Assembly: GCF_023721795.1 (NCBI RefSeq) | Contig: NZ_JAMQYE010000001.1 | Coordinates: 1,612,001 to 1,676,000, forward strand | DNA: 64,000 nt | Direction of reading: 5' to 3' | Origin: Zeimonas sediminis | GTDB taxonomy: Bacteria; Pseudomonadota; Gammaproteobacteria; Burkholderiales; Burkholderiaceae_E | Part shown: one piece after another, positions 1 to 64,000 of the stretch | Numbering within the stretch: the stretch's first letter is position 1 | Layout of the letters: every line of letters begins with the position of its first letter | The notes under the pieces: model-generated | Seen by the model: only the letters and a program-made list of their open reading frames with translations | What the model was told of the DNA's origin: nothing | The model's database searches: none | Translations under genes and position numbers: made by a program

Positions 1-381
1 GCTCGCCATCGGCACCGCCGCCTCGGCCGCCCGGTTCATGCTCAGCACGAACTCGTCGACCTGCTTCTGGTAGCCGGCCATCCGGGCGACGTCGGCCACC
101 TTCTGGATCGACGAGGGCATCAGGATCTTCACCGCCTGGTTGCCGAAGTAGCCGTCGCGCCTGGCGAGGTTCGCGACCGCGCGCTCGGTGCCCACGGCCA
201 GCGCCTCCTTGATGCCGGCGACGTCGGTCTGCGCGTCGCCGCTGCCGACGCTCCCGGAGGACAGGCCGGGGAGCGCGGCGCCGCCCTTCTTCAGGAGGTC
301 GTCGAGCCGGGGCAGCTGCGCGCGCGCGGTGCCGCAGGCCAGCAGTGCGGCCAGCGCCGCCAGGGTCGTTCGCCGGTTCAT
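1..381 (-). CDS. DUF4197 family exported protein (partial, C-terminus outside window)
   Basis: The reverse strand encodes the first 127 residues of a DUF4197-type protein; the rest lies before base 1. Residues 1-21 are a signal peptide with a basic start (MNRR), an Ala/Leu core and a likely cleavage after ARA at residue 21, so the protein should be periplasmic. After it come the family hallmarks: a KEALAVGTERAV helix, a DGYFGN turn, an ILMP segment and the MNRAAEAAVPMA stretch at the window edge. The ATG at 379-381 is the only start that keeps a full signal peptide. The biochemical role of DUF4197 is unknown. It is divergent from the MarR gene, with 135 bp between the starts. Confidence 0.8.
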   Translation of the reverse strand, partial: MNRRTTLAALAALLACGTARAQLPRLDDLLKKGGAALPGLSSGSVGSGDAQTDVAGIKEALAVGTERAVANLARRDGYFGNQAVKILMPSSIQKVADVARMAGYQKQVDEFVLSMNRAAEAAVPMAS

Positions 382-454
382 GCTCGGGCTCCATGCATCG
401 TCGGACACCATGCTTGCTTTCTTGCCATCCTAGCCGATGCGGGTCGACCGTAGC

Positions 455-498
455 TTGCCGTGACCAATCTATTGCATCTACAATTGTTGTATCTACAT
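455..498 (+). promoter_or_regulatory. Putative sigma-70 promoter overlapped by a tandem operator for the MarR/MFS operon
   Basis: A -35-like TTGCCG (455-460) and a -10 TACAAT (479-484) are separated by 18 bp. Over the -10 and start point lie two 12-bp direct repeats, TTGCATCTACAA (472-483) and TTGTATCTACAT (487-498), offset by 15 bp; each is itself a TTG-N6-CAA-like half palindrome. This is what one expects for a MarR dimer site repressing its own promoter. Binding is inference. Confidence 0.55.
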
Positions 499-516
499 TT
501 TCACGTCCGGCCTGCG

Positions 517-975
517 ATGACGACACCCACTTCCCGGCCCTCCAGGGCCTGCACCAACTTCCGGCTTCGCCAGTTGACCCGCCGCGTCACCCAGTTCTAC
601 GACGCCGAGCTGGGGAAGGCCGGCATCAGGACGACCCAGTACGCTCTGCTCTCGCACGTGCTGAAGCTCGGCCCGGTGCGCCCTGGCGAGCTGGCCCGGG
701 CAATGACGATGGACGCGTCCACACTGACCCGCAACCTCAGGCCCCTGGTCGAAGCCGGCTGGATCGAAATCTCGGCCGGGCCCGACGCGCGTTCCCGCAT
801 GGTCACGATCACCGAGGCCGGACGGGCCCGGCGCGAGGCCGCCCGCGATGACTGGCAGCGCGCCCAGACCGGCCTCGAGGCACGCCTCGGTCGGTCCCGG
901 GTGCTCGCCTTGCACGCGCTGATCGACGAATCCCTGGCGCTGCTCGATGCGCCAGCCGACGGAGACATCGAATGA
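517..975 (+). CDS. MarR family transcriptional regulator
   Basis: A 152-residue winged-helix regulator from the ATG at 517. The order is typical of MarR: N-terminal helices (NFRLRQLTRRVTQFYD), recognition region GELARAMTMDASTLTRNL near residues 62-80, wing (DARSRMVTITEAGRARRE), and a C-terminal dimer helix. An upstream in-frame ATG at 460 would place the start inside the promoter and operator repeats, so 517 is preferred. The stop overlaps the next start (ATGA at 972-975), so it is translated with the MFS transporter, which is the likely regulated target; the ligand cannot be told from sequence. Related regulators often respond to phenolic compounds or drugs. Confidence 0.88.
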   Translation: MTTPTSRPSRACTNFRLRQLTRRVTQFYDAELGKAGIRTTQYALLSHVLKLGPVRPGELARAMTMDASTLTRNLRPLVEAGWIEISAGPDARSRMVTITEAGRARREAARDDWQRAQTGLEARLGRSRVLALHALIDESLALLDAPADGDIE

Positions 976-2276
976 GCCAGTCCCCAGGCGGATCCGGGCG
1001 ATCCCCGGGCGCTACCACCGCCGCCGCGCCGGCCCCCGCGCAGATCGCCGTCTGGCTGGTGCTGCTGGCCGCCGCCGGCACCTTCGCGCTCACGATGGGC
1101 ACCCGCCAGACCATGGGCCTGTTCCTGAGCCCGCTGAACAGCGCGACAGGGCTCGGGCTCGGCAGCATCAGCCTGGCCTTCGCCTTCGGCCAGCTCTGGT
1201 GGGGGCTCACGCAGCCCTTCGCCGGCGCGATCGCCGACCGGATCGGCGCCGGCCGGGTGTTGCTGGCCGGCGTCATGCTGGTGGCGCTGGGCACTGCGCT
1301 CACCCCCTTCATGACGACCACCTCGGGCCTGGTGCTGGCGATCGGCGTGCTGGCGGCGGGCGGCGCCGGCATGGCCGGCCCTGCCGTGCTGATGGCCGCG
1401 ACGATGCGGCTGCTGCCGCAACGGATGCGCGGCATGGCGACCGGCATCGTCAACGCAGGCGGCTCGTTCGGCCAGTTCGCGATGGCGCCGATCGCCGGCG
1501 CGCTGATGGTCGGCTACGGCTGGTCGATCGCGATGCAGGTGCTGGGCGCGATCGTGCTGCTTGCGCTGCCGGCGGCCTTCCTGCTGCGAGGCAACGGGCA
1601 GGCGGCGCAGCCGGCTTCCGCGCCGCCCGCGGGACCGGCTACCCCCGCTGCTGCGGTTGCCCCCCGGCCCGCCGGCGCCCGCGCCGCGCTCGCCGAAGCC
1701 GCGCGCGACCCGAGCTACCGGATGCTCGCCGCCGGCTTCTTCGTCTGCGGCTTCCACGTCGCCTTCCTGGCCACCCACCTGCCGGGCGTGATCGCCACCT
1801 GCGGGCTGCCGGTCCAGTTCGGCGCCTGGTCGCTGGCCATGCTGGGCCTGTTCAACATCGTCGGCAGCGTGGCCATGGGCTGGGCGGTCGGTCGCTGGCG
1901 GATGAAATCGCTGCTGTCGCTGGTCTACGCGACCCGCGCGCTGGCGGTACTGGCCTTCCTGCTGGCTCCCAAGACCGGTTTCACGGTGCTGGCCTTCTCG
2001 GCGGTGATGGGCCTGACCTTCCTGTCCACCGTACCGCCGACCGCCGGCCTGGTGGCCAAGCTGTTCGGCACGACGAACATGGCGATGCTGTTCGGCGTGG
2101 TCATGCTGTCGCACCAGATCGGCGGCTTCCTGGGCGCCTGGCTCGGCGGCCGGATGTTCGAGGCCACCGGCAGCTACGACTGGGTCTGGTACATCGACAT
2201 CATGCTGGCCGTCGGCGCCGCGCTGATCCACCTGCCGATCCGCGAGGCGCGGATCGCGCGTCCGTCGGCCGCCTGA
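972..2276 (+). CDS. MFS transporter
   Basis: A 434-residue major facilitator with about twelve hydrophobic segments split into two halves by a Pro/Ala-rich loop near residues 205-230. The cytoplasmic motif-A region between TM2 and TM3 reads GAIADRIGAGRVLLAG (residues about 87-102), as in MFS permeases, and the second half contains PPTAGLVAKLFG, common in oxalate/formate-antiporter and monocarboxylate-like MFS proteins. The start overlaps the marR stop (ATGA). The partnership with a MarR repressor suggests an inducible exporter or uptake system for a small organic molecule; the substrate is unknown. Confidence 0.88.
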   Translation: MSQSPGGSGRSPGATTAAAPAPAQIAVWLVLLAAAGTFALTMGTRQTMGLFLSPLNSATGLGLGSISLAFAFGQLWWGLTQPFAGAIADRIGAGRVLLAGVMLVALGTALTPFMTTTSGLVLAIGVLAAGGAGMAGPAVLMAATMRLLPQRMRGMATGIVNAGGSFGQFAMAPIAGALMVGYGWSIAMQVLGAIVLLALPAAFLLRGNGQAAQPASAPPAGPATPAAAVAPRPAGARAALAEAARDPSYRMLAAGFFVCGFHVAFLATHLPGVIATCGLPVQFGAWSLAMLGLFNIVGSVAMGWAVGRWRMKSLLSLVYATRALAVLAFLLAPKTGFTVLAFSAVMGLTFLSTVPPTAGLVAKLFGTTNMAMLFGVVMLSHQIGGFLGAWLGGRMFEATGSYDWVWYIDIMLAVGAALIHLPIREARIARPSAA

Positions 2277-2293
2277 GCCGCGCGCCGGCCGGC

Positions 2294-2317
2294 CACCCGG
2301 GGATCCGTGCCCGGGTG
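2294..2317 (+). terminator. Hairpin after the MFS gene
   Basis: Perfect 8-bp inverted repeat CACCCGGG / CCCGGGTG with an 8-base loop, 17 bp after the MFS stop and before ribA. There is no downstream U-run, so it is at best a weak or factor-assisted terminator. The rest of 2277-2483 shows nothing else I can support apart from a lone -10-like TATCAT at 2400-2405. Confidence 0.35.
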
Positions 2318-2483
2318 CCGGGCCGGACCGCCCACGCGCAAGCGCCCCCCGCGCGGCGCAGCCCGGAACGTGCCGGGAGCGCCGGTCGGCGCGGCCCGAT
2401 ATCATTCGCCTTTGCGACCCGCCGGTCGACGAACCGAATCATGGCGACCCGGCGGCGCCCACGGCCCCGGATCCCCCACGCGC

Positions 2484-3155
2484 ATGGCGAACCAGACGCC
2501 CCTCGAAGACAGGCCCGAACCCACCGCCGGCGAAGCCGCGATCCGGCTGGTCGCGTCCTGCCGCCTGCCCACCGAGTGGGGCGTCTTCGAGCTGCACGGT
2601 TTCGAGGAGGCCGCCACCGGCCGCGAGCATGTCGCGCTCGCGATGGGCGACATCGCCGACGGCCGGCCGGTGCTCGCCCGGCTCCACTCCGAGTGCCTGA
2701 CCGGCGACGCGCTGTTCAGCCTGCGCTGCGACTGCGGGCCGCAGCTCGAGGCCGCGCTGGCGGCGATCGCCGCCGAAGGCCGCGGCCTGCTGCTCTACCT
2801 GCGCCAGGAAGGCCGCGGCATCGGGCTGCTGAACAAGATCCGCGCCTACCGGCTGCAGGACGAAGGCGCCGACACGGTCGAGGCCAACCTGCGGCTCGGC
2901 CTGGCGCCGGACCTGCGCAAGTACGACATCGCCGCCGACATGCTGGTGCAACTCGGCGTGCGCTCGCTGCGCCTGATGACGAACAACCCGCGCAAGATCC
3001 GCGCGCTCGAGAAGGCGGGCATCGAGATCGCCGAGCGGGTGCCGCTGCAGATCGAGCCTAACCCGCACAACGCCGGCTACCTGCGCACCAAGCGCCAGCG
3101 CCTGGGCCACCTGCTGGCCGCCAGCGGCCTGCAGCCCGACGAGACCGCGCCTTGA
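2484..3155 (+). CDS. ribA: GTP cyclohydrolase II
   Basis: Opens GTP to 2,5-diamino-6-ribosylamino-4(3H)-pyrimidinone 5'-phosphate, the first step of riboflavin synthesis, in the cytoplasm. The 223-residue protein carries the zinc site as Cys71, Cys82 and Cys84 ([17 protein letters not shown]), the [16 protein letters not shown] active-site stretch at 107-122 and the MTNNPRKI loop near 165-172. It is a stand-alone cyclohydrolase II without the DHBP-synthase half of bifunctional RibBA. The ATG at 2484 gives the usual family N-terminus; upstream in-frame sequence is low-complexity. Its TGA overlaps the TTG of the next gene. Confidence 0.95.
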
Positions 3156-4324
3156 GCGCGAACGCACCGGGCCAGGCGGCCGGCATCGACGTCGCGCGCA
3201 GCGACGCGATCGTCGTCGGCGCCGGCATCGTCGGCGCGGCCTGCGCCCGCCGGCTCGCCGAGGCGGGCCTGCGGGTCACCGTGCTCGAGCGCGAAGCGGC
3301 GCCCGCCACCCACTCGACCGGCCGCAGCGCGGCCGGCATCCGGGTGCAGTTCAGCGAGGCGGTCAACGTGCTGCTGTCGGCGGCGAGCCTGGACGAGTAT
3401 CGCGCGATGCCCGAGGCCGCCTACCGGCCGGTCGGTTACCTGTTCTTCGTGCCGCCCGCGCTGTGGCCGGCTCATCTCGAAGGCTACGAACTGCAGCGCT
3501 CTCTCGGCATGCCGGTCGAGCGGCTCACCCCGGAGCAGGCCGCCCGGATCGTGCCGGCCCGCATCGACGACATCGCCGGCGCCACCTGGTGCCCCGCCGA
3601 CGGCGTACTGGATCCGCACGGCATCGCGATGGCCTTCCTGGCCGAGGCCAGGCGGCTCGGGGCGGCCGTCCGCCTGAACGCGCCGGCGCAGGCGATCGCG
3701 AACGCCGGTTCGCCCGCCGCGGCGCGCTGGCAGGTGCGCACGCCGGCGGGCACGTTCGAGGCCCCGGTGCTGGTCAATTGCGCGGGCGCCTGGTCGGGCG
3801 AGGTCGGCCGCCTCGCCGGACTCGAGGTGCCGGTCGGCCCGGCGCGCCGGATCGTGTTCGCGACCGGCCCGCGAGTCGAGCCGAGGGTCTTCCCGCTGAC
3901 GGTGGATGCCGGCACCGGCTTCTGGTTTCGCTCGGAGGGGCAGCGGCTGATCTTCGGGCTGAGCAACCCGGAGGACACCGGCTTCGAGGAAGGCATCGAC
4001 TGGCCGTGGCTCGAGACCGCGTACCCGGTCGGGCTCGAGCGCTTTCCCTGGTTCGAGACGCTGGACCTCGACCGCAAGGCGAGCTGGTGGGGCTACTACG
4101 AAGTGACGCCCGATCACCAGCCGGTGGTCGGGCCCATGCCGGGTGCTCCCGGCTGGTTCAACGCCTGCGGCTTCTCCGGGCACGGCGTGCAGCAGGCCGC
4201 CGCGATCGGCCGGGTCGTCGCCGCCCAGGTGCGCGGCCAGCAGCCCTTCGTCGACGTGTCGTCGCTGTCGATCGAGCGCTTCGCCGCCGGCGCGCCGGCG
4301 AAGCGGGAGTCGCTGATCGTCTGA
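3152..4324 (+). CDS. FAD-dependent oxidoreductase (DAO family)
   Basis: A 390-residue D-amino-acid-oxidase-fold flavoprotein. The N-terminal dinucleotide fold has the GxGxxG core ([17 protein letters not shown], residues 23-39) and an acidic strand end (VLERE); a second FAD contact near the C-terminus reads [19 protein letters not shown]. Such enzymes oxidise amine or imino carbons of amino acids, sarcosine or glycine derivatives, or 2-hydroxyglutarate; the substrate cannot be assigned here. The start is a TTG at 3152 overlapping the ribA TGA (TTGA), so translation is probably coupled to ribA, and riboflavin is the precursor of its cofactor. That functional link is suggestive only. Confidence 0.87.
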
Positions 4325-4392
4325 GCGCGGCGAGGCACGCGTCGACGGCGACGCCCCTGTTCGGCAGGCCCGAACGCTCGCCGCCCGGAAGC

Positions 4393-5136
4393 TCAGCGAT
4401 GACGCGCGCGCGCCAGGTCCAGCGCCCGCGCCGCCGCGGCCAGGCCCATCGCCGCGGTGACCGTCACCAGCGAGCCGTAGCCGGCGCAGGACAGCGCGGC
4501 CCCCGGCGCCTCGGCCGCGCGGCCGCCGCCCATGTGCTCGTCGCTGTAGACCACCTCGACGCCGAAGCGCTTGCCCGGTTCGCGCGGAAACCCGTGCTCG
4601 CGCCGCAGGCGGGCGCGCAGCGAGGACAACAGCGCGTCGCCCTTCGCGTTCGCGAGATCGTCGCGCCTCAGCCGCAGCGGATCGTGGCGGCCGCCGGCGC
4701 CGCCGCAGACGAGCAGCTTCTGCCGGCGGGCGCGACACAGCGCGACCAGCGCCACCTTCGAGCGGACCTGGTCGATCGCGTCGACGACGATCGCGTCGGC
4801 CGGGACGATGTCGGCCGCGTTGTCGGGCGTGACGAACTCGTCGACGGCCGTCACGCGGCAGTCCGGGGCGATGTCGGCGATCCGCGCGCGCATCGCCTCG
4901 ACCTTGGCCGCGCCGAGCGTGGACTCGAGCGCCAGCACCTGCCGGTTCAGGTTGGACTCCGCGATGTGGTCGAGGTCGATCAGCGTGAGCCGCCCGACGC
5001 CGGACCGCGCCAGCGCCTCGGCGGCCCAGGAACCGACACCGCCCAGCCCGATCACGCAGACGTGGGCGGCGGCGATCCGCGCGAAGGCGTCGTCGCCGAA
5101 GACGCGCGCGACGCCCGAGAAACGCCGGGGCGTCAA
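4393..5136 (-). CDS. tcdA: tRNA threonylcarbamoyladenosine dehydratase
   Basis: An E1-like (ThiF/MoeB/HesA fold) ATP-dependent enzyme that cyclises the t6A base at tRNA position 37 to ct6A. Residues begin MTPRRFSGVARVFG, matching the usual TcdA N-terminus, followed by the nucleotide loop VIGLGGVGSWAAEALARSG, LIDLDHI and the NLNRQ arginine finger, then CGGAGGRHDPLRL and the family tail SCAGYGSLVTVTAAMGLAAA. Length is 247 residues against about 268 in E. coli. The TTG at 5136 overlaps the stop of the quinone reductase (TTGA). The final hydrophobic stretch agrees with the membrane association known for the family. Confidence 0.92.
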   Translation of the reverse strand: MTPRRFSGVARVFGDDAFARIAAAHVCVIGLGGVGSWAAEALARSGVGRLTLIDLDHIAESNLNRQVLALESTLGAAKVEAMRARIADIAPDCRVTAVDEFVTPDNAADIVPADAIVVDAIDQVRSKVALVALCRARRQKLLVCGGAGGRHDPLRLRRDDLANAKGDALLSSLRARLRREHGFPREPGKRFGVEVVYSDEHMGGGRAAEAPGAALSCAGYGSLVTVTAAMGLAAAARALDLARARHR

Positions 5137-6101
5137 GGCAGCAGCAGCGACGACCCGGTGGTCTTGCGCGATTGCAGGTCCTGGTGCGCCTTCACCGCGT
5201 CGGCCAGCGCGTAGCGCTGGTCGATCTCGATCTTCACCTTGCCCGAGCCGACCATCCGGAACAGGTCGGCCGCCATCTCGACGAGGTTCTCGCGCCTGGC
5301 GGTGTGGGGCATCAGCCCGGGCCGGGTCAGGTAGAGCGAGCCCTTGAGCACGGTGAGCGGAATCGGCGGCACCGGCCCCGACGCGTTGCCGAAGCTCACC
5401 ATCAGGCCGAAGGGCTGCAGCGAGTCGATCGACATCTGGAAGGTGTCCTTGCCGACGCCGTCGTAGACCACCGGCACCATCGCGCCCTTCGTGATCTCGC
5501 GCACCCGCTCGGGCACGTTCTCCTTGCGGTACAGGATCACGTGGTCGGCGCCGAACTTGCTCGCGAGCGCCGCCTTCTCCTCGGAGCCGGCCGTGCCGAT
5601 CACGGTCACGCCCAGCGCCTTGGCCCACTGCATCGCGATCAGGCCCACGCCGCCGGCAGCGGCGTGGAACAGGATCGTCTGGCCCTTCTGCAGCTTGTAG
5701 GTGCGGCGGAACAGGTACTGGACGGTCAGGCCCTTGAGCATCATCGCCGCGGCGGTCTCGAAGTCGATCTTCTTCGGCAGCTTGACCAGCACGGCGGCGG
5801 GCATGTTGCGCAGCTCGGCGTAGGCGCCGACCGGCCCGCCGCAATAGGCGACCCGGTCGCCGACCTTCACTTCGGTCACGCCGGCGCCCACCGCGGTGAC
5901 CACGCCGGCCCCCTCGAGGCCGATGCCCCCCGGAAGCGGCATCGGGTAGAGCCCGCTGCGATAGTAGGTGTCGATGAAATTGAGGCCGAGCGCGTGGTTG
6001 CGCACCTGGGCCTCGCCCGGGCCGGGCGCGCCGACCTCGACATCGACCAGTTTCATCACCTCGGGACCGCCGGTCTCGGTGATCCGGATCGCCTTCGCCA
6101 T
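5133..6101 (-). CDS. NADPH:quinone oxidoreductase, zeta-crystallin type
   Basis: A 322-residue medium-chain dehydrogenase/reductase without the catalytic zinc site. The N-terminal GroES-like domain has GLNFIDTYYRSGLYP and GLEGAGVV; the Rossmann half has HAAAGGVGLIAMQWAKALG near residues 147-165 and the VYDGVGKDTF loop. These enzymes reduce quinones or alpha,beta-unsaturated carbonyls with NADPH. The ATG at 6101 is preceded by GGGAGACGAAG on the minus strand. It sits after the SDR gene, with a 9-bp-stem hairpin between them, and overlaps tcdA. A paralogue lies at 42054-43034. Confidence 0.92.
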   Translation of the reverse strand: MAKAIRITETGGPEVMKLVDVEVGAPGPGEAQVRNHALGLNFIDTYYRSGLYPMPLPGGIGLEGAGVVTAVGAGVTEVKVGDRVAYCGGPVGAYAELRNMPAAVLVKLPKKIDFETAAAMMLKGLTVQYLFRRTYKLQKGQTILFHAAAGGVGLIAMQWAKALGVTVIGTAGSEEKAALASKFGADHVILYRKENVPERVREITKGAMVPVVYDGVGKDTFQMSIDSLQPFGLMVSFGNASGPVPPIPLTVLKGSLYLTRPGLMPHTARRENLVEMAADLFRMVGSGKVKIEIDQRYALADAVKAHQDLQSRKTTGSSLLLP

Positions 6102-6127
6102 CTTCGTCTCCCTCGTCTGTCGAATCT

Positions 6128-6149
6128 GGCCGGCCGCTCTCGGCCGGCC
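6128..6149 (-). terminator. Strong GC hairpin between SDR and quinone reductase genes
   Basis: GGCCGGCCG-CTCT-CGGCCGGCC: a perfect 9-bp stem with a 4-base loop in the 74-bp gap after the SDR stop. There is no U-tract, so it may attenuate read-through or protect the 3' end of the upstream message rather than stop transcription fully. Confidence 0.4.
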
Positions 6150-6175
6150 GCCAGCCTGGTTTGCCTGTCGGGCCC

Positions 6176-6955
6176 TCAGAAGGTGCCCGGGTAGTTGCCG
6201 CCGTCGATCAGGAAGTTCTGCCCGGTCACGTAGCCGGCCTGCGCGCTGCACAGGTAGGCGCAGGCCTGGCCGAACTCCCACGACGTGCCGAAGCGGCCCG
6301 CCGGGATCGAGGCCATGCGCCGCGCGGCGGCTTCCTCGACCGTGATGCCGGCGGCATCGGCCGCCGCCTTGTTGGTGCCGCGCAGGCGGTCGGTGTCGAA
6401 CATGCCGGGCAGCAGGTTGTTGATCGTCACGTTGTGCACGACCGTCTTGCGCGCCAGGCCGGCGACGAAGCCGGTCAGGCCCGAACGCGCGCCGTTGGAC
6501 AGGCCCAGGATGTCGATCGGCGCCTTGACCGCGCTCGACGTGATGTTGACGATGCGGCCGAACTTGCGCTCGATCATCGGGTCGACGGTGGCCTTGATCA
6601 GCTCGATCGGCGTCAGCATGTTCGCGTCGATCGCCTTGATCCAGTCGTCGCGGCCGAACTTGCGGAAGTCGCCCGGCGGCGGGCCGCCGGCGTTGTTGAC
6701 CAGGATGTCGACCTGCGGCGCGGCGGACAGCGCCTCCTTGCGGCCGGCCTCGGTCGTGATGTCGCACGCGACCGCGCGGACCTCGACGCTGGTCTCGCCG
6801 GCGATCCGCTTCGCGGCCTCTTCCAGCGGGCCGGCCGAGCGCGCGTTGATCACCAGGTTCACGCCCTCCTTCGCGAGCGAGATCGCGCAGCCGTAACCCA
6901 GTCCCTTGCTGGCGCCGCAGACCAGCGCCCACTTTCCGGCAATGCCGAGATCCAT
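6176..6955 (-). CDS. SDR family protein with atypical active site
   Basis: A 259-residue short-chain dehydrogenase/reductase fold: cofactor loop GASKGLGYG (residues 14-22), NNAGG (88-92), serine pair S140/S141 (ITSSAVKAP) and C-terminal VTGQNFLIDGG. The canonical Tyr-x3-Lys is absent: thirteen residues after Ser140 the sequence reads LSNGARSGL, putting Ser at the Tyr position (153) and Arg at the Lys position (157). A subgroup usually annotated as 3-oxoacyl-ACP reductase shares this, so it is probably not a sequencing error. The reaction is unknown. ATG at 6955; only 2 bp separate it from the stop of the upstream DMT gene. Confidence 0.85.
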   Translation of the reverse strand: MDLGIAGKWALVCGASKGLGYGCAISLAKEGVNLVINARSAGPLEEAAKRIAGETSVEVRAVACDITTEAGRKEALSAAPQVDILVNNAGGPPPGDFRKFGRDDWIKAIDANMLTPIELIKATVDPMIERKFGRIVNITSSAVKAPIDILGLSNGARSGLTGFVAGLARKTVVHNVTINNLLPGMFDTDRLRGTNKAAADAAGITVEEAAARRMASIPAGRFGTSWEFGQACAYLCSAQAGYVTGQNFLIDGGNYPGTF

Positions 6956-6957
6956 CG

Positions 6958-7863
6958 TCAGACTCTCCGTTGTTGTCGTGTCAGGAAAAAGATACCGGCA
7001 AGCACGATCGCCGTGCCGATCACCTGCGTTCCGGAAACGGGCTCGCCGAGCAGCAGCGCGCCGAGCGCGATCGTCGAGACCGGGCCCAGCATGCCGGTCT
7101 GGGCCGCAGCTGCCGACCCGATGCGGTCGATCGCGAACATCACCAGGAAGACCGGCAGCACGGTGCACAGGGTACCGTTGAGCAGCGAAAGCCACCAGAC
7201 CGGCGCCGGTTGCGCGAGCAACGCGGCAGGATCCAGCACCAGCGCCTGCGCGATGCAGGCCAGGCTGGCCACGATGCTCGCCCAGGCGGTCAGCCGCACC
7301 GGGCCCAACCGCTTGACCATCTCGCCGCTCATCACCAGGTAGACCGCGTAGGACAGCGCACTGGCGAAGACCAGCGCGCCGCCGAGCGGCACGTTGGCGC
7401 CCTCGAAGCGCACGTCGTGCGCGAAGACCACCAGCACCCCCAGGTAGGCGATCGCCAGCGCGATCACCTCGTGGCGGCGGATCGGCCGGCGCAGGGCCAG
7501 CGCCGAGATCAGCAGCACCAGCGTCGGGTTCAGGTACAGGATGATCCGCTCCAGTCCGGCCGAGATGTACTGGAGGCCGAGGAAGTCGAGGTAGCTCGCC
7601 AGGTAGTAGCCGAGCAGCCCGAGCAGCAGGACCCGCGCGCGGTCACCCCGCCGCCAGGCGATCGGCGAGCGCCGGCCGATCCACCAGGCGGCCGCCGCGA
7701 AGAACGGCAGCGCGACCAGCATCCGCATCGCGATCAGCGTGGCCGGGTCGACCTGGTGGCGGTAGGCGAGCTTGACGATGATCGCCTTGGCCGAGAACAG
7801 GACGGCGCCGGTCGCGGCCAGCGCGAAGCCGCCGGCGCGCGCCGGGGCAGGCGCCGCGGTCAA
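6958..7863 (-). CDS. DMT superfamily transporter (EamA)
   Basis: A 301-residue inner-membrane permease with ten hydrophobic helices in two EamA repeats (for example [16 protein letters not shown] early, and [18 protein letters not shown] plus VLAGIFFL at the end of the second repeat). It starts from a TTG at 7863 that overlaps the DUF853 stop (TTGA), so it is translationally coupled to that gene. The family exports amino acids or metabolites; no substrate is predictable. It is one of three unrelated-context EamA transporters here (also 29213 and 60974). Confidence 0.87.
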
Positions 7864-9371
7864 CGCCGCTTGCCGCCGAGCAGCGTGCCGAGGATCCCGC
7901 GAACGATCTGCCGGCCGAGCGTGGAGCCGATCGAGCGGGCGGCGCTCTTGGCCATCGCCTCGACCGTCGATTGCCGGCGGCCGCCTCCGCCGCCCAGGAT
8001 GTCGTCGAGGATGCCGCCCTGGCCCGCGCTGCCGGCCCGGCCCCTGGCCTGCTCCTTCGACGCCTGCTCGGCGGCCTGCTGCGCGGCCTCGCTCTCGGCC
8101 CTGGCCTTCAGCATCTCGAACGCCGACTCGCGGTCGACGGTCTTGTCGTAGACCCCCGCCACGATCGACCGGCGCAGCAGCGGCGCGCGCTCCTCGTCGG
8201 TGATCGGCCCGATCCGCGAGGCGGGCGGACACACCCACGCGCGCTCGACGACGCTCGGCCGCCCCTTCTCGTCGAGCATCGAGATCAGGCCCTCGCCGAC
8301 GCCCAGCTCGGTGATCGCCTTCTCGGTGTCGATCGCCGGGTTCTGGCGCATCGTGCTCGCCGCGGTGCGCACCGCCTTCTGGTCGCGCGGCGTGTAGGCG
8401 CGCAGCGCGTGCTGCACGCGGTTGCCGAGCTGGCCCAGCACGGTCTCGGGGATGTCGAGCGGATTCTGGGTCACGAAGTAGACGCCGACCCCCTTGGAAC
8501 GGATCAGCCGCACCACCTGCTCGATCTTGTCGAGCAGCGCCTTGGGCGCGTCGTCGAACAGCAGGTGCGCCTCGTCGAAGAAGAACACCATCTTCGGCTC
8601 GTCGCGGTCGCCGACCTCGGGCAGGCGCTCGAACAGCTCGGACAGCAGCCAGAGCAGGAAGGTGCCGTAGAGCTTCGGCGCGTTCAGCAGCCGGTCGGCG
8701 GCCAGGATGTTGACGACGCCCCTGCCCTGCGCATCGGTCTGCATCAGGTCGTCGACGTTCAGCATCGGCTCTCCGAAGAAGCGATCCGCCCCTTGCTGGT
8801 CGAGCACCAGCAGCGCGCGCTGGATCGCGCCGATCGAAGCAGCCGACACGTTGCCGTAGCCGGTGGTGAATTCCCGGGCATTGTCGCCCACGAACTGCAG
8901 CATCGCCCGCAGGTCCTTGGCGTCGAGCAGCAGCAGCCCCTGCTCGTCGGCGATCCTGAACACCAGGTGCAGCACGCCCTCCTGGGTCTCGTTCAGGCCC
9001 ATCATCCGCGACAGCAGCAGCGGCCCCATGTCGGACACGGTGGCGCGCAGCGGGTGCCCCTTCTCGCCGTAGACGTCCCACAGCGTGACCGGGAAACCGC
9101 TGAAGGCGGGCATCTCGAAACCGAGGCGGTCGAGCCGCTCCTTCAGCTTGGGCGAGGCGGCGCCGGGCTGCGAGATGCCGGTCAGGTCGCCCTTCACGTC
9201 CGCCATGAACACCGGCACGCCGATCCCGGAGAAGCGCTCGGCGAGCACCTGCAGCGTGACCGTCTTGCCGGTGCCGGTGGCCCCGGTGATCAGGCCGTGC
9301 CGGTTGGCGAGCGCGGGGAGCAGTTGCAGCGGCGTGTCGCCGTGTCGGGCGATGACGAGGGGCTCGGTCAT
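7860..9371 (-). CDS. DUF853 / HerA-type ATPase (YjgR-like)
   Basis: A 503-residue P-loop ATPase. Walker A is GATGTGKT (residues 30-37), Walker B is [12 protein letters not shown] near residue 240, and an arginine-rich C-terminal segment ([10 protein letters not shown]) precedes the family ending [20 protein letters not shown]. The family is related to the HerA/FtsK DNA-pumping motors, but its cellular job is unproven. ATG at 9371; first gene of a minus-strand operon running through DMT, SDR, quinone reductase and tcdA. Its start is divergent from yebC across 136 bp. Confidence 0.88.
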
Positions 9372-9507
9372 GGTCTCGGGGCGACGAATCGCGAAGGGAA
9401 GGGCGAGGGCCGAATGGTAAAATATCGGGTTTTCCGACGAAGCTATTCGACCACGGTCGCCGCGCGGCAGGCAAGCGGCGCCGGCAGGTCGGTTACGAGG
9501 GCGCACC
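9372..9507. promoter_or_regulatory. Divergent intergenic region DUF853 / yebC
   Basis: 136 bp between two divergent starts. The only promoter-like element I see is TAAAAT (9418-9423, plus strand), followed by an AT-richer TATCGGGTTTTCC; no convincing -35 is visible. It is the natural location of the promoter for the large yebC-rng operon. Confidence 0.3.
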
Positions 9508-10245
9508 ATGGCCGGCCACTCGAAATGGGCCAACATCCAGCACCGCAAGAACCGCCAGGATGAAAAGCGCGGCAAGCTCTTCACCCGGCTGATCCGCGAG
9601 ATCACCGTCGCCGCCAAGATGGGCGGCGGCGACCCGGCCGCCAACCCGCGCCTGAGGCTCGCGCTGGACAAGGCCTCCGACGCGAACATGCCCAAGGACA
9701 CCGTGCAGCGGGCGATCCAGAAAGGCATCGGCGGCCTCGAGGGGCAGAACTACGAGGAAATCCGCTACGAGGGCTACGGCATCGGCGGCGCGGCGGTCAT
9801 CGTCGATTGCCTCACCGACAACCGCACCCGCACGGTCGCCGAGGTGCGCCACGCCTTCTCCAAGAACGGCGGCAACCTCGGCACCGACGGCTCGGTGGCC
9901 TTCATGTTCAAGCACTGCGGCCAGGTCCTGTTCGAGCCGGGCACCTCCGAAGAGAAGGTCATGGAGGCCGCGATCGAGGCCGGCGCCGAAGACGTCGCGA
10001 CCGACGACGAGGGCGGCATCGAGGTGCTGTGCGCGCCCGGCGACTTCGCCGCGGTCAAGGCGGCGCTCGAGGCCGCCGGCCTGAAGCCCGCGGTCGCCGA
10101 GATCACGATGCGGCCCGACACCACCACTTCGCTGGCCGGCGACGACGCAGCGAAGATGCAGAAGCTGCTCGACGCGCTCGAGAACCTCGACGACGTCCAG
10201 CAGGTCTACACCAACGCGGAATTCGACGAGACCGGCCAATCATGA
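9508..10245 (+). CDS. yebC: YebC/PmpR family regulator, TACO1-like
   Basis: A 245-residue member of the YebC family with the signature N-terminus [14 protein letters not shown], then [10 protein letters not shown], and a C-terminal [18 protein letters not shown]. The family was annotated as transcriptional regulators; more recent work on homologues ties YebC proteins to relief of ribosome stalling. ATG at 9508. It heads a run of tightly spaced plus-strand genes reaching rng; its TGA overlaps the purD ATG. Confidence 0.95.
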
Positions 10246-11534
10246 AAATCCTCGTAGTCGGTTCGGGCGGCCGCGAGCACGCGCTGGCCTGGCGGCTCGC
10301 GCGCTCGCCGCGCGTGCAGATGGTCTACGTGGCGCCCGGCAACGGGGGCACGGCCCGCGAGCGCAATCTCGTCAACCTGCCGGTCACCGACCTTCGCACG
10401 CTGGCGGCCTTCGCCGAGCGCGAGAAGATCGCCTTCACCGTGGTGGGCCCCGAGGCGCCGCTGGCGGCCGGCATCGTCGACCTGTTCCGGGAGAAGGGCC
10501 TGCGCATCTTCGGCCCCACGCGCGCCGCGGCCCAGCTCGAGTCGTCGAAGGACTTCGCCAAGGCCTTCATGAAGCGCCACGGCATCCCGACCGCCGACTA
10601 CGAAACCTTTTCCGACCCGAAGGCGGCGCACGACTACGTGAACCGCCGGGGCGCGCCGATCGTGATCAAGGCCGACGGCCTGGCGGCCGGCAAGGGCGTG
10701 GTCGTGGCCACCACGCTCGACGAGGCCCACGCGGCGATCGACGCGATGCTGGTCGACAACAGCATGGGCGACGCCGGCGCGCGCGTCGTCATCGAGGACT
10801 TCCTCGAGGGCGAGGAAGCGAGCTTCATCGTGATGGTCGACGGCCGCAACGTGCTGCCGCTGGCCTCCAGCCAGGACCACAAGCGGCTGCGCGACGGCGA
10901 CCAGGGCCCGAACACCGGCGGCATGGGCGCCTACTCGCCGGCGCCGGTCGTCACGCCCGACGTGCACGCCCGGGTGCTGCGCGAGATCGTCAAGCCGACG
11001 GTCGAGGGCATGGCCGCAGACGGCATTCCGTTCACCGGCTTCCTCTATGCCGGGCTGATGATCGACGCGGCCGGCAAGCCGCGCACCCTGGAGTTCAACT
11101 GCCGGATGGGCGATCCCGAGACCCAGCCGATCATGGCCCGCGTGAAGAGCGACCTGGTCGACGTGTTCGAGCACGCGCTGTCGGGCACGCTGGACCAGGC
11201 CGAGATCGAATGGGACCGCCGCACCGCGCTCGGCGTCGTGCTGGCCGCCGCCGGCTACCCCGAGTCGCCGCGCAAGGGCGACCCGATCGACGGGCTGCCG
11301 GCGCACGGCAACGAGTTCGGCGAGGACTGCATCGTGTTCCACGCCGGCACGGTCGCCGACGGCGATCGCACGCTCACCGCCGGCGGGCGCGTGCTGTGCG
11401 TGACCGCGCTGGGCGACTCGGTCAAGATCGCGCAGGCGCGCGCCTATCGGGCGGTCGAGTCCTTGCGCTTCGACGGCATGCAGTACCGCCGCGACATCGG
11501 CCACCGCGCGATCGGCCGCGGCAACAGCCGATGA
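10242..11534 (+). CDS. purD: Phosphoribosylamine-glycine ligase
   Basis: ATP-grasp enzyme joining 5-phosphoribosylamine and glycine to GAR in purine synthesis. The 430-residue protein starts [17 protein letters not shown], has the family stretch [14 protein letters not shown], the ATP-grasp lysine loop [19 protein letters not shown] near residues 137-155 and the metal site [13 protein letters not shown]. Length is the family norm. It overlaps yebC and hemF by 4 bp each (ATGA both times). Confidence 0.97.
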
Positions 11535-12511
11535 GCGACGCACGCCTTCGACCCGTCGGCGACGCGCCGCATGCGGCGCGGCCCGACGCCGGCGAGGTCC
11601 GCGACTGGCTGCTCGGCCTGCAGCAGCGGATCGTGTCGGGGCTGGAGGCGCTCGACGGCCAGCGCTTCCGGCGCGACGAATGGCGGCGCGAGCCAGGCGG
11701 CGCCAGCCAGCTCGGCGGCGGCGGCGGCATCAGCTGCGTCATCGAGGAAGGCGGCGTGTTCGAGCGCGGCGCGGTGCTGTTCTCGCACGTGCACGGCGAA
11801 CGGCTGCCCGCGTCGGCCAGCGCCCAGCGCCCGGGGCTCGGCGGCCGGCCCTTCGAGGCCACCGGGGTCTCGCTGGTCCTGCACCCGCGCAATCCCTACG
11901 TGCCCACCGTGCACCTGAACGTGCGCTTCTTCATCGCCGGCGCGCCGGCCGAAGGGCCGGCCGATGCCGAGCCGATCTGGTGGTTCGGCGGCGGCATGGA
12001 CCTCACGCCCTATTACCCGTTCGAGAAGGACGTCGTCCGCTTTCACGGCGTGTGCCGCCAGGCGCTCGAGCCCTTCGGGCCGCAGTGGCACCCGCGCTTC
12101 AAGAAGTGGTGCGACGACTACTTCTTCCTGAAGCACCGCAACGAGCCGCGCGGCGTCGGCGGCGTGTTCTTCGACGACCTGAACGAGCCCGGCTTCGAGC
12201 GTTCGTTCGCGATGACCCGGGCGGTCGGCGATGCCTTCCTCGAAGCCTACGGGCCGATCGTCGAGCGCCATCGCGACGAGCCCTACGGCGAGCGCGAGCG
12301 CGACTTCCAGGCCTATCGCCGCGGCCGCTACGTCGAGTTCAACCTGGTCTACGACCGCGGCACGCTGTTCGGCCTGCAGTCGGGCGGGCGCACCGAGTCC
12401 ATCCTGTGCTCGATGCCGCCCGTCGCGCGCTGGCGCTACGACTGGCACCCCGAGCCCGGCTCGCCCGAGGCGCGGCTGCACGACTTCCTCGTTCCGCGCG
12501 ACTGGGTCTGA
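11531..12511 (+). CDS. hemF: Oxygen-dependent coproporphyrinogen III oxidase
   Basis: Aerobic haem pathway enzyme that oxidatively decarboxylates coproporphyrinogen III to protoporphyrinogen IX. The 326-residue protein shows the conserved blocks [32 protein letters not shown] and [27 protein letters not shown], and ends with [15 protein letters not shown] followed by FLVPRDWV, as in other HemF proteins. Presence of the O2-dependent form fits an aerobe. Overlaps purD by 4 bp (ATGA) and nadD by 1 bp (TGATG). Confidence 0.97.
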
Positions 12512-13164
12512 TGCCCCGCAAGCGCATCGGCCTGCTCGGCGGCACCTTCGATCCGATCCACGTCGGGCACCTGGCGCTGGCCAGCGCGGCCCAGCTGGCG
12601 CTGGCGCTCGACGAGGTCCGCTTCATCCCGACCGGCCACTCGTGGCAGAAGCACGGCGCATCGACCGCCGGCGAGCACCGCCTGGCGATGACCCGGCTGG
12701 CCGTCGGCGACACGCCGGGCTGGAGCGTCGACACGCGCGAGCTCGACCGCGAGGGCGCGACCTACACCGTGGAAACGCTGCGCGAGCTGCGCGAGGCGCT
12801 CGGCCCCGAGCCGTCGCTGGTGCTGCTGCTCGGCAGCGACCAGATGCGCAACCTGGCCACCTGGCATCGCTACCGGGAGCTGCTGCGCTACGCGCACATC
12901 GCCGCGACCCAGCGAGGCCCGCACCGCCTCGCCGAGTTCGACCCGCTGGTCGAGGTGCTGGTGGCCACGCACGGGCGCGACGCGCTTCCCGACGAGCCCG
13001 CGGGCTCGATCGTCTTCTTCCGGATGCCGCCGGTGCCGGTCTCGGCCACCGCGCTTCGCGAGGCGCTGGCGCGCGGCGAACGGCCGGCCGAACTGTTGCC
13101 GCCCCCGGTTCTCGACTATATTGACCGACACCACCTCTACCAGGACCGGCCGGCGACCCGTTGA
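12511..13164 (+). CDS. nadD: Nicotinate-nucleotide adenylyltransferase
   Basis: Adenylates nicotinate mononucleotide to deamido-NAD. The 217-residue protein has the nucleotidyltransferase signature GGTFDPIHVGHL with the HxxH pair at His17 and His20, then FIPTGHSWQKHG, the LLLGSDQMRNLATWHRY block and the ISTK-like PVSATALREAL near the C-terminus. ATG at 12511 shares its first base with the hemF TGA. Confidence 0.96.
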   Translation: MPRKRIGLLGGTFDPIHVGHLALASAAQLALALDEVRFIPTGHSWQKHGASTAGEHRLAMTRLAVGDTPGWSVDTRELDREGATYTVETLRELREALGPEPSLVLLLGSDQMRNLATWHRYRELLRYAHIAATQRGPHRLAEFDPLVEVLVATHGRDALPDEPAGSIVFFRMPPVPVSATALREALARGERPAELLPPPVLDYIDRHHLYQDRPATR

Positions 13165-13198
13165 CATCGGGCGCAACCGGTCCGCAGCCCGGACACGG

Positions 13199-13768
13199 AT
13201 GGACATCAGAAAACTGCAGCGCGTCATCGTCGACGCGCTAGAAGACGTCAAGGCCCAGGACATCAGGGTCTTCAACACCGTCGGCCAGACCGAACTCTTC
13301 GACCGGGTGATCCTCGCCACCGGCACCTCGAACCGCCAGACGCGGGCGCTCGCCTCGCACGTGCGCGACGAGGTCAAGAAGGCCGGCGGCCAGGTCGTGT
13401 CGATGGAAGGCGAGGAAACCGGCGAGTGGGTGCTGGTCGACCTCGGCGACGCGGTCGTGCACATCATGCAGCCGGGCATCCGCGACTACTACCGGCTCGA
13501 GGAACTGTGGGGCGAGAAGCCCGTCCGGCTGAAGCCGGCGGAGTCGCCGGCCGCGAAGGCGGCGGCGGCCATGGCGCAAGCGAGGAAGTCCCCGGATGCC
13601 GCGAAGCCCCCGGCGAAGAAGCCGGCGGCCAGGAAGCCGGCCGCGAAGAAGCCCGCTGCCGCGAAAAGGCCGACCGAGGCGAAGAAGCCGACGGCTGCGA
13701 AGGCCGGCGTCGCGGCGAAGAAGCCCGCCGGGAAGAAGCCAGCGGCGAAGAAGGCGGCCGCCCGCTAG
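13199..13768 (+). CDS. rsfS: Ribosomal silencing factor RsfS with long histone-H1-like Lys/Ala/Pro tail
   Basis: Residues 1-111 are a complete RsfS domain (Iojap family), which binds uL14 and blocks 30S-50S joining: KLQRVIVDALEDVKAQDI, the TGTSNRQTRALA core, EGEETGEWVLVDLGDAVVHIM and RDYYRLEELWGEKP. Residues 112-189 are an added tail of repeated KKPAA/AKKPA units with about nineteen lysines, four arginines and almost no other side chains besides Ala and Pro. Usual RsfS proteins are 105-120 residues, so the tail nearly doubles the length. ATG at 13199. A tail of this kind should be disordered and could bind rRNA or DNA. Confidence 0.93.
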   Translation: MDIRKLQRVIVDALEDVKAQDIRVFNTVGQTELFDRVILATGTSNRQTRALASHVRDEVKKAGGQVVSMEGEETGEWVLVDLGDAVVHIMQPGIRDYYRLEELWGEKPVRLKPAESPAAKAAAAMAQARKSPDAAKPPAKKPAARKPAAKKPAAAKRPTEAKKPTAAKAGVAAKKPAGKKPAAKKAAAR

Positions 13769-13789
13769 CCGGCGGCGCCGGTACGGCCG

Positions 13790-14260
13790 ATGCTGATCCG
13801 GGTCGTCGCGGTCGGCACGCGGATGCCCGCCTGGGTCGGCGCCGCGGTCGACGATTACCTGAAGCGGCTTCCTGCGGGCTTCACCGTGGAGATGCGCGAG
13901 GTCCGCGCCGAGGCCCGGTCGAGCTCGGGGAGCGCAGCCGCCTGGATGCAGAAGGAGGCCGCGCGGATCGAGGCCGCGCTGCCCGCCGGCAGCCGGATCG
14001 TCGCCCTCGACGAGCGCGGCAGGGACCTCGACACCCAGAAGCTCGCCGCGCGCATGCGCGCCTGGCAGGAGGACGCGCGGCCGGTGGCGATCCTGATCGG
14101 TGGACCGGACGGCCTGGACCCGCCCCTGAAGGCGCGGGCCGACGAAACGATCCGGCTCTCCAGCCTCACGCTGCCGCATCCGCTGGTCAGGGTCCTGCTC
14201 GCCGAGCAGCTCTATCGCGGCTGGTCGATCCTGGCCGGCCATCCGTATCATCGCGATTGA
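13790..14260 (+). CDS. rlmH: 23S rRNA (pseudouridine1915-N3)-methyltransferase
   Basis: SPOUT-fold methyltransferase of helix 69 of 23S rRNA. The 156-residue protein begins [15 protein letters not shown], has [16 protein letters not shown], the trefoil-knot SAM loop [18 protein letters not shown] and the conserved end LRVLL-like [23 protein letters not shown]. Length is standard. It follows rsfS with a 21-bp gap, the common order in proteobacteria. Confidence 0.96.
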
Positions 14261-14315
14261 GCATCGCGCGCCCCGGGCACCGGCCCGGAGCGCCCTTCCA
14301 GGACCTGCCGCGACC

Positions 14316-14933
14316 GTGCCCGCCGAATTCGTCTACCTCGCCTCCACCAGCCCCCGCCGCCAGGAACTTCTGCGCCAGATCGGCGTGCGCTTCGAGTTCC
14401 TGCTGCCCGATCCCGAGGAAGACGCCGAGGCGCTCGAGGCGCTGCGCGCCGGGGAGTCGCCGACGCGCTACGTCGAGCGCGTCACCCTCGCCAAGGCCGG
14501 CGCTGCCCGCGAGCGGCTAGCGCGGCGAGGGCTCGTGCCGGCGCCGATCCTGGTGGCCGACACCACGGTCGCGATCGGCGGCCGCATCCTGGGCAAGCCG
14601 GTCGACGACGACGACGCGCGGCGCATGCTCGCCGAGCTGTCGGGCCGCGGCCACCGCGTGCTGACCGCGGTGGCGGTCGTGCGCGGCGCGCGCATCGAGC
14701 ACCTGGTCAACGTTTCTCGGGTGTGGTTCGCGCGGCTCGGCGCCGCCGAGATCGGGCGCTACGTGGCCACCGGCGAGCCGCGCGGCAAGGCCGGGGGCTA
14801 CGCGATCCAGGGCTTCGCGGCGCGCTTCGTGCGCCGGATCGAGGGCAGCCACTCCGGTATCATGGGCCTGCCGCTGTACGAGACCGCGCGGCTGCTGCGC
14901 GCAGACGGCCTGCACCTTCCGGCCTCCCGATGA
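14316..14933 (+). CDS. maf: Maf family nucleotide pyrophosphatase
   Basis: House-cleaning NTP pyrophosphatase of the Maf fold, 205 residues, from a GTG at 14316. The N-terminal loop [16 protein letters not shown] binds triphosphate; the catalytic base region is [20 protein letters not shown], and the C-terminal [22 protein letters not shown] is diagnostic. Homologues cleave dTTP, UTP or modified pyrimidine nucleotides. It overlaps rng by 4 bp (ATGA). Confidence 0.95.
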
Positions 14934-16393
14934 CCGAAGAGATCCTCGTCAACCACGCCGCGCACGAAACCCGCGTCGCCGTCATCCAGCAGGGCGCGAT
15001 GCAGGAACTGCACGTCGAGCGGGCGGCCACCCGCGGGCTGGTCGGCAACGTCTACCTCGGGCGCGTGTCGCGGGTGCTGCCCGGCATGCAGTCGGCCTTC
15101 GTCGACGTCGGGCTCGAGCGGGCGGCCTTCCTGCACGTGGCCGACCTCTGGCAGTCGCGCGCGAGCGCTCACGGCAACGGTTCGCCGGTCCCGATCGAGA
15201 AACTGCTCTTCGAGGGCCAGCCGCTGCTGGTGCAGGTCATCAAGGACCCGCTGGGCACCAAGGGCGCCCGCCTGTCCACCCAGATCAGCATCGCGGGCCG
15301 CTTCCTGGTCCACCTGCCGCAGGACCCGCACATCGGCGTGTCGCAGCGGATCGGCGACGAGGCCGGGCGCGCCGAGCTGCGCGCCCGCCTGCAGCGCCTG
15401 ATGCCGGAAGACGAGAAGGGCGGCTTCATCATTCGCACCTCCGCCGAGGACGCCGCCGACGACGAGCTGGCCGCCGACGTCGCCTACCTGCGCAAGCGCT
15501 GGCGCCAGATCCTCGCGGCGAGCCGCGAGCGGCCGGCGCCGTCGTTGCTGTACCAGGAACTGAGCCTGGGCGAGCGGGTGCTGCGCGACCTCGCCACCGA
15601 CCGCACCGGCGCGATCTTCGTCGACTCGCGCGAGGCGCTGGCCGAGCTGTCGGACTTCGCCCGCACCTACATGCCGTCGATGGCCGGCCGGCTTCGCCAC
15701 TACGCCGGCGAGCGCCCGCTTTTCGAGCTGCACGGCGTCGAGGACGAGATCGCGCGCGCGCTTTCGCGCCGGGTCGACCTGAAGTCGGGCGGCTACCTGA
15801 TCATCGACCAGACCGAGGCGATGACGACGATCGACGTCAACACCGGCGGCTACGTCGGCGGGCGCAACTTCGACGACACGATCTTCCGCACCAACCTCGA
15901 GGCCGCGCACTCGATCGCCCGCCAGCTGCGGGTGCGCAACCTCGGCGGCATCATCATCATCGACTTCATCGACATGGCGAGCAACGAGCACCGCGAGTCG
16001 GTGCTGCAGGAGCTGCGCAAGGCGCTGGCGCGCGACCGCACCAAGTCCAGCGTCAACGGCTTCACCTCGCTGGGCCTGGTCGAGATGACCCGCAAGCGCA
16101 CCCGCGAGTCGCTCGCCCACGTGCTACTCGAACGTTGCCCCACCTGCGAGGGCAAGGGCCAGATCAAGACCGCGCGCACAGTCTGCTACGAGATCCTGCG
16201 CGAGATCCAGCGCGAGGCCGGGCAGTTCAGCCCGAAGGAGTTCCGGATCGTGGCCGCGCAGTCGGTGATCGACCTGTTTCTCGAGGAGGAATCGCAGCCG
16301 CTCGCCGTGCTCGGCGACGCGATCGGCAAGCGAATCGCGCTGCAGGTCGAGACCGTCTACGCGCAGGAACAGTACGACATCGTGCTGATCTGA
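14930..16393 (+). CDS. rng: Ribonuclease G
   Basis: Endoribonuclease of the RNase E/G family that matures 16S rRNA 5' ends and decays mRNA. The 487-residue protein has an N-terminal S1 domain ([21 protein letters not shown]), metal-binding aspartates in [12 protein letters not shown] and IIIDFIDM, and the zinc-link CPTCEGKG. It lacks the long C-terminal degradosome scaffold of RNase E, hence RNase G. Last gene of the yebC-rng run. Confidence 0.96.
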
Positions 16394-16430
16394 GCCCCGC
16401 CGGGCCCTGAGGAAGTTCACCGCACCGAAC

Positions 16431-17144
16431 ATGAAGAAGACGCTCGTTCCGCTGGCCCTCGCAGGGATGCTGGCATTCGCGGCCCCTGCCCGCGCCGGCG
16501 ATCCCGCCACCGACGCGATGCAGGCCGCCTACGCCCCGTATCGGGCAGCCCTGTTCCAGACCAACATGAAGAAGCAGGCCGAGTCGGAACAGGCGATCGA
16601 GCAGGCTCGGGCAGCCTGGAGAGGCGTGGTCGCCCGTTTCGCGCCGACGCCGCCACCGCCCTACTCGCGCGACTCGGGCTTCTCCGCCACCCTGGTCCGG
16701 GTGAGCGACATTCTCGGCAAGGCCGCGGGCGAGGCGCGCGAGGGCCGGCTCGCCGAGGCGCACGAAACGCTCGAGGCGGTGCGCGAGCAGCTCGCCGAGC
16801 TCAGGCGGCGCAACGACGTCGTGATCTACAGCGACCACGTCGACGCCTATCACGCGGAGATGGAGCACCTGCTGCGCGACGCCACGGCGCTGCTCGGCCG
16901 GCCCGACGGGCTACTGCGGATCATGGCCGCCGCGGGAACGCTCGAATACCTGGCGCGCAGGCTGCGCGTCGAGGCCCCGCCGGCGCTGGCCGAGAGCCCC
17001 GAATTCAAGGCGCTGCTCGAGGCGGTGGCGGCCTCCGTGGCCGGGCTTCGCGATGCGGTGCTTCGCGGGGACGCGGAGGCGGTGCGCGAGGCGCTCGGCC
17101 GGCTCAAGCCTCCGTACGCCCGCCTGTTCCTGAAGTTCGGCTGA
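16431..17144 (+). CDS. Periplasmic helical protein of unknown function
   Basis: A 237-residue exported protein from the ATG at 16431: signal peptide MKKTLVPLALAGMLAFAAPARA, then an almost wholly alpha-helical mature part. Noteworthy are an early AYAPYRAALFQTN segment, a central IYSDHVDAYHAEMEHLL helix with four histidines within twelve residues, and the ending LKPPYARLFLKFG. The layout recalls four-helix cytochrome c'/b562-type proteins, but there is no CxxCH haem motif, so metal binding through the histidines is only a guess. The 3' end overlaps the convergent antiporter gene by 41 bp. Confidence 0.7.
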   Translation: MKKTLVPLALAGMLAFAAPARAGDPATDAMQAAYAPYRAALFQTNMKKQAESEQAIEQARAAWRGVVARFAPTPPPPYSRDSGFSATLVRVSDILGKAAGEAREGRLAEAHETLEAVREQLAELRRRNDVVIYSDHVDAYHAEMEHLLRDATALLGRPDGLLRIMAAAGTLEYLARRLRVEAPPALAESPEFKALLEAVAASVAGLRDAVLRGDAEAVREALGRLKPPYARLFLKFG

Positions 17145-18924
17145 CCGACTGGGCGGAGCTCATCGCGATCACGGTCCAGCCGGCCTGCGGCTCGAACTGC
17201 GAGTCGACGGCGAACACCCTGAGCTTGCCTTTCGGGTCCAGCGCGAACAGCGGCAGGAAGGACTCGCGTTCGCGGGCACGCAGCGCATCGAAACCGTAGG
17301 TCTCGGTCAGCGTGGTGGCCCGGAGCTGGGCGCCGCGTGCCAGCTCGCGGTTCATCGCCTCGTAGCTGGCGCCTTCGCCGAAGGCGTCGCGCCCGCGCCC
17401 GCTCGCCACTGCCCTGGACTCGCCCTCCGTCACCCTGAGCTGGTAGACCTTGTTGGGCCCGAGATCCCGCGCCAGCCGCTCGCAGGCGAGCGCGTTCAGG
17501 TGCGGATCGGATGTCATCGCGAGCATCGTCCCGAGCCCGGACAGGTCGAGCGCCACCTCGGCGTGCTCCGACAGGGGGTTACCGAAATAGGTCCTGATAC
17601 CCAGCATGCGCGCGCGGCTCAGGCTGTCCCACTGCGTGTCGGTCAGCATGACCGGCAGCTTCCGGTCCACCAGCACCTTGGCGATCGCGCGGGCGAGCGG
17701 ATTGGCGCCGACGATCAGCAGGCCGCGCGGTTCGGGCTCGGCCACCCCAAGCGCCCGGGCGAGCGGCCCCGCAGTGAGGCTCTGCAGGACGACCGTGCCG
17801 ATGATGACCACGAAGGTCAGCGGCACCAGCGACGCTGCGCCCTCGAACCCGTGCGCGTCGAGCTGGAAGGCGAAAAGGCCCGACACCGCGGCAGCGACGA
17901 TGCCGCGCGGTGCGATCCACGCGAGCAGTACCCGCTCGTTCCAGCCGAGCGACGACCCCATCGTCGACCACAGGATCTTGAGCGGCCTGGCGACGAACTG
18001 CATCGCGGCGAAGACACCCAGCGAGGGAAGGCCCAGCGCACGCAGGTCGTCGAGGTCGAGGCGCGCCGCCAGCAGGATGAAAAGGCCGGCGATCAGCAGC
18101 AGGCTGAGGTGCTCCTTGAACTCGAGGATCTCCTCGACCGGCACGCCCTTGCGGTTGGCAAGGAAGGCGCCCATGACGGTCACGGCAAGGAGCCCCGACT
18201 CGTGCGCCAGCATGTCGGACAGTGCGAGCGCCGCGAACACGCTCGCGAGGGTGAGCACGTTGTACAGGTAGACGGGAACCAGGTGCCGGCGCAGCGCCTC
18301 GCCCAGCAGGAAGGCGAGGACCGCGCCGACAACGAGGCCGGACATCGTCATCTTCGCGAAGATCCAGGCGGTCGCGAGCAGCGCCCCGCCCTCGCCCGCG
18401 GACACGACGAACTGGAAGACCAGCACCGCCAGGAACGCGCCGACCGGATCGATGACGATCCCCTCCCAGCGCAGAACGCTGGCGACCCGCGCATTGGGCC
18501 TGACCGTGCGCAGCATCGGGACGATGACCGTGGGCCCGGTCACGATCATGATCGCGCCGAAGAGCGTGGCAAGGGGCCAGGACAGACCAGCCAGCCAGTG
18601 GGCGGCGCTCGCCGCGACCGCCCAGGTGATCAGCGCGCCGCTGCCGACCATGCGTCGCACGATTCGCTCCAGGCCGGCGATCTCCGAAAGCCTGAGCGTC
18701 AGCGCGCCCTCGAACAGGATCAGCCCGACCGCCAGCGAGACGAGAGGGAACAGGAGCTCGCCGAACAGGGCGTCGGGATCCAGCCAGCCCGCGACCGGGC
18801 CGACCGCGATGCCGGCCAGCAGCAAGAAGACGATCGCCGGCAGCCGGACCCGCCAGGCCAGCCACTGCGCCGCCGCGCCCAGCGCGCCGATCGCGGCGAG
18901 CGCGACGATCGGGTGCTCGGTCAC
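17104..18924 (-). CDS. Cation:proton antiporter with C-terminal nucleotide-binding domain
   Basis: A 606-residue CPA-type Na+/H+ or K+/H+ antiporter. Residues about 1-390 form some twelve membrane helices with the family motifs LILFEGALTLRLSEI, MIVTGPTVIVPMLR and the GIVIDPVGAFLAVLVFQF transport-site aspartate; WIAPRGIVAAAVSGLFAF follows. The C-terminal third is a TrkA-N/KTN-like Rossmann domain (LLIVGANPLARAIAKVLVDR) that tests for nucleotide and probably gates transport. ATG at 18924. Its last 41 bp overlap the convergent gene on the other strand. Confidence 0.9.
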   Translation of the reverse strand: MTEHPIVALAAIGALGAAAQWLAWRVRLPAIVFLLLAGIAVGPVAGWLDPDALFGELLFPLVSLAVGLILFEGALTLRLSEIAGLERIVRRMVGSGALITWAVAASAAHWLAGLSWPLATLFGAIMIVTGPTVIVPMLRTVRPNARVASVLRWEGIVIDPVGAFLAVLVFQFVVSAGEGGALLATAWIFAKMTMSGLVVGAVLAFLLGEALRRHLVPVYLYNVLTLASVFAALALSDMLAHESGLLAVTVMGAFLANRKGVPVEEILEFKEHLSLLLIAGLFILLAARLDLDDLRALGLPSLGVFAAMQFVARPLKILWSTMGSSLGWNERVLLAWIAPRGIVAAAVSGLFAFQLDAHGFEGAASLVPLTFVVIIGTVVLQSLTAGPLARALGVAEPEPRGLLIVGANPLARAIAKVLVDRKLPVMLTDTQWDSLSRARMLGIRTYFGNPLSEHAEVALDLSGLGTMLAMTSDPHLNALACERLARDLGPNKVYQLRVTEGESRAVASGRGRDAFGEGASYEAMNRELARGAQLRATTLTETYGFDALRARERESFLPLFALDPKGKLRVFAVDSQFEPQAGWTVIAMSSAQSVSRTSGTGGRTEA

Positions 18925-18961
18925 GTGCGGCCTTCCCGAACCGCCGCCGGCCCGGCCGACC

Positions 18962-19318
18962 TCAGACCAGCTTCGACGCGTCGACCGGCTTGCCGTCGTA
19001 CAGCGCCAGCCAGCCCTTCACCACCCGGTAGATCGCCCACACGCCGACCGCGAGCAGCATCGGGAAGCCGATCAGCACGAACATCAGCATCCAGCTGACC
19101 AGCGCGCCGACCAGCGCGTACCAGAAGGTCTTGATCTGCCACTCGAAGTGGCTTGCGACCCAGGTTCCGGCCACGTCGTCGCGCTTCAGGTAGTTGATGA
19201 TGATCGCCGCGATCGCGGTCACGCCGATGATGCAGGACACCGCGTACAGCGCATAGCAGATCGTGGCGAGCTTCCTCGCCTGCTCGGTGCGAGCGTCGTC
19301 GGACGGCATCGGTTCCAT
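18962..19318 (-). CDS. Small three-helix membrane protein, DUF4870-like
   Basis: A 118-residue protein with three hydrophobic segments: around residues 18-42 (CYALYAVSCIIGVTAIAAII), 66-80 and 82-100, separated by a charged loop NYLKRDDVAGTW and ending in a short basic/acidic tail. The topology and HFEWQIKTFW stretch resemble the DUF4870/Tic20-like membrane family of unknown function. GGAGG six bases before the ATG at 19318 fixes the start. Confidence 0.78.
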   Translation of the reverse strand: MEPMPSDDARTEQARKLATICYALYAVSCIIGVTAIAAIIINYLKRDDVAGTWVASHFEWQIKTFWYALVGALVSWMLMFVLIGFPMLLAVGVWAIYRVVKGWLALYDGKPVDASKLV

Positions 19319-19376
19319 TCGGTTCCTCCGTGTGTGCGAAGCGCCTTTGCCGCGGCAGCGGCTCCCGACCGGGGCC

Positions 19377-19955
19377 TCAGCTCCTCGGCATCCGCCCCAT
19401 CGCGTAGAACTCGTGATTGGGCATCATGCCAGACAGGTTGGCCATCCGGTTCGACAGCGCGAAGAACGCGGCGATCGCGCCGATGTCCCAGGCGTCCTCG
19501 TCGGAGAAGCCGTGCGCGTGCAGCGCGTCGAAGTCGGCCGGGACCAGCGAGGCCGAGTCGGTGGCGACCTTCATCGCGAACTCGATCATCGCGGCCTGGC
19601 GCGGCGCGAGCTCGGCCTTGCGCCAGTTCGTGGCCAGCTGGTCGGAGACCCGCGGGTTCTTCGCGTAGATGCGCAGGATCGCGCCGTGGGCCACCACGCA
19701 GTACAGGCACTGGTTGGCGCCGCTGGTCGCGACCACGATCATCTCCTTCTCGGCCTTCGACAGCGCGTTGTCGCGCAGCATCAGCGCGTCGTGGTAGGCG
19801 AAGAAGGCGCGGAACTCGTCGGGGCGGCGCGCCAGCTTCAGGAACACGTTGGGCACGAAGCCGGCCTTCTCCTGGACGGCGAGGATCTTCTCGCGGATGT
19901 CGTCGGGCAGCCCGGCGATCTCGGGCAGCGGGTAGCGGTCGGTCTGGTCGGTCAC
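19377..19955 (-). CDS. AhpD-like peroxidase-related protein (carboxymuconolactone decarboxylase family)
   Basis: A 192-residue all-helical CMD-family protein with the redox motif Cys83-Leu-Tyr-Cys86-x3-His90 (NQCLYCVVAHG), typical of alkylhydroperoxidase D-like enzymes. The C-terminal GAIAAFFALSNRMANLSGMMPNHEFYAMGR matches the uncharacterised peroxidase-related subgroup. A GTG at 19955 is chosen because AAGGAGG lies eight bases upstream; an in-frame ATG at 19985 has no such site and overlaps the preceding gene's end. Likely role: thiol-dependent removal of peroxides, inferred from the motif. Confidence 0.88.
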   Translation of the reverse strand: MTDQTDRYPLPEIAGLPDDIREKILAVQEKAGFVPNVFLKLARRPDEFRAFFAYHDALMLRDNALSKAEKEMIVVATSGANQCLYCVVAHGAILRIYAKNPRVSDQLATNWRKAELAPRQAAMIEFAMKVATDSASLVPADFDALHAHGFSDEDAWDIGAIAAFFALSNRMANLSGMMPNHEFYAMGRMPRS

Positions 19956-19981
19956 TTGGGGGCCTCCTTGATGGTCCTTCG

Positions 19982-20809
19982 TCATGGTATCCGCTGCCAG
20001 AGCAGGTCGACCTGGCCGCCCATCGACAGCAGGGCGACCGGGTCGACCGGCACCGGCCCGCCCTCTTGCAGCACCGAAGCCCGCATGCCGGTCGACGCGA
20101 GCAGCTCGACGAGCGACGCCGGGTCCACGCCGCCCTGCCGCATCAGGTCGGGCGAGTACTCGACGACCAGGTTCCGGCAGCGGGAGAGCGCGAGCGGGCC
20201 GCCCCGCAGGACGAATGGCTCGTAGCCCTCGACGTCGATCTTGATCAGGTCGATCGGACGCTCGTCGAGCGCGAGCGCGCGCAAGCGCTCGTCGAGCGTC
20301 GTGACGGGCACCTCGACCGCGTCCGCGCCCGACGCGCCCAGCATCGAATGGCGACCGGGGTTCGACGGCTTGTAGAGCCGCAGCGAAAGCACTCCGGGGC
20401 GTTCCGCCAGCCCCTCCTGAAGCGCGATCACGTTCGGGCAGCCGTTGCGGGACAGGTTGGCCTTCAGCAATCCGTGATTGACCGGCTCGGGCTCGAAGGC
20501 GACGACCTTGCCGCGTTCGCCCGCGATCAGTGAGAACAGGCAGGCGTACCACCCGAAGTTGGCGCCGATGTCGACGAACAGCCCGCCGCCGCCGAAGGGG
20601 AAGTTCGCGAGCACCCAGTTGCCGACGTGCGGCTCGTAGGACCGGTACTTGTACAGGTGCCTGGCCAGCCCCGAGCGGGCCGGCAGGGCGAAGCTCAGGC
20701 CCAGCGCGGGCACGTCGGCGACGAGCGGGCTGTCCGGTGCCAGGGCCCGGCGCAGCGCGTAGGCAAGCGACCGCAGCACGCTCGGCGAACGAGCCAGCAC
20801 GGGCGTCAT
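19982..20809 (-). CDS. FkbM family methyltransferase
   Basis: A 275-residue SAM-dependent methyltransferase: motif I LFVDIGANFGWYACLFSLIAG, acidic loop VVAFEPEPVNHGLLKANL and DLIKIDVEGYEPFVLRG. FkbM enzymes O-methylate sugars or polyketides. Position immediately after (ATGA overlap) an LPS-core-type glycosyltransferase suggests it methylates a saccharide of the outer core or O-chain. Such capping can end chain growth, but that is inference. ATG at 20809. Confidence 0.88.
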   Translation of the reverse strand: MTPVLARSPSVLRSLAYALRRALAPDSPLVADVPALGLSFALPARSGLARHLYKYRSYEPHVGNWVLANFPFGGGGLFVDIGANFGWYACLFSLIAGERGKVVAFEPEPVNHGLLKANLSRNGCPNVIALQEGLAERPGVLSLRLYKPSNPGRHSMLGASGADAVEVPVTTLDERLRALALDERPIDLIKIDVEGYEPFVLRGGPLALSRCRNLVVEYSPDLMRQGGVDPASLVELLASTGMRASVLQEGGPVPVDPVALLSMGGQVDLLWQRIP

Positions 20810-21567
20810 GCGCGCTCCTCGCGAACGAGCCGGTACTTCAGCCAGCTGCCGAGCGCGTTGAGCCGCGCGATCGTGAAGCCGGCGCGCCCGTCGAGGAAGC
20901 CGCCGCGCAGCAGGTAGCCGCGAACGAAGGTCCAGCCGGCGTGCAGCGCGGCATCGGCAACGCCCCCGCCGCGCCCCTTCGCGCGCAGCTTCGCCGCGCC
21001 GAGCCGGGCGTAGCGCACGGTCTTCTCGCGCATGTCCTCGACCGAGTCCACGCTGTCGTGCAGCAGCAGGCCCGGCAGCACGTCGTGCGGCGGCGGGCAG
21101 TCGACGCGCTCGTGAACCAGGTCGTCGGTGAAGCGCGCGTGCTCGCGCCGGAACAGGCGCAGCACCTTGTCGTTGCGCCAGTCGCCATGGCGGATCCGCT
21201 TTCCGCAGAAGAAGCTCGCGCGGCGCAGCCAGTATCCGAGCGGGTCGCCGGCCTTCGGCTGCGCGCGGACCACGGCGAGGATGGCATCGCGCAGCCGCTC
21301 GTCGACCGCCTCGTCGGCGTCGATCGACAGCACCCAGTCGCCGCGGCAGGCGTCCAGCGCGCGGTTCTTCTGCGGGCCGAAGCCCGGCCAGTCCGGGGTG
21401 TCGATCACCCTCGCGCCGAGGCGCCTGGCGATCTCCGGCGTGCCGTCGCCGCTGCCCGAGTCGACCAGCACGATCTCGTCGGAGAAGGCCACCGAGCGCA
21501 GGCAGCGCTCGATCCGGTGCGCCTCGTTCTTCGCGATGACCGCGACCGAAAGCGACGGGCCGCTCAA
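20806..21567 (-). CDS. Glycosyltransferase family 2, LPS core type (WaaE/KdtX-like)
   Basis: A 253-residue GT-A enzyme: SLSVAVIAKNEAHRIERCLRSV start, VDSGSGDGTPEIA, then TPDWPGFGPQKNRALDACRGDWVLSIDADE, where DAD is the metal/nucleotide site. This arrangement is that of the WaaE/KdtX subgroup, which adds glucose to heptose in the LPS inner core. It starts at a TTG at 21567 overlapping the GT4 stop (TTGA). Donor and acceptor are not determined by sequence. Confidence 0.88.
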   Translation of the reverse strand: MSGPSLSVAVIAKNEAHRIERCLRSVAFSDEIVLVDSGSGDGTPEIARRLGARVIDTPDWPGFGPQKNRALDACRGDWVLSIDADEAVDERLRDAILAVVRAQPKAGDPLGYWLRRASFFCGKRIRHGDWRNDKVLRLFRREHARFTDDLVHERVDCPPPHDVLPGLLLHDSVDSVEDMREKTVRYARLGAAKLRAKGRGGGVADAALHAGWTFVRGYLLRGGFLDGRAGFTIARLNALGSWLKYRLVREERA

Positions 21568-22682
21568 GGCGCGATCCTGGACGCGACGTCGGCGAACAGG
21601 CGCTCCATCCGGTCGAGCATCGCCTCGATCGAGCAGCGCTGGAGCGCCGCCTCGCGCGCCGCGCCGCCGAGCCGCTCGCGCAACCCGGCATCGCCGAGCA
21701 CGCGCTCGATGCCTGCCCGCAGCTCGTCGACCTTGCCGGGCGCCACGAACAGCGCGCTCTCGCCGTCGACCGCGATCTCGGGAATGCCGCCGACCGGCGT
21801 GGTCACGCAGCACAGCCCCACGCCCATTGCCTGGGACAGCGACTGCGGGATTCCTTCGTGCAGCGTCGGCAGCACGAACACGTCGAGCGCCTGCAGCCAG
21901 GGCAGGACGTCGGCCTGCCGGCCGGCGAAACGCACGCGGTCCGGCGGCAGCATCGCGTCGGCCTGCTTCTCGAGCGCGGCCCGCTGCGGGCCGTCGCCGA
22001 CCACGAGCAACCGCGCCGGCTCCCGGAGGCCGGCGAGCGCCTCGATCAACAGGTGGTGCCCCTTGGCGCGCCGCAGCGACGCGACGATGCCGAGCACCGG
22101 CCAGCCGTCGTCGGGCAGCTCGAGCGCGTGCCGCGCCTCGGCGCGGTCGCCGGGCCGGAAGTGCTGCAGGTCGACGCCGGTGGGCACCGAGACGATGCGC
22201 CGCCCGTCGAAGCCCTGGTCCCGGACGAGCGACTGGCGGATCGCCTCGCCCCCGGTCACGACCCGCGAGGCGGCCCGCATGTAGAGCCAGCGATTCGCCG
22301 GCCCGCGCGGCGCGGAGGCGGAAGGATGGTGGATGCGCACCGTGGCCGGCGCGCGCGCGAGGCTCGCTCGGGCCAACGCGACCAGCCAGCTGTCGACCGG
22401 GCCGTGCGTGGCGATCACGTCGAACTCGCCCTCGGCGATCAGGCGGCGCAAAGCGGCCAGCGCGCGCGCGCGTCCCGCGAGGCTGTCGCGCCCCAGCCCG
22501 AGGCTCGCGGGAAGCTCGACGACCGGCACGCGGTGCGAGGCGGCCCTCGCCGCCAGCGGCGATCCGGCCGGGCAGGCGATCGTGACCTCGTGGCCCCGCG
22601 CGACCAGGCCGGCCGCCTCGGTCAGCGTTCGGATCTGCGCGCCGCCCCAATCGGCCGAGGAGGAGGTGTGGAGGATCCTCAA
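21564..22682 (-). CDS. Glycosyltransferase family 4
   Basis: A 372-residue GT-B enzyme. It begins MRILHTSSSADWGGAQIRTL, the usual N-terminus of this LPS/O-chain subgroup, from a TTG at 22682. The C-terminal donor domain has VSVPTGVDLQHFRPGDR, LGIVASLRRAKGHHLLIEAL and the EX7E-type region LPTLHEGIPQSLSQAMGVGLCCVTTPVGGIPE. It transfers a sugar with retention of configuration in LPS assembly. Eleven bases follow the msbA stop before the TTG, so it belongs to the same message. Confidence 0.9.
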   Translation of the reverse strand: MRILHTSSSADWGGAQIRTLTEAAGLVARGHEVTIACPAGSPLAARAASHRVPVVELPASLGLGRDSLAGRARALAALRRLIAEGEFDVIATHGPVDSWLVALARASLARAPATVRIHHPSASAPRGPANRWLYMRAASRVVTGGEAIRQSLVRDQGFDGRRIVSVPTGVDLQHFRPGDRAEARHALELPDDGWPVLGIVASLRRAKGHHLLIEALAGLREPARLLVVGDGPQRAALEKQADAMLPPDRVRFAGRQADVLPWLQALDVFVLPTLHEGIPQSLSQAMGVGLCCVTTPVGGIPEIAVDGESALFVAPGKVDELRAGIERVLGDAGLRERLGGAAREAALQRCSIEAMLDRMERLFADVASRIAP

Positions 22683-22693
22683 GCGCGCCCCCG

Positions 22694-24454
22694 TCAGCCG
22701 GTCGGGCCGTCGGCGATCGCGGCCGCCGCGTACTGCGCGCGGTGCAGCGCGGCGTAGGATCCGCCCAGCGCCAGCAGTTCCTCGTGCCTTCCCTGCTCGA
22801 CGATCCTGCCGCCCTCGAGCACCACGATCCGGTCGGCCCGCTCGATCGTCGACAGCCGGTGCGCGATCACGAGCGTGGTGCGGCCCGACATGCCCCGCTC
22901 GAGCGCCTCCTGCACTTCGCGCTCGGTGCTGGTGTCGAGCGCTGAGGTCGCCTCGTCGAGCAGCAGGATCGGCGCGTCCTTCAGCAGCGCGCGAGCGATC
23001 GCGAGGCGCTGCCGCTGCCCGCCCGAGAGCTTGGCCCCCCTCTCCCCGATCGGCGTGTCGAGGCCCTCGGGCAGGCCGTCGACGAACGCTTCGAGCGCGG
23101 CCTTGCGCAGCGCGGCGCGGATCGCGTCGTCGCCGACCGGCCCGCGCACGCCGAAGGCCACGTTGGCCCGGACCGTGTCGTTGAACAGCACGATGTCCTG
23201 GCTCACCAGCGCGAGCTGGTCGCGCAGGCTCTCGAGCGTGAGCTCCTCGATCGGGACCTCGTCGATCAGGATCCGCCCCGCCGTGGGCGAGTGGAAGCGC
23301 GGCAGCAGGTTGGCCAGCGTGGTCTTGCCGCCGCCCGACCCGCCTACGAAGGCGACCATCTCGCCCGCGCGGATGTGCAGGTCGATGCCCGACAGCGCGT
23401 CGCGCGCCGCGCCCGGGTAGCGGAACGAAACGTTCTCGAAACGGACCTCGCCGCGCGCCCGGCCGATCGTCCGGGTGCCGGCGTCGGGCTCGGCCTGGCG
23501 GTCGAGCAGCGCGAACACGCTCTCGGCCGCGGCCAGTCCGCGCTGCAGCGGGCCGTTCAGGTCGGCCAGGTGCTTGAGCGGGCCGAGCAGCATCAGCATC
23601 GCGGTCACGAAGGAGACGAAGCCGCCGACCGTGGTCTGGTTTTCCATCGACTGCAGCAGCGCGATCGAGACGACGGCCGCCACCGCGATCGCGGCGCAGA
23701 GCTGGCTGATCGGCGCCATCGCGCCGCTGGCGATCGCCTCGCGCATCGCGAAGCCGCGCAGGCGCTCCACCGTGCGATCGAACAGCGCCTTCTCGCGCTC
23801 GTAGGCGCCGAAGATCTTGATCACCTTGTAGCCGTGCACCGCTTCCTCGACCACCCGCGTCAGCTCGCCGGTGTGCTGCAGGCTCTGGCGGCCGAGCTTG
23901 CGCAGCCTGCCGCCGAACACCCGGACCAGCAGCGCCATCACCGGGATCAGCGCGAACGCGACCAGCGTGAGCTGCCAGTTCAGGATCAGCAGCCAGGCGA
24001 GCAGGCCGATGACGATCAGGGTGTCGCGCACCAGCGTGGACAGCACGCTCGAGGTGGCCGCCATCAGGTTGTTGACCTCGAAGACGATCCGGGAGATCAG
24101 CAGGCCGGCGGCCTCGCGCTCGAACTCCGAGGCGGGAAGTTTCAGCGCGTGGCCGAACATCTGCCTGCGCACCGAGGCCAGCACGTTGTTGGCGACCCAG
24201 GCCAGGCCGTAGTGGCCGGCGAAGGTGCCCACGCCGCGCACGACGAAGATCAGCACGATCACCGCCGGCACCAGCCAGAGCGGGATATTGCCTCGCTCGA
24301 CGAAACCCTCGTCGAGCAGCGGCTTCATCAGGGCGGGGAACAGCGGCTCGGTCAGCGCGGCGACCACCATCCCGAGGATCGCGAGGGCGAAGCCCTTGCG
24401 ATAGGGGACCGCGTAGCCGAGAAGCCGCCGGTAGACCGCGAGGCTCTTGTTCAT
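22694..24454 (-). CDS. msbA: Lipid A export permease/ATP-binding protein
   Basis: Homodimeric ABC exporter flipping core-lipid A across the inner membrane. The 586-residue half-transporter has six membrane helices in residues about 20-300 and a nucleotide-binding domain with Walker A GGSGGGKTT (371-379), signature LSGGQRQR (476-483) and Walker B ILLLDEATSALD (about 496-507). MsbA rather than a drug exporter is supported by length and by the LPS genes on both sides. The ATG at 24454 overlaps the ligase stop by 4 bp. Confidence 0.95.
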   Translation of the reverse strand: MNKSLAVYRRLLGYAVPYRKGFALAILGMVVAALTEPLFPALMKPLLDEGFVERGNIPLWLVPAVIVLIFVVRGVGTFAGHYGLAWVANNVLASVRRQMFGHALKLPASEFEREAAGLLISRIVFEVNNLMAATSSVLSTLVRDTLIVIGLLAWLLILNWQLTLVAFALIPVMALLVRVFGGRLRKLGRQSLQHTGELTRVVEEAVHGYKVIKIFGAYEREKALFDRTVERLRGFAMREAIASGAMAPISQLCAAIAVAAVVSIALLQSMENQTTVGGFVSFVTAMLMLLGPLKHLADLNGPLQRGLAAAESVFALLDRQAEPDAGTRTIGRARGEVRFENVSFRYPGAARDALSGIDLHIRAGEMVAFVGGSGGGKTTLANLLPRFHSPTAGRILIDEVPIEELTLESLRDQLALVSQDIVLFNDTVRANVAFGVRGPVGDDAIRAALRKAALEAFVDGLPEGLDTPIGERGAKLSGGQRQRLAIARALLKDAPILLLDEATSALDTSTEREVQEALERGMSGRTTLVIAHRLSTIERADRIVVLEGGRIVEQGRHEELLALGGSYAALHRAQYAAAAIADGPTG

Positions 24455-25713
24455 CGGGTCGTGTCGGAGTCCGCGCCGATTCTAGCAGCGGCCAATGCCG
24501 CGAGCGCCGCGAAGAGCTGGCCTTCCACCGAGTCCCAGAGGAAGGCGTTGACGAGCGACCCCGCCGCGTAGGCGACGAGCGTCACCGCCAGCAGGTCGGC
24601 ATCGCCGCGCATTCGAGCGGCGTATCGGGCGATCGACAGCAGCCCGACGAGGAAGAGCGCCACGCCCAACGCCCCGGTCTGCGTCGCCACGTGCAGCAGT
24701 TCGTTGTGAGGGTGCTCGTGGCCCATCAGCATCCTTTCGCGCTGCTCCGGCGTCATGACCTCCGCGGCGCGGTCGTGCCAGCTGCCGAGGCCCGTCCCGA
24801 AAAGGGGCTGGCGAGCGATCAGTTCGATCGAGCTCTCCCAGAACAGCAGTCGCGAACCGGCAGACGTGGGCGCCACCTCGCCGTCGGCGAAACGCAGGGT
24901 CTCGGCAACCGCCGCGTCGATGCGGTGCCTGAAGACGTCCGAGGCCCGGTAGGCGGCGCTGCCGAGAACGGCTGCCGCGAGCAGCGCCGCGAGCAGGCCG
25001 CGCCAGCCGAAACGCCGGAAGCCGGCATAGGCCAGGCCGGCCGACAGGATCAGGTAGCCGGTGCGCCCGGGCACCATCAGCAGCGCGTTCGCGGCGCACG
25101 CGAGCGAGACAATCCGCCAGAAGGCGGACGGCATGTTCGCCGTCGGGCGCGCCGCCTGCAGCCACGCCACGAGCGCCAGGGTCGCCAGCACCGTCGAGTG
25201 AGTGATGCCGTGGCGAAGCACGAGCGCGGCTTCCGCCGGGCCTCGCGGACTTGCGAGCAGGCCCAGCCACTGCGCGCTCGACACGGTGGCCAGCGCCAGG
25301 CCCGAAACCGCGAAGGCGAGCAGCGCCCGATCGCGCCACGCGGGATCCCGAAACAGGGCGACGATCGGGACCGCCAGCAGGAGCTCGCGATAGCGGAGCA
25401 GGGCCGCGAAGGACTCGCCAGCCGACATCGGGGATGCGATCGCCGCGACAGTGAGCAATGCGAACCCGGCCACGAACACCCTGACCAGTGGCTCCCGGCC
25501 GAGCTCGCGCAGCGAGAGGCCATTGCGGCCGCCGGCCAGCCAGAGCAGGAAACCGAGCGCGAAGAACGTGTTGACCTGCGCGATCAGCCAGGGCGTCAGG
25601 GCGAGGCCCGCGACGAAGCAGCAGCGGCTCGCCTGGGTCAGCGCGTGAGCCCGGCGCGCCACTGCGGGGCTCGTGCCAGGAAGCGTGGGCCCCGACGACG
25701 CGTGACCGCCCAA
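24451..25713 (-). CDS. O-antigen ligase family membrane protein (WaaL/Wzy_C type)
   Basis: A roughly 420-residue polytopic protein with about ten to twelve hydrophobic segments and the large periplasmic-loop motif of the Wzy_C/WaaL family, here GTGLGSWHDRAAEVM followed by GHEHPHNELLHVATQTGALG (residues about 315-350). WaaL enzymes join undecaprenyl-linked O-chains to lipid A-core. The start is uncertain: TTG at 25713 is only 1 bp past the dnaE stop; a GTG some 18 codons later is possible. Its gene context (GT4, GT2, MsbA) supports the LPS ligase assignment over a polymerase. Confidence 0.83.
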   Translation of the reverse strand: MGGHASSGPTLPGTSPAVARRAHALTQASRCCFVAGLALTPWLIAQVNTFFALGFLLWLAGGRNGLSLRELGREPLVRVFVAGFALLTVAAIASPMSAGESFAALLRYRELLLAVPIVALFRDPAWRDRALLAFAVSGLALATVSSAQWLGLLASPRGPAEAALVLRHGITHSTVLATLALVAWLQAARPTANMPSAFWRIVSLACAANALLMVPGRTGYLILSAGLAYAGFRRFGWRGLLAALLAAAVLGSAAYRASDVFRHRIDAAVAETLRFADGEVAPTSAGSRLLFWESSIELIARQPLFGTGLGSWHDRAAEVMTPEQRERMLMGHEHPHNELLHVATQTGALGVALFLVGLLSIARYAARMRGDADLLAVTLVAYAAGSLVNAFLWDSVEGQLFAALAALAAARIGADSDTTR

Positions 25714-25714
25714 G

Positions 25715-28700
25715 TCAGTACTCGATCGCGGTTTCGACCGGATGCAGCGCGTCGACGATCGCGCCGATCAGGTCGTCGTGCGGCTGCACCCGCCAGCCCG
25801 CGCCCAGCTCGACCGCGCAGACAGCCTCGGCGTTGCCGTACTCCACGACGACCGGCACCGCCGGCACGTCCTGTCGCTCGCCCACCGCGAAGGGCCCGAT
25901 CGCGCCGCGCAGCGCGGCGCCGTCGGCGATGCCGTTGAGCCGGATCCGCAGCCGCCGGGCGAACTCCTGGCGCGCGCCGACCAGGTCGAGCACCCGCTCG
26001 GCCACGACCCGCTGGCCGCCGGTGTAGTCGTCGCGGCTGACCTTGCCCAGCACCACCAGCAACTCGTCGTCGCGGATGATCCGGCGGTGCGCGTCGTAGA
26101 GCTCGTTGAACACCGACACCTCGACCGCGGCGCTGCCGTCGTCGAGCGTGACGAAGACCATCTTGCCGCGCCGGGTCATCATCGTGCGCTGCGCGGCGAC
26201 CACCCCGGCGATCCAGACCGGCTGCGGCGCGGGCTGCAGGTCGGCGAGCTTCGTGCGCACGAAACGGCGAACCTCGTCGCGATAGCCGTTGAACAGGTGC
26301 CCGCTCAGGAAGAAGCCGAGCGCGGACTTCTCCTCCTGCAGTCGCTGCCGCTCGGACCACGCCGGCGCGGGCAGCCACTCGGGCGCGCTCGGCATGCCCG
26401 AGTCGTCGCCGAACAGGCTGACCTGGTCGGCCGCGGCGCCGGCCGCCTCGGCCGCGTCGATCGCGCGCCCGACGTTGGCCAGCAGCTTGGCGCGGTCCGG
26501 ATCGAGCGCATCGAAGGCGCCGGCGCGCACCAGCGCCTCGATCGCGCGGCGGTTGACCGTCTTGCGGTCGATCCGCTCGCAGAAGTCGAACAGGTTCTCG
26601 AAGGGCCGCTCGGCGCGGGCGCGCAGGATGTCGACCACCGCCGACTCGCCGGTGCCCTTGACCGCGCCCAGGCCGTAGCGGATCGCGCGATCGGACACCG
26701 GCTCGAAGCGAAAGCCCGACGCGTTGATGTCGGGCGGCAGCACCTCGACGCCGTTCGCCTTCGCGTCGGCCACGAACAGCTGCACCTTGTCGGTGTCGTC
26801 CATGTCGGACGACAGCGTGGCCGCCACGAACTCGGCCGGATAGTGCGCCTTCAGCCAGGCCGTGTGGTAGGTGACGACCGCGTAGGCCGCGGTGTGCGAC
26901 TTGTTGAAGCCGTACTCGGCGAACATCGCCATCAGGTCGAACAGCTTGTTCGCGAGCTCGACCGGATAGCCCTTCGTCTTCGCGCCCTCGACGAACAGCC
27001 CGCGGTGCTGGGCCATCTCCTCGGGCTTCTTCTTGCCCATGGCCCGGCGCAGCAGGTCGGCGCCGCCCAGCGTGTAGCCGCCGATGATCTGCGCGATCTG
27101 CATCACCTGTTCCTGGTAGACGATGACGCCGTAGGTCGGCTCCAGGCAGGCTTTCAGGTCGGGGTGGAAATAGTCGATCTGCTGCTGGCCCTTCTTGCGC
27201 AGGATGAAGTCGTCGACCATGCCCGAGCCCAGCGGACCGGGCCGGTACAGCGCCAGCACCGCGATGATGTCCTCGAAGCGGTCGGGGGCGAGCTTCTTCA
27301 GCAGCTTCTTCATGCCCTCGCTTTCCAGCTGGAAGATCGCCGTGGTGTTGGCGTCCTTCAGCACCTGGTAGGCCTTCGGGTCGGTGAAGGGCAGCGTGTT
27401 CAGGTCCAGGCCCAGCTCGGGGTGCCGCTGGTTGATGTAGCGCACCGCCAGGTCGATGATGGTCAGGTTGCGCAGGCCCAGGAAGTCGAACTTGACCAGG
27501 CCCACCGCCTCGACGTCGTCCTTGTCGAACTGGCTGACCACGCCGGCGTCGGCCCCGGGCTGCCGGTACAGCGGGCAGAAGTCGGTCAGCCTGCCCGGTG
27601 CGATCAGCACGCCGCCGGCGTGCATGCCGACGTTGCGGGTCAGGTCCTCGAGCGGCTCGGCCAGCGCGAGCAGGCCGCGCACCTCGTCTTCCTTCTCCTC
27701 GCGCTCCTTGAGCAGCGGTTCGGACTCGCGCGCCTTGGCCAGCGAGACCGGCTTGTTCTGGACCACCGGGATCAGCTTGGAGAGCTGGTCGCAGAAGTTG
27801 TAGCCCATGTCGAGCACGCGGCCGACGTCGCGGATCACCGCCTTGGAGGCCATCGTTCCGAAGGTCGCGATCTGCGAGACGGCCTGCTCGCCGTAGCGGC
27901 CGCGCACGTACTCGATGACCTTCCAGCGGTTGTCCTGGCAGAAGTCGATGTCGAAGTCAGGCATCGACACCCGCTCGGGGTTCAGGAAGCGCTCGAACAG
28001 CAGCGCGTACGGGATCGGGTCGAGGTCGGTGATGCCCAGCGCGAACGCGACCAGCGAGCCGGCGCCCGATCCGCGGCCCGGCCCGACCGGCACGCCGTTC
28101 TTCTTCGCCCAGTTGATGAAGTCGGCCACGATCAGGAAGTAGCCGGGGAAGCCCATCTGCACGATCGTGTCGCACTCGTAGTCGAGCCGCTTCGCGTACT
28201 GCTCGCGCTTCGCCTCGAGCACCTCGGCGGGCGTGCTCTCGGGCGGGAACAGCACCTTCATCCGCTCGGCCAGGCCCTCGCGGGCCAGCTGGCGCAGGTA
28301 GTCGTCGAGGGTCACGCCCTCGGGCGTGGGAAACTGCGGCAGCTGCGGCTTGCCCAGCACCATCGGCAGGCTGCAGCGCCGGGCGATCTCGACGCTGTTG
28401 GCCAGCGCCGACGGCAGGTCGGCGAAGGCCTCGCACATTTCGTCCTGCGTGCGGAAGTACTGGTCCTCGGTGAACTTCCTCTGCCGCCGAGGGTTGGCGA
28501 GGATCTCGCCCTCGGCGATGCAGACGCGCGCCTCGTGCGCGCGGAACTCGTCGCGCGACAGGAACTGGACCGGGTGCGTGGCCACCAGCGGCAGGTCCAG
28601 CTCGGCGGCCAGCCGGGCGGCGCCGCGGGTCTGGGCCTCGGCCTCGGGCGCACCGTAGCGCTGCACCTCGAGATAGAAGGCGCCGGGGAAGCGTTGCGCC

Positions 28701-29194
28701 CAGCGCCCGGCCGCGGCGGCCGCCGCCTCGCGGTTGCCGGCCAGCAGAGCCTGCCCGACCTCGCCGGCCTGCGCCCCCGACAGCGCGATCAGCCCGTCGG
28801 CAATCGGGCGGCCATCCTGCGCGGATTCGTCGAACCACTCGGCGCGAAGCTCGGCCCGGCCGCGATACTCGTTCTCGAGCCAGGCCCGGCTGAGCAGCTC
28901 GCACAGCCGCAGGTAGCCCTCCCGGTTGCGGGCGAGCAGCAGGATCCGGAACGGGCGCTCGCGCTCGGCCTCGTTCGTGACCCAGCAGTCGGCGCCGCAG
29001 ATCGGCTTGACCCCCTTGCCGCGGGCGGCCTTGTAGAACTTGACCCAGCCGAACAGGTTGCCCAGGTCGGTGACCGCGACCGCCGGCTGGGCGTCGGCCG
29101 CGGCCGCTGCGACCAGCGCGTCGAGGCGCACGATCGAGTCGCTGATCGAGTATTCCGAATGGACTCGGAGGTGGACGAATCTGGGGTCGGTCAT
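25715..29194 (-). CDS. dnaE: DNA polymerase III alpha subunit
   Basis: The replicative polymerase catalytic subunit, 1159 residues, close to the E. coli length of 1160. It begins with a PHP domain ([15 protein letters not shown]) and contains the palm metal site [12 protein letters not shown], the [14 protein letters not shown] block and [13 protein letters not shown]. The finger region reads [30 protein letters not shown], and an OB fold sits near the end ([28 protein letters not shown]). The ATG at 29194 is the family start; no Shine-Dalgarno precedes it. An LPS operon follows with 1 bp spacing, so dnaE may lead that message. Confidence 0.97.
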   Translation of the reverse strand: [1159 protein letters not shown]

Positions 29195-29212
29195 CGGTAC
29201 AATTCTATCCCC
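29195..29212. promoter_or_regulatory. 18-bp divergent start-to-start gap with overlapping -10 elements
   Basis: Between the dnaE ATG (minus) and a DMT transporter ATG (plus) lie only 18 bp. They hold a plus-strand TACAAT (29198-29203, nine bases before the plus ATG) and a minus-strand TAGAAT (29202-29207, seven bases before the dnaE ATG). Neither gene has a Shine-Dalgarno. This fits a bidirectional promoter making leaderless messages; -35 elements would fall inside the opposite gene and none is convincing. Confidence 0.45.
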
Positions 29213-30103
29213 ATGCCCCGCGACCTCTCCCACCGCAACGCCGCCCTGCTGCTCGCCTTCTGCGCGATCTGCTGGAGCATCGCCGGCGTGTTCACCCGGC
29301 ACCTCGAACGGGCCGACGGCTTCGAGATCACCTTCTGGCGAAGCTTCTTCTGCGCCGTCGCGATGATCGCGATCCTGGCCTGGCAGCGGCGCGGCAACCC
29401 GCTCGTTCCGGTCGTGGCCATGGGCTGGCCCGGCCTGTTCTCCGGGTTCATGTGGTCGATCATGTTCACCTGCTTCATGCTGGCGATCACCCGCACCAGC
29501 GTGGCCAACACCCTGCTGGTGCTGAGCGTGTCGCCGCTGCTGGCCGCGCTGCTCGGCCGCGCGGTGCTCGGCAACCGGCTCTCGCCGATGACCTGGGCGG
29601 CGATCGGGCTGGCCGGCTTCGGCATCTGGTGGATGGTCCGCGACGGCGTCTCGGCCGACGGCCTTGCCGGCATGCTGATCGCGGCGGCGGTGCCGGTGGC
29701 CGCGGCGGTCAACATCGTCACGCTGAAGAAGCTGCAGGCCGACGTGGACCTCGCCCCCGCCGTGCTGATCGGCGCGCTGCTGTCCTGCCTGTTCACGCTG
29801 CCGCTGGCCTGGCCGCTGGGGGCCACCTCGAACGACCTGGCGATCCTCGCGCTGCTAGGCGTGATCCAGCTCGCGGTGCCCTGCTTCCTGATGATCCGGG
29901 CCACCCGCTCGCTCGCGCCGCACGAAGTGGCGCTGATCGCTCTGCTCGAGGTCGTGTTCGGGCCGATCTGGGCCTGGCTGGGCGCCGGCGAGGCCATGCC
30001 GCCCGCCACGATCCAGGGCGGCCTGGTCGTGCTGGCGGCCCTGGTCGGCAACGCGCTGGTCGGCCGGGCACCGCCGCCCGCGGTCGCCCGGGCGACGGCT
30101 TGA
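29213..30103 (+). CDS. DMT superfamily transporter (EamA)
   Basis: A 296-residue permease with ten hydrophobic helices in two EamA repeats; the first starts LLLAFCAICWSIAGVFTRHL and contains the paired TRTSVANTLLVLSVSPLLAALLG, the second ends EVALIALLEVVFGPIWAWLGAGE. This is the common metabolite-exporter layout. It is divergent from dnaE with 18 bp between starts, has no visible ribosome binding site, and is followed 37 bp later by a HAD phosphatase gene. Substrate unknown. Confidence 0.88.
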   Translation: MPRDLSHRNAALLLAFCAICWSIAGVFTRHLERADGFEITFWRSFFCAVAMIAILAWQRRGNPLVPVVAMGWPGLFSGFMWSIMFTCFMLAITRTSVANTLLVLSVSPLLAALLGRAVLGNRLSPMTWAAIGLAGFGIWWMVRDGVSADGLAGMLIAAAVPVAAAVNIVTLKKLQADVDLAPAVLIGALLSCLFTLPLAWPLGATSNDLAILALLGVIQLAVPCFLMIRATRSLAPHEVALIALLEVVFGPIWAWLGAGEAMPPATIQGGLVVLAALVGNALVGRAPPPAVARATA

Positions 30104-30140
30104 GCCGCCACGGCCCGGCGCCTCGCACGGAGTTCCCGGC

Positions 30141-30977
30141 ATGACGCGGCCCGATGCCGGCCCCCCGCCCACGGGTCCGGACGCCGAGCCCCCGCGGCTG
30201 AGGCCGCTCGAGGAGTTCGACGCGCGCGGCGTCCACGGCGTGCTGACCGACCTCGACGACACGCTGAGCACCGACGGCCGCCTCGACCCCGAGGCCTTCG
30301 CGGCGATGAACCGGCTCCGCCAGGCCGGGCTGCGGGTCGTGCCGGTGACCGGCCGCTCGGCCGGCTGGTGCGACCATTTCGTGCGGATGTGGCCGGTAGA
30401 CGCGGTGATCGGCGAAACCGGCGCCTTCTACATGCTTCGCCAGGGCGGCGGCGTGCGCACCGTGTTCACGCCCGGCGCCGAAGACCTCCATGCCGCCCGC
30501 ACCCGGCGCGAAGCGATCGCCGCCGAAGTGCTGCGCGAAGTGCCCGAGGCCGCGCTCGCCGGCGACCAGCCCTACCGGCTGATCGACCTGGCGATCGACG
30601 TCGCCGAGGCGGTGCCGCCAGTGGCGCCGGCGCGGGTCGCCCGCATCGTCGAGATCCTGCGCGCGCACGGCATGCACGCGCAGACCAGCTCGATCCACGT
30701 GAACGCCTGGTTCGGCGAGTTCGACAAGGGCCGCACCGCCCGCAAGCTGCTCGCCGAGCAGTTCGGGGAGAGCGACGACGATGCCCGCGACCGCTGGGTC
30801 TGCGTCGGCGACGCGCCGAACGACGCCCCGCTGTTCGCGGCCTTCCGGAACTCGGTCGGCGTCGCCAACCTGCTGGCGCGCGCCGACCGGATGCCGGTGC
30901 TGCCCCGCTGGATCACCCGCGCGCCCAGCGGCGCGGGCTTCGCGGAGCTCGCCGCCCACCTGCTGGCGGCCAGATGA
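30141..30977 (+). CDS. HAD-IIB family hydrolase
   Basis: A 278-residue haloacid-dehalogenase phosphatase with a C2-type cap. Motif I is GVLTDLDDTL (nucleophile Asp37, acid Asp39), motif II VVPVTGRSAGW, motif III lysine in GEFDKGRTARKLL and motif IV CVGDAPNDAPLF. The arrangement is closest to sucrose-phosphate/mannosyl-3-phosphoglycerate phosphatase-like or Cof-like enzymes acting on sugar phosphates. The N-terminal 25 residues are Pro-rich and may not be part of the fold. It overlaps the next gene by 4 bp (ATGA). Confidence 0.87.
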   Translation: MTRPDAGPPPTGPDAEPPRLRPLEEFDARGVHGVLTDLDDTLSTDGRLDPEAFAAMNRLRQAGLRVVPVTGRSAGWCDHFVRMWPVDAVIGETGAFYMLRQGGGVRTVFTPGAEDLHAARTRREAIAAEVLREVPEAALAGDQPYRLIDLAIDVAEAVPPVAPARVARIVEILRAHGMHAQTSSIHVNAWFGEFDKGRTARKLLAEQFGESDDDARDRWVCVGDAPNDAPLFAAFRNSVGVANLLARADRMPVLPRWITRAPSGAGFAELAAHLLAAR

Positions 30978-31804
30978 TCGAGGAAACCGAACTCGGGCGA
31001 CCCGACGGCGCCTTGCTGCGCGGCTGGATCCGCCACCCGGCCGCGCCCGATCCGGCGCGAGCCGTGTGGATCGTCCACGGCCTGGGCGAGCACATGGGCC
31101 GGCACGCGGAACTGGCGGACTGGTTCGTCGCTCGCGGCTACACGGTGGCGGGGCACGACCATCGCGGCCACGGCCGCTCGTCGGGGCGGCGCGGCGCGAT
31201 CCCGGAAACCTGGGACCTCGTCGACGACCTCGAGGCCGGCCTTTCGGCCTTCGCCTTGCGGCTGTCCGCGCCGCCGCTGATGTTCGGCCAGAGCCTGGGC
31301 GGGCTGACCGCGCTCGCCTTCGCGCTGCGCGCGCCAGATCGCCTTCGCGGCCTGGTCCTGTCCTCGCCTGCCCTGGATCCCGGCCTCTCCGGAGCGCAGC
31401 GGCTCCTGCACCGCGCGCTGCTGCGCCTCGCTCCGGACCTGCCGGTGCCGACCGGGCTCGATCCGGAGCGACTGTCGCACGACCCCGAGGTCGCCCGTCG
31501 CTGGCGCGCCGATCCGCTGGTTCACGGCCGGATCACCGCGCGCCTGCTCGACTTCGTGGTCGAGGGCTCCGCCCGGGCCGCGCGCGAGGCCGCTGGTCTC
31601 TCGGTGCCGACGCTGCTGCAGTACGGCACCGACGACAGCTTCGTCGATCCGGCGGGAAGCCGCCGCTTCGCCGCCGCCGCGCCGACGCGGCTGCTGACCG
31701 TGCACGAATACCCCGGCCTGCGGCACGAGCTCCATCAGGAGCCGGCTGCGATGCGCGAGCCTGTCAGGGCCGACCTGCTGGCCTGGCTCGCGCGGCTCGG
31801 CTGA
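30974..31804 (+). CDS. Alpha/beta hydrolase (monoacylglycerol-lipase-like)
   Basis: A 276-residue serine hydrolase. HGLGEHMGRH (residues 35-44) is the oxyanion segment of the monoglyceride-lipase family, GHDHRGHGRSSG follows, and the nucleophile is Ser108 in FGQSLGG. The acid is in YGTDDSFVDP and the base in LRHELHQEP. It would cleave monoacylglycerol or lysophospholipid-like esters in the cytoplasm or at the inner membrane. It overlaps the HAD gene by 4 bp and, tail to tail, the flavodoxin-like gene by 41 bp. Confidence 0.9.
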   Translation: MIEETELGRPDGALLRGWIRHPAAPDPARAVWIVHGLGEHMGRHAELADWFVARGYTVAGHDHRGHGRSSGRRGAIPETWDLVDDLEAGLSAFALRLSAPPLMFGQSLGGLTALAFALRAPDRLRGLVLSSPALDPGLSGAQRLLHRALLRLAPDLPVPTGLDPERLSHDPEVARRWRADPLVHGRITARLLDFVVEGSARAAREAAGLSVPTLLQYGTDDSFVDPAGSRRFAAAAPTRLLTVHEYPGLRHELHQEPAAMREPVRADLLAWLARLG

Positions 31805-32351
31805 TACCGGCGAAACCCGCGATCCGCTCGCCATAGGCGAACGCGGTCTCCAGGTCGCCGGCCGGCGGGCTCTGCTCCGGCGGCACGTTGTCGGCCTGGG
31901 CCATCGGGCCGATGTAGCTGCCCAGCCGGTTCCGTTCTTCCGGATCGCCCGGCCGCTGCGGCGGCATCATGCCGAGACCGACCCAGACCATGCCGTGCTG
32001 CATCGCCAGCGTGACGAAGTAGCTGAGCGTGGCGAACTTGTCGCCGCTCATGTTCAGCGAGCAGGTGAAGCCGCCGGCGACCTTGTCCTTCCAGCCCTGC
32101 GTGAACCAGACCTTGGAGCTCGCGTCGGCGAAGGCCTTGAACGGCGCCGACGGGCCGCCCATGTAGGTCGGCGCGCCGAAGACGATCGCGTCGGCATCGG
32201 CGAGGCGCCGCCAGCCGGCGTCGTCGATCGCGGAAACGTCGAGCGGCGAGGCGTCGACGCCGGCCACCGAGGCGGCGCCGTCGACGACCGCCTCGGCGAG
32301 CTTCTTCGTGTGGCCGTAGCCGGAGTGGTAGGCGACGATCACGATCGTCAT
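31764..32351 (-). CDS. Flavodoxin family NAD(P)H:quinone oxidoreductase (WrbA-like)
   Basis: A 195-residue flavodoxin fold: the FMN phosphate loop is HSGYGHTKKLAEAVVDGA at residues 9-26, followed by DAIVFGAPTYMGGPSAPFKAF and the SGDKFATLSYF loop. The order matches WrbA-type NAD(P)H:quinone reductases and multimeric flavodoxin-like proteins. ATG at 32351. It lies downstream of the pirin gene on the same strand with a 49-bp gap, so the pair may be a small redox-stress operon opposite the LysR regulator. Confidence 0.88.
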   Translation of the reverse strand: MTIVIVAYHSGYGHTKKLAEAVVDGAASVAGVDASPLDVSAIDDAGWRRLADADAIVFGAPTYMGGPSAPFKAFADASSKVWFTQGWKDKVAGGFTCSLNMSGDKFATLSYFVTLAMQHGMVWVGLGMMPPQRPGDPEERNRLGSYIGPMAQADNVPPEQSPPAGDLETAFAYGERIAGFAGISRAARARPAGRP

Positions 32352-32400
32352 GCGCGAGCCTTCCTGTCGTCGAGCGAGTGATGAAACCGCCAGCGCGCGC

Positions 32401-33099
32401 TCAGGCGAGGTCGAACACGAGCACTTCCGCGCCCTGGCCATCGGCGAACTCGAAGCGGGTCTCGCCGGTGAACTTCGCGGCGTCGCCCGCCTCGAGCGGA
32501 TAGCCGTTCACCGACAGGCGCCCGCGGGCCAGGTGCACGTAGACCTGCCGCCCCGGCGCCACTTCGAGCGTGGCCCGCTCGGCCGCGTCGAACAGCCCGG
32601 CGTGAAGCCGCGCGTCCTGGTGCACGGTGACCGAACCGGCCGCGCCGTCGGGCGACGCGACCAGCGCGAGCCGGCCGCGGCGGGCGGCCGGCTCGAAGTG
32701 CTTCTGCTCGTAGCCCGGCGCGATCCCCTGCTGCCCGGGGATGATCCAGATCTGCAGGAAGTGGGTCTGTCCGGTGGCCGAATGGTTGAACTCCGAGTGC
32801 ATGACGCCGGTGCCCGCGCTCATCCGCTGGACGTCGCCCGGCCGGATCACCGAGCCGTTGCCCATGCTGTCGCGATGGGCGAGCTCGCCGTCGAGCACGT
32901 AGCTGAGGATCTCCATGTCCCGATGCCCGTGCGTGCCGAAGCCGGTGCCCGGCTCGATGCGGTCCTCGTTGATCACGCGCAGCGCCCCGAAGCCCATGTG
33001 GGCCGGGTCGTGGTAGCCGGCAAAGGAAAAGCTGTGGAAGGACTTGAGCCAGCCGTGATCGGCGTAGCCGCGCTCGCGGCCGCGTCGGAATTCGACCAT
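32401..33099 (-). CDS. Pirin family protein (YhhW-like quercetinase)
   Basis: A 232-residue bicupin. The N-terminal cupin keeps all four metal ligands at the positions known for E. coli YhhW: His57 and His59 (GTHGHRDMEI), His101 and Glu103 (VMHSEFNH). Such pirins bind iron or other metals and several cleave quercetin oxidatively; the physiological substrate is uncertain. AAGGAGG lies just before the ATG at 33099. Divergent from a LysR regulator, which is the likely controller. Confidence 0.92.
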   Translation of the reverse strand: MVEFRRGRERGYADHGWLKSFHSFSFAGYHDPAHMGFGALRVINEDRIEPGTGFGTHGHRDMEILSYVLDGELAHRDSMGNGSVIRPGDVQRMSAGTGVMHSEFNHSATGQTHFLQIWIIPGQQGIAPGYEQKHFEPAARRGRLALVASPDGAAGSVTVHQDARLHAGLFDAAERATLEVAPGRQVYVHLARGRLSVNGYPLEAGDAAKFTGETRFEFADGQGAEVLVFDLA

Positions 33100-33188
33100 C
33101 GGGGAACCTCCTTGCAGGGAAACGGTTTCGATGTGGGTAGTCTAGGCGCCGCAGGGCTTGCATCCGTCGCTAGAATTCGTGCGGTTCG

Positions 33189-33203
33189 TTCAAATTTCTT
33201 GAA
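33189..33203. promoter_or_regulatory. LysR-type operator candidate
   Basis: Perfect dyad TTCAA-ATTTC-TTGAA. Its inner part has the T-N11-A form expected for a LysR-family recognition site. It sits 13 bp before the LysR gene start and in the 117-bp gap shared with the divergent pirin gene, where such regulators usually bind to control both. Confidence 0.5.
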
Positions 33204-33216
33204 GGCCCGGCCCGCG

Positions 33217-34161
33217 GTGAATCTCTCGCTCGAAGCCCTCGAGATCGTCGACATGATCGCCAGGCGCGGCAGCTTCGCCGCGGCGGCGGCCGAGCTCGGC
33301 AAGGTGCCGTCGGCGCTCAGCTACACGGTTCGCCGGCTAGAGGAAGACCTCGACGTCCTGGTCTTCGACAGGCGCGGCGGCCGGGCCCGCCTGACCGACG
33401 CGGGCCGCGAGTTGCTGGACCAGGGCAGGCTGCTGCTGCGCGCCGCGGACGACCTCGCCTGCCGGGTTCGCGAGGTCGCGACCGGCTGGGAAGTCGAGCT
33501 CAGGATCGCGGTCGACGGCGTCGTCGCCTTCGACCGCCTGCTCGCGCTGATCGCCGACTTCCACCGGATCGGCGCGCCGACCCGCCTGCGCATCTCCCAC
33601 GAGGTGCTCGAGGGCGGCTGGGATGCGCTGGTCGACGGGCGCGCCGACCTGGCGATCGGCGTCGCCCACGACGCGCCGGCCGAGGCGGCGATCGCCGGCC
33701 AGTTCAGCCATCGCCCGCTCGGCGAGCTGGATTTCGTGTTCTGCGTGGCCCCGCACCACCCGCTCGCGGCCGAGCGCGGCCCGGTCACGCTCGCGATGCG
33801 GCAAGCGCACCGCGCGGTGGCGATCGCCGACACGTCGCGCGGCCGCCCCGCGCGCAGCCGGGGCCTGCTCGGCGGCCAGGACCTGCTGACCGTCGCGACG
33901 ATGGAGCAGAAGGTCGCCGCCCAGCTCGCCGGCCTGGGCTGCGGCTTCCTGCCCGAGCCCTTCGCCCGCCCGCATCTGGCAGCGGGCCGGCTGCTCGCGC
34001 TCGAGCTCGACGAGCCCCGGCCGCCCGATGCGCTGCGCTATGTGTGGCGCACCGCCGCGCTCGGCAAGTCGCTCAGGTGGTGGCTGTCGCGACTCGAGGT
34101 CGCGCGGGTCCGCAAGAAGCTGCTCGCCGGGCCGTCCGCAGCCGACGAGGCGCCGCGGTGA
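33217..34161 (+). CDS. LysR family transcriptional regulator
   Basis: A 314-residue LTTR from the GTG at 33217. The winged helix occupies residues 1-60 ([45 protein letters not shown]), followed by the linker helix and a periplasmic-binding-like effector domain ([44 protein letters not shown]). An upstream in-frame TTG at 33199 would put the start inside the operator dyad, so GTG is preferred. Likely targets are the divergent pirin and flavodoxin-like genes. GTGA overlap with gluQ. Confidence 0.9.
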
Positions 34162-35141
34162 ACGACGAACGCCTGCCGCCGCGCGGCGAGCGCCTTGCGA
34201 CGGGCGGCGAGCGCCCGAACCCTGGCGCAGGGCGCCGCGCCTACGTCGGCCGCTTCGCGCCCTCCCCGACCGGCCCGCTGCACGAGGGGTCGCTGGCCAC
34301 CGCGCTGGCGAGCCGGCTCGATGCGCTCGCCCACGGCGGCCGCTGGCTGCTGCGGATCGAGGACCTCGACCCGCCGCGCGAGATGCCGGGCGCCGCCGCC
34401 GGCATCGTCGACACGCTCGCCCGGCTCGGCTTCGCGCCCGATGGCCCGGTCGAATACCAGAGCCGGCGCGGCGCGCTCTACCAGCAGGCATTCGAGCGGC
34501 TGCGGGCGGCCGGCCTGCTCTACCCCTGCGCCTGCACCCGGCGCGAGATCGCCGATTCGCTGACCCGGGTGGGCCTCGCGCGCGAACGGCACCGCGAGCT
34601 CGTCTATCCGGGCACCTGCCGGCACGGCATGCCGGCGGGCCGCGAGCCGCGGGCGTGGCGGCTGCGCGTCGGCGACGCAGTCGTCGCATGGCGGGATCGC
34701 AGCGGAAGGTCCTTCGAGGACCGGATGGCCGAAGAGGTCGGAGATTTCGTGCTGAAGCGGGCCGACGGCCTGTGGGCCTACCAGCTCGCGGTGGTCGTCG
34801 ACGACGCCGCGCAGGGCGTCACCGACGTCGTGCGCGGCGACGACCTGATCGGGTCCACTTCGCGCCAGATCCTGCTGCAGCGCCTGCTCGGCCTTCCGAC
34901 GCCGCGCTACCTGCACCTTCCGGTGGTGCTCGGCGCGGACGGCGAGAAGCTCTCGAAGCAGAACGGGGCGCAGGCGATCGATGCCGAGCGCCCGCTCGAA
35001 GCGCTGGCCGCCGCGATGCGGCACCTGGGACTGCCCACCGTGCCGCCCTCTGGCGGCGTCAAGACCGGGCTCGACGCCTTCTGGCGCGAGGCAACCGAGG
35101 CCTGGCGCCGGTCGCGCTGGTTCGCCGCCGGGGGACCGTGA
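34158..35141 (+). CDS. gluQ: Glutamyl-Q tRNA(Asp) synthetase
   Basis: A truncated glutamyl-tRNA synthetase paralogue that attaches glutamate to queuosine at the wobble base of tRNA(Asp). The 327-residue protein has the class I signature [11 protein letters not shown] (His42 to Ser45), [10 protein letters not shown], the zinc-type cysteines YPCACTRRE and YPGTCRHG, and KLSKQ in place of KMSKS; it ends without the anticodon-binding domain, as expected. The GTG at 34158 gives about 25 extra disordered residues before the fold. Confidence 0.94.
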
Positions 35142-35168
35142 GCGGCCCCCGGCGCCTGGCTCAATGCA

Positions 35169-36671
35169 CTAGCGCTTGCCGAGTCCGCCGAGCAGCGCGG
35201 CGACCGGCTTGCGCGACCGCCTCGCGCCGGTGATCGAGCCGCGGCCGCCCTTTCCGTGATGCCCGCCGGCCTCGGCCGCCGCAGCGGCGAGCTCGGTTTC
35301 GGCCTCGGTCGCGGCCGGCGGCTCCGGCGGCTCGTAGGGCTGGTGAAAGAGCGGGTCGTCGCGCAGCGACGGCCCGGCCGGCCGCTGGTCCGCGCGACCT
35401 TCGCGCGAACGGCGCGGACGCGACGGGGCTTCCTCGCGACCGCCGCGCGCGGCACGCTCGCCGCGACCCGGCCTCTCGCCGCGCTCGGGCCGCGGCTCGC
35501 GCTCGACCGGGCCGACGTCGATCGACTCGGGCGTGAACTTGCGCTTGGTGAGCTTCTCGATGTCGGCGAGCAGGCGCTCGTCGTTGCTGCCGCACATCAG
35601 CGAGAGCGCGACCCCGCTGGCGCCGGCGCGGCCGGTGCGGCCGATCCGGTGGACGTAGTCCTCGGCGTTGTGAGGCAGGTCGTAGTTGATGACCGCCGGC
35701 AGCTCGGCGATGTCCAGACCTCGCGCGGCCACGTCGGTGGCCACCAGCACGCTGGTCTCGCCCTTCTTGAAGGCCTCGAGCGTGGCGAGCCGCTCCTGCT
35801 GGGTCTTGTCGCCGTGGATCGCCGCGGCGTTGAGGCCGTCGCGCTCGAGCAGGCGGGCAAGCCGGCCGGCGCCGATCTTGGTGTTCGTGAACACGATCAC
35901 CTGCGACAGCGCCCGGTCCTTGATCAGCTTGGCGACCGCCGCGCGCTTGGAGTCGGCGTCGGCCACGCGGTAGATCGTCTGCTCGACGTTCTCGGCGGTG
36001 GCGTTGCGCCGCGCGACCTCGATCGACACCGGGTCGTGCAGGAAGCTCTCTGCCAGCTTGCGGATCTCGCCGGAGAAGGTGGCCGAGAACATCAGGTTCT
36101 GCCGCTTCTTCGGCAGCAGGTTGATGATCCGCTGGATGTCGGGCATGAAGCCCATGTCGAGCATCCGGTCGGCCTCGTCGAGCACGAGCAGCTCGGCCTG
36201 CGCCAGCGACACCGTGCGCTGGCCGACGTGGTCGAGCAGCCGGCCCGGCGTGGCGATCAGCACCTCGGCGCCCTTCTTCAGCTCGGCGATCTGAGGCTTG
36301 ATGTCGACGCCGCCGAACACGACAGCGGCGCGCAGGCCGGTGTGCTTCGCGTAGTCGCGGACGTTCTCGAAGATCTGGTCGGCGAGCTCGCGGGTCGGCG
36401 CGAGGATCAGCGCACGGACCGGATGGCGCGCCGGGGAGGCGCTGGTGTTCGCGTGCCGCATCAGCAGCTGCAGGATAGGCAGCGCGAAGCCGGCGGTCTT
36501 GCCGGTGCCCGTCTGGGCGGCGCCCATGACGTCGCGGCCCTGGAGCACGATCGGGATCGCCTGGGCCTGGATCGGGGTGGGTTCGCGGTAGCCGAGCTCG
36601 GTGACGGCCCGGAGGATGGGTTCGGCCAGGCCGAAGGAATCGAATGTCGTAGTCAAATGCGTGCTTGACAT
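35169..36671 (-). CDS. rhlE: DEAD-box RNA helicase, RhlE type
   Basis: A 500-residue helicase with all motifs: Q-motif [16 protein letters not shown] and [10 protein letters not shown], Walker [10 protein letters not shown] (residues 51-59), [39 protein letters not shown] and [10 protein letters not shown]. From about residue 385 a basic Arg/Gly/Glu tail ([18 protein letters not shown]) leads to the terminal [22 protein letters not shown]-like end seen in betaproteobacterial RhlE-like proteins. It remodels rRNA or mRNA structure. ATG at 36671; the end lies 27 bp from the convergent gluQ. Confidence 0.92.
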
Positions 36672-36705
36672 GCCGCAGGACGCGGCACAGGGGTGAAAAA
36701 ACGAT

Positions 36706-36733
36706 ATTGTCCGGCTTTCGGAACGCAATGCAA
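36706..36733 (-). promoter_or_regulatory. Promoter candidate for the RNA helicase gene
   Basis: Read on the minus strand: TTGCAT (-35, 36728-36733), 16 bp, GACAAT (-10, 36706-36711). The predicted leader is about 28 bases and contains a T-run after the -10. The surrounding 36672-36811 is AT-richer than the genes around it. Confidence 0.4.
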
Positions 36734-36811
36734 CATAAATCGGCAGCCGGGAGGCTTGCGCTGGCGCAAGACACCGATGCGCGGTCGTGGACAAAGCGGA
36801 CCCGAATCGCG

Positions 36812-37432
36812 ATGATCGACCGACCCGTTTGCCAGGCAGGACCTCCGTTTCCAGTGCTCCCGCTCGCCCCTTTCCTTCGCGCTCTGGCCATCGTGCTGGC
36901 CGTCCTGGCGCTCCCGGCTTGCCGGTCGCTGCTGCCCGACGCCCACGAGGACACGCTCGTCGAATGGAAGACCTTCGACGACGCCAAGGCGGCGATCGAC
37001 GCCATCGAGCCCTTCAAGACGACCCGTGCCGAGCTCGCCGCCCAGGGGATCGACCCGCTGCGCAACCCGGCGATCACGGTCCTCTCCTACCCGGACGTCG
37101 TCCAGCGCTTCTCGCCCGGCGCCGCGGTGCTGCCGCACCAGCTCGACCCGGGCGTGCTGGCCTGCCTGAAGGCCGCGAAGACCTGCACCGGTTACGCGAT
37201 CGCGATGCGCCGGATCAAGCGCGACCGGACCGGCAACTTCTGGCTCGACTCTTTCAACTTCAACCGGGAAGTCACGATCACCGGCTGGACCTTCAACGCC
37301 ACCGTGCTGTTCGTCGACGGCCTGGCGGTCTTCGCGGTCTACGGCGGCCAGCCCGCGATGCACGAGCGGCAGGTCACCCGCAATCCGCTCGGCCCGCTGC
37401 AGGGTTGGGGCGACGCGCTGCGGCCCCGGTGA
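36812..37432 (+). CDS. Putative lipoprotein of unknown function
   Basis: A 206-residue protein from the ATG at 36812. The N-terminus has a hydrophobic core ([17 protein letters not shown]) ending in a lipobox L-P-A-C, so it should be a membrane-anchored lipoprotein. The mature part begins with an acidic segment and has ALDP-like blocks [21 protein letters not shown] and [30 protein letters not shown]-type strands suggesting a compact alpha/beta domain. I do not recognise its function. Earlier in-frame ATGs (36665, 36728) would add a non-signal-like leader overlapping the helicase promoter. Confidence 0.72.
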
Positions 37433-37480
37433 GTCGAAGCGGCGGCACAGGCAGACCACGCTGCCGGCGATTGGCTGCGC

Positions 37481-37489
37481 TGTTATACT
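37481..37489 (+). promoter_or_regulatory. Extended -10 promoter for prfC
   Basis: TGTTATACT: a TGn extended -10 with hexamer TATACT (37484-37489), five of six matches. No good -35 is seen, as is usual for this class. Predicted start near 37496 leaves a leader of about 89 bases. Confidence 0.5.
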
Positions 37490-37531
37490 GAAGGGTTTTC
37501 CACCCTCCCTGCACGATGAGGCTGGCCCCGG

Positions 37532-37550
37532 GAAGCGCCCACGGCGCTTC
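37532..37550 (+). promoter_or_regulatory. Hairpin in the prfC leader
   Basis: GAAGCGCC-CAC-GGCGCTTC is a perfect 8-bp stem with a 3-base loop inside the predicted 5' leader, ending 34 bases before the prfC ATG. It could modulate translation or stability; no known riboswitch class fits. Confidence 0.4.
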
Positions 37551-37584
37551 GGCGGCCCCGATCCCGCAGGCGCGATCCAGACAG

Positions 37585-39186
37585 ATGTCGATCCAGACCG
37601 AAGTCGCCCGCCGCCGGAGCTTCGCGATCATCTCGCACCCCGACGCCGGCAAGACCACGCTCACCGAGAAGCTGCTGCTGTTCTCCGGCGCGATCCAGAT
37701 CGCCGGCACGGTGCGCGCGCGCAAGGCCAGCCGCTTCGCGACCTCGGACTGGATGGAGATCGAGAAGCAGCGCGGCATCTCGGTGGCCAGCTCGGTCATG
37801 CAGTTCGTCTACCGCGACTGCGTGATCAACCTGCTCGACACCCCCGGCCACCAGGACTTCTCGGAAGACACCTACCGGGTGCTGACCGCGGTGGACGCGG
37901 CGCTGATGGTCATCGACGGCGCCAACGGCATCGAGCCGCAGACGATGCGGCTGCTCAAGATCTGCCGCGCGCGCAACATCCCGATCGTCACCTTCGTCAA
38001 CAAGTTCGACCGCGAGGTCCGCGAGCCGCTCGACCTGCTCGACGAGCTCGAGCGCGAGCTCGGCATGACGCCGGTGCCCTTGACCTGGCCGATCGGCATG
38101 GGCTCGCGCTTTCGCGGCGTGTTCGACCTGCGCGAGAACCGGGTCCGCGTGTTCCGCGCGGGGGAGGACCGGGTCGGCGAGGAGAGCTTCGTGTCGCCCG
38201 GGGATGCCGCGGGCATGGCCGCGCTGGGCCCGGAGTGGCCGCATGCCCAGGCCGAGATCGAGCTGGTGCAGGGCGCGTCCGAGCCCTTCGACCGGCAGGC
38301 CTTCGTCGCGGCGACCCAGACGCCGGTCTACTTCGGCTCGGCGATCAACAACTTCGGCGTGCGCGAAGTGCTCGACGCGATCGTCGACTTCTGCCCGCCC
38401 CCCGGCCCCAAGCACGCGGAGCAGCGCGAGGTCGAGCCGACCGAGAGCGCCTTCACCGGCGTCGTGTTCAAGGTCCAGGCGAACATGGACCCGCAGCATC
38501 GCGACCGGGTCGCGTTCGTGCGCGTCTGCTCGGGCCGCTTCGAGCGCGGCATGCCGATCCACAACGCCCGCACCAAGCGCACGCTGCGACCGCAGAACGT
38601 GGTCACCTTCCTGTCGCAGCGCCGCGACATCGTCGACGAGGCCTGGCCCGGCGACATCATCGGCATCCCGAACCACGGCACGCTGCGGCTCGGCGACACG
38701 CTGACGCAGGGCGAGAACCTGCAGTTCACCGGCCTGCCCTGGTTCGCACCCGAGGCCTTCCGCTCGATCGAGGTCGTGGACCCGATGAAGGCCAAGCAGC
38801 TGCGCGCCGCGCTGGAGCAGTTGGGCGACGAGGGCGCGATCCAGGTCTTCCGCTTCGACGACGGCCAGATGCTGCTCGGCGCGGTCGGCGTGCTGCAGTT
38901 CGAGGTCGTCGCGCACCGGCTCGCGGCAGAGTACGGCGTGGCCGCGCGGATCGGCCCGTCGCCCTACATCGCGGCGCGCTGGGTCAGCTCCGACGACGAG
39001 GCCGAGCTCGATCGGTTCATCTCCTACAACGAGTCGCGGATCGCGCGCGACACGGTCGACGCGCCGGCCTATCTGGCCAAGATGCTGGTGGAGCTCGATG
39101 TGGCGAAGGAGCGCTGGCCGAAGGTGCGGTTCAGTGCGTTTCGCGAGTTCGGGAGTTCGACCTTCGCTGGCGTGGCGGCGGACTGA
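37585..39186 (+). CDS. prfC: Peptide chain release factor 3
   Basis: GTPase that recycles RF1/RF2 after termination. The 533-residue protein has G1 HPDAGKTT (18-25), the RGISVASSVMQF switch I region, G3 DTPGHQD, G4 NKFDRE, and the family tail GVLQFEVVAHRLAAEYGVAARI. ATG at 37585 gives the standard N-terminus MSIQTEVARRRSFAIISHP; an in-frame ATG at 37516 would add residues encoded by the leader hairpin and is disfavoured. Confidence 0.96.
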   Translation: MSIQTEVARRRSFAIISHPDAGKTTLTEKLLLFSGAIQIAGTVRARKASRFATSDWMEIEKQRGISVASSVMQFVYRDCVINLLDTPGHQDFSEDTYRVLTAVDAALMVIDGANGIEPQTMRLLKICRARNIPIVTFVNKFDREVREPLDLLDELERELGMTPVPLTWPIGMGSRFRGVFDLRENRVRVFRAGEDRVGEESFVSPGDAAGMAALGPEWPHAQAEIELVQGASEPFDRQAFVAATQTPVYFGSAINNFGVREVLDAIVDFCPPPGPKHAEQREVEPTESAFTGVVFKVQANMDPQHRDRVAFVRVCSGRFERGMPIHNARTKRTLRPQNVVTFLSQRRDIVDEAWPGDIIGIPNHGTLRLGDTLTQGENLQFTGLPWFAPEAFRSIEVVDPMKAKQLRAALEQLGDEGAIQVFRFDDGQMLLGAVGVLQFEVVAHRLAAEYGVAARIGPSPYIAARWVSSDDEAELDRFISYNESRIARDTVDAPAYLAKMLVELDVAKERWPKVRFSAFREFGSSTFAGVAAD

Positions 39187-39432
39187 GCTGGTCCGCGTCG
39201 AGCGGCGCGGGTGCCGGCTCCACTTCCGCAGGCCGGCGGCGCTGTCCGCTTCGCGGAAACGCTTGGTCGCGCGGACGCTCAGCCCCGTCGCCGAGCCGAA
39301 CTCGGCCCGCCTTCGGCGGACCTCGGACAGGGCTCGGCTCTCGCTTCGCTCGCCGGGTCTTCGCTGCGCTCCCGCGCCAGCGCCGAAGGCCTGCGGAAGC
39401 GGACCCGGCACCGCAAATCCTAACTGCCGCTA
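39187..39432. other. Structured convergent intergenic region
   Basis: 246 bp between the 3' ends of prfC and an MFS gene, with no gene I can support. It contains arms GCCGAGCC (39290-39297) and GGCTCGGC (39331-39338) enclosing a small hairpin CCGCC-TTC-GGCGG (39307-39319), plus the low-complexity CTTCGCTCG / CTTCGCTGCGCTC stretch at about 39353-39375. It may serve as a bidirectional transcription end. Confidence 0.4.
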
Positions 39433-40677
39433 TTACGGCCCGCGCGCCTCGCTGGCTGCGGTCTTCTGGCCCAGCGCCACTGCCGCGCCGGCCAGCAGGA
39501 CCAGTGCGGACAGGGCCAGGCCGGGGCGCAGCGAGCCTTGCAGGTCGGCGAGCCAGCCGGTGAACGTGGGGCCGACGATCTGGCCGGCGGCGAAGACGAT
39601 CGTGAAGACGGCCATCGCCTGGCCCCATGCGGGCTTGGGGAGTTCCTTGCGGATCAGCGTGCTGATCGCCGCGGGGGTGGAGAACATGCCGGCGCCGAAC
39701 AGGGCGGCCGAGGCGAGCATCGCGGGCAGCGACGCGTTCAGCAGGGGCAGCCCGGCGCCGGCGGCGAGCACGGTCATCACCAGTGCGATCACCGGGCCGC
39801 CGCGCCAGTCGGCGAACGGGCGCTTCCACAGCCAGGGCGCCACCAGCGTGGCGAGGCCGAGCAGGCTCCAGACCACGATCACGTCGCCGGTCGAAGCGCC
39901 CTGCTCGCGCATCCAGGCGATCACGAAGGTCATGTAGCCGATGTAGCCGAGACCGAAGCAGGCGTAGGCGATCAGGGACGGCACGAACTCGGTCAGCCGC
40001 CAGGCCAGGCCCGGCCTGGCGTCTGCCCCGGCGACCCGCTCTGCGCGATCGGGGGCCCTGGCCGCCCCCAGCGCGGCCGGCTCGGCGATCCTCGCGGCAG
40101 CGGCCACGGCGGCGGCGGTCATCGCCAGCGAAGCCAGTCCCATCGCGATCCAGGCCTGCGGCCAGGCCGTGTCGCCGCCCCACCCGAGCAGCAGCGGGAT
40201 GCCGACCCCGCACAGGACCAGGCCGATGCCCGAGCCGCCGAAGAAGACGGTGATCGCCAGCGTCGCCCGGCGCGGGTCGTCGGGGAAGACGTTGCCCGAC
40301 AGTGCCCCACCGCACACGAAGATCATCGCGCCCGACACGCCGGCCAGCACGCGCAGCACCGACAGCCAGAACAGGTCGGCGACGAAGCCGGTGGCCAGCA
40401 GCGACACCGCGGTCACCGGCATCCCCACGATGAACAGCGCGCGGTTGCCGATCCGGTCGACCAGCGCCCGCGCGAGCACCGCGCCGCCCAGGTAGCCGAG
40501 CGCGTTCGCGGTGTTCAGCGCGCCGGCCTGCGACCAGTTCCATCCGAGGTCGTCGCGCATCGCCGGCAGCACCAGCGCATACGCGAAGCGGGCGAAGGAG
40601 TTCGACACGACGGTGCCGAGCGAGAGCAGGAAGGCCAGCGCCAGGCCGTCGATCCGCGCGGCGCCTCGCCCGGCCAT
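39433..40677 (-). CDS. MFS transporter, YbfB/YjiJ type
   Basis: A 414-residue, twelve-helix permease. The N-terminal half matches the YbfB/YjiJ family: GTVVSNSFARFAYALVLPAMRDDLGW, then LGYLGGAVLARALVDRIGNR and an LLLGW-bearing central region; no large soluble domains. ATG at 40677, one base after the stop of the MATE gene, so it is the last gene of a five-gene minus-strand unit. Substrate unknown; family members are mostly uncharacterised. Confidence 0.88.
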   Translation of the reverse strand: MAGRGAARIDGLALAFLLSLGTVVSNSFARFAYALVLPAMRDDLGWNWSQAGALNTANALGYLGGAVLARALVDRIGNRALFIVGMPVTAVSLLATGFVADLFWLSVLRVLAGVSGAMIFVCGGALSGNVFPDDPRRATLAITVFFGGSGIGLVLCGVGIPLLLGWGGDTAWPQAWIAMGLASLAMTAAAVAAAARIAEPAALGAARAPDRAERVAGADARPGLAWRLTEFVPSLIAYACFGLGYIGYMTFVIAWMREQGASTGDVIVVWSLLGLATLVAPWLWKRPFADWRGGPVIALVMTVLAAGAGLPLLNASLPAMLASAALFGAGMFSTPAAISTLIRKELPKPAWGQAMAVFTIVFAAGQIVGPTFTGWLADLQGSLRPGLALSALVLLAGAAVALGQKTAASEARGP

Positions 40678-40678
40678 G

Positions 40679-42028
40679 CTAGCGCCCGCCCCCGGACCAG
40701 GCGCCCGGCCTGACGCCGATCGCGGTCACGACGCCGTACGAGGCGATCCCCAGCGCCACCCCGAGGAAGTAGCCGTCGATCCCCATGCCGGCCACCTCGG
40801 CCAGCAGCCAGCCGCCACCCACCGCGAGCGCGATCCGCGACAGCGCCGCCATCACCGGCCAGCGCATGCGGCCGGCGCCCATCGCGGCGAAATAGAGCGC
40901 CATGCCGAGTCCGAACAGGCCGAACGCGAAGCCGGTGTAAGACAGCGCGCGCACCGCGATCGCCAGCACCGCCGGATCGCTGCTGAACAAGCCGGCGAAC
41001 GAGGCCGGTGCCAGCGCGACCGCGATGCCGGCCGCGCCGGTCGCGGCGAAGACCAGCAGCGCGCCGGTCCAGGCGGTCCGCCGCGCCGTCGGCCAGTCGC
41101 CGGCCCCGACCGCGTGGCCGACCAGCGCGGTCAGCGCCGAGCCCACGCTGAAGGCGGCCGGGATCACCAGGAACTCGAGGCGCGCCGCGATGCCGAAGGC
41201 GGCGACCGCTGCCGCTCCGTGGCGCGACACCTGCGAGGTGACCAGGATCGTGGTCAGGTTGGCGATCGCGGCCAGCGCGCACGCGACCAGTCCGACCGAC
41301 AGGATGCGGTGGAACAGCGCGCCGGAAGGCCTGACGCGAAAGGCCGGCGTGAAGCCCGCATCGCCGCGCATCACCGCGGTCGCCATCGCGATCGCGGCGC
41401 CCCAGAAGGCCAGCGCGAAGGCGGCGCCCAGGCCCGCCAGCCCCATGCCCAGCGGCTCGGCCAGCAGCCAGCCCAGCACCGGGCAGGCCGCCCAGGTCAG
41501 CACCAGCACGCGTGCGGCGAGCGCATGGCGGCCGCCGCCGCGCAGCACCGATGCGAAGGTGTTGGCCAGCCAGATCGGCGCGGCGCCGGCGCCGAACAGC
41601 CAGATCGCGTAGGCCGACGCCGCTTGCGCCACCTCGGGCCCGGCGATCGCGCCGAGGAGCTGTCGCGGGAATCCGGCCAGGGCCACCCCGAAGGCCGCGC
41701 CGGCGGCGACCGCGATAAGCGCCGCGTGCATCACCAGCGCGGAGGCTTCTTCGCGCCGGCCGGCGCCGAGCGCCCGCGCGATCGCCGACGCAACGCCACC
41801 GCCCATCGCGCCGGTCGACATCTGCTGCATCAGCTGCGCGAAGGGAAGCACCACGGCCCAGCCGGCGAAGGCGGCCACGCCCTGTCGCGCGGCCAGCCAG
41901 ATCTCGACCAGTTGCGCCACCACCTGCAGCGCCGCGAGCAGGCCGGTCGGCGCGGCCAGCACGAGAATGCGCCGCAGAAGCGCGCCGGTGTCGGCGTTCA
42001 GCGGCCGTGGCGTCGCAGTCGTCGTCAC
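40679..42028 (-). CDS. MATE family efflux transporter
   Basis: A 449-residue, twelve-helix cation-coupled multidrug/toxin exporter: early [54 protein letters not shown] in the first bundle and the mirrored SVGSALTALVGHAVGAGDWPTARR in the second, the paired motifs of MATE proteins. Start is a GTG at 42028, 25 bp past the quinone reductase stop. It is co-directional with an aldehyde dehydrogenase and quinone reductase, so export of an aromatic or acidic metabolite is possible but unproven. Confidence 0.88.
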   Translation of the reverse strand: MTTTATPRPLNADTGALLRRILVLAAPTGLLAALQVVAQLVEIWLAARQGVAAFAGWAVVLPFAQLMQQMSTGAMGGGVASAIARALGAGRREEASALVMHAALIAVAAGAAFGVALAGFPRQLLGAIAGPEVAQAASAYAIWLFGAGAAPIWLANTFASVLRGGGRHALAARVLVLTWAACPVLGWLLAEPLGMGLAGLGAAFALAFWGAAIAMATAVMRGDAGFTPAFRVRPSGALFHRILSVGLVACALAAIANLTTILVTSQVSRHGAAAVAAFGIAARLEFLVIPAAFSVGSALTALVGHAVGAGDWPTARRTAWTGALLVFAATGAAGIAVALAPASFAGLFSSDPAVLAIAVRALSYTGFAFGLFGLGMALYFAAMGAGRMRWPVMAALSRIALAVGGGWLLAEVAGMGIDGYFLGVALGIASYGVVTAIGVRPGAWSGGGR

Positions 42029-42053
42029 CGCGGCCCCGGGCGGCGCGTCGGCG

Positions 42054-43034
42054 TCAGGGGTGCAGGACGATCGCGCCGGTGGTCGCGCGCGACTCGGCCG
42101 CTCGATGCGCCTGCGCCGCCTCGTCGAGCGCGAAGCGCGCGCCGATCGCGGCCCGCACCTGCCCGGCGGCGATCGCCTGGAAGACCTCGATCGCATTGGC
42201 GCGGAAGGTGGCCGGGTCGGCGTTGTGCGGGAACACCGACGGCCGGGTCAGGAACAGGCAACCCTTCTTGTTCAGCAGCTCGGGCTCGATCGCCGGCGCC
42301 GGCCCCGAGGCCGCACCGTACAGCACGACGAGCCCGAAGGGCGCGGCGCAATCGAGAGAGTGCAGGAAGGTGTCCTTGCCCACCGAATCGTAGACGACCC
42401 GGGCCTTGCGCCCGTCGGTTGCGGCCAGCAGGGCCTGCGGCCAGTCGGGCTTCGAGTAGTCGATCGCATGGTCGGCGCCGGCCGCGCGGGCGATCTCGCA
42501 CTTGGCGGCCGAGCCGGCCGTGCCGATCACTTCCGCCCCGAGCGCCTTGGCCCAGCGGCACAGGATCTGGCCGACGCCGCCCGCGGCAGCGTGCACCAGC
42601 AGCAGGTCGCCCGGCTCGACCCGGTGCGTCCTGCGCAGCAGGTACTGCGCGGTCATCGCCTTGAAGAACACCGCCGCCGCGTCCTCGTCGGACACCGCGG
42701 CCGGCAGCGTGGCGAGCCGGTCGGCCGGCAGGTTGCGAAGGTCGGCGTAGGCGCCGATGCCGGCGTTCATGTAGACGACCCTGTCGCCGACCTTCAGGTC
42801 GGCCACGCCCGGACCCACCGCCTCGACCACGCCCGCCGCCTCGTGCCCGAGGCCGGTCGGCAAGGGCAAGGGATAGGTGCCGCGCCGCTGGTAGACGTCG
42901 ATGAAGTTGAAGCCGATCGCCGTCTGGCGGACCCGCACCTCGCCGGCCGCCGGATCGGGCAGCTCGACCTGCTCGACCCGCATCACCTCGGGCGCGCCGA
43001 ATTCGCGGACGCGTACTGCGCGTGCAATGCTCAT
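42054..43034 (-). CDS. NADPH:quinone oxidoreductase, zeta-crystallin type (second copy)
   Basis: A 326-residue zinc-less MDR enzyme: GFNFIDVYQRRGTYPLPLPTGLGHEAAGVVEAVG in the GroES-like half, HAAAGGVGQILCRWAKALGAEVIGTAGS as the NADPH Rossmann loop and VVYDSVGKDTF. It resembles the copy at 5133-6101 block for block but the two are clearly diverged paralogues rather than a recent duplication. ATG at 43034, 17 bp after the aldehyde dehydrogenase stop. Confidence 0.92.
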   Translation of the reverse strand: MSIARAVRVREFGAPEVMRVEQVELPDPAAGEVRVRQTAIGFNFIDVYQRRGTYPLPLPTGLGHEAAGVVEAVGPGVADLKVGDRVVYMNAGIGAYADLRNLPADRLATLPAAVSDEDAAAVFFKAMTAQYLLRRTHRVEPGDLLLVHAAAGGVGQILCRWAKALGAEVIGTAGSAAKCEIARAAGADHAIDYSKPDWPQALLAATDGRKARVVYDSVGKDTFLHSLDCAAPFGLVVLYGAASGPAPAIEPELLNKKGCLFLTRPSVFPHNADPATFRANAIEVFQAIAAGQVRAAIGARFALDEAAQAHRAAESRATTGAIVLHP

Positions 43035-43051
43035 CGCCTGGCCGCCTTCGC

Positions 43052-44491
43052 TCACGCCAGCGAGTAGGCGGTCTTCACCGTCGTGAAGAACTCCTGCGCG
43101 TAGCGGCCCTGCTCGCGCGGGCCGTAGCTCGAGCCCTTCCGCCCGCCGAACGGCACGTGGTAGTCGACGCCTGCGGTGGGCAGGTTGACCATGACCATGC
43201 CCGCCTGGCAGTGCCGCTTGAAGTGGGTCGCGTACTTCAGCGACGTGGTCGCGATGCCGGCCGACAGGCCGAAGGTGGTGTTGTTCGCCTCGGCGAGCGC
43301 GGCCTCGTAGTCCTTGACCCGGATCACGCTGGCCACCGGGCCGAAGATCTCCTCGCGATTGATCCGCATCTCGCTCGAGGTCTCGGTGAACAGCGCAGGC
43401 GCCACGTAGAAGCCCTCGGTGTCGCGCTTCAGGCGCTCGCCGCCGGCCGCCAGCGTGGCGCCTTCGGACTTGCCGATCTCGATGTAGGAGAGATCCTGCT
43501 CGAGCTGCGCCTGGCTGGACGCCGGACCGATGTCGGTGCCGGCCTTCAGCGCATCGTCGATCTTCAGCGTGGCCATCCGCGCCTTCATCGCCTCGATGAA
43601 CTTCGGGTAGATGCCCTCGGTCACGATCAGCCGGCTGGAAGCGGTGCAGCGCTGGCCGGTCTGGAAGAAGGCGCTCTGAACGCACAGCTCGACCGCCTGC
43701 TTCAGGTCGGCGTCGTCGAGGACGACCTGCGGGTTCTTGCCTCCCATCTCGAGCTGGACCTTCTTCATGTTCTGCGCGCAGGCCTGCGCGACGCGCCCGC
43801 CCACGCTGACCGAGCCGGTGAAGGTGACCGCGTCGATGCCGGGATGATTGATCAGGCGCTCGCCGACCACGCTGCCGCGGCCCATGACGAGATTGAACAC
43901 GCCGGCCGGGATTCCCGAGCGCGAGATGATTTCGGCGATCGCCCACGAGCAGCCCGGCACCAGGTCGGCAGGCTTGATGACGACGCAGTTGCCATAGGCC
44001 AGCGCCGGCGCGATCTTCCAGGCCGGGATCGCGATCGGGAAGTTCCACGGCGTGATGATGCCGACCACGCCGACCGGCTCGCGGGTGATCTCGACGCCGA
44101 TGCCGGGGCGCACCGACGGGATCGTCTCGCCGGCCAGCCGCAGGCACTCGCCCGCGAAGAACTTGAAGATGTTGCCCGCGCGCACCGCCTCGCCGATGCC
44201 GTCGGCCAGGGTCTTGCCCTCCTCGCGGGACAGCAGCCTGCCGAGCTCCTCCTTGCGCGCGATGATCTCGTTGCCGATCTTGTCGAGCGCGTCGTGGCGG
44301 GCCTGGATGCCGCTGGTCGACCAGGCCGGGAACGCGGCCCGGGCGGCCTGCACCGCGGCCTCGAGTTGCGCCGCGTCGGCCTGCGCGTACTCGCCGATCA
44401 CGTCGGCCAGGTTCGACGGGTTCACGTTCTTCGTGTAGGCGTTTCCGGCCACCCACTGGCCGTCGATCAGGTTGTCGTGCTTGGTCGTCAT
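43052..44491 (-). CDS. Aldehyde dehydrogenase, probable 2-oxoglutarate semialdehyde dehydrogenase
   Basis: A 479-residue NAD(P)+-dependent aldehyde dehydrogenase with the catalytic set Asn150 (TPWNFP), Lys173 (VIKPADLVP), Glu248 (QLEMGGKNP) and Cys282 (GQRCTASS), plus the EEIFGPVASV block. Its upstream neighbour is a DHDPS-fold dehydratase whose expected product is 2-oxoglutarate semialdehyde, and length and start (DNLIDGQWVAG) fit known semialdehyde dehydrogenases of the non-phosphorylative pentose and glucarate routes. That substrate is inference from context. ATG at 44491 with AAGGAGAGCACG upstream. Confidence 0.88.
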   Translation of the reverse strand: MTTKHDNLIDGQWVAGNAYTKNVNPSNLADVIGEYAQADAAQLEAAVQAARAAFPAWSTSGIQARHDALDKIGNEIIARKEELGRLLSREEGKTLADGIGEAVRAGNIFKFFAGECLRLAGETIPSVRPGIGVEITREPVGVVGIITPWNFPIAIPAWKIAPALAYGNCVVIKPADLVPGCSWAIAEIISRSGIPAGVFNLVMGRGSVVGERLINHPGIDAVTFTGSVSVGGRVAQACAQNMKKVQLEMGGKNPQVVLDDADLKQAVELCVQSAFFQTGQRCTASSRLIVTEGIYPKFIEAMKARMATLKIDDALKAGTDIGPASSQAQLEQDLSYIEIGKSEGATLAAGGERLKRDTEGFYVAPALFTETSSEMRINREEIFGPVASVIRVKDYEAALAEANNTTFGLSAGIATTSLKYATHFKRHCQAGMVMVNLPTAGVDYHVPFGGRKGSSYGPREQGRYAQEFFTTVKTAYSLA

Positions 44492-44505
44492 CGTGCTCTC
44501 CTTGT

Positions 44506-45435
44506 TCACTTGCCCCAGCGCAGCACCATCGGATCGAGGCGCTTCGCGGTCTCGATCAGGCCTGCCCGGGTCTCGGGATTCATCGGCGCCACCGGATGGC
44601 GGGGCGCTTCGCAGTCGATCACGCCGCCCTCCTTCATCAGCGCCTTGGCGGTCAGCAGCCCGCCCTGGCGGTTCTCGTAGTTGATCAGCGGCAGCCAGCG
44701 ATTGTAGGCCGCGGCCGCTTCTTCGCGCCGGCCGGCGAACCAGGGGTCGAGGATGGTGCGGAACGCGTCGGGATAGCCGCCGCCGGTCATCGAGCCGTTG
44801 GCGCCGGCCTCGAGGTCGGCGAGCAGCGTGATTCCCTCCTCGCCGTCCCAGGGTCCCTCGATCGCGTCGCCGCCGAGCCGGATCAGCTCGCGCAGCTTGG
44901 AGGCCGCGCCGGCGGTCTCCATCTTGAAGTAGCGCACGTGCTCGATCTCGCGGGCCAGCTTCGCGAGGAAGGCGGGCGGCATCGGGGTGCCGGCCACCGG
45001 TGCGTCCTGGATCATGATCGGGATGTCGATCGCGTCGGACAGCGCCGCGAAGAACTCCTGGATCTTCGGCTCGGCGACTCGGATCGTGGCGCCGTGATAC
45101 GGCGGCATCACCATGACCATCGCGGCGCCCATGTCCTGGGCGCGGCGGCTGCGGGCGGCGCAGACGCGGGTGCTGAAGTGGGTCGTGGTCACGATCACCG
45201 GCACTCGGCCGGCCACGTGCTCGAGGATCGCCTTCGTGAGCACCTCGCGCTCCTCGTCGGACAGCACGAACTGCTCGGAGAAGTTCGCCAGGATGCACAG
45301 GCCGTTGGAGCCGGCGTCGATCATGAAGTCGACGCAGCGCTTCTGGCTGTCGAGGTCGAGCTCGCCGTTCTCGCGAAAGGTGGTCGGCACGACGGGAAAG
45401 ACGCCGGTGTAGCGGGCCTTGCGGGGGCTGGTCAT
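44506..45435 (-). CDS. DHDPS/NAL family dehydratase, probable 2-keto-3-deoxy-pentonate or -glucarate dehydratase
   Basis: A 309-residue class I TIM barrel. The Schiff-base lysine is Lys171 (RYFKMETAG) and the active-site tyrosine Tyr113 (MPPYHG). The dihydrodipicolinate-synthase TT motif is replaced by ILANFSEQ, which argues against lysine biosynthesis and for the sugar-acid dehydratase branch (L-2-keto-3-deoxyarabonate or 5-keto-4-deoxyglucarate dehydratase). Paired with the next gene it would turn the keto-deoxy acid into 2-oxoglutarate. ATG at 45435; first gene of the operon. Confidence 0.87.
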   Translation of the reverse strand: MTSPRKARYTGVFPVVPTTFRENGELDLDSQKRCVDFMIDAGSNGLCILANFSEQFVLSDEEREVLTKAILEHVAGRVPVIVTTTHFSTRVCAARSRRAQDMGAAMVMVMPPYHGATIRVAEPKIQEFFAALSDAIDIPIMIQDAPVAGTPMPPAFLAKLAREIEHVRYFKMETAGAASKLRELIRLGGDAIEGPWDGEEGITLLADLEAGANGSMTGGGYPDAFRTILDPWFAGRREEAAAAYNRWLPLINYENRQGGLLTAKALMKEGGVIDCEAPRHPVAPMNPETRAGLIETAKRLDPMVLRWGK

Positions 45436-45629
45436 GGGGGTGTCGCCCTTGTTGTCGGTTGTCTGGAGCCGGCGGACTGCGGCCGCCGGTCTGCGGGGTG
45501 GTCCATGATACCGGCCCGGCGAATGCGCGGCCCCTTGAGTGCGGTCAAGCGAAGCCACTCCCGGAACGCCCGCTTCGGTGCCATCATCGACCCGATGCCC
45601 GCGCAGTTCCGGGCCGAGAGGTGTCCGTC

Positions 45630-47039
45630 ATGAAAAGTTCCCGCCCGCTCGCCGCGCTGCTCTGCGCGGCGCTCGCCCTGGTTCTCCTGGCCGCACCGGT
45701 CGAGCCGCTCCGGGCCCAGCAGCAGTTCGACCAGCGCGCTGCGGCGCCGTTCAGCCAGCAGGAGCTCGACCAGATGCTGGCGCCGATCGCGCTGTACCCG
45801 GACGCATTGCTCGCGCAAGTGCTGATGGCGGCCACCTATCCGCTCGAGGTCGTGCAGGCGGCGCGGTTCATGCAGCGCAACCCCGGTCTGTCGGGCGACA
45901 CGCTGGCGCGGGCGGTCGAGCCGATGCGCTGGGACCCGAGCGTGGCCGCGCTGACCCAGTTCCCGTCGGTGCTGGCCATGATGAACGAGGAGCTCGACTG
46001 GACGATCCGGCTCGGCGAGGCCTTCCTCGCGCAGCGCGAGCAGGTGATGGAAACCGTGCAGGTGCTGCGCGAGAAGGCCAGGGCGGCCGGCACGCTTCGA
46101 TCGAACGACTACCAGAACGTTATCGTTCGCGATCGGGTCATCGTCATCGACACCTGGCGCCCCGACTACTACTGGGTGCCCTACTACAACCCGCTGATCG
46201 TGTTCGGCACCTGGTGGTGGCCCGCCTACCCGCCCTTCCTGTGGGTGCCGCCGGTGATCTACCGGCCGCCCTACTTCCCGCAGGTGTACTCGGTCGGCAT
46301 CGTCTGGGGGCCGCTCACCTTCGTGATCTCGTCGCTCTGGAACGATCCCCTGCCGGTCTGGCGCGACCGCACGGTCGTGTACGGAAGCGTGGCGGTCACG
46401 AACGTGATCGTCACGAATGCGACCGCGCCGCGGCCGGTGATCTGGCAGCACGATCCTACCCACCGCCGCAGCGTCGAGTACCGCACCCCGGTCGTGCGCG
46501 ACCGCTACCCGCCCGCCTTCCCGGAGAAGCCGTCGCGGGTGTCGCCCAGCGTGCAGCCCTCGCGCGAGCCCTACCCCTATCCGGTGCCGCGCGAGCCGAG
46601 CGTGCAGGTGCCTCGCCAGCCGGGGATCCAGGCGCCCCGGGAGCCGGGCGTGGAAGTGCCGCGACAGCAGGTTCCGGTGAAGCCGTCGGTCGAGCCAGGC
46701 GCGCCCGGCGCACCGCAGCAGCCCCGGACGATCCAGGAGCGGCCGCGGATCATGGAGCAGCCGCGCTACCAGGAGCAGCCCCGGATCCAGCAACCGGCGA
46801 TCCGGGAGCCCCAGACCCGGCAACCGCAGGTCCAGCAACCCCAGTTCCGGCAGCCAGTGCAGCCGCCGGCGGCCCGACAGCCAGAGATGCGCGAGCCGCA
46901 GATCCGGCAACCGGCCATCCGCCAGCCCGAATACCGCCAGCCCGACGTCCGGCAGTCCGTTCCGAGATCGGTGCCGCAGCGCGATCCGCGCCAGCAGGGC
47001 GGGCAGAATCCCGAGTCTCCGCGACGACCCACGAACTGA
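45630..47039 (+). CDS. DUF3300 protein with long Pro/Gln/Arg repeat tail
   Basis: A 469-residue exported protein from the ATG at 45630. A signal peptide ends at about LRA (residue 29). Residues about 40-270 are the DUF3300 domain (QQELDQMLAPIALYPDALLAQVLMAATYPLEVV; tyrosine/tryptophan-rich WWWPAYPPFLWVPP). From about residue 290 to the end the protein is a low-complexity tail of short units such as RQPQIRQP, PAIREP and QPRIQQP. The domain is widespread in proteobacterial envelopes and of unknown function; the tail probably extends through the periplasm or binds cell-wall material. Confidence 0.85.
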   Translation: MKSSRPLAALLCAALALVLLAAPVEPLRAQQQFDQRAAAPFSQQELDQMLAPIALYPDALLAQVLMAATYPLEVVQAARFMQRNPGLSGDTLARAVEPMRWDPSVAALTQFPSVLAMMNEELDWTIRLGEAFLAQREQVMETVQVLREKARAAGTLRSNDYQNVIVRDRVIVIDTWRPDYYWVPYYNPLIVFGTWWWPAYPPFLWVPPVIYRPPYFPQVYSVGIVWGPLTFVISSLWNDPLPVWRDRTVVYGSVAVTNVIVTNATAPRPVIWQHDPTHRRSVEYRTPVVRDRYPPAFPEKPSRVSPSVQPSREPYPYPVPREPSVQVPRQPGIQAPREPGVEVPRQQVPVKPSVEPGAPGAPQQPRTIQERPRIMEQPRYQEQPRIQQPAIREPQTRQPQVQQPQFRQPVQPPAARQPEMREPQIRQPAIRQPEYRQPDVRQSVPRSVPQRDPRQQGGQNPESPRRPTN

Positions 47040-47049
47040 GCGAGCACGC

Positions 47050-48066
47050 GTGTCGAACCCCGCCTCCGTCTTCGAAGCCGGCGACCTCCGGCTGAGCTCC
47101 GGCGCCACCTATCGCGGCGCGCGGCTCTCCTATCGCACCTACGGCACGCTCTCGCCGGCACGCGACAACGTCGTGCTGTACCCGACCTCGTATTCGGCGC
47201 AGCACCTCGACACCCAGTGGCTGATCGAGCCCGACGGCATCCTCGATCCGACGCGCTGGTTCGTCGTGATTCCGGACATGTTCGGCAACGGCCTCTCCTC
47301 GTCGCCCGGCAACACCGCGCCGCCCTACGACGGCAGCCGCTACCCGCACTTCAGCATCCTCGACAACGTGCGCGCGCAGCGTCGCCTGTTGCGCGAGGTC
47401 TTCGGGGTCGAGCGGCTGAAGATGGTCTACGGCTGGTCGATGGGCGGCATGCAGGCCTACCAGTGGGCAGCCAGCTTTCCCGACGAGGTGGAACGGATCG
47501 CCGTGGTCTGCGGCGCCGCCCGCTGCGCGCGGCACAACTACGTGTTCCTCGAGGGCGTGAAGGCCGCGCTGACCGCCGACCCGGCCTGGCAGGACGGCCG
47601 TTTCGTCCGCAAGCCCGAGCGGGGCCTGCGCGCGATGGGCCGGGTCTACGCCGGCTGGGCGATGTCGCAGGCCTTCTACCGCGACGAGCTCTGGCGCGAG
47701 ATCGGCTTCTCGTCGCTCGAGGATTACCTGGTCGGCGGCTGGGAGGGCAACTTCCTGCGCCGCAACGCCGAGGACCTGCTCGCGCAGATCCACACCTGGC
47801 AGCACTTCAGCATCGCCGACGACCCCGCGTACGGCGGCGACTTCGACGCGGCGCTGCGCGCGATCCGCGCCGAGGTGCTGTTGATGCCGAGCCGCACCGA
47901 CCTCTACTTCCGGGTCGAGGACAACGCCGACGAACTGCCGCTGCTGTCGCGCGCACGGCTGGCGCCGATCGAGTCCGACTGGGGCCACCGCGCCGGCAAC
48001 CCGGTGCATCGCGGCGCCGACTGGTCCTTCATCCGGGCGCAGGTGCGCGAGCTGCTGGCTCGCTGA
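47050..48066 (+). CDS. Alpha/beta hydrolase, homoserine O-acetyltransferase (MetX)-like
   Basis: A 338-residue member of the MetX-like acyltransferase/hydrolase family starting with GTG at 47050. Motifs are SYRTYGTLSPARDNVVLYPTSY, IPDMFGNGLSSSPGNT, the nucleophile Ser130 in YGWSMGGMQAYQWA, the acid in MPSRTDLYF and the base in DWGHRAGNP. True MetX enzymes are longer and use different early motifs, so this is probably a paralogue acting on another acyl substrate. It overlaps rdgC tail to tail by 38 bp. Confidence 0.87.
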   Translation: MSNPASVFEAGDLRLSSGATYRGARLSYRTYGTLSPARDNVVLYPTSYSAQHLDTQWLIEPDGILDPTRWFVVIPDMFGNGLSSSPGNTAPPYDGSRYPHFSILDNVRAQRRLLREVFGVERLKMVYGWSMGGMQAYQWAASFPDEVERIAVVCGAARCARHNYVFLEGVKAALTADPAWQDGRFVRKPERGLRAMGRVYAGWAMSQAFYRDELWREIGFSSLEDYLVGGWEGNFLRRNAEDLLAQIHTWQHFSIADDPAYGGDFDAALRAIRAEVLLMPSRTDLYFRVEDNADELPLLSRARLAPIESDWGHRAGNPVHRGADWSFIRAQVRELLAR

Positions 48067-49039
48067 CGGACTCGGGCGCGATCTCGCCGCCCAGCGCCTC
48101 GACCAGTTCCGGGATCATCCGGCCGAGCTCGCCGGTGGCGATCGCCACGTCGGCATCGAAACCGTCGTCGGCCGGATCGTCCCCGCTCTCCGCCTTGCCC
48201 TCGAGCACCACGTCGAGCATCTCGATCCGCTTGAGCGTCATGCTCGCGTCGAGCAGGAAGGACACGCGATCCCGCCAGGTGATCGCGAGCTTCGTCGCCA
48301 CCTTGCCCTGCCGGACGTGGGCGACGACCTCGTCGATGTCCAGGCTGTGCCGCGCGTAGCGCACGGTTGCCCGGTCGCCCGCGCGCGCCTGCCCGGTTCC
48401 CTCGAGCGCCGCGTCGGACTCGCCGGCGCCCGCCTGCTTCAGCTCGCATTCCTGGTCGATCGAGAAGCCCGGCGGGGCCTCGCGCTCGGCGAGCCATAGC
48501 GACATCGCGGTGGACGGCGCCATCTGCGTCTTCAGCAGGCCGGCCGGCAGCACGGCGCCCAGGTCGCGGAAGGCCTCGATCAGCGCGCCGACCGCTTCGT
48601 CGGCTTTCGCCGCGCTGCCCGCGCCCACCACCAGCAGCCCGGCCTTCGGGTCGAGCCAGATCCGGGTGGTCGCGAACTTGCTGAAGGCGCGCGGCAGCAG
48701 GTCGACGACGATCTCTTCCTTCAACTCCTTGCGAAGCTTGCCGCGCGGCCGGCTGCCGGTTTCCTGCTCGATCTTCTGCAGGCGCGCCTCCAGCGCATCG
48801 CGGACCGCCGCGCCGGGCACGGCCCGGGTCTCGGTGCGCAGGCAAAGGATCCAGTGGCCGCCGACCGATTCCACCAGCGCCTCGTGCTCGCGTCCGCGCG
48901 GCTCGATCCACCCTGCCGAGCGCGGCTCGGTCGGGCCGCAGGGAACGAAGCGGGCGCGATCCAGCGCGCCCTCGAGGCTGGCGAGCGACGGCGGCTCCCA
49001 TCCGGGAGCGATCCGGTAGACGATGGCTGACTTGAACAT
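48029..49039 (-). CDS. rdgC: Recombination-associated protein RdgC
   Basis: A 336-residue ring-forming DNA-binding protein that moderates RecA activity. It begins MFKSAIVYRIAPGW and contains HWILCLRTETRAVPGAAVRDALEARLQKIEQETG, then RKELKEEIVVDLLPRAFSK and KVATKLAITWRDRVSFLLD, the conserved RdgC blocks. E. coli RdgC has 303 residues; the extra length is mainly the Ala/Pro/Glu-rich C-terminus, which lies in the region overlapping the convergent gene. Confidence 0.93.
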   Translation of the reverse strand: MFKSAIVYRIAPGWEPPSLASLEGALDRARFVPCGPTEPRSAGWIEPRGREHEALVESVGGHWILCLRTETRAVPGAAVRDALEARLQKIEQETGSRPRGKLRKELKEEIVVDLLPRAFSKFATTRIWLDPKAGLLVVGAGSAAKADEAVGALIEAFRDLGAVLPAGLLKTQMAPSTAMSLWLAEREAPPGFSIDQECELKQAGAGESDAALEGTGQARAGDRATVRYARHSLDIDEVVAHVRQGKVATKLAITWRDRVSFLLDASMTLKRIEMLDVVLEGKAESGDDPADDGFDADVAIATGELGRMIPELVEALGGEIAPESVSEPAARAPAPG

Positions 49040-49147
49040 GGGCGACGGTGCGATCCGGTTTCGGGAGCGGGAGACTAACCGAAAGCGGCGGTCCGGCGAA
49101 AACGCGCGAACCGGAATGCCCGCCCTGGCGGGCCCTCGCGCCGCGCG

Positions 49148-49153
49148 GATAAT
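49148..49153 (+). promoter_or_regulatory. -10 element close to the MFS start
   Basis: GATAAT, five of six matches to TATAAT, ends nine bases before the ATG at 49163. There is no Shine-Dalgarno between, so transcription would begin about two or three bases before the start codon. No -35 is seen at the usual distance. Confidence 0.35.
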
Positions 49154-49162
49154 CCTCTCGCC

Positions 49163-50458
49163 ATGAGAGGCTTCTACGGCTGGCGCATGGTCGTCGCGGG
49201 TTCGGGTCTGCAGTTCCTGCAGGCCAGCCTGATGATCCAGGCTTTCGGCGCCTACGTGGCGGTCCTCACCGAGGAAAAGGGCTGGAGCAAGACCGCACTG
49301 GCCGGCGCGGCGGCGCTGCAGTCGGTCGAGACCGCGCTGATCGGCCCGGTGCTGGGCTGGCTCGTCGACAAGGTCGGCGAGCACCGCCTGATCCGCTTCG
49401 GCATCGTCGTGTTCGGTCTGGGCCTGATCGCGATGGGCTTCGTCGACACGCTTGCCGGGTTCTACGGCGCGGTGCTGATGATCGCGCTGGGCAGCAGCCT
49501 GGCCGGCTACTTCACGATCAACATCGCGATCATCCACTGGTTCGAGCGCCAGCGGGCGCGGGCGCTGTCGTCGGTGGGGCTGGGGCTGGCGCTGGGCGGG
49601 ATCGCGGTGCCGCTCGTGGCCGCGTCGATCACGGGCTTCGGCTGGCGGGCCACCGCGATCGGCTCCGGCGTGCTCGCGATCGCGATCGGCTGGCCGCTGG
49701 CGCGCGTCTTCCGCGGCCGGCCGCAGTCGCTGGGCACGCGGATCGACGGCCACCTGCCGCGCCCCGCGGCGGCCGCTAGCGAGGCCTCGCCCGGGGCCGG
49801 CGCGACCGCGTCGGATGCCGCCGACGCGGCCCTGCCCACTGCCGACGAGACACCCGGCCTGACCGCCCGGCAGGCCCTGCGAACCCGCGCCTTCTGGCTG
49901 ATCTCGCTGGGCCACGGCTTCGCGCTGCTGGCGGTCACGAGCGTCAACGTGCACGCGATCTCGCACATCAAGGAGGGCCTCGGATACTCGGTGGCCCAGG
50001 CCTCGCTGGCGATCACGCTGATGACCGCCGCGCAGATCGGCGGCGTGCTGCTCGGCATGGCAGTGGGCGACCGCTTCGACAAGCGGCGGATCTGCGCGGC
50101 CTGCATGGTCGGCCACGGCGCCGGCCTGCTGATGCTGACCTACGCGACCGGGCCCGCAATGCTCGCCGCCTTCGCGCTGCTGCACGGCACCGCCTGGGGC
50201 CTGCGCGGCCCGCTGATGCAGGCGATCCGCGCCGACTACTTCGGGCGCAGGTCGATCGGCCTGATCATGGGGCTGTCGTCGCTGATCATCGCGCTGGGGC
50301 AGGTCGGCGGCCCGATGGTGGCCGGCGCCTTCGCCGACCTGACCGGCGACTACCGGCTCGGCTACACCTTGCTCGCCCTTTTGGCGGTCGCGGGATCCCT
50401 CGCCTTCCTGCTGGCGAAGCCGCCACGCCTGCCGGCCACGCCCGGGGCGGTTGCCTGA
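49163..50458 (+). CDS. MFS transporter (oxalate/formate-antiporter-like)
   Basis: A 431-residue twelve-helix permease starting MRGFYGWRMVVAGSGLQFLQ, the typical N-terminus of the OFA-like MFS subgroup, with a TM2-3 motif-A segment GWLVDKVGEHRLIRFG, an Ala/Pro-rich central loop (residues about 200-235) and a second-half GMAVGDRFDKRRICAACM. Monocarboxylates are the usual substrates of this subgroup. No Shine-Dalgarno is visible before the ATG, in keeping with a leaderless start. Confidence 0.88.
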   Translation: MRGFYGWRMVVAGSGLQFLQASLMIQAFGAYVAVLTEEKGWSKTALAGAAALQSVETALIGPVLGWLVDKVGEHRLIRFGIVVFGLGLIAMGFVDTLAGFYGAVLMIALGSSLAGYFTINIAIIHWFERQRARALSSVGLGLALGGIAVPLVAASITGFGWRATAIGSGVLAIAIGWPLARVFRGRPQSLGTRIDGHLPRPAAAASEASPGAGATASDAADAALPTADETPGLTARQALRTRAFWLISLGHGFALLAVTSVNVHAISHIKEGLGYSVAQASLAITLMTAAQIGGVLLGMAVGDRFDKRRICAACMVGHGAGLLMLTYATGPAMLAAFALLHGTAWGLRGPLMQAIRADYFGRRSIGLIMGLSSLIIALGQVGGPMVAGAFADLTGDYRLGYTLLALLAVAGSLAFLLAKPPRLPATPGAVA

Positions 50459-50504
50459 CGCCCGCTGCGCGCGGGCTGCACCGCCGCCGGGCCCGCCGGC
50501 GATG

Positions 50505-50645
50505 TCACGGCCCGCCCAGGCAGTTCTCGTAAGGCAACGGGCACGGCGTCACGCCGCCCGGGCCATAGGACTTCGCCGGCGCCACCGCGCAGGCGCCGAG
50601 CAGGCTCGCAAGCAAAAGGACGATGGACAGTCTCGCTGCGTTCAT
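50505..50645 (-). CDS. 46-residue lipoprotein with C-P-x2-Y-x2-C tail
   Basis: A tiny lipoprotein from the ATG at 50645 (GGAGGTG seven bases upstream). The signal NAARLSIVLLLASLLGAC ends in an L-G-A-C lipobox, leaving a 28-residue mature lipopeptide that finishes TPCPLPYENCLGGP. The two cysteines of CPLPYENC could form a loop after export. Its C-terminus matches in plan the 41-residue lipoprotein at 52068-52193. Function unknown. Confidence 0.75.
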   Translation of the reverse strand: MNAARLSIVLLLASLLGACAVAPAKSYGPGGVTPCPLPYENCLGGP

Positions 50646-50865
50646 GACGGGCACCTCCAACATGCCGTTGCGACGGTCGCGCGCAGGCGGTGATCGGCGA
50701 GCGGACGCTCTCGGCGCGAGCGCCGGGAGGCGCGAAACCCCTGCACATTGCCATCGTAGGCGCGAGCCCGGTGGCCGTTCTTGACCTGCGACATCCTTCA
50801 CGCCGAACCGGGCGCCGAGAGCGCCGCGCGGCGCCGGACCGGAAACCGGACCGGGCCAGGAAGCG

Positions 50866-51942
50866 TCAACCCTGCGCCGGCAAGCGGTCGTCGGATGCCG
50901 CGGCGCCGAAGTTGCGGCAGATCGAGGTCTGCTTCTCCTTCAGCAGCAGCCGGCCGCCGGTCGTGCGGTAAGTGTTCAGCGTCCGGACGATCAGCATCGC
51001 GGCGCCGCGCGATCCGCTCTTGACGCTCGCGCCGACGATCGCGCTGGTCGCGCTGACCGTCTCGCCGACGCGCAGCAGGCTGGCGATCTCGACGTCGTTG
51101 CCGCCGTTGACCGCCCCGGGCAGCGCGATCCCGAGCCGCGCCGCGAGATTGCGGCCGATCTCGTTGACACCTTCGCGGCCCATCGCAGCCGGATCGGTCG
51201 ACAGCGGAAGACTGCCCGGCATCGCCTCGAGGCCATGGATCGGGAACAGTGGCGGCGCGACGACCGTGCCGTGCGCGCTCGCGCGGCCGGCCTCGGGATC
51301 GAAGTATTCTGCGCGCAGGTCGCCGATCGCATCGGCGAACAGGCGCAGCCTGCTGAGGTCCAGCGGATAAGCCGAGACCCGCCGCTGCGGCGCTTCGCCG
51401 ATCGCAACGGCCAGTTGCGGCGGCACAGGACCGACGGGCTCCTCGATCGACTCGTCGAGCGCGAGGTCGCCCAGGGCTTCCGGCACCACGAACGCTTCGG
51501 TGGCGTCCCCGGGCGCCCGCCGCACGAGCACCGCCGAGCCCAGCGTGGTGTCGCGCTGCTGGCCGAGGTTCGTGATCGCCACATCGACGAGAACCATCTC
51601 GAGGCCGGCGCGCCGCTCGACCGATCGGACGCTGCCGCCGACGCTCAGCGCCTCGCCCAGGAAGTCCGGTCCGGCGAAGCGGAATGCCAGCCGCCACGGC
51701 CAGAAGGCCGGGCCGAAGGCCCTCTCCAGGCACTGCACGAGCAGGTGCTGCTTCAGCGCGCCGTTGACCACGCGCTCGGGCAGGCCCGCATGGCGCTGCG
51801 CGTAGTCGAGGTCGTAGTGGATCTTGTCCCAGTTCTGCTGCGCTGCGCACCACCTGACGATGTGGCTGCTCGCATAGGGGCCCTTGACCAGGGCCGGCAG
51901 GGCCTGGCCCGGCGCGGGATGCGAAAGCACGGCTGCGTCCAT
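50866..51942 (-). CDS. Tandem hot-dog protein (MaoC-like dehydratase fold)
   Basis: A 358-residue protein made of two hot-dog domains. Residues about 10-150 are MaoC-like with the hydratase signature QNWDKIHYDLDYAQRHAGLPERVVNG (Asp39 and His42); residues about 190-345 resemble the N-terminal FAS1-type hot dog (RLFADAIGDLRAEYFDPE, VAPPLFPIHG). The order, catalytic half first, is opposite to most two-domain MaoC hydratases. It probably hydrates an enoyl-CoA such as a mesaconyl- or branched acyl-CoA. ATG at 51942. Confidence 0.8.
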   Translation of the reverse strand: MDAAVLSHPAPGQALPALVKGPYASSHIVRWCAAQQNWDKIHYDLDYAQRHAGLPERVVNGALKQHLLVQCLERAFGPAFWPWRLAFRFAGPDFLGEALSVGGSVRSVERRAGLEMVLVDVAITNLGQQRDTTLGSAVLVRRAPGDATEAFVVPEALGDLALDESIEEPVGPVPPQLAVAIGEAPQRRVSAYPLDLSRLRLFADAIGDLRAEYFDPEAGRASAHGTVVAPPLFPIHGLEAMPGSLPLSTDPAAMGREGVNEIGRNLAARLGIALPGAVNGGNDVEIASLLRVGETVSATSAIVGASVKSGSRGAAMLIVRTLNTYRTTGGRLLLKEKQTSICRNFGAAASDDRLPAQG

Positions 51943-52067
51943 GGTCCTGGTTCCCCCTCGCTTTCCGGCCCTCGGCCGCTACCGCCCCGACGCTATCATG
52001 GGCGCGCCGCGGCGCATCGGCGCCTGCGGCAGACCGCCACGCGACGGCCCCCGCGCCGAGGTGCACG

Positions 52068-52193
52068 ATGCGATTCCTGATTCCGTTTTTCGCCGCGATC
52101 GCGCTCGCAGCCTGCGCCGCGACGCCCGATTCCGGCACGACGTCCTGGCCGACCGCCTGTCCCGAGGGGTACAACGGCTGCTTCGCCGACTGA
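52068..52193 (+). CDS. 41-residue lipoprotein with C-P-x2-Y-x2-C tail
   Basis: A tiny lipoprotein from the ATG at 52068. The signal MRFLIPFFAAIALAAC ends in an L-A-A-C lipobox; the mature part is 26 residues and ends TACPEGYNGCFAD. The C-P-x2-Y-x2-C motif and length repeat those of the gene at 50505-50645 on the other strand. Nine bp separate its stop from the GGT-like gene, so the two are probably co-transcribed from a promoter near a TATCAT at 51994-51999. Confidence 0.75.
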   Translation: MRFLIPFFAAIALAACAATPDSGTTSWPTACPEGYNGCFAD

Positions 52194-52202
52194 GAGGTCA
52201 TA

Positions 52203-53879
52203 GTGAGCGGACTCCCCTTCGAATGCGAGAAGCGCCCGGCCACCGGCACCCGCGGGATGGTCGTCACGAACCACCCGCTCGCCTCGGCCGCTGGCGCGGA
52301 GATGCTCGCCGCGGGAGGCAACGCGATCGACGCGGCGGTGGCCGCGCTGTTCACGCTCAGCGTCGTCGAGCCGATGATGGTCGGCATCTTCGGCGGCGGC
52401 CTGTCGCACATCCGGCTCGCCGACGGCCGGCACACGGTCGTCGACGGCCTGAGCTGCGCGCCGTCCGCGGCGCGGCCCGACACCTACCGCCCGGTCTCCG
52501 ACCGGATGCCGGACTACATGGAGACCGAGGGCCGCGAGAACGCGGTCGGCGCGACGTCGGTCGCGGTGCCCGGCAACCTGCTCGGCTGGTGCGAAGCCGC
52601 GAGCCGGCACGGCCGCTTGCCGCTGGCCGACCTGCTCGAACCGGCGATCCGGCACGCGCGCCGGGGCTTCCGGATCACCGAGTACCTGTCGGGCTGCATC
52701 GCGGAATGCGCGCCGGACCTGGCGGCCGACGCGGAGATCGCCCGCCTGTTCCTGCCGAACGGCCGCCCGCTCGCCGCCGGCGAGCGCCTGGTGTCCGGCG
52801 ACTACGCGGAAACGCTCGCCGCGATCGCCGCGCAGGGCCCGGCGGCGCTGCACGGCGGCGAGCTGGGCCGCCACGCGGTCGATGCGCTGGCGGCCCGCGG
52901 CGGGTTGCTGTCGCTCGACGATCTTGCCGGCTTCCGGCTGGTCGACCGCGCGCCGGTGCGCGGCAGCTATCGCGGCCACGAGATCATCGGCCCCCCGCCG
53001 CCGTCGGCCGGCGGCGTCCACGTGCTGCAGATGCTGAACATCCTCGAGGGCTTCGACCTGCGGGGCATGGGATTCGGTTCGGCCGAATCGATGCACCTGC
53101 TGGCCGAGGTCCTGAAGATCGCGTTCGCCGACCGGGCCGCAGCCACCGCCGACCCGGCCTTCGTGAGCGTGCCGGTCGAGAGGCTGGTGTCGAAGGAATA
53201 CGCCGGGCAGCGCCGCGCCGCGATCGACACGCGGCAGGCCAGCGAATGGCTGCCCGGCGTTGCGCTGCCGCGCGAGTCGGCCAACACGACCCACGTGAGC
53301 GTGGCCGACCGCGACGGCAACATCGTGGCCAGCACGCAGACGATCAACAGCCTGTTCGGGGCGCGGATCATGATCCCGGGCACCGGCATCATCCCGAACA
53401 ACTACATGTACCTGTTCGATCCGCACCCGGGCAAGGCGCTGTCGGTCGCCCCCGGCAAGCGGGTCACGACCTCGACCGCGCCCACGATCGTGCTGCGCGA
53501 CGGCCGGCCGCGCTACGTGCTCGGCCTGCCCGGCGGCCTGCGGATCTTCGGTTCGGTGATGCAGGCGCTGGTCAACCTGATCGACCACGGCATGACGATG
53601 CAGCAGGCGGTCGAGGCGCCGCGCCTGTGGACCCAGGGCCAGGAGCTGGAGGTCGAGCAGGGCCTGCCGGAAGCCGGCCGGGCCGCGCTGCGGGGGATGG
53701 GGCACCGGCTCGCGGTCGTGCCGCACGTGGCCGGCGGCATGAACGGCATCGAATTCGCGGACGACGGGTCGATGACCGGCGCCGCCTGCTGGCGGGCCGA
53801 CGGCACCGCGATCGGGCTGGGCGGCGGACTGGCGCGGCCGAACACCCGGTTCTGGCCCGAAGCGCCGCGAGCCACATGA
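52203..53879 (+). CDS. Gamma-glutamyltransferase-fold Ntn hydrolase, cytoplasmic, atypical glutamate site
   Basis: A 558-residue GGT-family protein. The self-cleavage/nucleophile threonine is Thr362 in ESANTTHVSVADRDGN, as in E. coli Ggt, with NSLFGARIM following. Two features differ from true GGT: the FREMAPA segment with the arginine that holds the glutamate carboxylate reads GLSCAPS, and GSPGGSRI reads GLPGGLRI. With no signal peptide, it is more likely an amidase or acylase of the oxamate-amidohydrolase/cephalosporin-acylase kind. GTG at 52203 with GAGAGG upstream. Confidence 0.87.
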   Translation: MSGLPFECEKRPATGTRGMVVTNHPLASAAGAEMLAAGGNAIDAAVAALFTLSVVEPMMVGIFGGGLSHIRLADGRHTVVDGLSCAPSAARPDTYRPVSDRMPDYMETEGRENAVGATSVAVPGNLLGWCEAASRHGRLPLADLLEPAIRHARRGFRITEYLSGCIAECAPDLAADAEIARLFLPNGRPLAAGERLVSGDYAETLAAIAAQGPAALHGGELGRHAVDALAARGGLLSLDDLAGFRLVDRAPVRGSYRGHEIIGPPPPSAGGVHVLQMLNILEGFDLRGMGFGSAESMHLLAEVLKIAFADRAAATADPAFVSVPVERLVSKEYAGQRRAAIDTRQASEWLPGVALPRESANTTHVSVADRDGNIVASTQTINSLFGARIMIPGTGIIPNNYMYLFDPHPGKALSVAPGKRVTTSTAPTIVLRDGRPRYVLGLPGGLRIFGSVMQALVNLIDHGMTMQQAVEAPRLWTQGQELEVEQGLPEAGRAALRGMGHRLAVVPHVAGGMNGIEFADDGSMTGAACWRADGTAIGLGGGLARPNTRFWPEAPRAT

Positions 53880-53899
53880 TTCGAATGGAGAACTTGAAG

Positions 53900-54520
53900 A
53901 TGCTGAAGATCTGGGGACGCCGCAACTCGATCAACGTGATGAAGGTGCTGTGGGTCTGCGACGAGCTGTCGCTGCCCTACGAGCGTATCGACGCCGGGAT
54001 GCAGTTCGGCGTGGTGAACACGCCCGAATACGCCGCGCTGAACCCGAACCGCAGGGTGCCCACGATCGAGGACGACGGTTTCGTGCTGGCCGAGTCGAAC
54101 ACGATCGTGCGCTACCTGGCCGCCCGGCACGGCCGCGAGGACCTGCTCCCTTCGGACGTCCGCCAGCGCGCCCGCATCGAGCAGTGGATGGACTGGGCGT
54201 CGTTCAGCCTGGCGATCGGGATGACGCCGCTCTTCTGGCAGCTGGTCCGCACGCCCGAGGACAAGCGCGACCCGAAGCTGATCGCCGCCAACGCCGCCGA
54301 GGCCGAGCGCTGCATGCGCATCCTCGACGAGCAACTCGCCGACAAGGCCTACCTGGCCGGCCCCGGGTTCACGCTGGCCGACGTGCCCGCCGCCGCCTTC
54401 GTCCATCGCTGGCTGAAGCTGCCGATCGAGCACCCGTCGCTGCCCAGGCTCGAGGACTACTACCGCCGCATGCTCGAGCGGCCGGCCTACCGCGAGCACG
54501 TGGCGCTGGAACTGAGCTGA
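53900..54520 (+). CDS. Glutathione S-transferase family protein
   Basis: A 206-residue GST: thioredoxin-like N-terminal half (MLKIWGRRNSINVMKVLWVCDELSLPYERID, NPNRRVPTIEDDGFVLAESNTIVRYLA) and an all-helical C-terminal half (AYLAGPGFTLADVPAAAFVHRWL). The ATG at 53900 has GGAGAA seven bases upstream and gives the family N-terminus. An in-frame ATG at 53876 overlaps the preceding stop (ATGA) and is the alternative, adding eight residues. Confidence 0.9.
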   Translation: MLKIWGRRNSINVMKVLWVCDELSLPYERIDAGMQFGVVNTPEYAALNPNRRVPTIEDDGFVLAESNTIVRYLAARHGREDLLPSDVRQRARIEQWMDWASFSLAIGMTPLFWQLVRTPEDKRDPKLIAANAAEAERCMRILDEQLADKAYLAGPGFTLADVPAAAFVHRWLKLPIEHPSLPRLEDYYRRMLERPAYREHVALELS

Positions 54521-54554
54521 GGGCGCGCCTGAAGGACTCGCCGGCGACTCCTTC

Positions 54555-54584
54555 TTGACAAACATTTCCCCGATCGCATCTACT
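54555..54584 (+). promoter_or_regulatory. Sigma-70 promoter for the Tgl-like gene
   Basis: Perfect -35 TTGACA (54555-54560), 18-bp spacer, -10 TCTACT (54579-54584, four of six). Predicted start near 54591 leaves a leader of about 40 bases ending in GGGGAGAAGAAGA before the TTG start. This is among the clearest housekeeping promoters in the window and separates this gene from the GST upstream. Confidence 0.55.
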
Positions 54585-54630
54585 GACCCCACGCCGCCGA
54601 AGAGCGGCCGTCTCGAGGGGGAGAAGAAGA

Positions 54631-55803
54631 TTGGACATCGGGAAATCCGGGGGCGGCGTCGTGCTCGGGCGCGTCGACCTGCCCGCCGCTGATCGATACA
54701 TCGCGTCGCTGGGACTCACCGAGGCGGTCGAGCGCCACGCGGACGGAGAGCGCGTCCGCCTTAGGCTCGCCGGCCCGCAGGCGGCTGCCTGGCTGCCGGG
54801 CTTCGACACGCTGGGAATCGTCGAGCGCTTGTCGCTCGACGGCGAGCGCCGCCCCGACGACCTCGAACGCGAGATCCTGGTCGCGCTGCTCGGCTCGCCG
54901 ATCGACTTCGCCTACCCGAGCGCCGACGAGTTCCTGGCCGCGATCCGGATGCGCCGTCGAATCGTCGAGGCGGCCCGGCGCACCGTGCTCGCCTTCGACA
55001 CCGCCGCGGCGGAGCGCCCGGAAGGCTACTGGGACTACGCGGACGGTCGCGGATTCGTCGTGCTGCCGGGCAAGCCGCTGATCGACGCGCTGGTGCTCGC
55101 CACCCAGCCGGGGGCGTCGGGGCGTCTCTACTCGTTCTCCTGCTATAGGGCGACCGAGTACGTGATCCTGCTGGCGATCGCCCAGGAGGCCGAGCAGGTC
55201 AACCCGCCGCTGCTCGCCGCGCTGCAGGCGCAGTGGGAGGAGCGCCCGATCATGTCGGGCAAGTTCCACGACGTCTTCCTGCACGAGTTCGGCACCAACG
55301 AGGCTCCGCTGCCGCCGCGCTACTACATCCCCGGCGACCGGCTGTGGTTCCGCAATCCCGACCCCCATTCGTCCGACGTCGCCGGCTTCGAGGGCTCCTG
55401 GGTGTTCTACCTGGGCGGCGGCATCTTCACGAACTTCTGGAAGCCCGGCCGCCACTTCACGATGGCCGACAAGTGCCTGGAGATCTACCACTGGCGTCAC
55501 GCGGTGCGGATCGGCGCCGACGGCGAACCCTGGATGGACGAGTCGCTGGTCGACGAGCGCGTGGCCCGCTCGAAGGCCGATCCGGCCGAGGCCGCGCGGA
55601 TCGTGGCGCTGATGTCCCGGGTGCGCGACCCGAAGGGCGTCTATGCCGACGGCGGCTGCATCGACGCGACCCGCGAGTGCCCGCGCGAGGTCTGCCCGGG
55701 GACCGCGGACATCAGATTGCCCGCGCTGCGGCGCGACTCGGCGGCGCCGGCGGATGTCGGGCCCGCTCAGCCGCCGAACGCCGCCTCGAGCATCGCGATG
55801 TAG
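54631..55803 (+). CDS. Protein resembling Bacillus protein-glutamine gamma-glutamyltransferase (Tgl)
   Basis: A 390-residue protein from a TTG at 54631 behind GGGGAGAAG. From residue 90 on, block after block recalls Bacillus Tgl, the spore-coat transglutaminase: FAYPSADEFLAAIRMRRRIVEAA, RLYSFSCYRATEYVILLAI with Cys171 at the place of the Tgl catalytic cysteine, YYIPGDRLWFRNPDP, and GSWVFYLGGGIFTNFW. By my alignment the two partner glutamates are not kept: Ser170 precedes the cysteine, and Ser256 stands at the other site, with Glu254 two residues away. An extra N-terminal 80 residues and a C-terminal tail with Cys343, Cys350 and Cys355 are not in Tgl. Activity is uncertain. The 3' end overlaps the convergent gene by 37 bp. 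Confidence 0.65.
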   Translation: MDIGKSGGGVVLGRVDLPAADRYIASLGLTEAVERHADGERVRLRLAGPQAAAWLPGFDTLGIVERLSLDGERRPDDLEREILVALLGSPIDFAYPSADEFLAAIRMRRRIVEAARRTVLAFDTAAAERPEGYWDYADGRGFVVLPGKPLIDALVLATQPGASGRLYSFSCYRATEYVILLAIAQEAEQVNPPLLAALQAQWEERPIMSGKFHDVFLHEFGTNEAPLPPRYYIPGDRLWFRNPDPHSSDVAGFEGSWVFYLGGGIFTNFWKPGRHFTMADKCLEIYHWRHAVRIGADGEPWMDESLVDERVARSKADPAEAARIVALMSRVRDPKGVYADGGCIDATRECPREVCPGTADIRLPALRRDSAAPADVGPAQPPNAASSIAM

Positions 55804-56903
55804 TCCTCGCGCGTGGCCGGCCGCGGATTGGTCGCGTGGCAGTGATCGAGCAGCGCGGCGTCGGCGATGGCGGGCAGCTCGGCGCGCTCGACGCCCATCG
55901 CAGCCAGGCCGGCGGGCAGGCCGAGCCGCGCGTTCAGGCCCTCGATGAAGGCCGCCGGATCGGCGCCCGGCGCGAGCCCCATCGCGTCGGTCAGCGTGCG
56001 CGCCTTGGCCTCGAGAACCGGCGCGTTGAAGCGCAGCACCGCCGGCAGCAGCACCGCGTTCAGCGTGCCGTGGTGCAGCGCCCGGCCGGGCAGCGCGCCC
56101 AGCGGATGCGACAGCGCGTGCACCGCGCCCAGGCCCTTCTGGAAGGCCATCGCGCCTTCCATCGCCGCCATCATCATCTCCCAGCGAGCCTGACGGTCGC
56201 CGCCGTCGCGCGTGGCCCGTTCGATGTGCGCGCTGCCACGGCGCAGGCCGTCGAGCGCGATCGCCTCGGCCGGCGGATTCACCGCCGGCGCGCAGAAGGT
56301 CTCGATACAGTGCGCGATCGCGTCCATGCCGGTGGCCGCGGTCAGCATCGGCGGCAGGCCCAGCGTGAGCTCCGGGTCGCACAGCGCGACCTTCGGCAGC
56401 AGGTGCGGGCTCAGCAGGCCCAGCTTGCGGCCGTTGCGCATCACGATCACGCTGCCGCGGCCGACCTCGCTGCCGGTGCCGGCAGTGGTCGGGATCGCGA
56501 CCAGCGGCGCGACCTTGGGCGTGATCCGGCCGACACCGCCCTCGACCGCCGCGTACTGCAGCAGCGGCTCCGGATGCGTGACGATCAGCGCGACCGCCTT
56601 GGCCAGGTCGATCGACGAACCGCCGCCGACCGCCACCAGCCCGTCGCAAGCGCGCTCGCGGTAGACCTGCGCGGCCCGCATCACCGCGTCCTCGGTCGGG
56701 TTGGGAGGCGTGCCGTCGAAGACCGCCGGCTCGGCCGCGTCGCCGATCGCGCCGGTCACCCGGTCGAGCAGGCCGGCCGCTGCGACGCCGCGGTCGGTCA
56801 CGACCAGCGGACGGCGGACACCGAGTCGCTGCAGTTCGCCGGGCAGAAGGCGCAGTGCGCCGAAGTCGAAGTGGATCGTCGTCAGGTAGGTGATGGTGGC
56901 CAT
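55767..56903 (-). CDS. Iron-containing alcohol dehydrogenase
   Basis: A 378-residue Fe-ADH-family enzyme: NAD-binding GGGSSIDLAKAVAL, PTTAGTGSEVGRGSVI, and metal ligands Asp and His in GMDAIAHCIE plus the two histidines in HALSHPLGALPGRALHHG. The family oxidises or reduces primary alcohols, hydroxyacids or, in the maleylacetate reductase branch, aromatic-pathway intermediates. It is downstream of an RraA-like aldolase (62-bp gap), suggesting a catabolic role. ATG at 56903. Confidence 0.9.
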   Translation of the reverse strand: MATITYLTTIHFDFGALRLLPGELQRLGVRRPLVVTDRGVAAAGLLDRVTGAIGDAAEPAVFDGTPPNPTEDAVMRAAQVYRERACDGLVAVGGGSSIDLAKAVALIVTHPEPLLQYAAVEGGVGRITPKVAPLVAIPTTAGTGSEVGRGSVIVMRNGRKLGLLSPHLLPKVALCDPELTLGLPPMLTAATGMDAIAHCIETFCAPAVNPPAEAIALDGLRRGSAHIERATRDGGDRQARWEMMMAAMEGAMAFQKGLGAVHALSHPLGALPGRALHHGTLNAVLLPAVLRFNAPVLEAKARTLTDAMGLAPGADPAAFIEGLNARLGLPAGLAAMGVERAELPAIADAALLDHCHATNPRPATREDYIAMLEAAFGG

Positions 56904-56965
56904 GTCGGTTCCGGATCTGGGGTCGAATCTCGTCGGGGGTCGCGCGCGGCGCGGCAGGCGGCTTT

Positions 56966-57622
56966 TCAGCCCTTCAGGAAGGGCGGCAGGCGCAGGCCTG
57001 CCTTGACCTTCGCGTCGAGTTCCGCCTCGGCCGCCCGCACCTTGTCGAGGCGGGCGATCGTCTCGTCGATGCGATCGAAGGGAACGACGACCACGCCGTC
57101 CTGGTCGCCGATCAGGATGTCGCCGGTGGCGATCGCGACGCCCGCCAGCACGATCGGCAGGCCCACGGTGCCCGGGCCCTCGCGCGCCGGCGAATTCGGC
57201 GTGACGCCGGCGGCGAAGCAGGGCAGGCCCACGTCGCGGATGCCCGGAACGTCGCGCACGCAGCCGTCGGTCACGAAGGCCGCGGCGCCGCAGTTGCGCG
57301 CCATGCCGAGCAGCAGGTCGCCGGTGATCGCGCAGCCGGTGTGCCCGTCGGCGGCCGCGGCGATCACGTCGCCCGGCTGCAGGTGGACCAGCGCGGCGAA
57401 GACGGCCAGGTTGTCGGCCGGGCCGGCGCGGCAGGTGACCGCCGGCCCGCAGAAGGCGTGCTGCCCGGTCACCACCGGCTTGATCCGGTAGTCGAGCCCA
57501 CCGCTGCCGGCCAGCGCGTCGACCACGAAACCGGTCGGCACGCCGTGCAGCGCCGCCAGCTGGTCGGGGCGCGGACGGCGGAAATCGTCCGCGACGCGGA
57601 TCTTGGGTGCGTCATCGATCAA
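56966..57622 (-). CDS. RraA-like aldolase/decarboxylase (4-hydroxy-4-methyl-2-oxoglutarate aldolase type)
   Basis: A 218-residue RraA fold from a TTG at 57622, with GAGGAG eight bases upstream. The catalytic Arg123 and Asp124 lie in TDGCVRDVPGIRD, which is the diagnostic motif of the metal-dependent aldolases and absent in the RNase E inhibitor RraA itself. These enzymes cleave 4-hydroxy-4-methyl-2-oxoglutarate to pyruvate or decarboxylate oxaloacetate. An in-frame ATG at 57658 is possible but lacks spacing to a ribosome binding site. Divergent from the FMN oxidase gene. Confidence 0.9.
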   Translation of the reverse strand: MIDDAPKIRVADDFRRPRPDQLAALHGVPTGFVVDALAGSGGLDYRIKPVVTGQHAFCGPAVTCRAGPADNLAVFAALVHLQPGDVIAAAADGHTGCAITGDLLLGMARNCGAAAFVTDGCVRDVPGIRDVGLPCFAAGVTPNSPAREGPGTVGLPIVLAGVAIATGDILIGDQDGVVVVPFDRIDETIARLDKVRAAEAELDAKVKAGLRLPPFLKG

Positions 57623-57774
57623 GGGATGGCTCCTCGCAGCGGCGTGACGATCCGGCATCTCCCGGAACCGCGTCGCGGCCGCCGGCATTGCCCCAGTGCT
57701 CGCGCCATGCTATCGATACGCGATCGTCGCGTCGAGCCGACGGGACCGTTTTCGAGCGATCGAGGGGATCCGCG

Positions 57775-58956
57775 ATGAGCCGATCGTCCGGCTGGCGACA
57801 CAAGGCAATCAACGTCGACGCGATGCGCCGGCTCGCGCGCCGCAAGCTGCCGCGCCCGGTGTTCGATTTCGCCGACGGGGGCGCCGAGACCGAGTGGACG
57901 CTCCGGCGCAACGAAGGCGCCTTCGCCCGCAAGGCCCTGGTGCCGCGGCCGCTGAACGGCGCTGCGCAGCGCGACCTGTCGACCACGCTGTTTCGCCACC
58001 GGCTCTCGATGCCGCTGATGATCGGCCCCACCGGCCTGGCCGGGCTGTTCTGGCCGGACGGCGAGCTCTGCTCGGCGAGGGCCGCGGCGGCCGCCGGGAT
58101 CGGCTACTGCCTGAGCCACGGATCGGTCTGCACGATCGAGGAGCTGGCGGCCCTGCGCACCGAGCCGCGGTGGATGCAGGTCTTCGTCTATCGCGACCGC
58201 GGGCTCACTCGCGAGTTCACCGACCGCGCGGCGGCGGCCGGCTATCACGCGCTGGTGCTGACGGTCGACAACCAGTTGCTCGGCAACCGCGAGCGCGACC
58301 TGCGCAACGGCTTCGGCATACCGCCGCGCTTCACGCCCTGGCAGTTGCTGGCGATGGCGCCGCAACTGCCCTGGCTGTGGCGCATGCGGAACGCGCTGCC
58401 CCGCCTGACGATGGGCAGTTACCTGCGCGAAGGCTCGCGCGAGGAGCTCGCCGCGCTCGCCGGGCGGCTCGCCTCGCTGCTCGATCCGTCGATGGACTGG
58501 GACGATGTGCGCGCGCTGCGCGAGCAGTGGAAAGGGCCGCTGCTGCTCAAGGGAATCCTGCATCCCGACGAAGCCCGGCAGGCGACAGCCCTGGGCGTCG
58601 ACGGCCTGATCGTGTCGAACCACGGCGGCAGGCAGCTCGATGGCGCGATCAGCAGCATCGAGGCGCTGCCGGGCATCGTCGCCGCGGCGCGATCCGCGCG
58701 CCCCGACCTGCCGATCCTGATCGACGGCGGCATCCGCCGCGGCGCCGACCTGGCCAAGGCGCTGGCGCTGGGCGCTACCGCGGGCCTGATCGGGCGGCCG
58801 CAGCTGTGGGGGCTGGCAACGGCAGGGGAAGCGGGCGTGGCCCACCTTCTGGAGATCTACCGGCGCGAGTTCGACCGCGCGATGGGGCTGCTGGGCGCCG
58901 CGCGCGTCGACGAGCTGGGGCCCGATCTGCTCGCCGAGGCGCCGCCCCTGGGCTGA
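57775..58956 (+). CDS. FMN-dependent alpha-hydroxy acid oxidase/dehydrogenase (LldD-like)
   Basis: A 393-residue TIM-barrel flavoenzyme of the lactate/mandelate/glycolate oxidase family. It starts with the phenylalanine-containing FDFADGGAETEWTLRRNE, has the substrate/FMN lysine in GPLLLKGILHPDEAR, the catalytic base in VSNHGGRQLDGA and the phosphate-binding end LIDGGIRRGADLAKALALGATAGLIGR. L-lactate, mandelate or another L-2-hydroxy acid is expected. ATG at 57775; divergent from the RraA-like gene across 152 bp. Confidence 0.92.
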   Translation: MSRSSGWRHKAINVDAMRRLARRKLPRPVFDFADGGAETEWTLRRNEGAFARKALVPRPLNGAAQRDLSTTLFRHRLSMPLMIGPTGLAGLFWPDGELCSARAAAAAGIGYCLSHGSVCTIEELAALRTEPRWMQVFVYRDRGLTREFTDRAAAAGYHALVLTVDNQLLGNRERDLRNGFGIPPRFTPWQLLAMAPQLPWLWRMRNALPRLTMGSYLREGSREELAALAGRLASLLDPSMDWDDVRALREQWKGPLLLKGILHPDEARQATALGVDGLIVSNHGGRQLDGAISSIEALPGIVAAARSARPDLPILIDGGIRRGADLAKALALGATAGLIGRPQLWGLATAGEAGVAHLLEIYRREFDRAMGLLGAARVDELGPDLLAEAPPLG

Positions 58957-59035
58957 GGCACCACTGCGCCGAGATGCCGGCCCGGGCCGAGACGCCAGCG
59001 ATGCGTTGAAACGCAGGTCCCGGGCGTGGTCGCGC

Positions 59036-60022
59036 TCAGGCCGGCACGACCGACGCCGGCCGCCGGCCCATCGAGAAGTCGACGATGCAGCCGAGCCCCT
59101 CGCGGGCAATCGCGTCGAAGCACTCGTCGGTCCAGCACAGCGCGTGCGGGGTCACGATCACGTTGTGCATCTTGAGCAGCGGATTGCCCGGGTCGACCGG
59201 CTCCTGCTCGAACACGTCGAGCGCGGCGCCGGCGATCGTGCCCGAGCGCAGCGCCTCGATCAGCGCGGCCTCGTCGGCGATCGGCCCGCGCGCCATGTTC
59301 ACGAAGAAGGCGGTCGGCTTCATCCGCGCGAAGCGCTCCGCGTTCATCAGATGGCGGGTGCTGTCGTCGAGCAGCACCAGCGCGACGACGAAGTCGGATT
59401 GCTCCAGCAGATCGTCGAGCGACACCTTGCTCGCGCCCAAGCCCTCGATGACCGCGGCGTCGACGAACGGATCGGCCGCCAGCATCCGCCAGCCGAAGGG
59501 CCGTGCCAGCGCGAGGAACTCCCGGCCGATGCCGCCCGCGCCGATCACACCGAGCGAGCGCGTGGTCAGGCCCAGGCCCATGTGCGCGGTTCGCTCGTTC
59601 CAGCGGCCCTCGCGGGTCAGCCGGTCCTTCGCGAAAAGCCGGCCCGCGAGCGCGAGGATCTGGGTGAGCGCCGCGACCGCGACCGGCCGGCGCACCGCCA
59701 CCGGGGTGTTCGTGGTCACGATGCCGCGGGCGGCCAGCCCCTTCACGTCGACCGAGTCGTAGCCGACCCCGTGCCGGGCCACGATGCGCACGCGGCAATC
59801 GTCGCGCGCGGCCGCGGCGGCCGGCACTCGCGGGGAGCTCACGTACAGCCCGTCGTAGCGCGCCATGATGTCGGGCGTGATCTCGGAGACCTGTTCGGGC
59901 AGGAACTCCCACTCGATGGCCGGGTTTCGCGAAAGCGCCTCGAGCGGGCCGCTTCCGAACGACGGCCGGCCGGCGGGCGTCAGCAGGTCGCGGGTCAGGC
60001 CCACGCGGAATCTCGTGCTCAT
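59036..60022 (-). CDS. D-isomer-specific 2-hydroxyacid dehydrogenase
   Basis: A 328-residue NAD(P)-dependent dehydrogenase: GVGYDSVDVKGLAARGIVTTNTP, the Rossmann loop GVIGAGGIGREFLALARPFGW, the catalytic arginine in FVNMARGPIADEAALIEAL, glutamate in DVFEQEPV and histidine in VTPHALCWTDE. The unusual CWTDE after the histidine (Ala-rich in most relatives) may affect specificity. The ATG at 60022 overlaps the aldolase stop by 4 bp, so it is translated after it. The likely substrate is a D-2-hydroxy acid made or used by the aldolase. Confidence 0.9.
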   Translation of the reverse strand: MSTRFRVGLTRDLLTPAGRPSFGSGPLEALSRNPAIEWEFLPEQVSEITPDIMARYDGLYVSSPRVPAAAAARDDCRVRIVARHGVGYDSVDVKGLAARGIVTTNTPVAVRRPVAVAALTQILALAGRLFAKDRLTREGRWNERTAHMGLGLTTRSLGVIGAGGIGREFLALARPFGWRMLAADPFVDAAVIEGLGASKVSLDDLLEQSDFVVALVLLDDSTRHLMNAERFARMKPTAFFVNMARGPIADEAALIEALRSGTIAGAALDVFEQEPVDPGNPLLKMHNVIVTPHALCWTDECFDAIAREGLGCIVDFSMGRRPASVVPA

Positions 60023-60804
60023 CGCGACGCTCCTTCGCCCTGGGCGACCTGCGCGACCAGGCCCCGCACCGCGGCGCCGAACAGCCCCGGGTCGGTGCCG
60101 ACCGCGATCATCGTGTAACCCATCGCGCGAACCCGCTCGATCCACGCGCGATCGGTGGCCATGAAGCCGGCCGCCTTGCCGTGGCGCTTCGCGACCTCGG
60201 CCACGCGCCGCATCGCCTGCTCGAAGCGGGGGTCGTCGAAGCGGCCCGGGATCCCCATGAAGTTCGACAGGTCGAAGTGCCCGACCCACAGCACGTCGAC
60301 GCCTTCGACGGCCGCGATCTCGTCGACCTTCTCGAGGCCGCGCTCGGTCTCGATCTGGGCCAGCACCATCGTTCGCGCGTTCGCCGCGCGAACCTTCTCG
60401 CCGACGTCGCCGCCCGCATAGTCGTCCTGCGCGAAGCCGAAGGCCGCGCCTCGCCTGCCGGCCGGCGGGTAGCGACATGCCTGCACGATCGCCTTCGCCT
60501 GCTCCGCGGACTCGACCATCGGCACCATCACGCCGCGCGCGCCCAGGTCCAGCGCGCGGGCGATCCAGGGGTACTCGCCGCGCGGCACGCGCACCATCGG
60601 CTCGATCGACAGGCCGCGGCAGGTCGCGAACAGCCACTTCAGCGTCTCGAAGCCGAGCCCGGTGTGCTCCATGTCGTAGATCGCGAAGCGGCAGCCCGCG
60701 TTGGCCAGGATCGCCGACATGCCCGGCGAAAAGAACTCGAAGACCATCGCGCCGGCCACCGGGCGGCCGGCCATGACCTCGGCCTTGATCGTGTTCGGGC
60801 GCAT
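60019..60804 (-). CDS. HpcH/HpaI family class II aldolase
   Basis: A 261-residue metal-dependent pyruvate aldolase: YDMEHTGLGFETLKWL with the base histidine, RVPRGEYPWIARALDLGARGVMVPMVESAEQA, metal glutamate in QIETERGLEKVDEIAAV and aspartate in VGHFDLSNFMGIPG. It cleaves or forms 4-hydroxy-2-oxo acids; the exact aldehyde is not predictable. GAGGAG precedes the ATG at 60804. A -10-like TAGAAT lies at 60836-60841 on the minus strand. Confidence 0.92.
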   Translation of the reverse strand: MRPNTIKAEVMAGRPVAGAMVFEFFSPGMSAILANAGCRFAIYDMEHTGLGFETLKWLFATCRGLSIEPMVRVPRGEYPWIARALDLGARGVMVPMVESAEQAKAIVQACRYPPAGRRGAAFGFAQDDYAGGDVGEKVRAANARTMVLAQIETERGLEKVDEIAAVEGVDVLWVGHFDLSNFMGIPGRFDDPRFEQAMRRVAEVAKRHGKAAGFMATDRAWIERVRAMGYTMIAVGTDPGLFGAAVRGLVAQVAQGEGASR

Positions 60805-60973
60805 CGTGTCGGTCTCCTCGCAGGCTTTCCGGAGAATTCTAGGCGGGATCGCCACGGCACGCAGCCCGGCGTCGGGTCGGTCGCTTCGGCCAGCCCGCGG
60901 TCGCGGGCCGTTCGTTTCGAAACACGGCGCCCCCCGGCGGCGCGGGCCTCGTCATGCCCTAAGCTGCAGTGCC

Positions 60974-61876
60974 ATGCCTCCTTCCTCCCCGGCTGCTGCC
61001 GGCCACCAGCCCTATCGCCCGCTGCTCGGCATCCTTTTCATGCTGACGGCGGCCAGCCTGTTTCCGGTCATGAACGGGCTTGCCAAGCTGATGAGCCAGG
61101 GCTATTCGTCGGAACAGGTCGTGTGGGCCCGCACCGTGAGCCACCTCGTCTTCATGCTCGCGCTGTTCGTTCCGAAGGCAGGGTGGCGCGTCGTGCGCAC
61201 CCGGCGGCCGGGCGTCCAGTTCCTTCGCTCCTGCATGCTGATCGGATCGACCTTCCTGTACTTCACCGCGCTGAAGTACGTGCCGATGGCGCAGGCGGCC
61301 TCGATCTCGTTCACCGCGCCGCTGATCGTGGTGATGCTGGCCGGCCCGATCCTGGGCGAGAAGGTCACGCTGTCGCGGATCGCCGCCGTGCTCGCCGGTT
61401 TCGCCGGCGTGCTGGTGGTGATCCGGCCGGGCTCGGCGGTGTTCCAGTGGGCGTCGCTGCTGATCCTCGGCACCGCGACCTGCTACGCGATCTACCAGAT
61501 CCTCACGCGCCGGGTGGCGGGCTTCGACCCGCCCGAGACCTCGGCGGTCTACTCGGCGCTGGTCGGCTCGCTGCTCATGAGCCTCGTGGTGCCGTTTTCC
61601 TGGCGGACGCCGACATCGGCGACCGACGCGCTGCTGCTGGTCAGCCTCGGCGTGATCGGCGGCCTCGGCCACTACTGCGTGGCCCGCGCGATGACCTACG
61701 CGCCGGCCAATTTCGTGTCGCCCTTCCAGTACTGGCAGATGATCGGCTCGGTGGCGGTCGGCTACCTGCTGTTCGCCGAAGTGCCCGATGCCTTCACCTG
61801 GCTCGGCGCGGCGATGATCATCGCCGCTGGCATCTACGTCGGCATCAGCGGCCAGGCGGGCAAGGCCGCGCGTTGA
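60974..61876 (+). CDS. DMT superfamily transporter (EamA)
   Basis: A 300-residue permease of ten helices in two EamA repeats: LLGILFMLTAASLFPVMNGLAKL, GSTFLYFTALKYVPMAQAASISFTAP and, in the second half, GLGHYCVARAMTYAPANFVSPFQYWQMIGSV. This subgroup includes S-adenosylmethionine-carrier-like and carboxylate/riboflavin permeases, but the substrate is unknown. ATG at 60974. Its TGA overlaps the -35 of the promoter of the next gene. Confidence 0.88.
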   Translation: MPPSSPAAAGHQPYRPLLGILFMLTAASLFPVMNGLAKLMSQGYSSEQVVWARTVSHLVFMLALFVPKAGWRVVRTRRPGVQFLRSCMLIGSTFLYFTALKYVPMAQAASISFTAPLIVVMLAGPILGEKVTLSRIAAVLAGFAGVLVVIRPGSAVFQWASLLILGTATCYAIYQILTRRVAGFDPPETSAVYSALVGSLLMSLVVPFSWRTPTSATDALLLVSLGVIGGLGHYCVARAMTYAPANFVSPFQYWQMIGSVAVGYLLFAEVPDAFTWLGAAMIIAAGIYVGISGQAGKAAR

Positions 61877-61902
61877 CACCTGGGCGAGGCGCGCCCCACA
61901 AT
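61873..61902 (+). promoter_or_regulatory. Sigma-70 promoter overlapping the DMT stop codon
   Basis: Perfect -35 TTGACA (61873-61878, sharing its TGA with the DMT stop), 18-bp spacer, -10 CACAAT (61897-61902). It should start a message with a leader of about 110 bases for the oxidoreductase at 62018 and the DUF1989 gene. Confidence 0.5.
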
Positions 61903-62017
61903 CGTCCGACAAGAAGCACCTCGCGCTCCTCCTGCCCACCGCCAAGCCGCGGCTCGACGGCGAGCCTGGCTGCCCCGACGCGGCAAGCGTCTTTCGTGAT
62001 TCCTCGCGGAGACCGAC

Positions 62018-63418
62018 ATGGCCGAGCGCTCCCTGGAAACGGACTACCTGATCGTCGGCGCGGGTGCCACGGCGATGGCCTTCGCCGACACGCTGCTCGA
62101 CGACAGCGACGCCAGCATGGCGATCGTCGACCGCCGGCACAAGCCTGGCGGGCACTGGCTCGATGCGTATCCCTTCGTGCGGCTGCACGGCCCGTCGGCC
62201 AACTACGGCGTCAACTCGCGGCCGCTCGGCTCGGGCCTGATCGACCGGACCGGCCTGAACCAGGGACTCTACGAGCTGGCTACCGGCCCGGAGATCTGCG
62301 CCTACTTCGACCAGGTCATGCACCAGCGGCTGCTGCCGAGCGGCCGGGTCGCCTGGCTGCCGCTGAGCGACTACGAGGACGGCGTCGTCCGCTCCCGCGT
62401 CAACGGTGCGGGCACCCGCGTGCACGCCCGCCGCAGGATCGTCGATGCGACCTTCGCCGACACCCGCGTGCCTGCCACGCACGCCCCGTCCTTCGCGGTG
62501 GCAGATGGCGTGCGCTGCGTGCCGCCGAACGAGCTCGTGCAACTGCGCGAGCCCTGCGCCGGCTTCGTGATCGTGGGCGCGGGCAAGACCGCGATGGACA
62601 CGGCGGTCTGGCTGCTCGAGCAGGGCGCGGACCCGGACACGATCACCTGGATACGCCCGCGCGATGCCTGGCTGCTGAACCGCAGGAACGTCCAGCCGAG
62701 CCACGACTTCTTCGAGCAGACGATCGGCGCGTTCGCGCACGAGATGGAGTCGGCGCGCGATGCGACATCGCTGGACGACCTGTTCGCGCGACTCGAGGAG
62801 AAGGGGCAGCTCTGCCGCATCGACGGCTCGGTCTGGCCGACGATGTATCGCTGCGCGGTCGTCAGCGATGCCGAGCTCGCCCAGATGCGCAGGATCCGCA
62901 AGGTGGTGCGCCTCGGCCACGTGACGGCGATCGAGCCCGACCGGATCCTGCTGGAGGGCGGGACCGTCCCGACCTCGCCCGACCATGTCCACGTTCACTG
63001 CAGCGTCGACGGCATCCCGAGAAAGAAGCCGCAGCCGATCTTCCAGGAAGGGAGGATCCTGCTCCAGTACGTTCGCCGCTGCTCGCCGACCTTCAGCGGC
63101 GCGCTCGTCGCGCACCTCGAGGCGACGATCGCCGACGACGCGACGAAGAACGCGATGGCGACGCCGGTGCCGATCCCCGACGAACCGGTCGACTGGCTGC
63201 GCAACCAGCTGGCCGATGCCCGCAACAGCCTCGCCTGGCGCCAGTCGCCCGAGCTGCAGCGCTGGCTGGTCGAGTCGCGGCTGGACACCTTCTCGGCCAT
63301 GATCGCCCGCGCGATGCGCGAGCCCACGCCCGCCGGCAGCGCGATCCTCGAGCGCTGGAGCCGCGCGATCAAGCCGGGGGTGGCGAGGTTGTCCGAGCTG
63401 CTCGCGAGCGCCCGCTGA
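62018..63418 (+). CDS. NAD(P)/FAD-binding oxidoreductase, monooxygenase-like
   Basis: A 466-residue protein with two dinucleotide-binding loops: YLIVGAGATAMAFADTLL (residues about 9-26, FAD type) and FVIVGAGKTAMDTAVWLLEQG (about 188-208, NAD(P) type). This two-fold layout is that of flavin monooxygenases and related reductases, but the FxGxxxHxxxW Baeyer-Villiger fingerprint is not seen. Between the folds is the unusual block RLHGPSANYGVNSRPLG. It precedes a DUF1989 gene by 19 bp, suggesting a joint pathway. Function not recognised. Confidence 0.82.
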   Translation: MAERSLETDYLIVGAGATAMAFADTLLDDSDASMAIVDRRHKPGGHWLDAYPFVRLHGPSANYGVNSRPLGSGLIDRTGLNQGLYELATGPEICAYFDQVMHQRLLPSGRVAWLPLSDYEDGVVRSRVNGAGTRVHARRRIVDATFADTRVPATHAPSFAVADGVRCVPPNELVQLREPCAGFVIVGAGKTAMDTAVWLLEQGADPDTITWIRPRDAWLLNRRNVQPSHDFFEQTIGAFAHEMESARDATSLDDLFARLEEKGQLCRIDGSVWPTMYRCAVVSDAELAQMRRIRKVVRLGHVTAIEPDRILLEGGTVPTSPDHVHVHCSVDGIPRKKPQPIFQEGRILLQYVRRCSPTFSGALVAHLEATIADDATKNAMATPVPIPDEPVDWLRNQLADARNSLAWRQSPELQRWLVESRLDTFSAMIARAMREPTPAGSAILERWSRAIKPGVARLSELLASAR

Positions 63419-63437
63419 ACCCGAAGCCCGAACCCGC

Positions 63438-64000
63438 ATGGAGACATCCTTGAACAAGGTCCTCGAAAGAGTCGTGCCCGGAAAGCACGGCATCGCCGTC
63501 GAGATGCAGCCCGGACAGCACCTGAGAGTCGTCGACCTGGAAGGCAGGCAGGTCGTCGACATGGCGTTGTTCAACCTGCAGAACCTGCGCGAGAAGCTCT
63601 CGACCTCGTACTCGCGAACCCGCTACCTGCCGAAGCACGTCGGGGACTACATCCCGCGCGACCGGATCAACGTCGGCGACTCCCTGATGTCCACGCTCTG
63701 CCGGCCGATGATGACCTTCATCGACGAGACGGCTCCCGAGAAGGGGGTGCACGACTGCCACAACCGGATGTGCAACCGCTACCTGTACGAGGTGCAGCTG
63801 GGACTCGGGCCGCAGGACGGCTGCCACGAGATCATCTCGAAGGCCGTCGCGCCCTACGGCCTGCTGCCCGAGGACATCGCGGACACCTTCGACATCAACA
63901 TGCGCTACGAGCACGACTGCACGCGGCATCGATGGGTGATCGGCCTGCCGGCCAGCCGCGCCGGCGACCACGTCGAGTTCCGCGCCGAGATGCCGCTGCT
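63438..64000 (+). CDS. DUF1989 (urea carboxylase-associated) protein, partial at window end
   Basis: The first 187 residues of a DUF1989 protein; the C-terminus lies beyond the window. Typical blocks are VVDLEGRQVVDMALFN, STSYSRTRYLPKHVGDYI, the Cys/His cluster HDCHNRMCNRYLY (His106, Cys107, Cys112) that probably binds metal, and the DFNL-type FDINMRYEHD. Members occur next to urea carboxylase, guanidine and amine degradation genes. ATG at 63438; a TTG twelve bases later has a better-spaced GGAGA and is the alternative start. Confidence 0.85.
   Translation, partial: METSLNKVLERVVPGKHGIAVEMQPGQHLRVVDLEGRQVVDMALFNLQNLREKLSTSYSRTRYLPKHVGDYIPRDRINVGDSLMSTLCRPMMTFIDETAPEKGVHDCHNRMCNRYLYEVQLGLGPQDGCHEIISKAVAPYGLLPEDIADTFDINMRYEHDCTRHRWVIGLPASRAGDHVEFRAEMPL

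Follow-up and report, generated by a model that had tools for sequence, protein, structure and literature searches.

A TGL-family protein of Zeimonas sediminis with serine at the positions of both partner glutamates of Bacillus Tgl

Introduction

What does a relative of Bacillus Tgl do when the catalytic cysteine is kept and both acids that can partner it are replaced? The dyad of Bacillus Tgl consists of Cys116 and Glu187, and Glu115 can substitute for the latter in a non-reciprocal manner, according to the available part of the published account (PMC6490927). The question was raised by a gene of Zeimonas sediminis that lies in a 64,000-nucleotide stretch of contig NZ_JAMQYE010000001.1 (positions 1,612,001 to 1,676,000), referred to here as the window. 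An earlier note on this DNA had described the product as Tgl-like, and had suggested that it could be a cross-linking or deamidating enzyme or else a dead-site relative.

The gene, its start site and its promoter

The open reading frame at 54631-55803 (+) is listed with a TTG start and a product of 390 amino acids. It is uninterrupted, confirming that the frame proposed in the earlier note is real, and it is the single match of its kind, without an internal stop, in the 3.86 Mb source genome. Upstream of the TTG the reading frame is open for 24 further codons. In four relatives (L004, L005, L006, and L011) the frame opens just 4-7 codons ahead of an ATG at a similar position, and for this reason we favor the TTG as the start of the window gene.

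The gene had also been credited with a strong promoter of its own, a proposal that was not borne out, as a promoter scan reported none. The hexamer TTGACA is present at 54555-54560, but the best -10 sequence that could be found by eye, TCTACT, is poor and does not have an A at position 2. Together, and with a spacer of 18 bases, these elements (54555..54584, +) represent a weak promoter candidate.

Family membership and predicted fold

The product matched the Pfam TGL family (PF20085) with 109.6 bits and an E-value of 2e-31, against a cut-off of 23.7. The match spans residues 73-281 of the protein and positions 17-210 of the 245 in the profile, and no other Pfam family was found at E<=1. As membership is already visible to Pfam, the window protein is not a new family. 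Its score against the NCBIfam equivalog for protein-glutamine gamma-glutamyltransferase (NF002869) was 30.7 bits, far under the cut-off of 307.

Among solved chains, sequence matches were limited to two Tgl sequences. The single window sequence matched 7c9j_A with an E-value of 7.2e-7 and 4p8i_A, over residues 81-217 only, with an E-value of 0.22; a profile built from 46 sequences improved these values to 1.4e-12 and 1.5e-4, respectively. An AlphaFold2 model made with 46 sequences had a mean pLDDT of 91.0 and a pTM of 0.90, with values below 50 at residues 1-5, 337-339, and 380-390. A Foldseek search of the PDB with this model returned one match at E<=0.001, Bacillus Tgl 4p8i_A (E=1.8e-7, probability 1.00), with a superposition that was loose (TM 0.37 by query and 0.57 by target, rmsd 7.6). 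Both the profile and the predicted structure, the latter by this loose superposition, thus place the protein with Tgl and its NlpC/P60-like core, in agreement with the earlier note. In the model helix 171-190 begins with Cys171, matching the position at a helix head that the catalytic cysteine has in Tgl-type enzymes, and Ser256 is placed at the beginning of strand 255-262.

The protein shares with Bacillus Tgl (4p8i, 7c9j, PF20085) its predicted fold, the catalytic cysteine, the family profile and the blocks F.YPS, FxC, PGD...NPD, and YLG.G.F; the alignments with 7c9j and 4p8i bring these four blocks into register, as the earlier note had proposed. It differs in having serine in place of both partner glutamates, a glutamate in the column of Arg185, and additional parts at both ends, which had likewise been anticipated. 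The N-terminal extension (residues 1 to ~75; 54631..54855, +) precedes the start of the Pfam match and is modelled as a small beta-alpha-beta-beta-alpha unit, whereas the C-terminal part carries the conserved K281, C282, E284, W288, and GGCID..R.

Relatives and the choice of aligned sequences

When one genome was scanned for each species, 47 loci of relatives were identified, including those of Massilia, Bordetella genomospecies, Ideonella, Polynucleobacter, Sulfuriferula, Novimethylophilus, Rhodocyclales, and others, as well as loci from Planctomycetota, one source being Pirellula and another a bin that carries the label Schlesneria. When the window genome or the search center is counted, TGL matches were present in 40/399 genomes of the order of the window, 12/74 of its family and 4/398 drawn from its phylum. 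Of 246 genomes drawn from the phylum to which the Pirellula genome (G454) belongs, seven had a match, that genome included, and among these seven G454 alone was of the window type, four had the motif GEN and two were unplaced; one of the Planctomycetota matches (L065) had neither EGS nor GEN in its frame. All 12 relatives' genomes that were queried directly had one TGL match each. One of the loci (L043) comes from a metagenome bin labelled Bordetella parapertussis; its TGL protein groups with those of Alcaligenaceae bins, and the species label may be wrong.

A first alignment held 50 rows and was made without L007, L008, and the partial L052. The wider alignment held 98 rows, of which 92 are the window protein and those loci whose best frame scored at least 50 bits against the A1 profile. 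Copies of the window (L001 and L003), partial loci (L052, L056, and L114), other copies (L061, L067-L073, and L081) and identical sequences were excluded, and L113 had no match to the A1 profile. The kept rows come from a part of the TGL matches of the order and family, with up to 30 loci taken per scan and ten further regions added. Six canonical rows completed the alignment, namely five picked for carrying GEN and the PDB 7c9j fragment; four of them (L060, L062, L063, and L064) had no A1 match at 1e-3 and L009 reached just 19.2 bits.

The 92 rows comprise 82 of the window type, the window included, which we call cytosolic, and ten of a sister type, which we call secreted. Because the EGS motif itself served to assign rows to these types, what stands independently is the presence of EGS in all 92 kept rows. 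The sister type, with the motif GYEGS[N/S], was found in the same order as the window (L007, L008, and L105-L112), and nine of its ten rows have a strongly hydrophobic N-terminal stretch, with a 12-residue Kyte-Doolittle mean of 2.2 to 3.0. The best such mean at the N-terminus of the window protein is 1.12, with no strongly hydrophobic stretch, although the measure is crude and values among the 82 cytosolic rows went up to 2.16; we infer a cytoplasmic location for the window protein. Three genomes (G848, G1016, and G726) have both types.

Several of the canonical proteins had features of their own. A locus from the genus of the window (L009, genome G014) encodes at 205-2058 (+) a TGL protein that retains the canonical glutamates (VEC ... 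AGEN) and in which an internal ATG is followed by a signal-like N-terminus. The next frame downstream in that locus, 2040-3392 (+), has an N-terminal leader (DVFSS to DPQGN) in common with the first and a C-terminal part that differs. The GEN-type proteins drawn from the same phylum as the Pirellula genome (L060, L062, L063, and L064) have E, G, D, and E, respectively, as the residue before the cysteine, and L060 gave the best score against the Pfam TGL model that was seen (E=9.7e-45).

Genomic context and host

Upstream of the window gene are a gene for a gamma-glutamyltransferase (52203-53879, +), which scored above the TIGR00066 cut-off, and a GST-like gene (53894-54520, +) that is followed by 110 bases to the TTG. 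Downstream, a convergent gene for 4-hydroxybutyrate dehydrogenase (55767-56903, -; NCBIfam equivalog, 595 bits against 500) overlaps the end of the TGL gene by 37 bases. When 11 neighboring open reading frames of the window, some of which may not be genes (there was no Pfam match for 47904-49001 or 58857-59912), were compared with the 2 to 17 kb around the relatives, none recurred at E<=1e-20 and 40% coverage. The gamma-glutamyltransferase and GST-like genes (52203-54520) are therefore not linked to TGL genes elsewhere, and we rejected them as gamma-glutamyl partners; an operon or spore context was rejected on the same result.

No family matched more than five of 60 scanned neighbors of the relatives (57 of 104 listed and three others, the genes being picked by a heuristic of length and GC3). 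Matches to PhaC accounted for five of the 60 at E<=1e-8, and the only one individually identified is a PHB polymerase gene that adjoins the TGL gene in Massilia (L019, 8985-10817, -). A downstream cluster is common to eight Massilia/Telluria loci, and we set aside a link to PHB since this cluster and the Massilia PhaC probably reflect genus-level synteny. A mobile-element origin was also rejected, as the plasmid and phage records of two collections held no match to the window TGL protein and no PHROGs or PADLOC family was found at E<=0.01. The window gene behaves like an isolated unit, and no neighbor names a substrate.

The host is presumably Gram-negative, judging from its betaproteobacterial relatives. 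The expectation that it does not sporulate was supported by one marker, Spo0A_C, which had no match in the source genome (99.03% complete) and did match in the B. subtilis control. By this single marker the host does not make endospores, and a role as a spore-coat component would not apply to the window protein.

The active-site columns and a possible relocated partner

Tgl numbering was fixed by aligning the canonical L060 protein with 4p8i, in which the relevant motifs are F-E115-C116 and W-R185-G-E187-N. Their counterparts in the window protein are F-S170-C171 and E254-G-S256-W. Cys171 (55141..55143, +) occupies the column of the catalytic Cys116 and was present in all 98 aligned rows, including the 92 EGS-type ones. 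Ser170 (55138..55140, +) is in the column of Glu115, where the 82 cytosolic-type rows have S in 77, G in four and D in one (S in 49 and G in one row of the first alignment), and Ser256 (55396..55398, +) is in the column of Glu187. Hence the cysteine is retained and conserved among homologues, and both partner glutamates are serine, as the earlier note had read them. Glu254 (55390..55392, +), in the column of Arg185, is the proposed relocated acid partner. Glu254, Gly255, and Ser256 were found in 92/92 kept rows; none of the six canonical rows has a glutamate in the 254 column, where they have A, S, or Q, and all six have Glu in the 256 column. The following W257 was present in 81/82 cytosolic-type rows, with F in the other.

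The reading that we prefer, with a probability of about 0.4, is that the window protein is a working cytoplasmic cysteine acyltransferase of the TGL family, either a transglutaminase or a deamidase, whose acid partner would have moved to Glu254. Cys171, as the leading residue of the catalytic helix, would attack a carboxamide, most likely that of a glutamine side chain, to give a thioester. Either an amine would resolve the thioester, giving a cross-link or a transferred amine, or water would do so, giving deamidation. The role of Glu187, or of its substitute Glu115, would be taken over by Glu254, two residues earlier. We infer each of catalysis, the partnership of Glu254, the type of reaction and the substrate, and glutamine-directed transglutaminase or deamidase activity would be the default for this family. 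Taken together, the kept nucleophile, the purifying selection described below and the replacement of an acid in the Glu187 column by one in the Glu254 column would be in keeping with a cysteine enzyme that works through a relocated partner.

A shifted acid partner would have precedent, since the available part of PMC10318531 describes the double dyad of Tgl along with several cases in the papain-like superfamily where active-site residues have shifted. The papain-like and NlpC/P60 enzymes with migrated residues treated there share with the window protein a helix-borne nucleophilic cysteine and a variable partner; the same part of that source holds no mention of a loss of both Tgl glutamates.

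The column of Glu254 also bears on the strength of this proposal. The available part of PMC6490927 counts Arg185 of Bacillus Tgl among the Q-side residues at the tunnel entrance, and for that reason the task of Glu254 may be to bind substrate and not to partner the cysteine. This lowered our confidence in Glu254 as the partner and raised the standing of an alternative in which the protein is an active TGL-fold cysteine enzyme with a different partner (E284, E176, H287, or the Cys343/Asp345 loop) or a different reaction (amidase or small-molecule acyl transfer), and not a Glu254-dependent cross-linker. We regard this as a serious contender, slightly less probable than the reading that we prefer. 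It is favored by the pattern of conservation in the C-terminal part and near the cysteine: K281, E284, W288, G341, G342, and R348 were present in 92/92 EGS rows, and R173 and E176 in 82/82 cytosolic rows. K281 and E284 were absent from all six canonical rows, although three of the six have gaps in these columns and the alignment there is weak. On these alignments E284 and E176 are candidate partners, and the absence of any recurrent neighbor that names a substrate is likewise consistent with another reaction. The case for H287 is reduced by its occurrence in just 73/82 cytosolic and 0/10 secreted rows. Of the acids, Glu254 lies closest along the chain to the position where Glu187 was lost, and it occurs in step with that loss in 98/98 rows, which weighs against this alternative.

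The cysteines of the C-terminal part were conserved to different degrees. The three late cysteines that had been pointed out (C343, C350, and C355) are all present in the window protein, but C343 alone is conserved, in 50/50 rows of the first alignment as compared with 7/50 for C350 and 23/50 for C355. Cys343 belongs to the C-terminal GGCIDxxR motif (55651..55674, +), which comes shortly after the low-confidence residues 337-339 of the model, and it was found in 81/82 cytosolic and 0/10 secreted rows. Cys282 (55474..55476, +), which was not among the cysteines listed in the earlier note, was found in 50/50 rows of the first alignment and in 79/82 cytosolic rows of the wider one. Both C282 and C343 are confined to the cytosolic type.

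A non-catalytic binding or scaffold protein of the TGL fold is, in our estimation, unlikely. Such a pseudoenzyme would account for the replacement of both partner glutamates in 92/92 EGS rows (one of which has Asp in the Glu115 column). The loss of Glu187 and Glu115 should disable the mechanism published for BsTgl, to judge from the available part of PMC6490927, and transglutaminase domains of polymorphic toxins, a different domain family, have become inactive after losing catalytic residues (PMC3482391, available part). Conservation of the protein speaks against this explanation. Cys171 is kept in every EGS row across two phyla, and 49 of 390 columns were invariant over the 50 rows of the first alignment, including C171, E254, S256, C282, E284, and C343. 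In addition, pN/pS over residues 55-355 was 0.07 to 0.31 in 12/12 chosen close pairs, indicating purifying selection. Dead enzymes seldom retain the nucleophile in every member. The dead-site relative suggested at the outset has thus become less likely given the invariant cysteine and purifying selection, and it retains a low probability given that both partners are gone.

It is highly improbable that the protein is an ordinary transglutaminase that keeps the published dyad geometry, with Glu254 brought to the place of Glu187 by a local slip or bulge of the strand, for although E254 is invariant, is two columns away and is followed by a well-conserved strand (YLGxGxF), S256 never varies and the pattern E-G-S-x-x-x-Y-x-G (to Y260) is ungapped in 92/92 rows, with the same spacing as that from G-E-N to Y in 7c9j.

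A separate branch of the Tgl fold

A tree of the 98 rows, made with a careful search, separated the canonical, secreted and cytosolic proteins each by one branch, with support values of 99/89, 100/99, and 98/97, respectively; long branches were flagged and the root and branching order of this tree are unsure. The exchange at Glu254/Ser256 falls on one branch and is thus one event rather than repeated compensation, a point that counts against Glu254 as the relocated partner. The six Planctomycetota rows need two label changes among the 82 cytosolic rows, a placement that fits inter-phylum transfer or mislabelled bins.

The secreted sister type agrees with the window protein in having Cys171, Glu254, Ser256, K281, E284, W288, and GG....R in 10/10 rows. 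It differs in having Gly before the cysteine and Asn (nine rows) or Ser (one row) for W257, and in having neither C282 nor C343; two of its members (L007 and L008) are about 28% identical to the window protein. As a tentative proposal, one that we hold to be doubtful as a whole, the EGS clade (EGSW cytosolic and EGSN secreted) may be a distinct class of Tgl-fold enzymes in which the acid/base migrated two residues and the C-terminal K281/E284/GG....R was added, and which would carry out cross-linking or deamidation directed at glutamine, unrelated to spores, in Betaproteobacteria and Planctomycetes, both inside the cell and outside.

Implications

A search of open-licence PMC literature did not find TGL proteins of Betaproteobacteria or Planctomycetes as the topic of a title or opening, nor, within the available parts of those sources, the altered site, its fixation in 92 rows or the secreted sister type. 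According to the available part of a survey of genes for sporulation from 2012 (PMC3533761), which restates an older claim, Tgl-like genes occur in Bacillus and had gone undetected in non-spore-formers. TGL matches in 40/399 genomes of the order of the window, together with one tested genome without Spo0A, stand in contrast to that statement.

For annotation, the Pfam-based label "protein-glutamine gamma-glutamyltransferase" is not yet justified by the active site of the window protein. A conserved branch that has the nucleophile and neither known acid partner offers a clean test of the catalytic needs of the Tgl fold, and the EGS branch suggests that there is glutamine-directed protein modification in ordinary Gram-negative cells.
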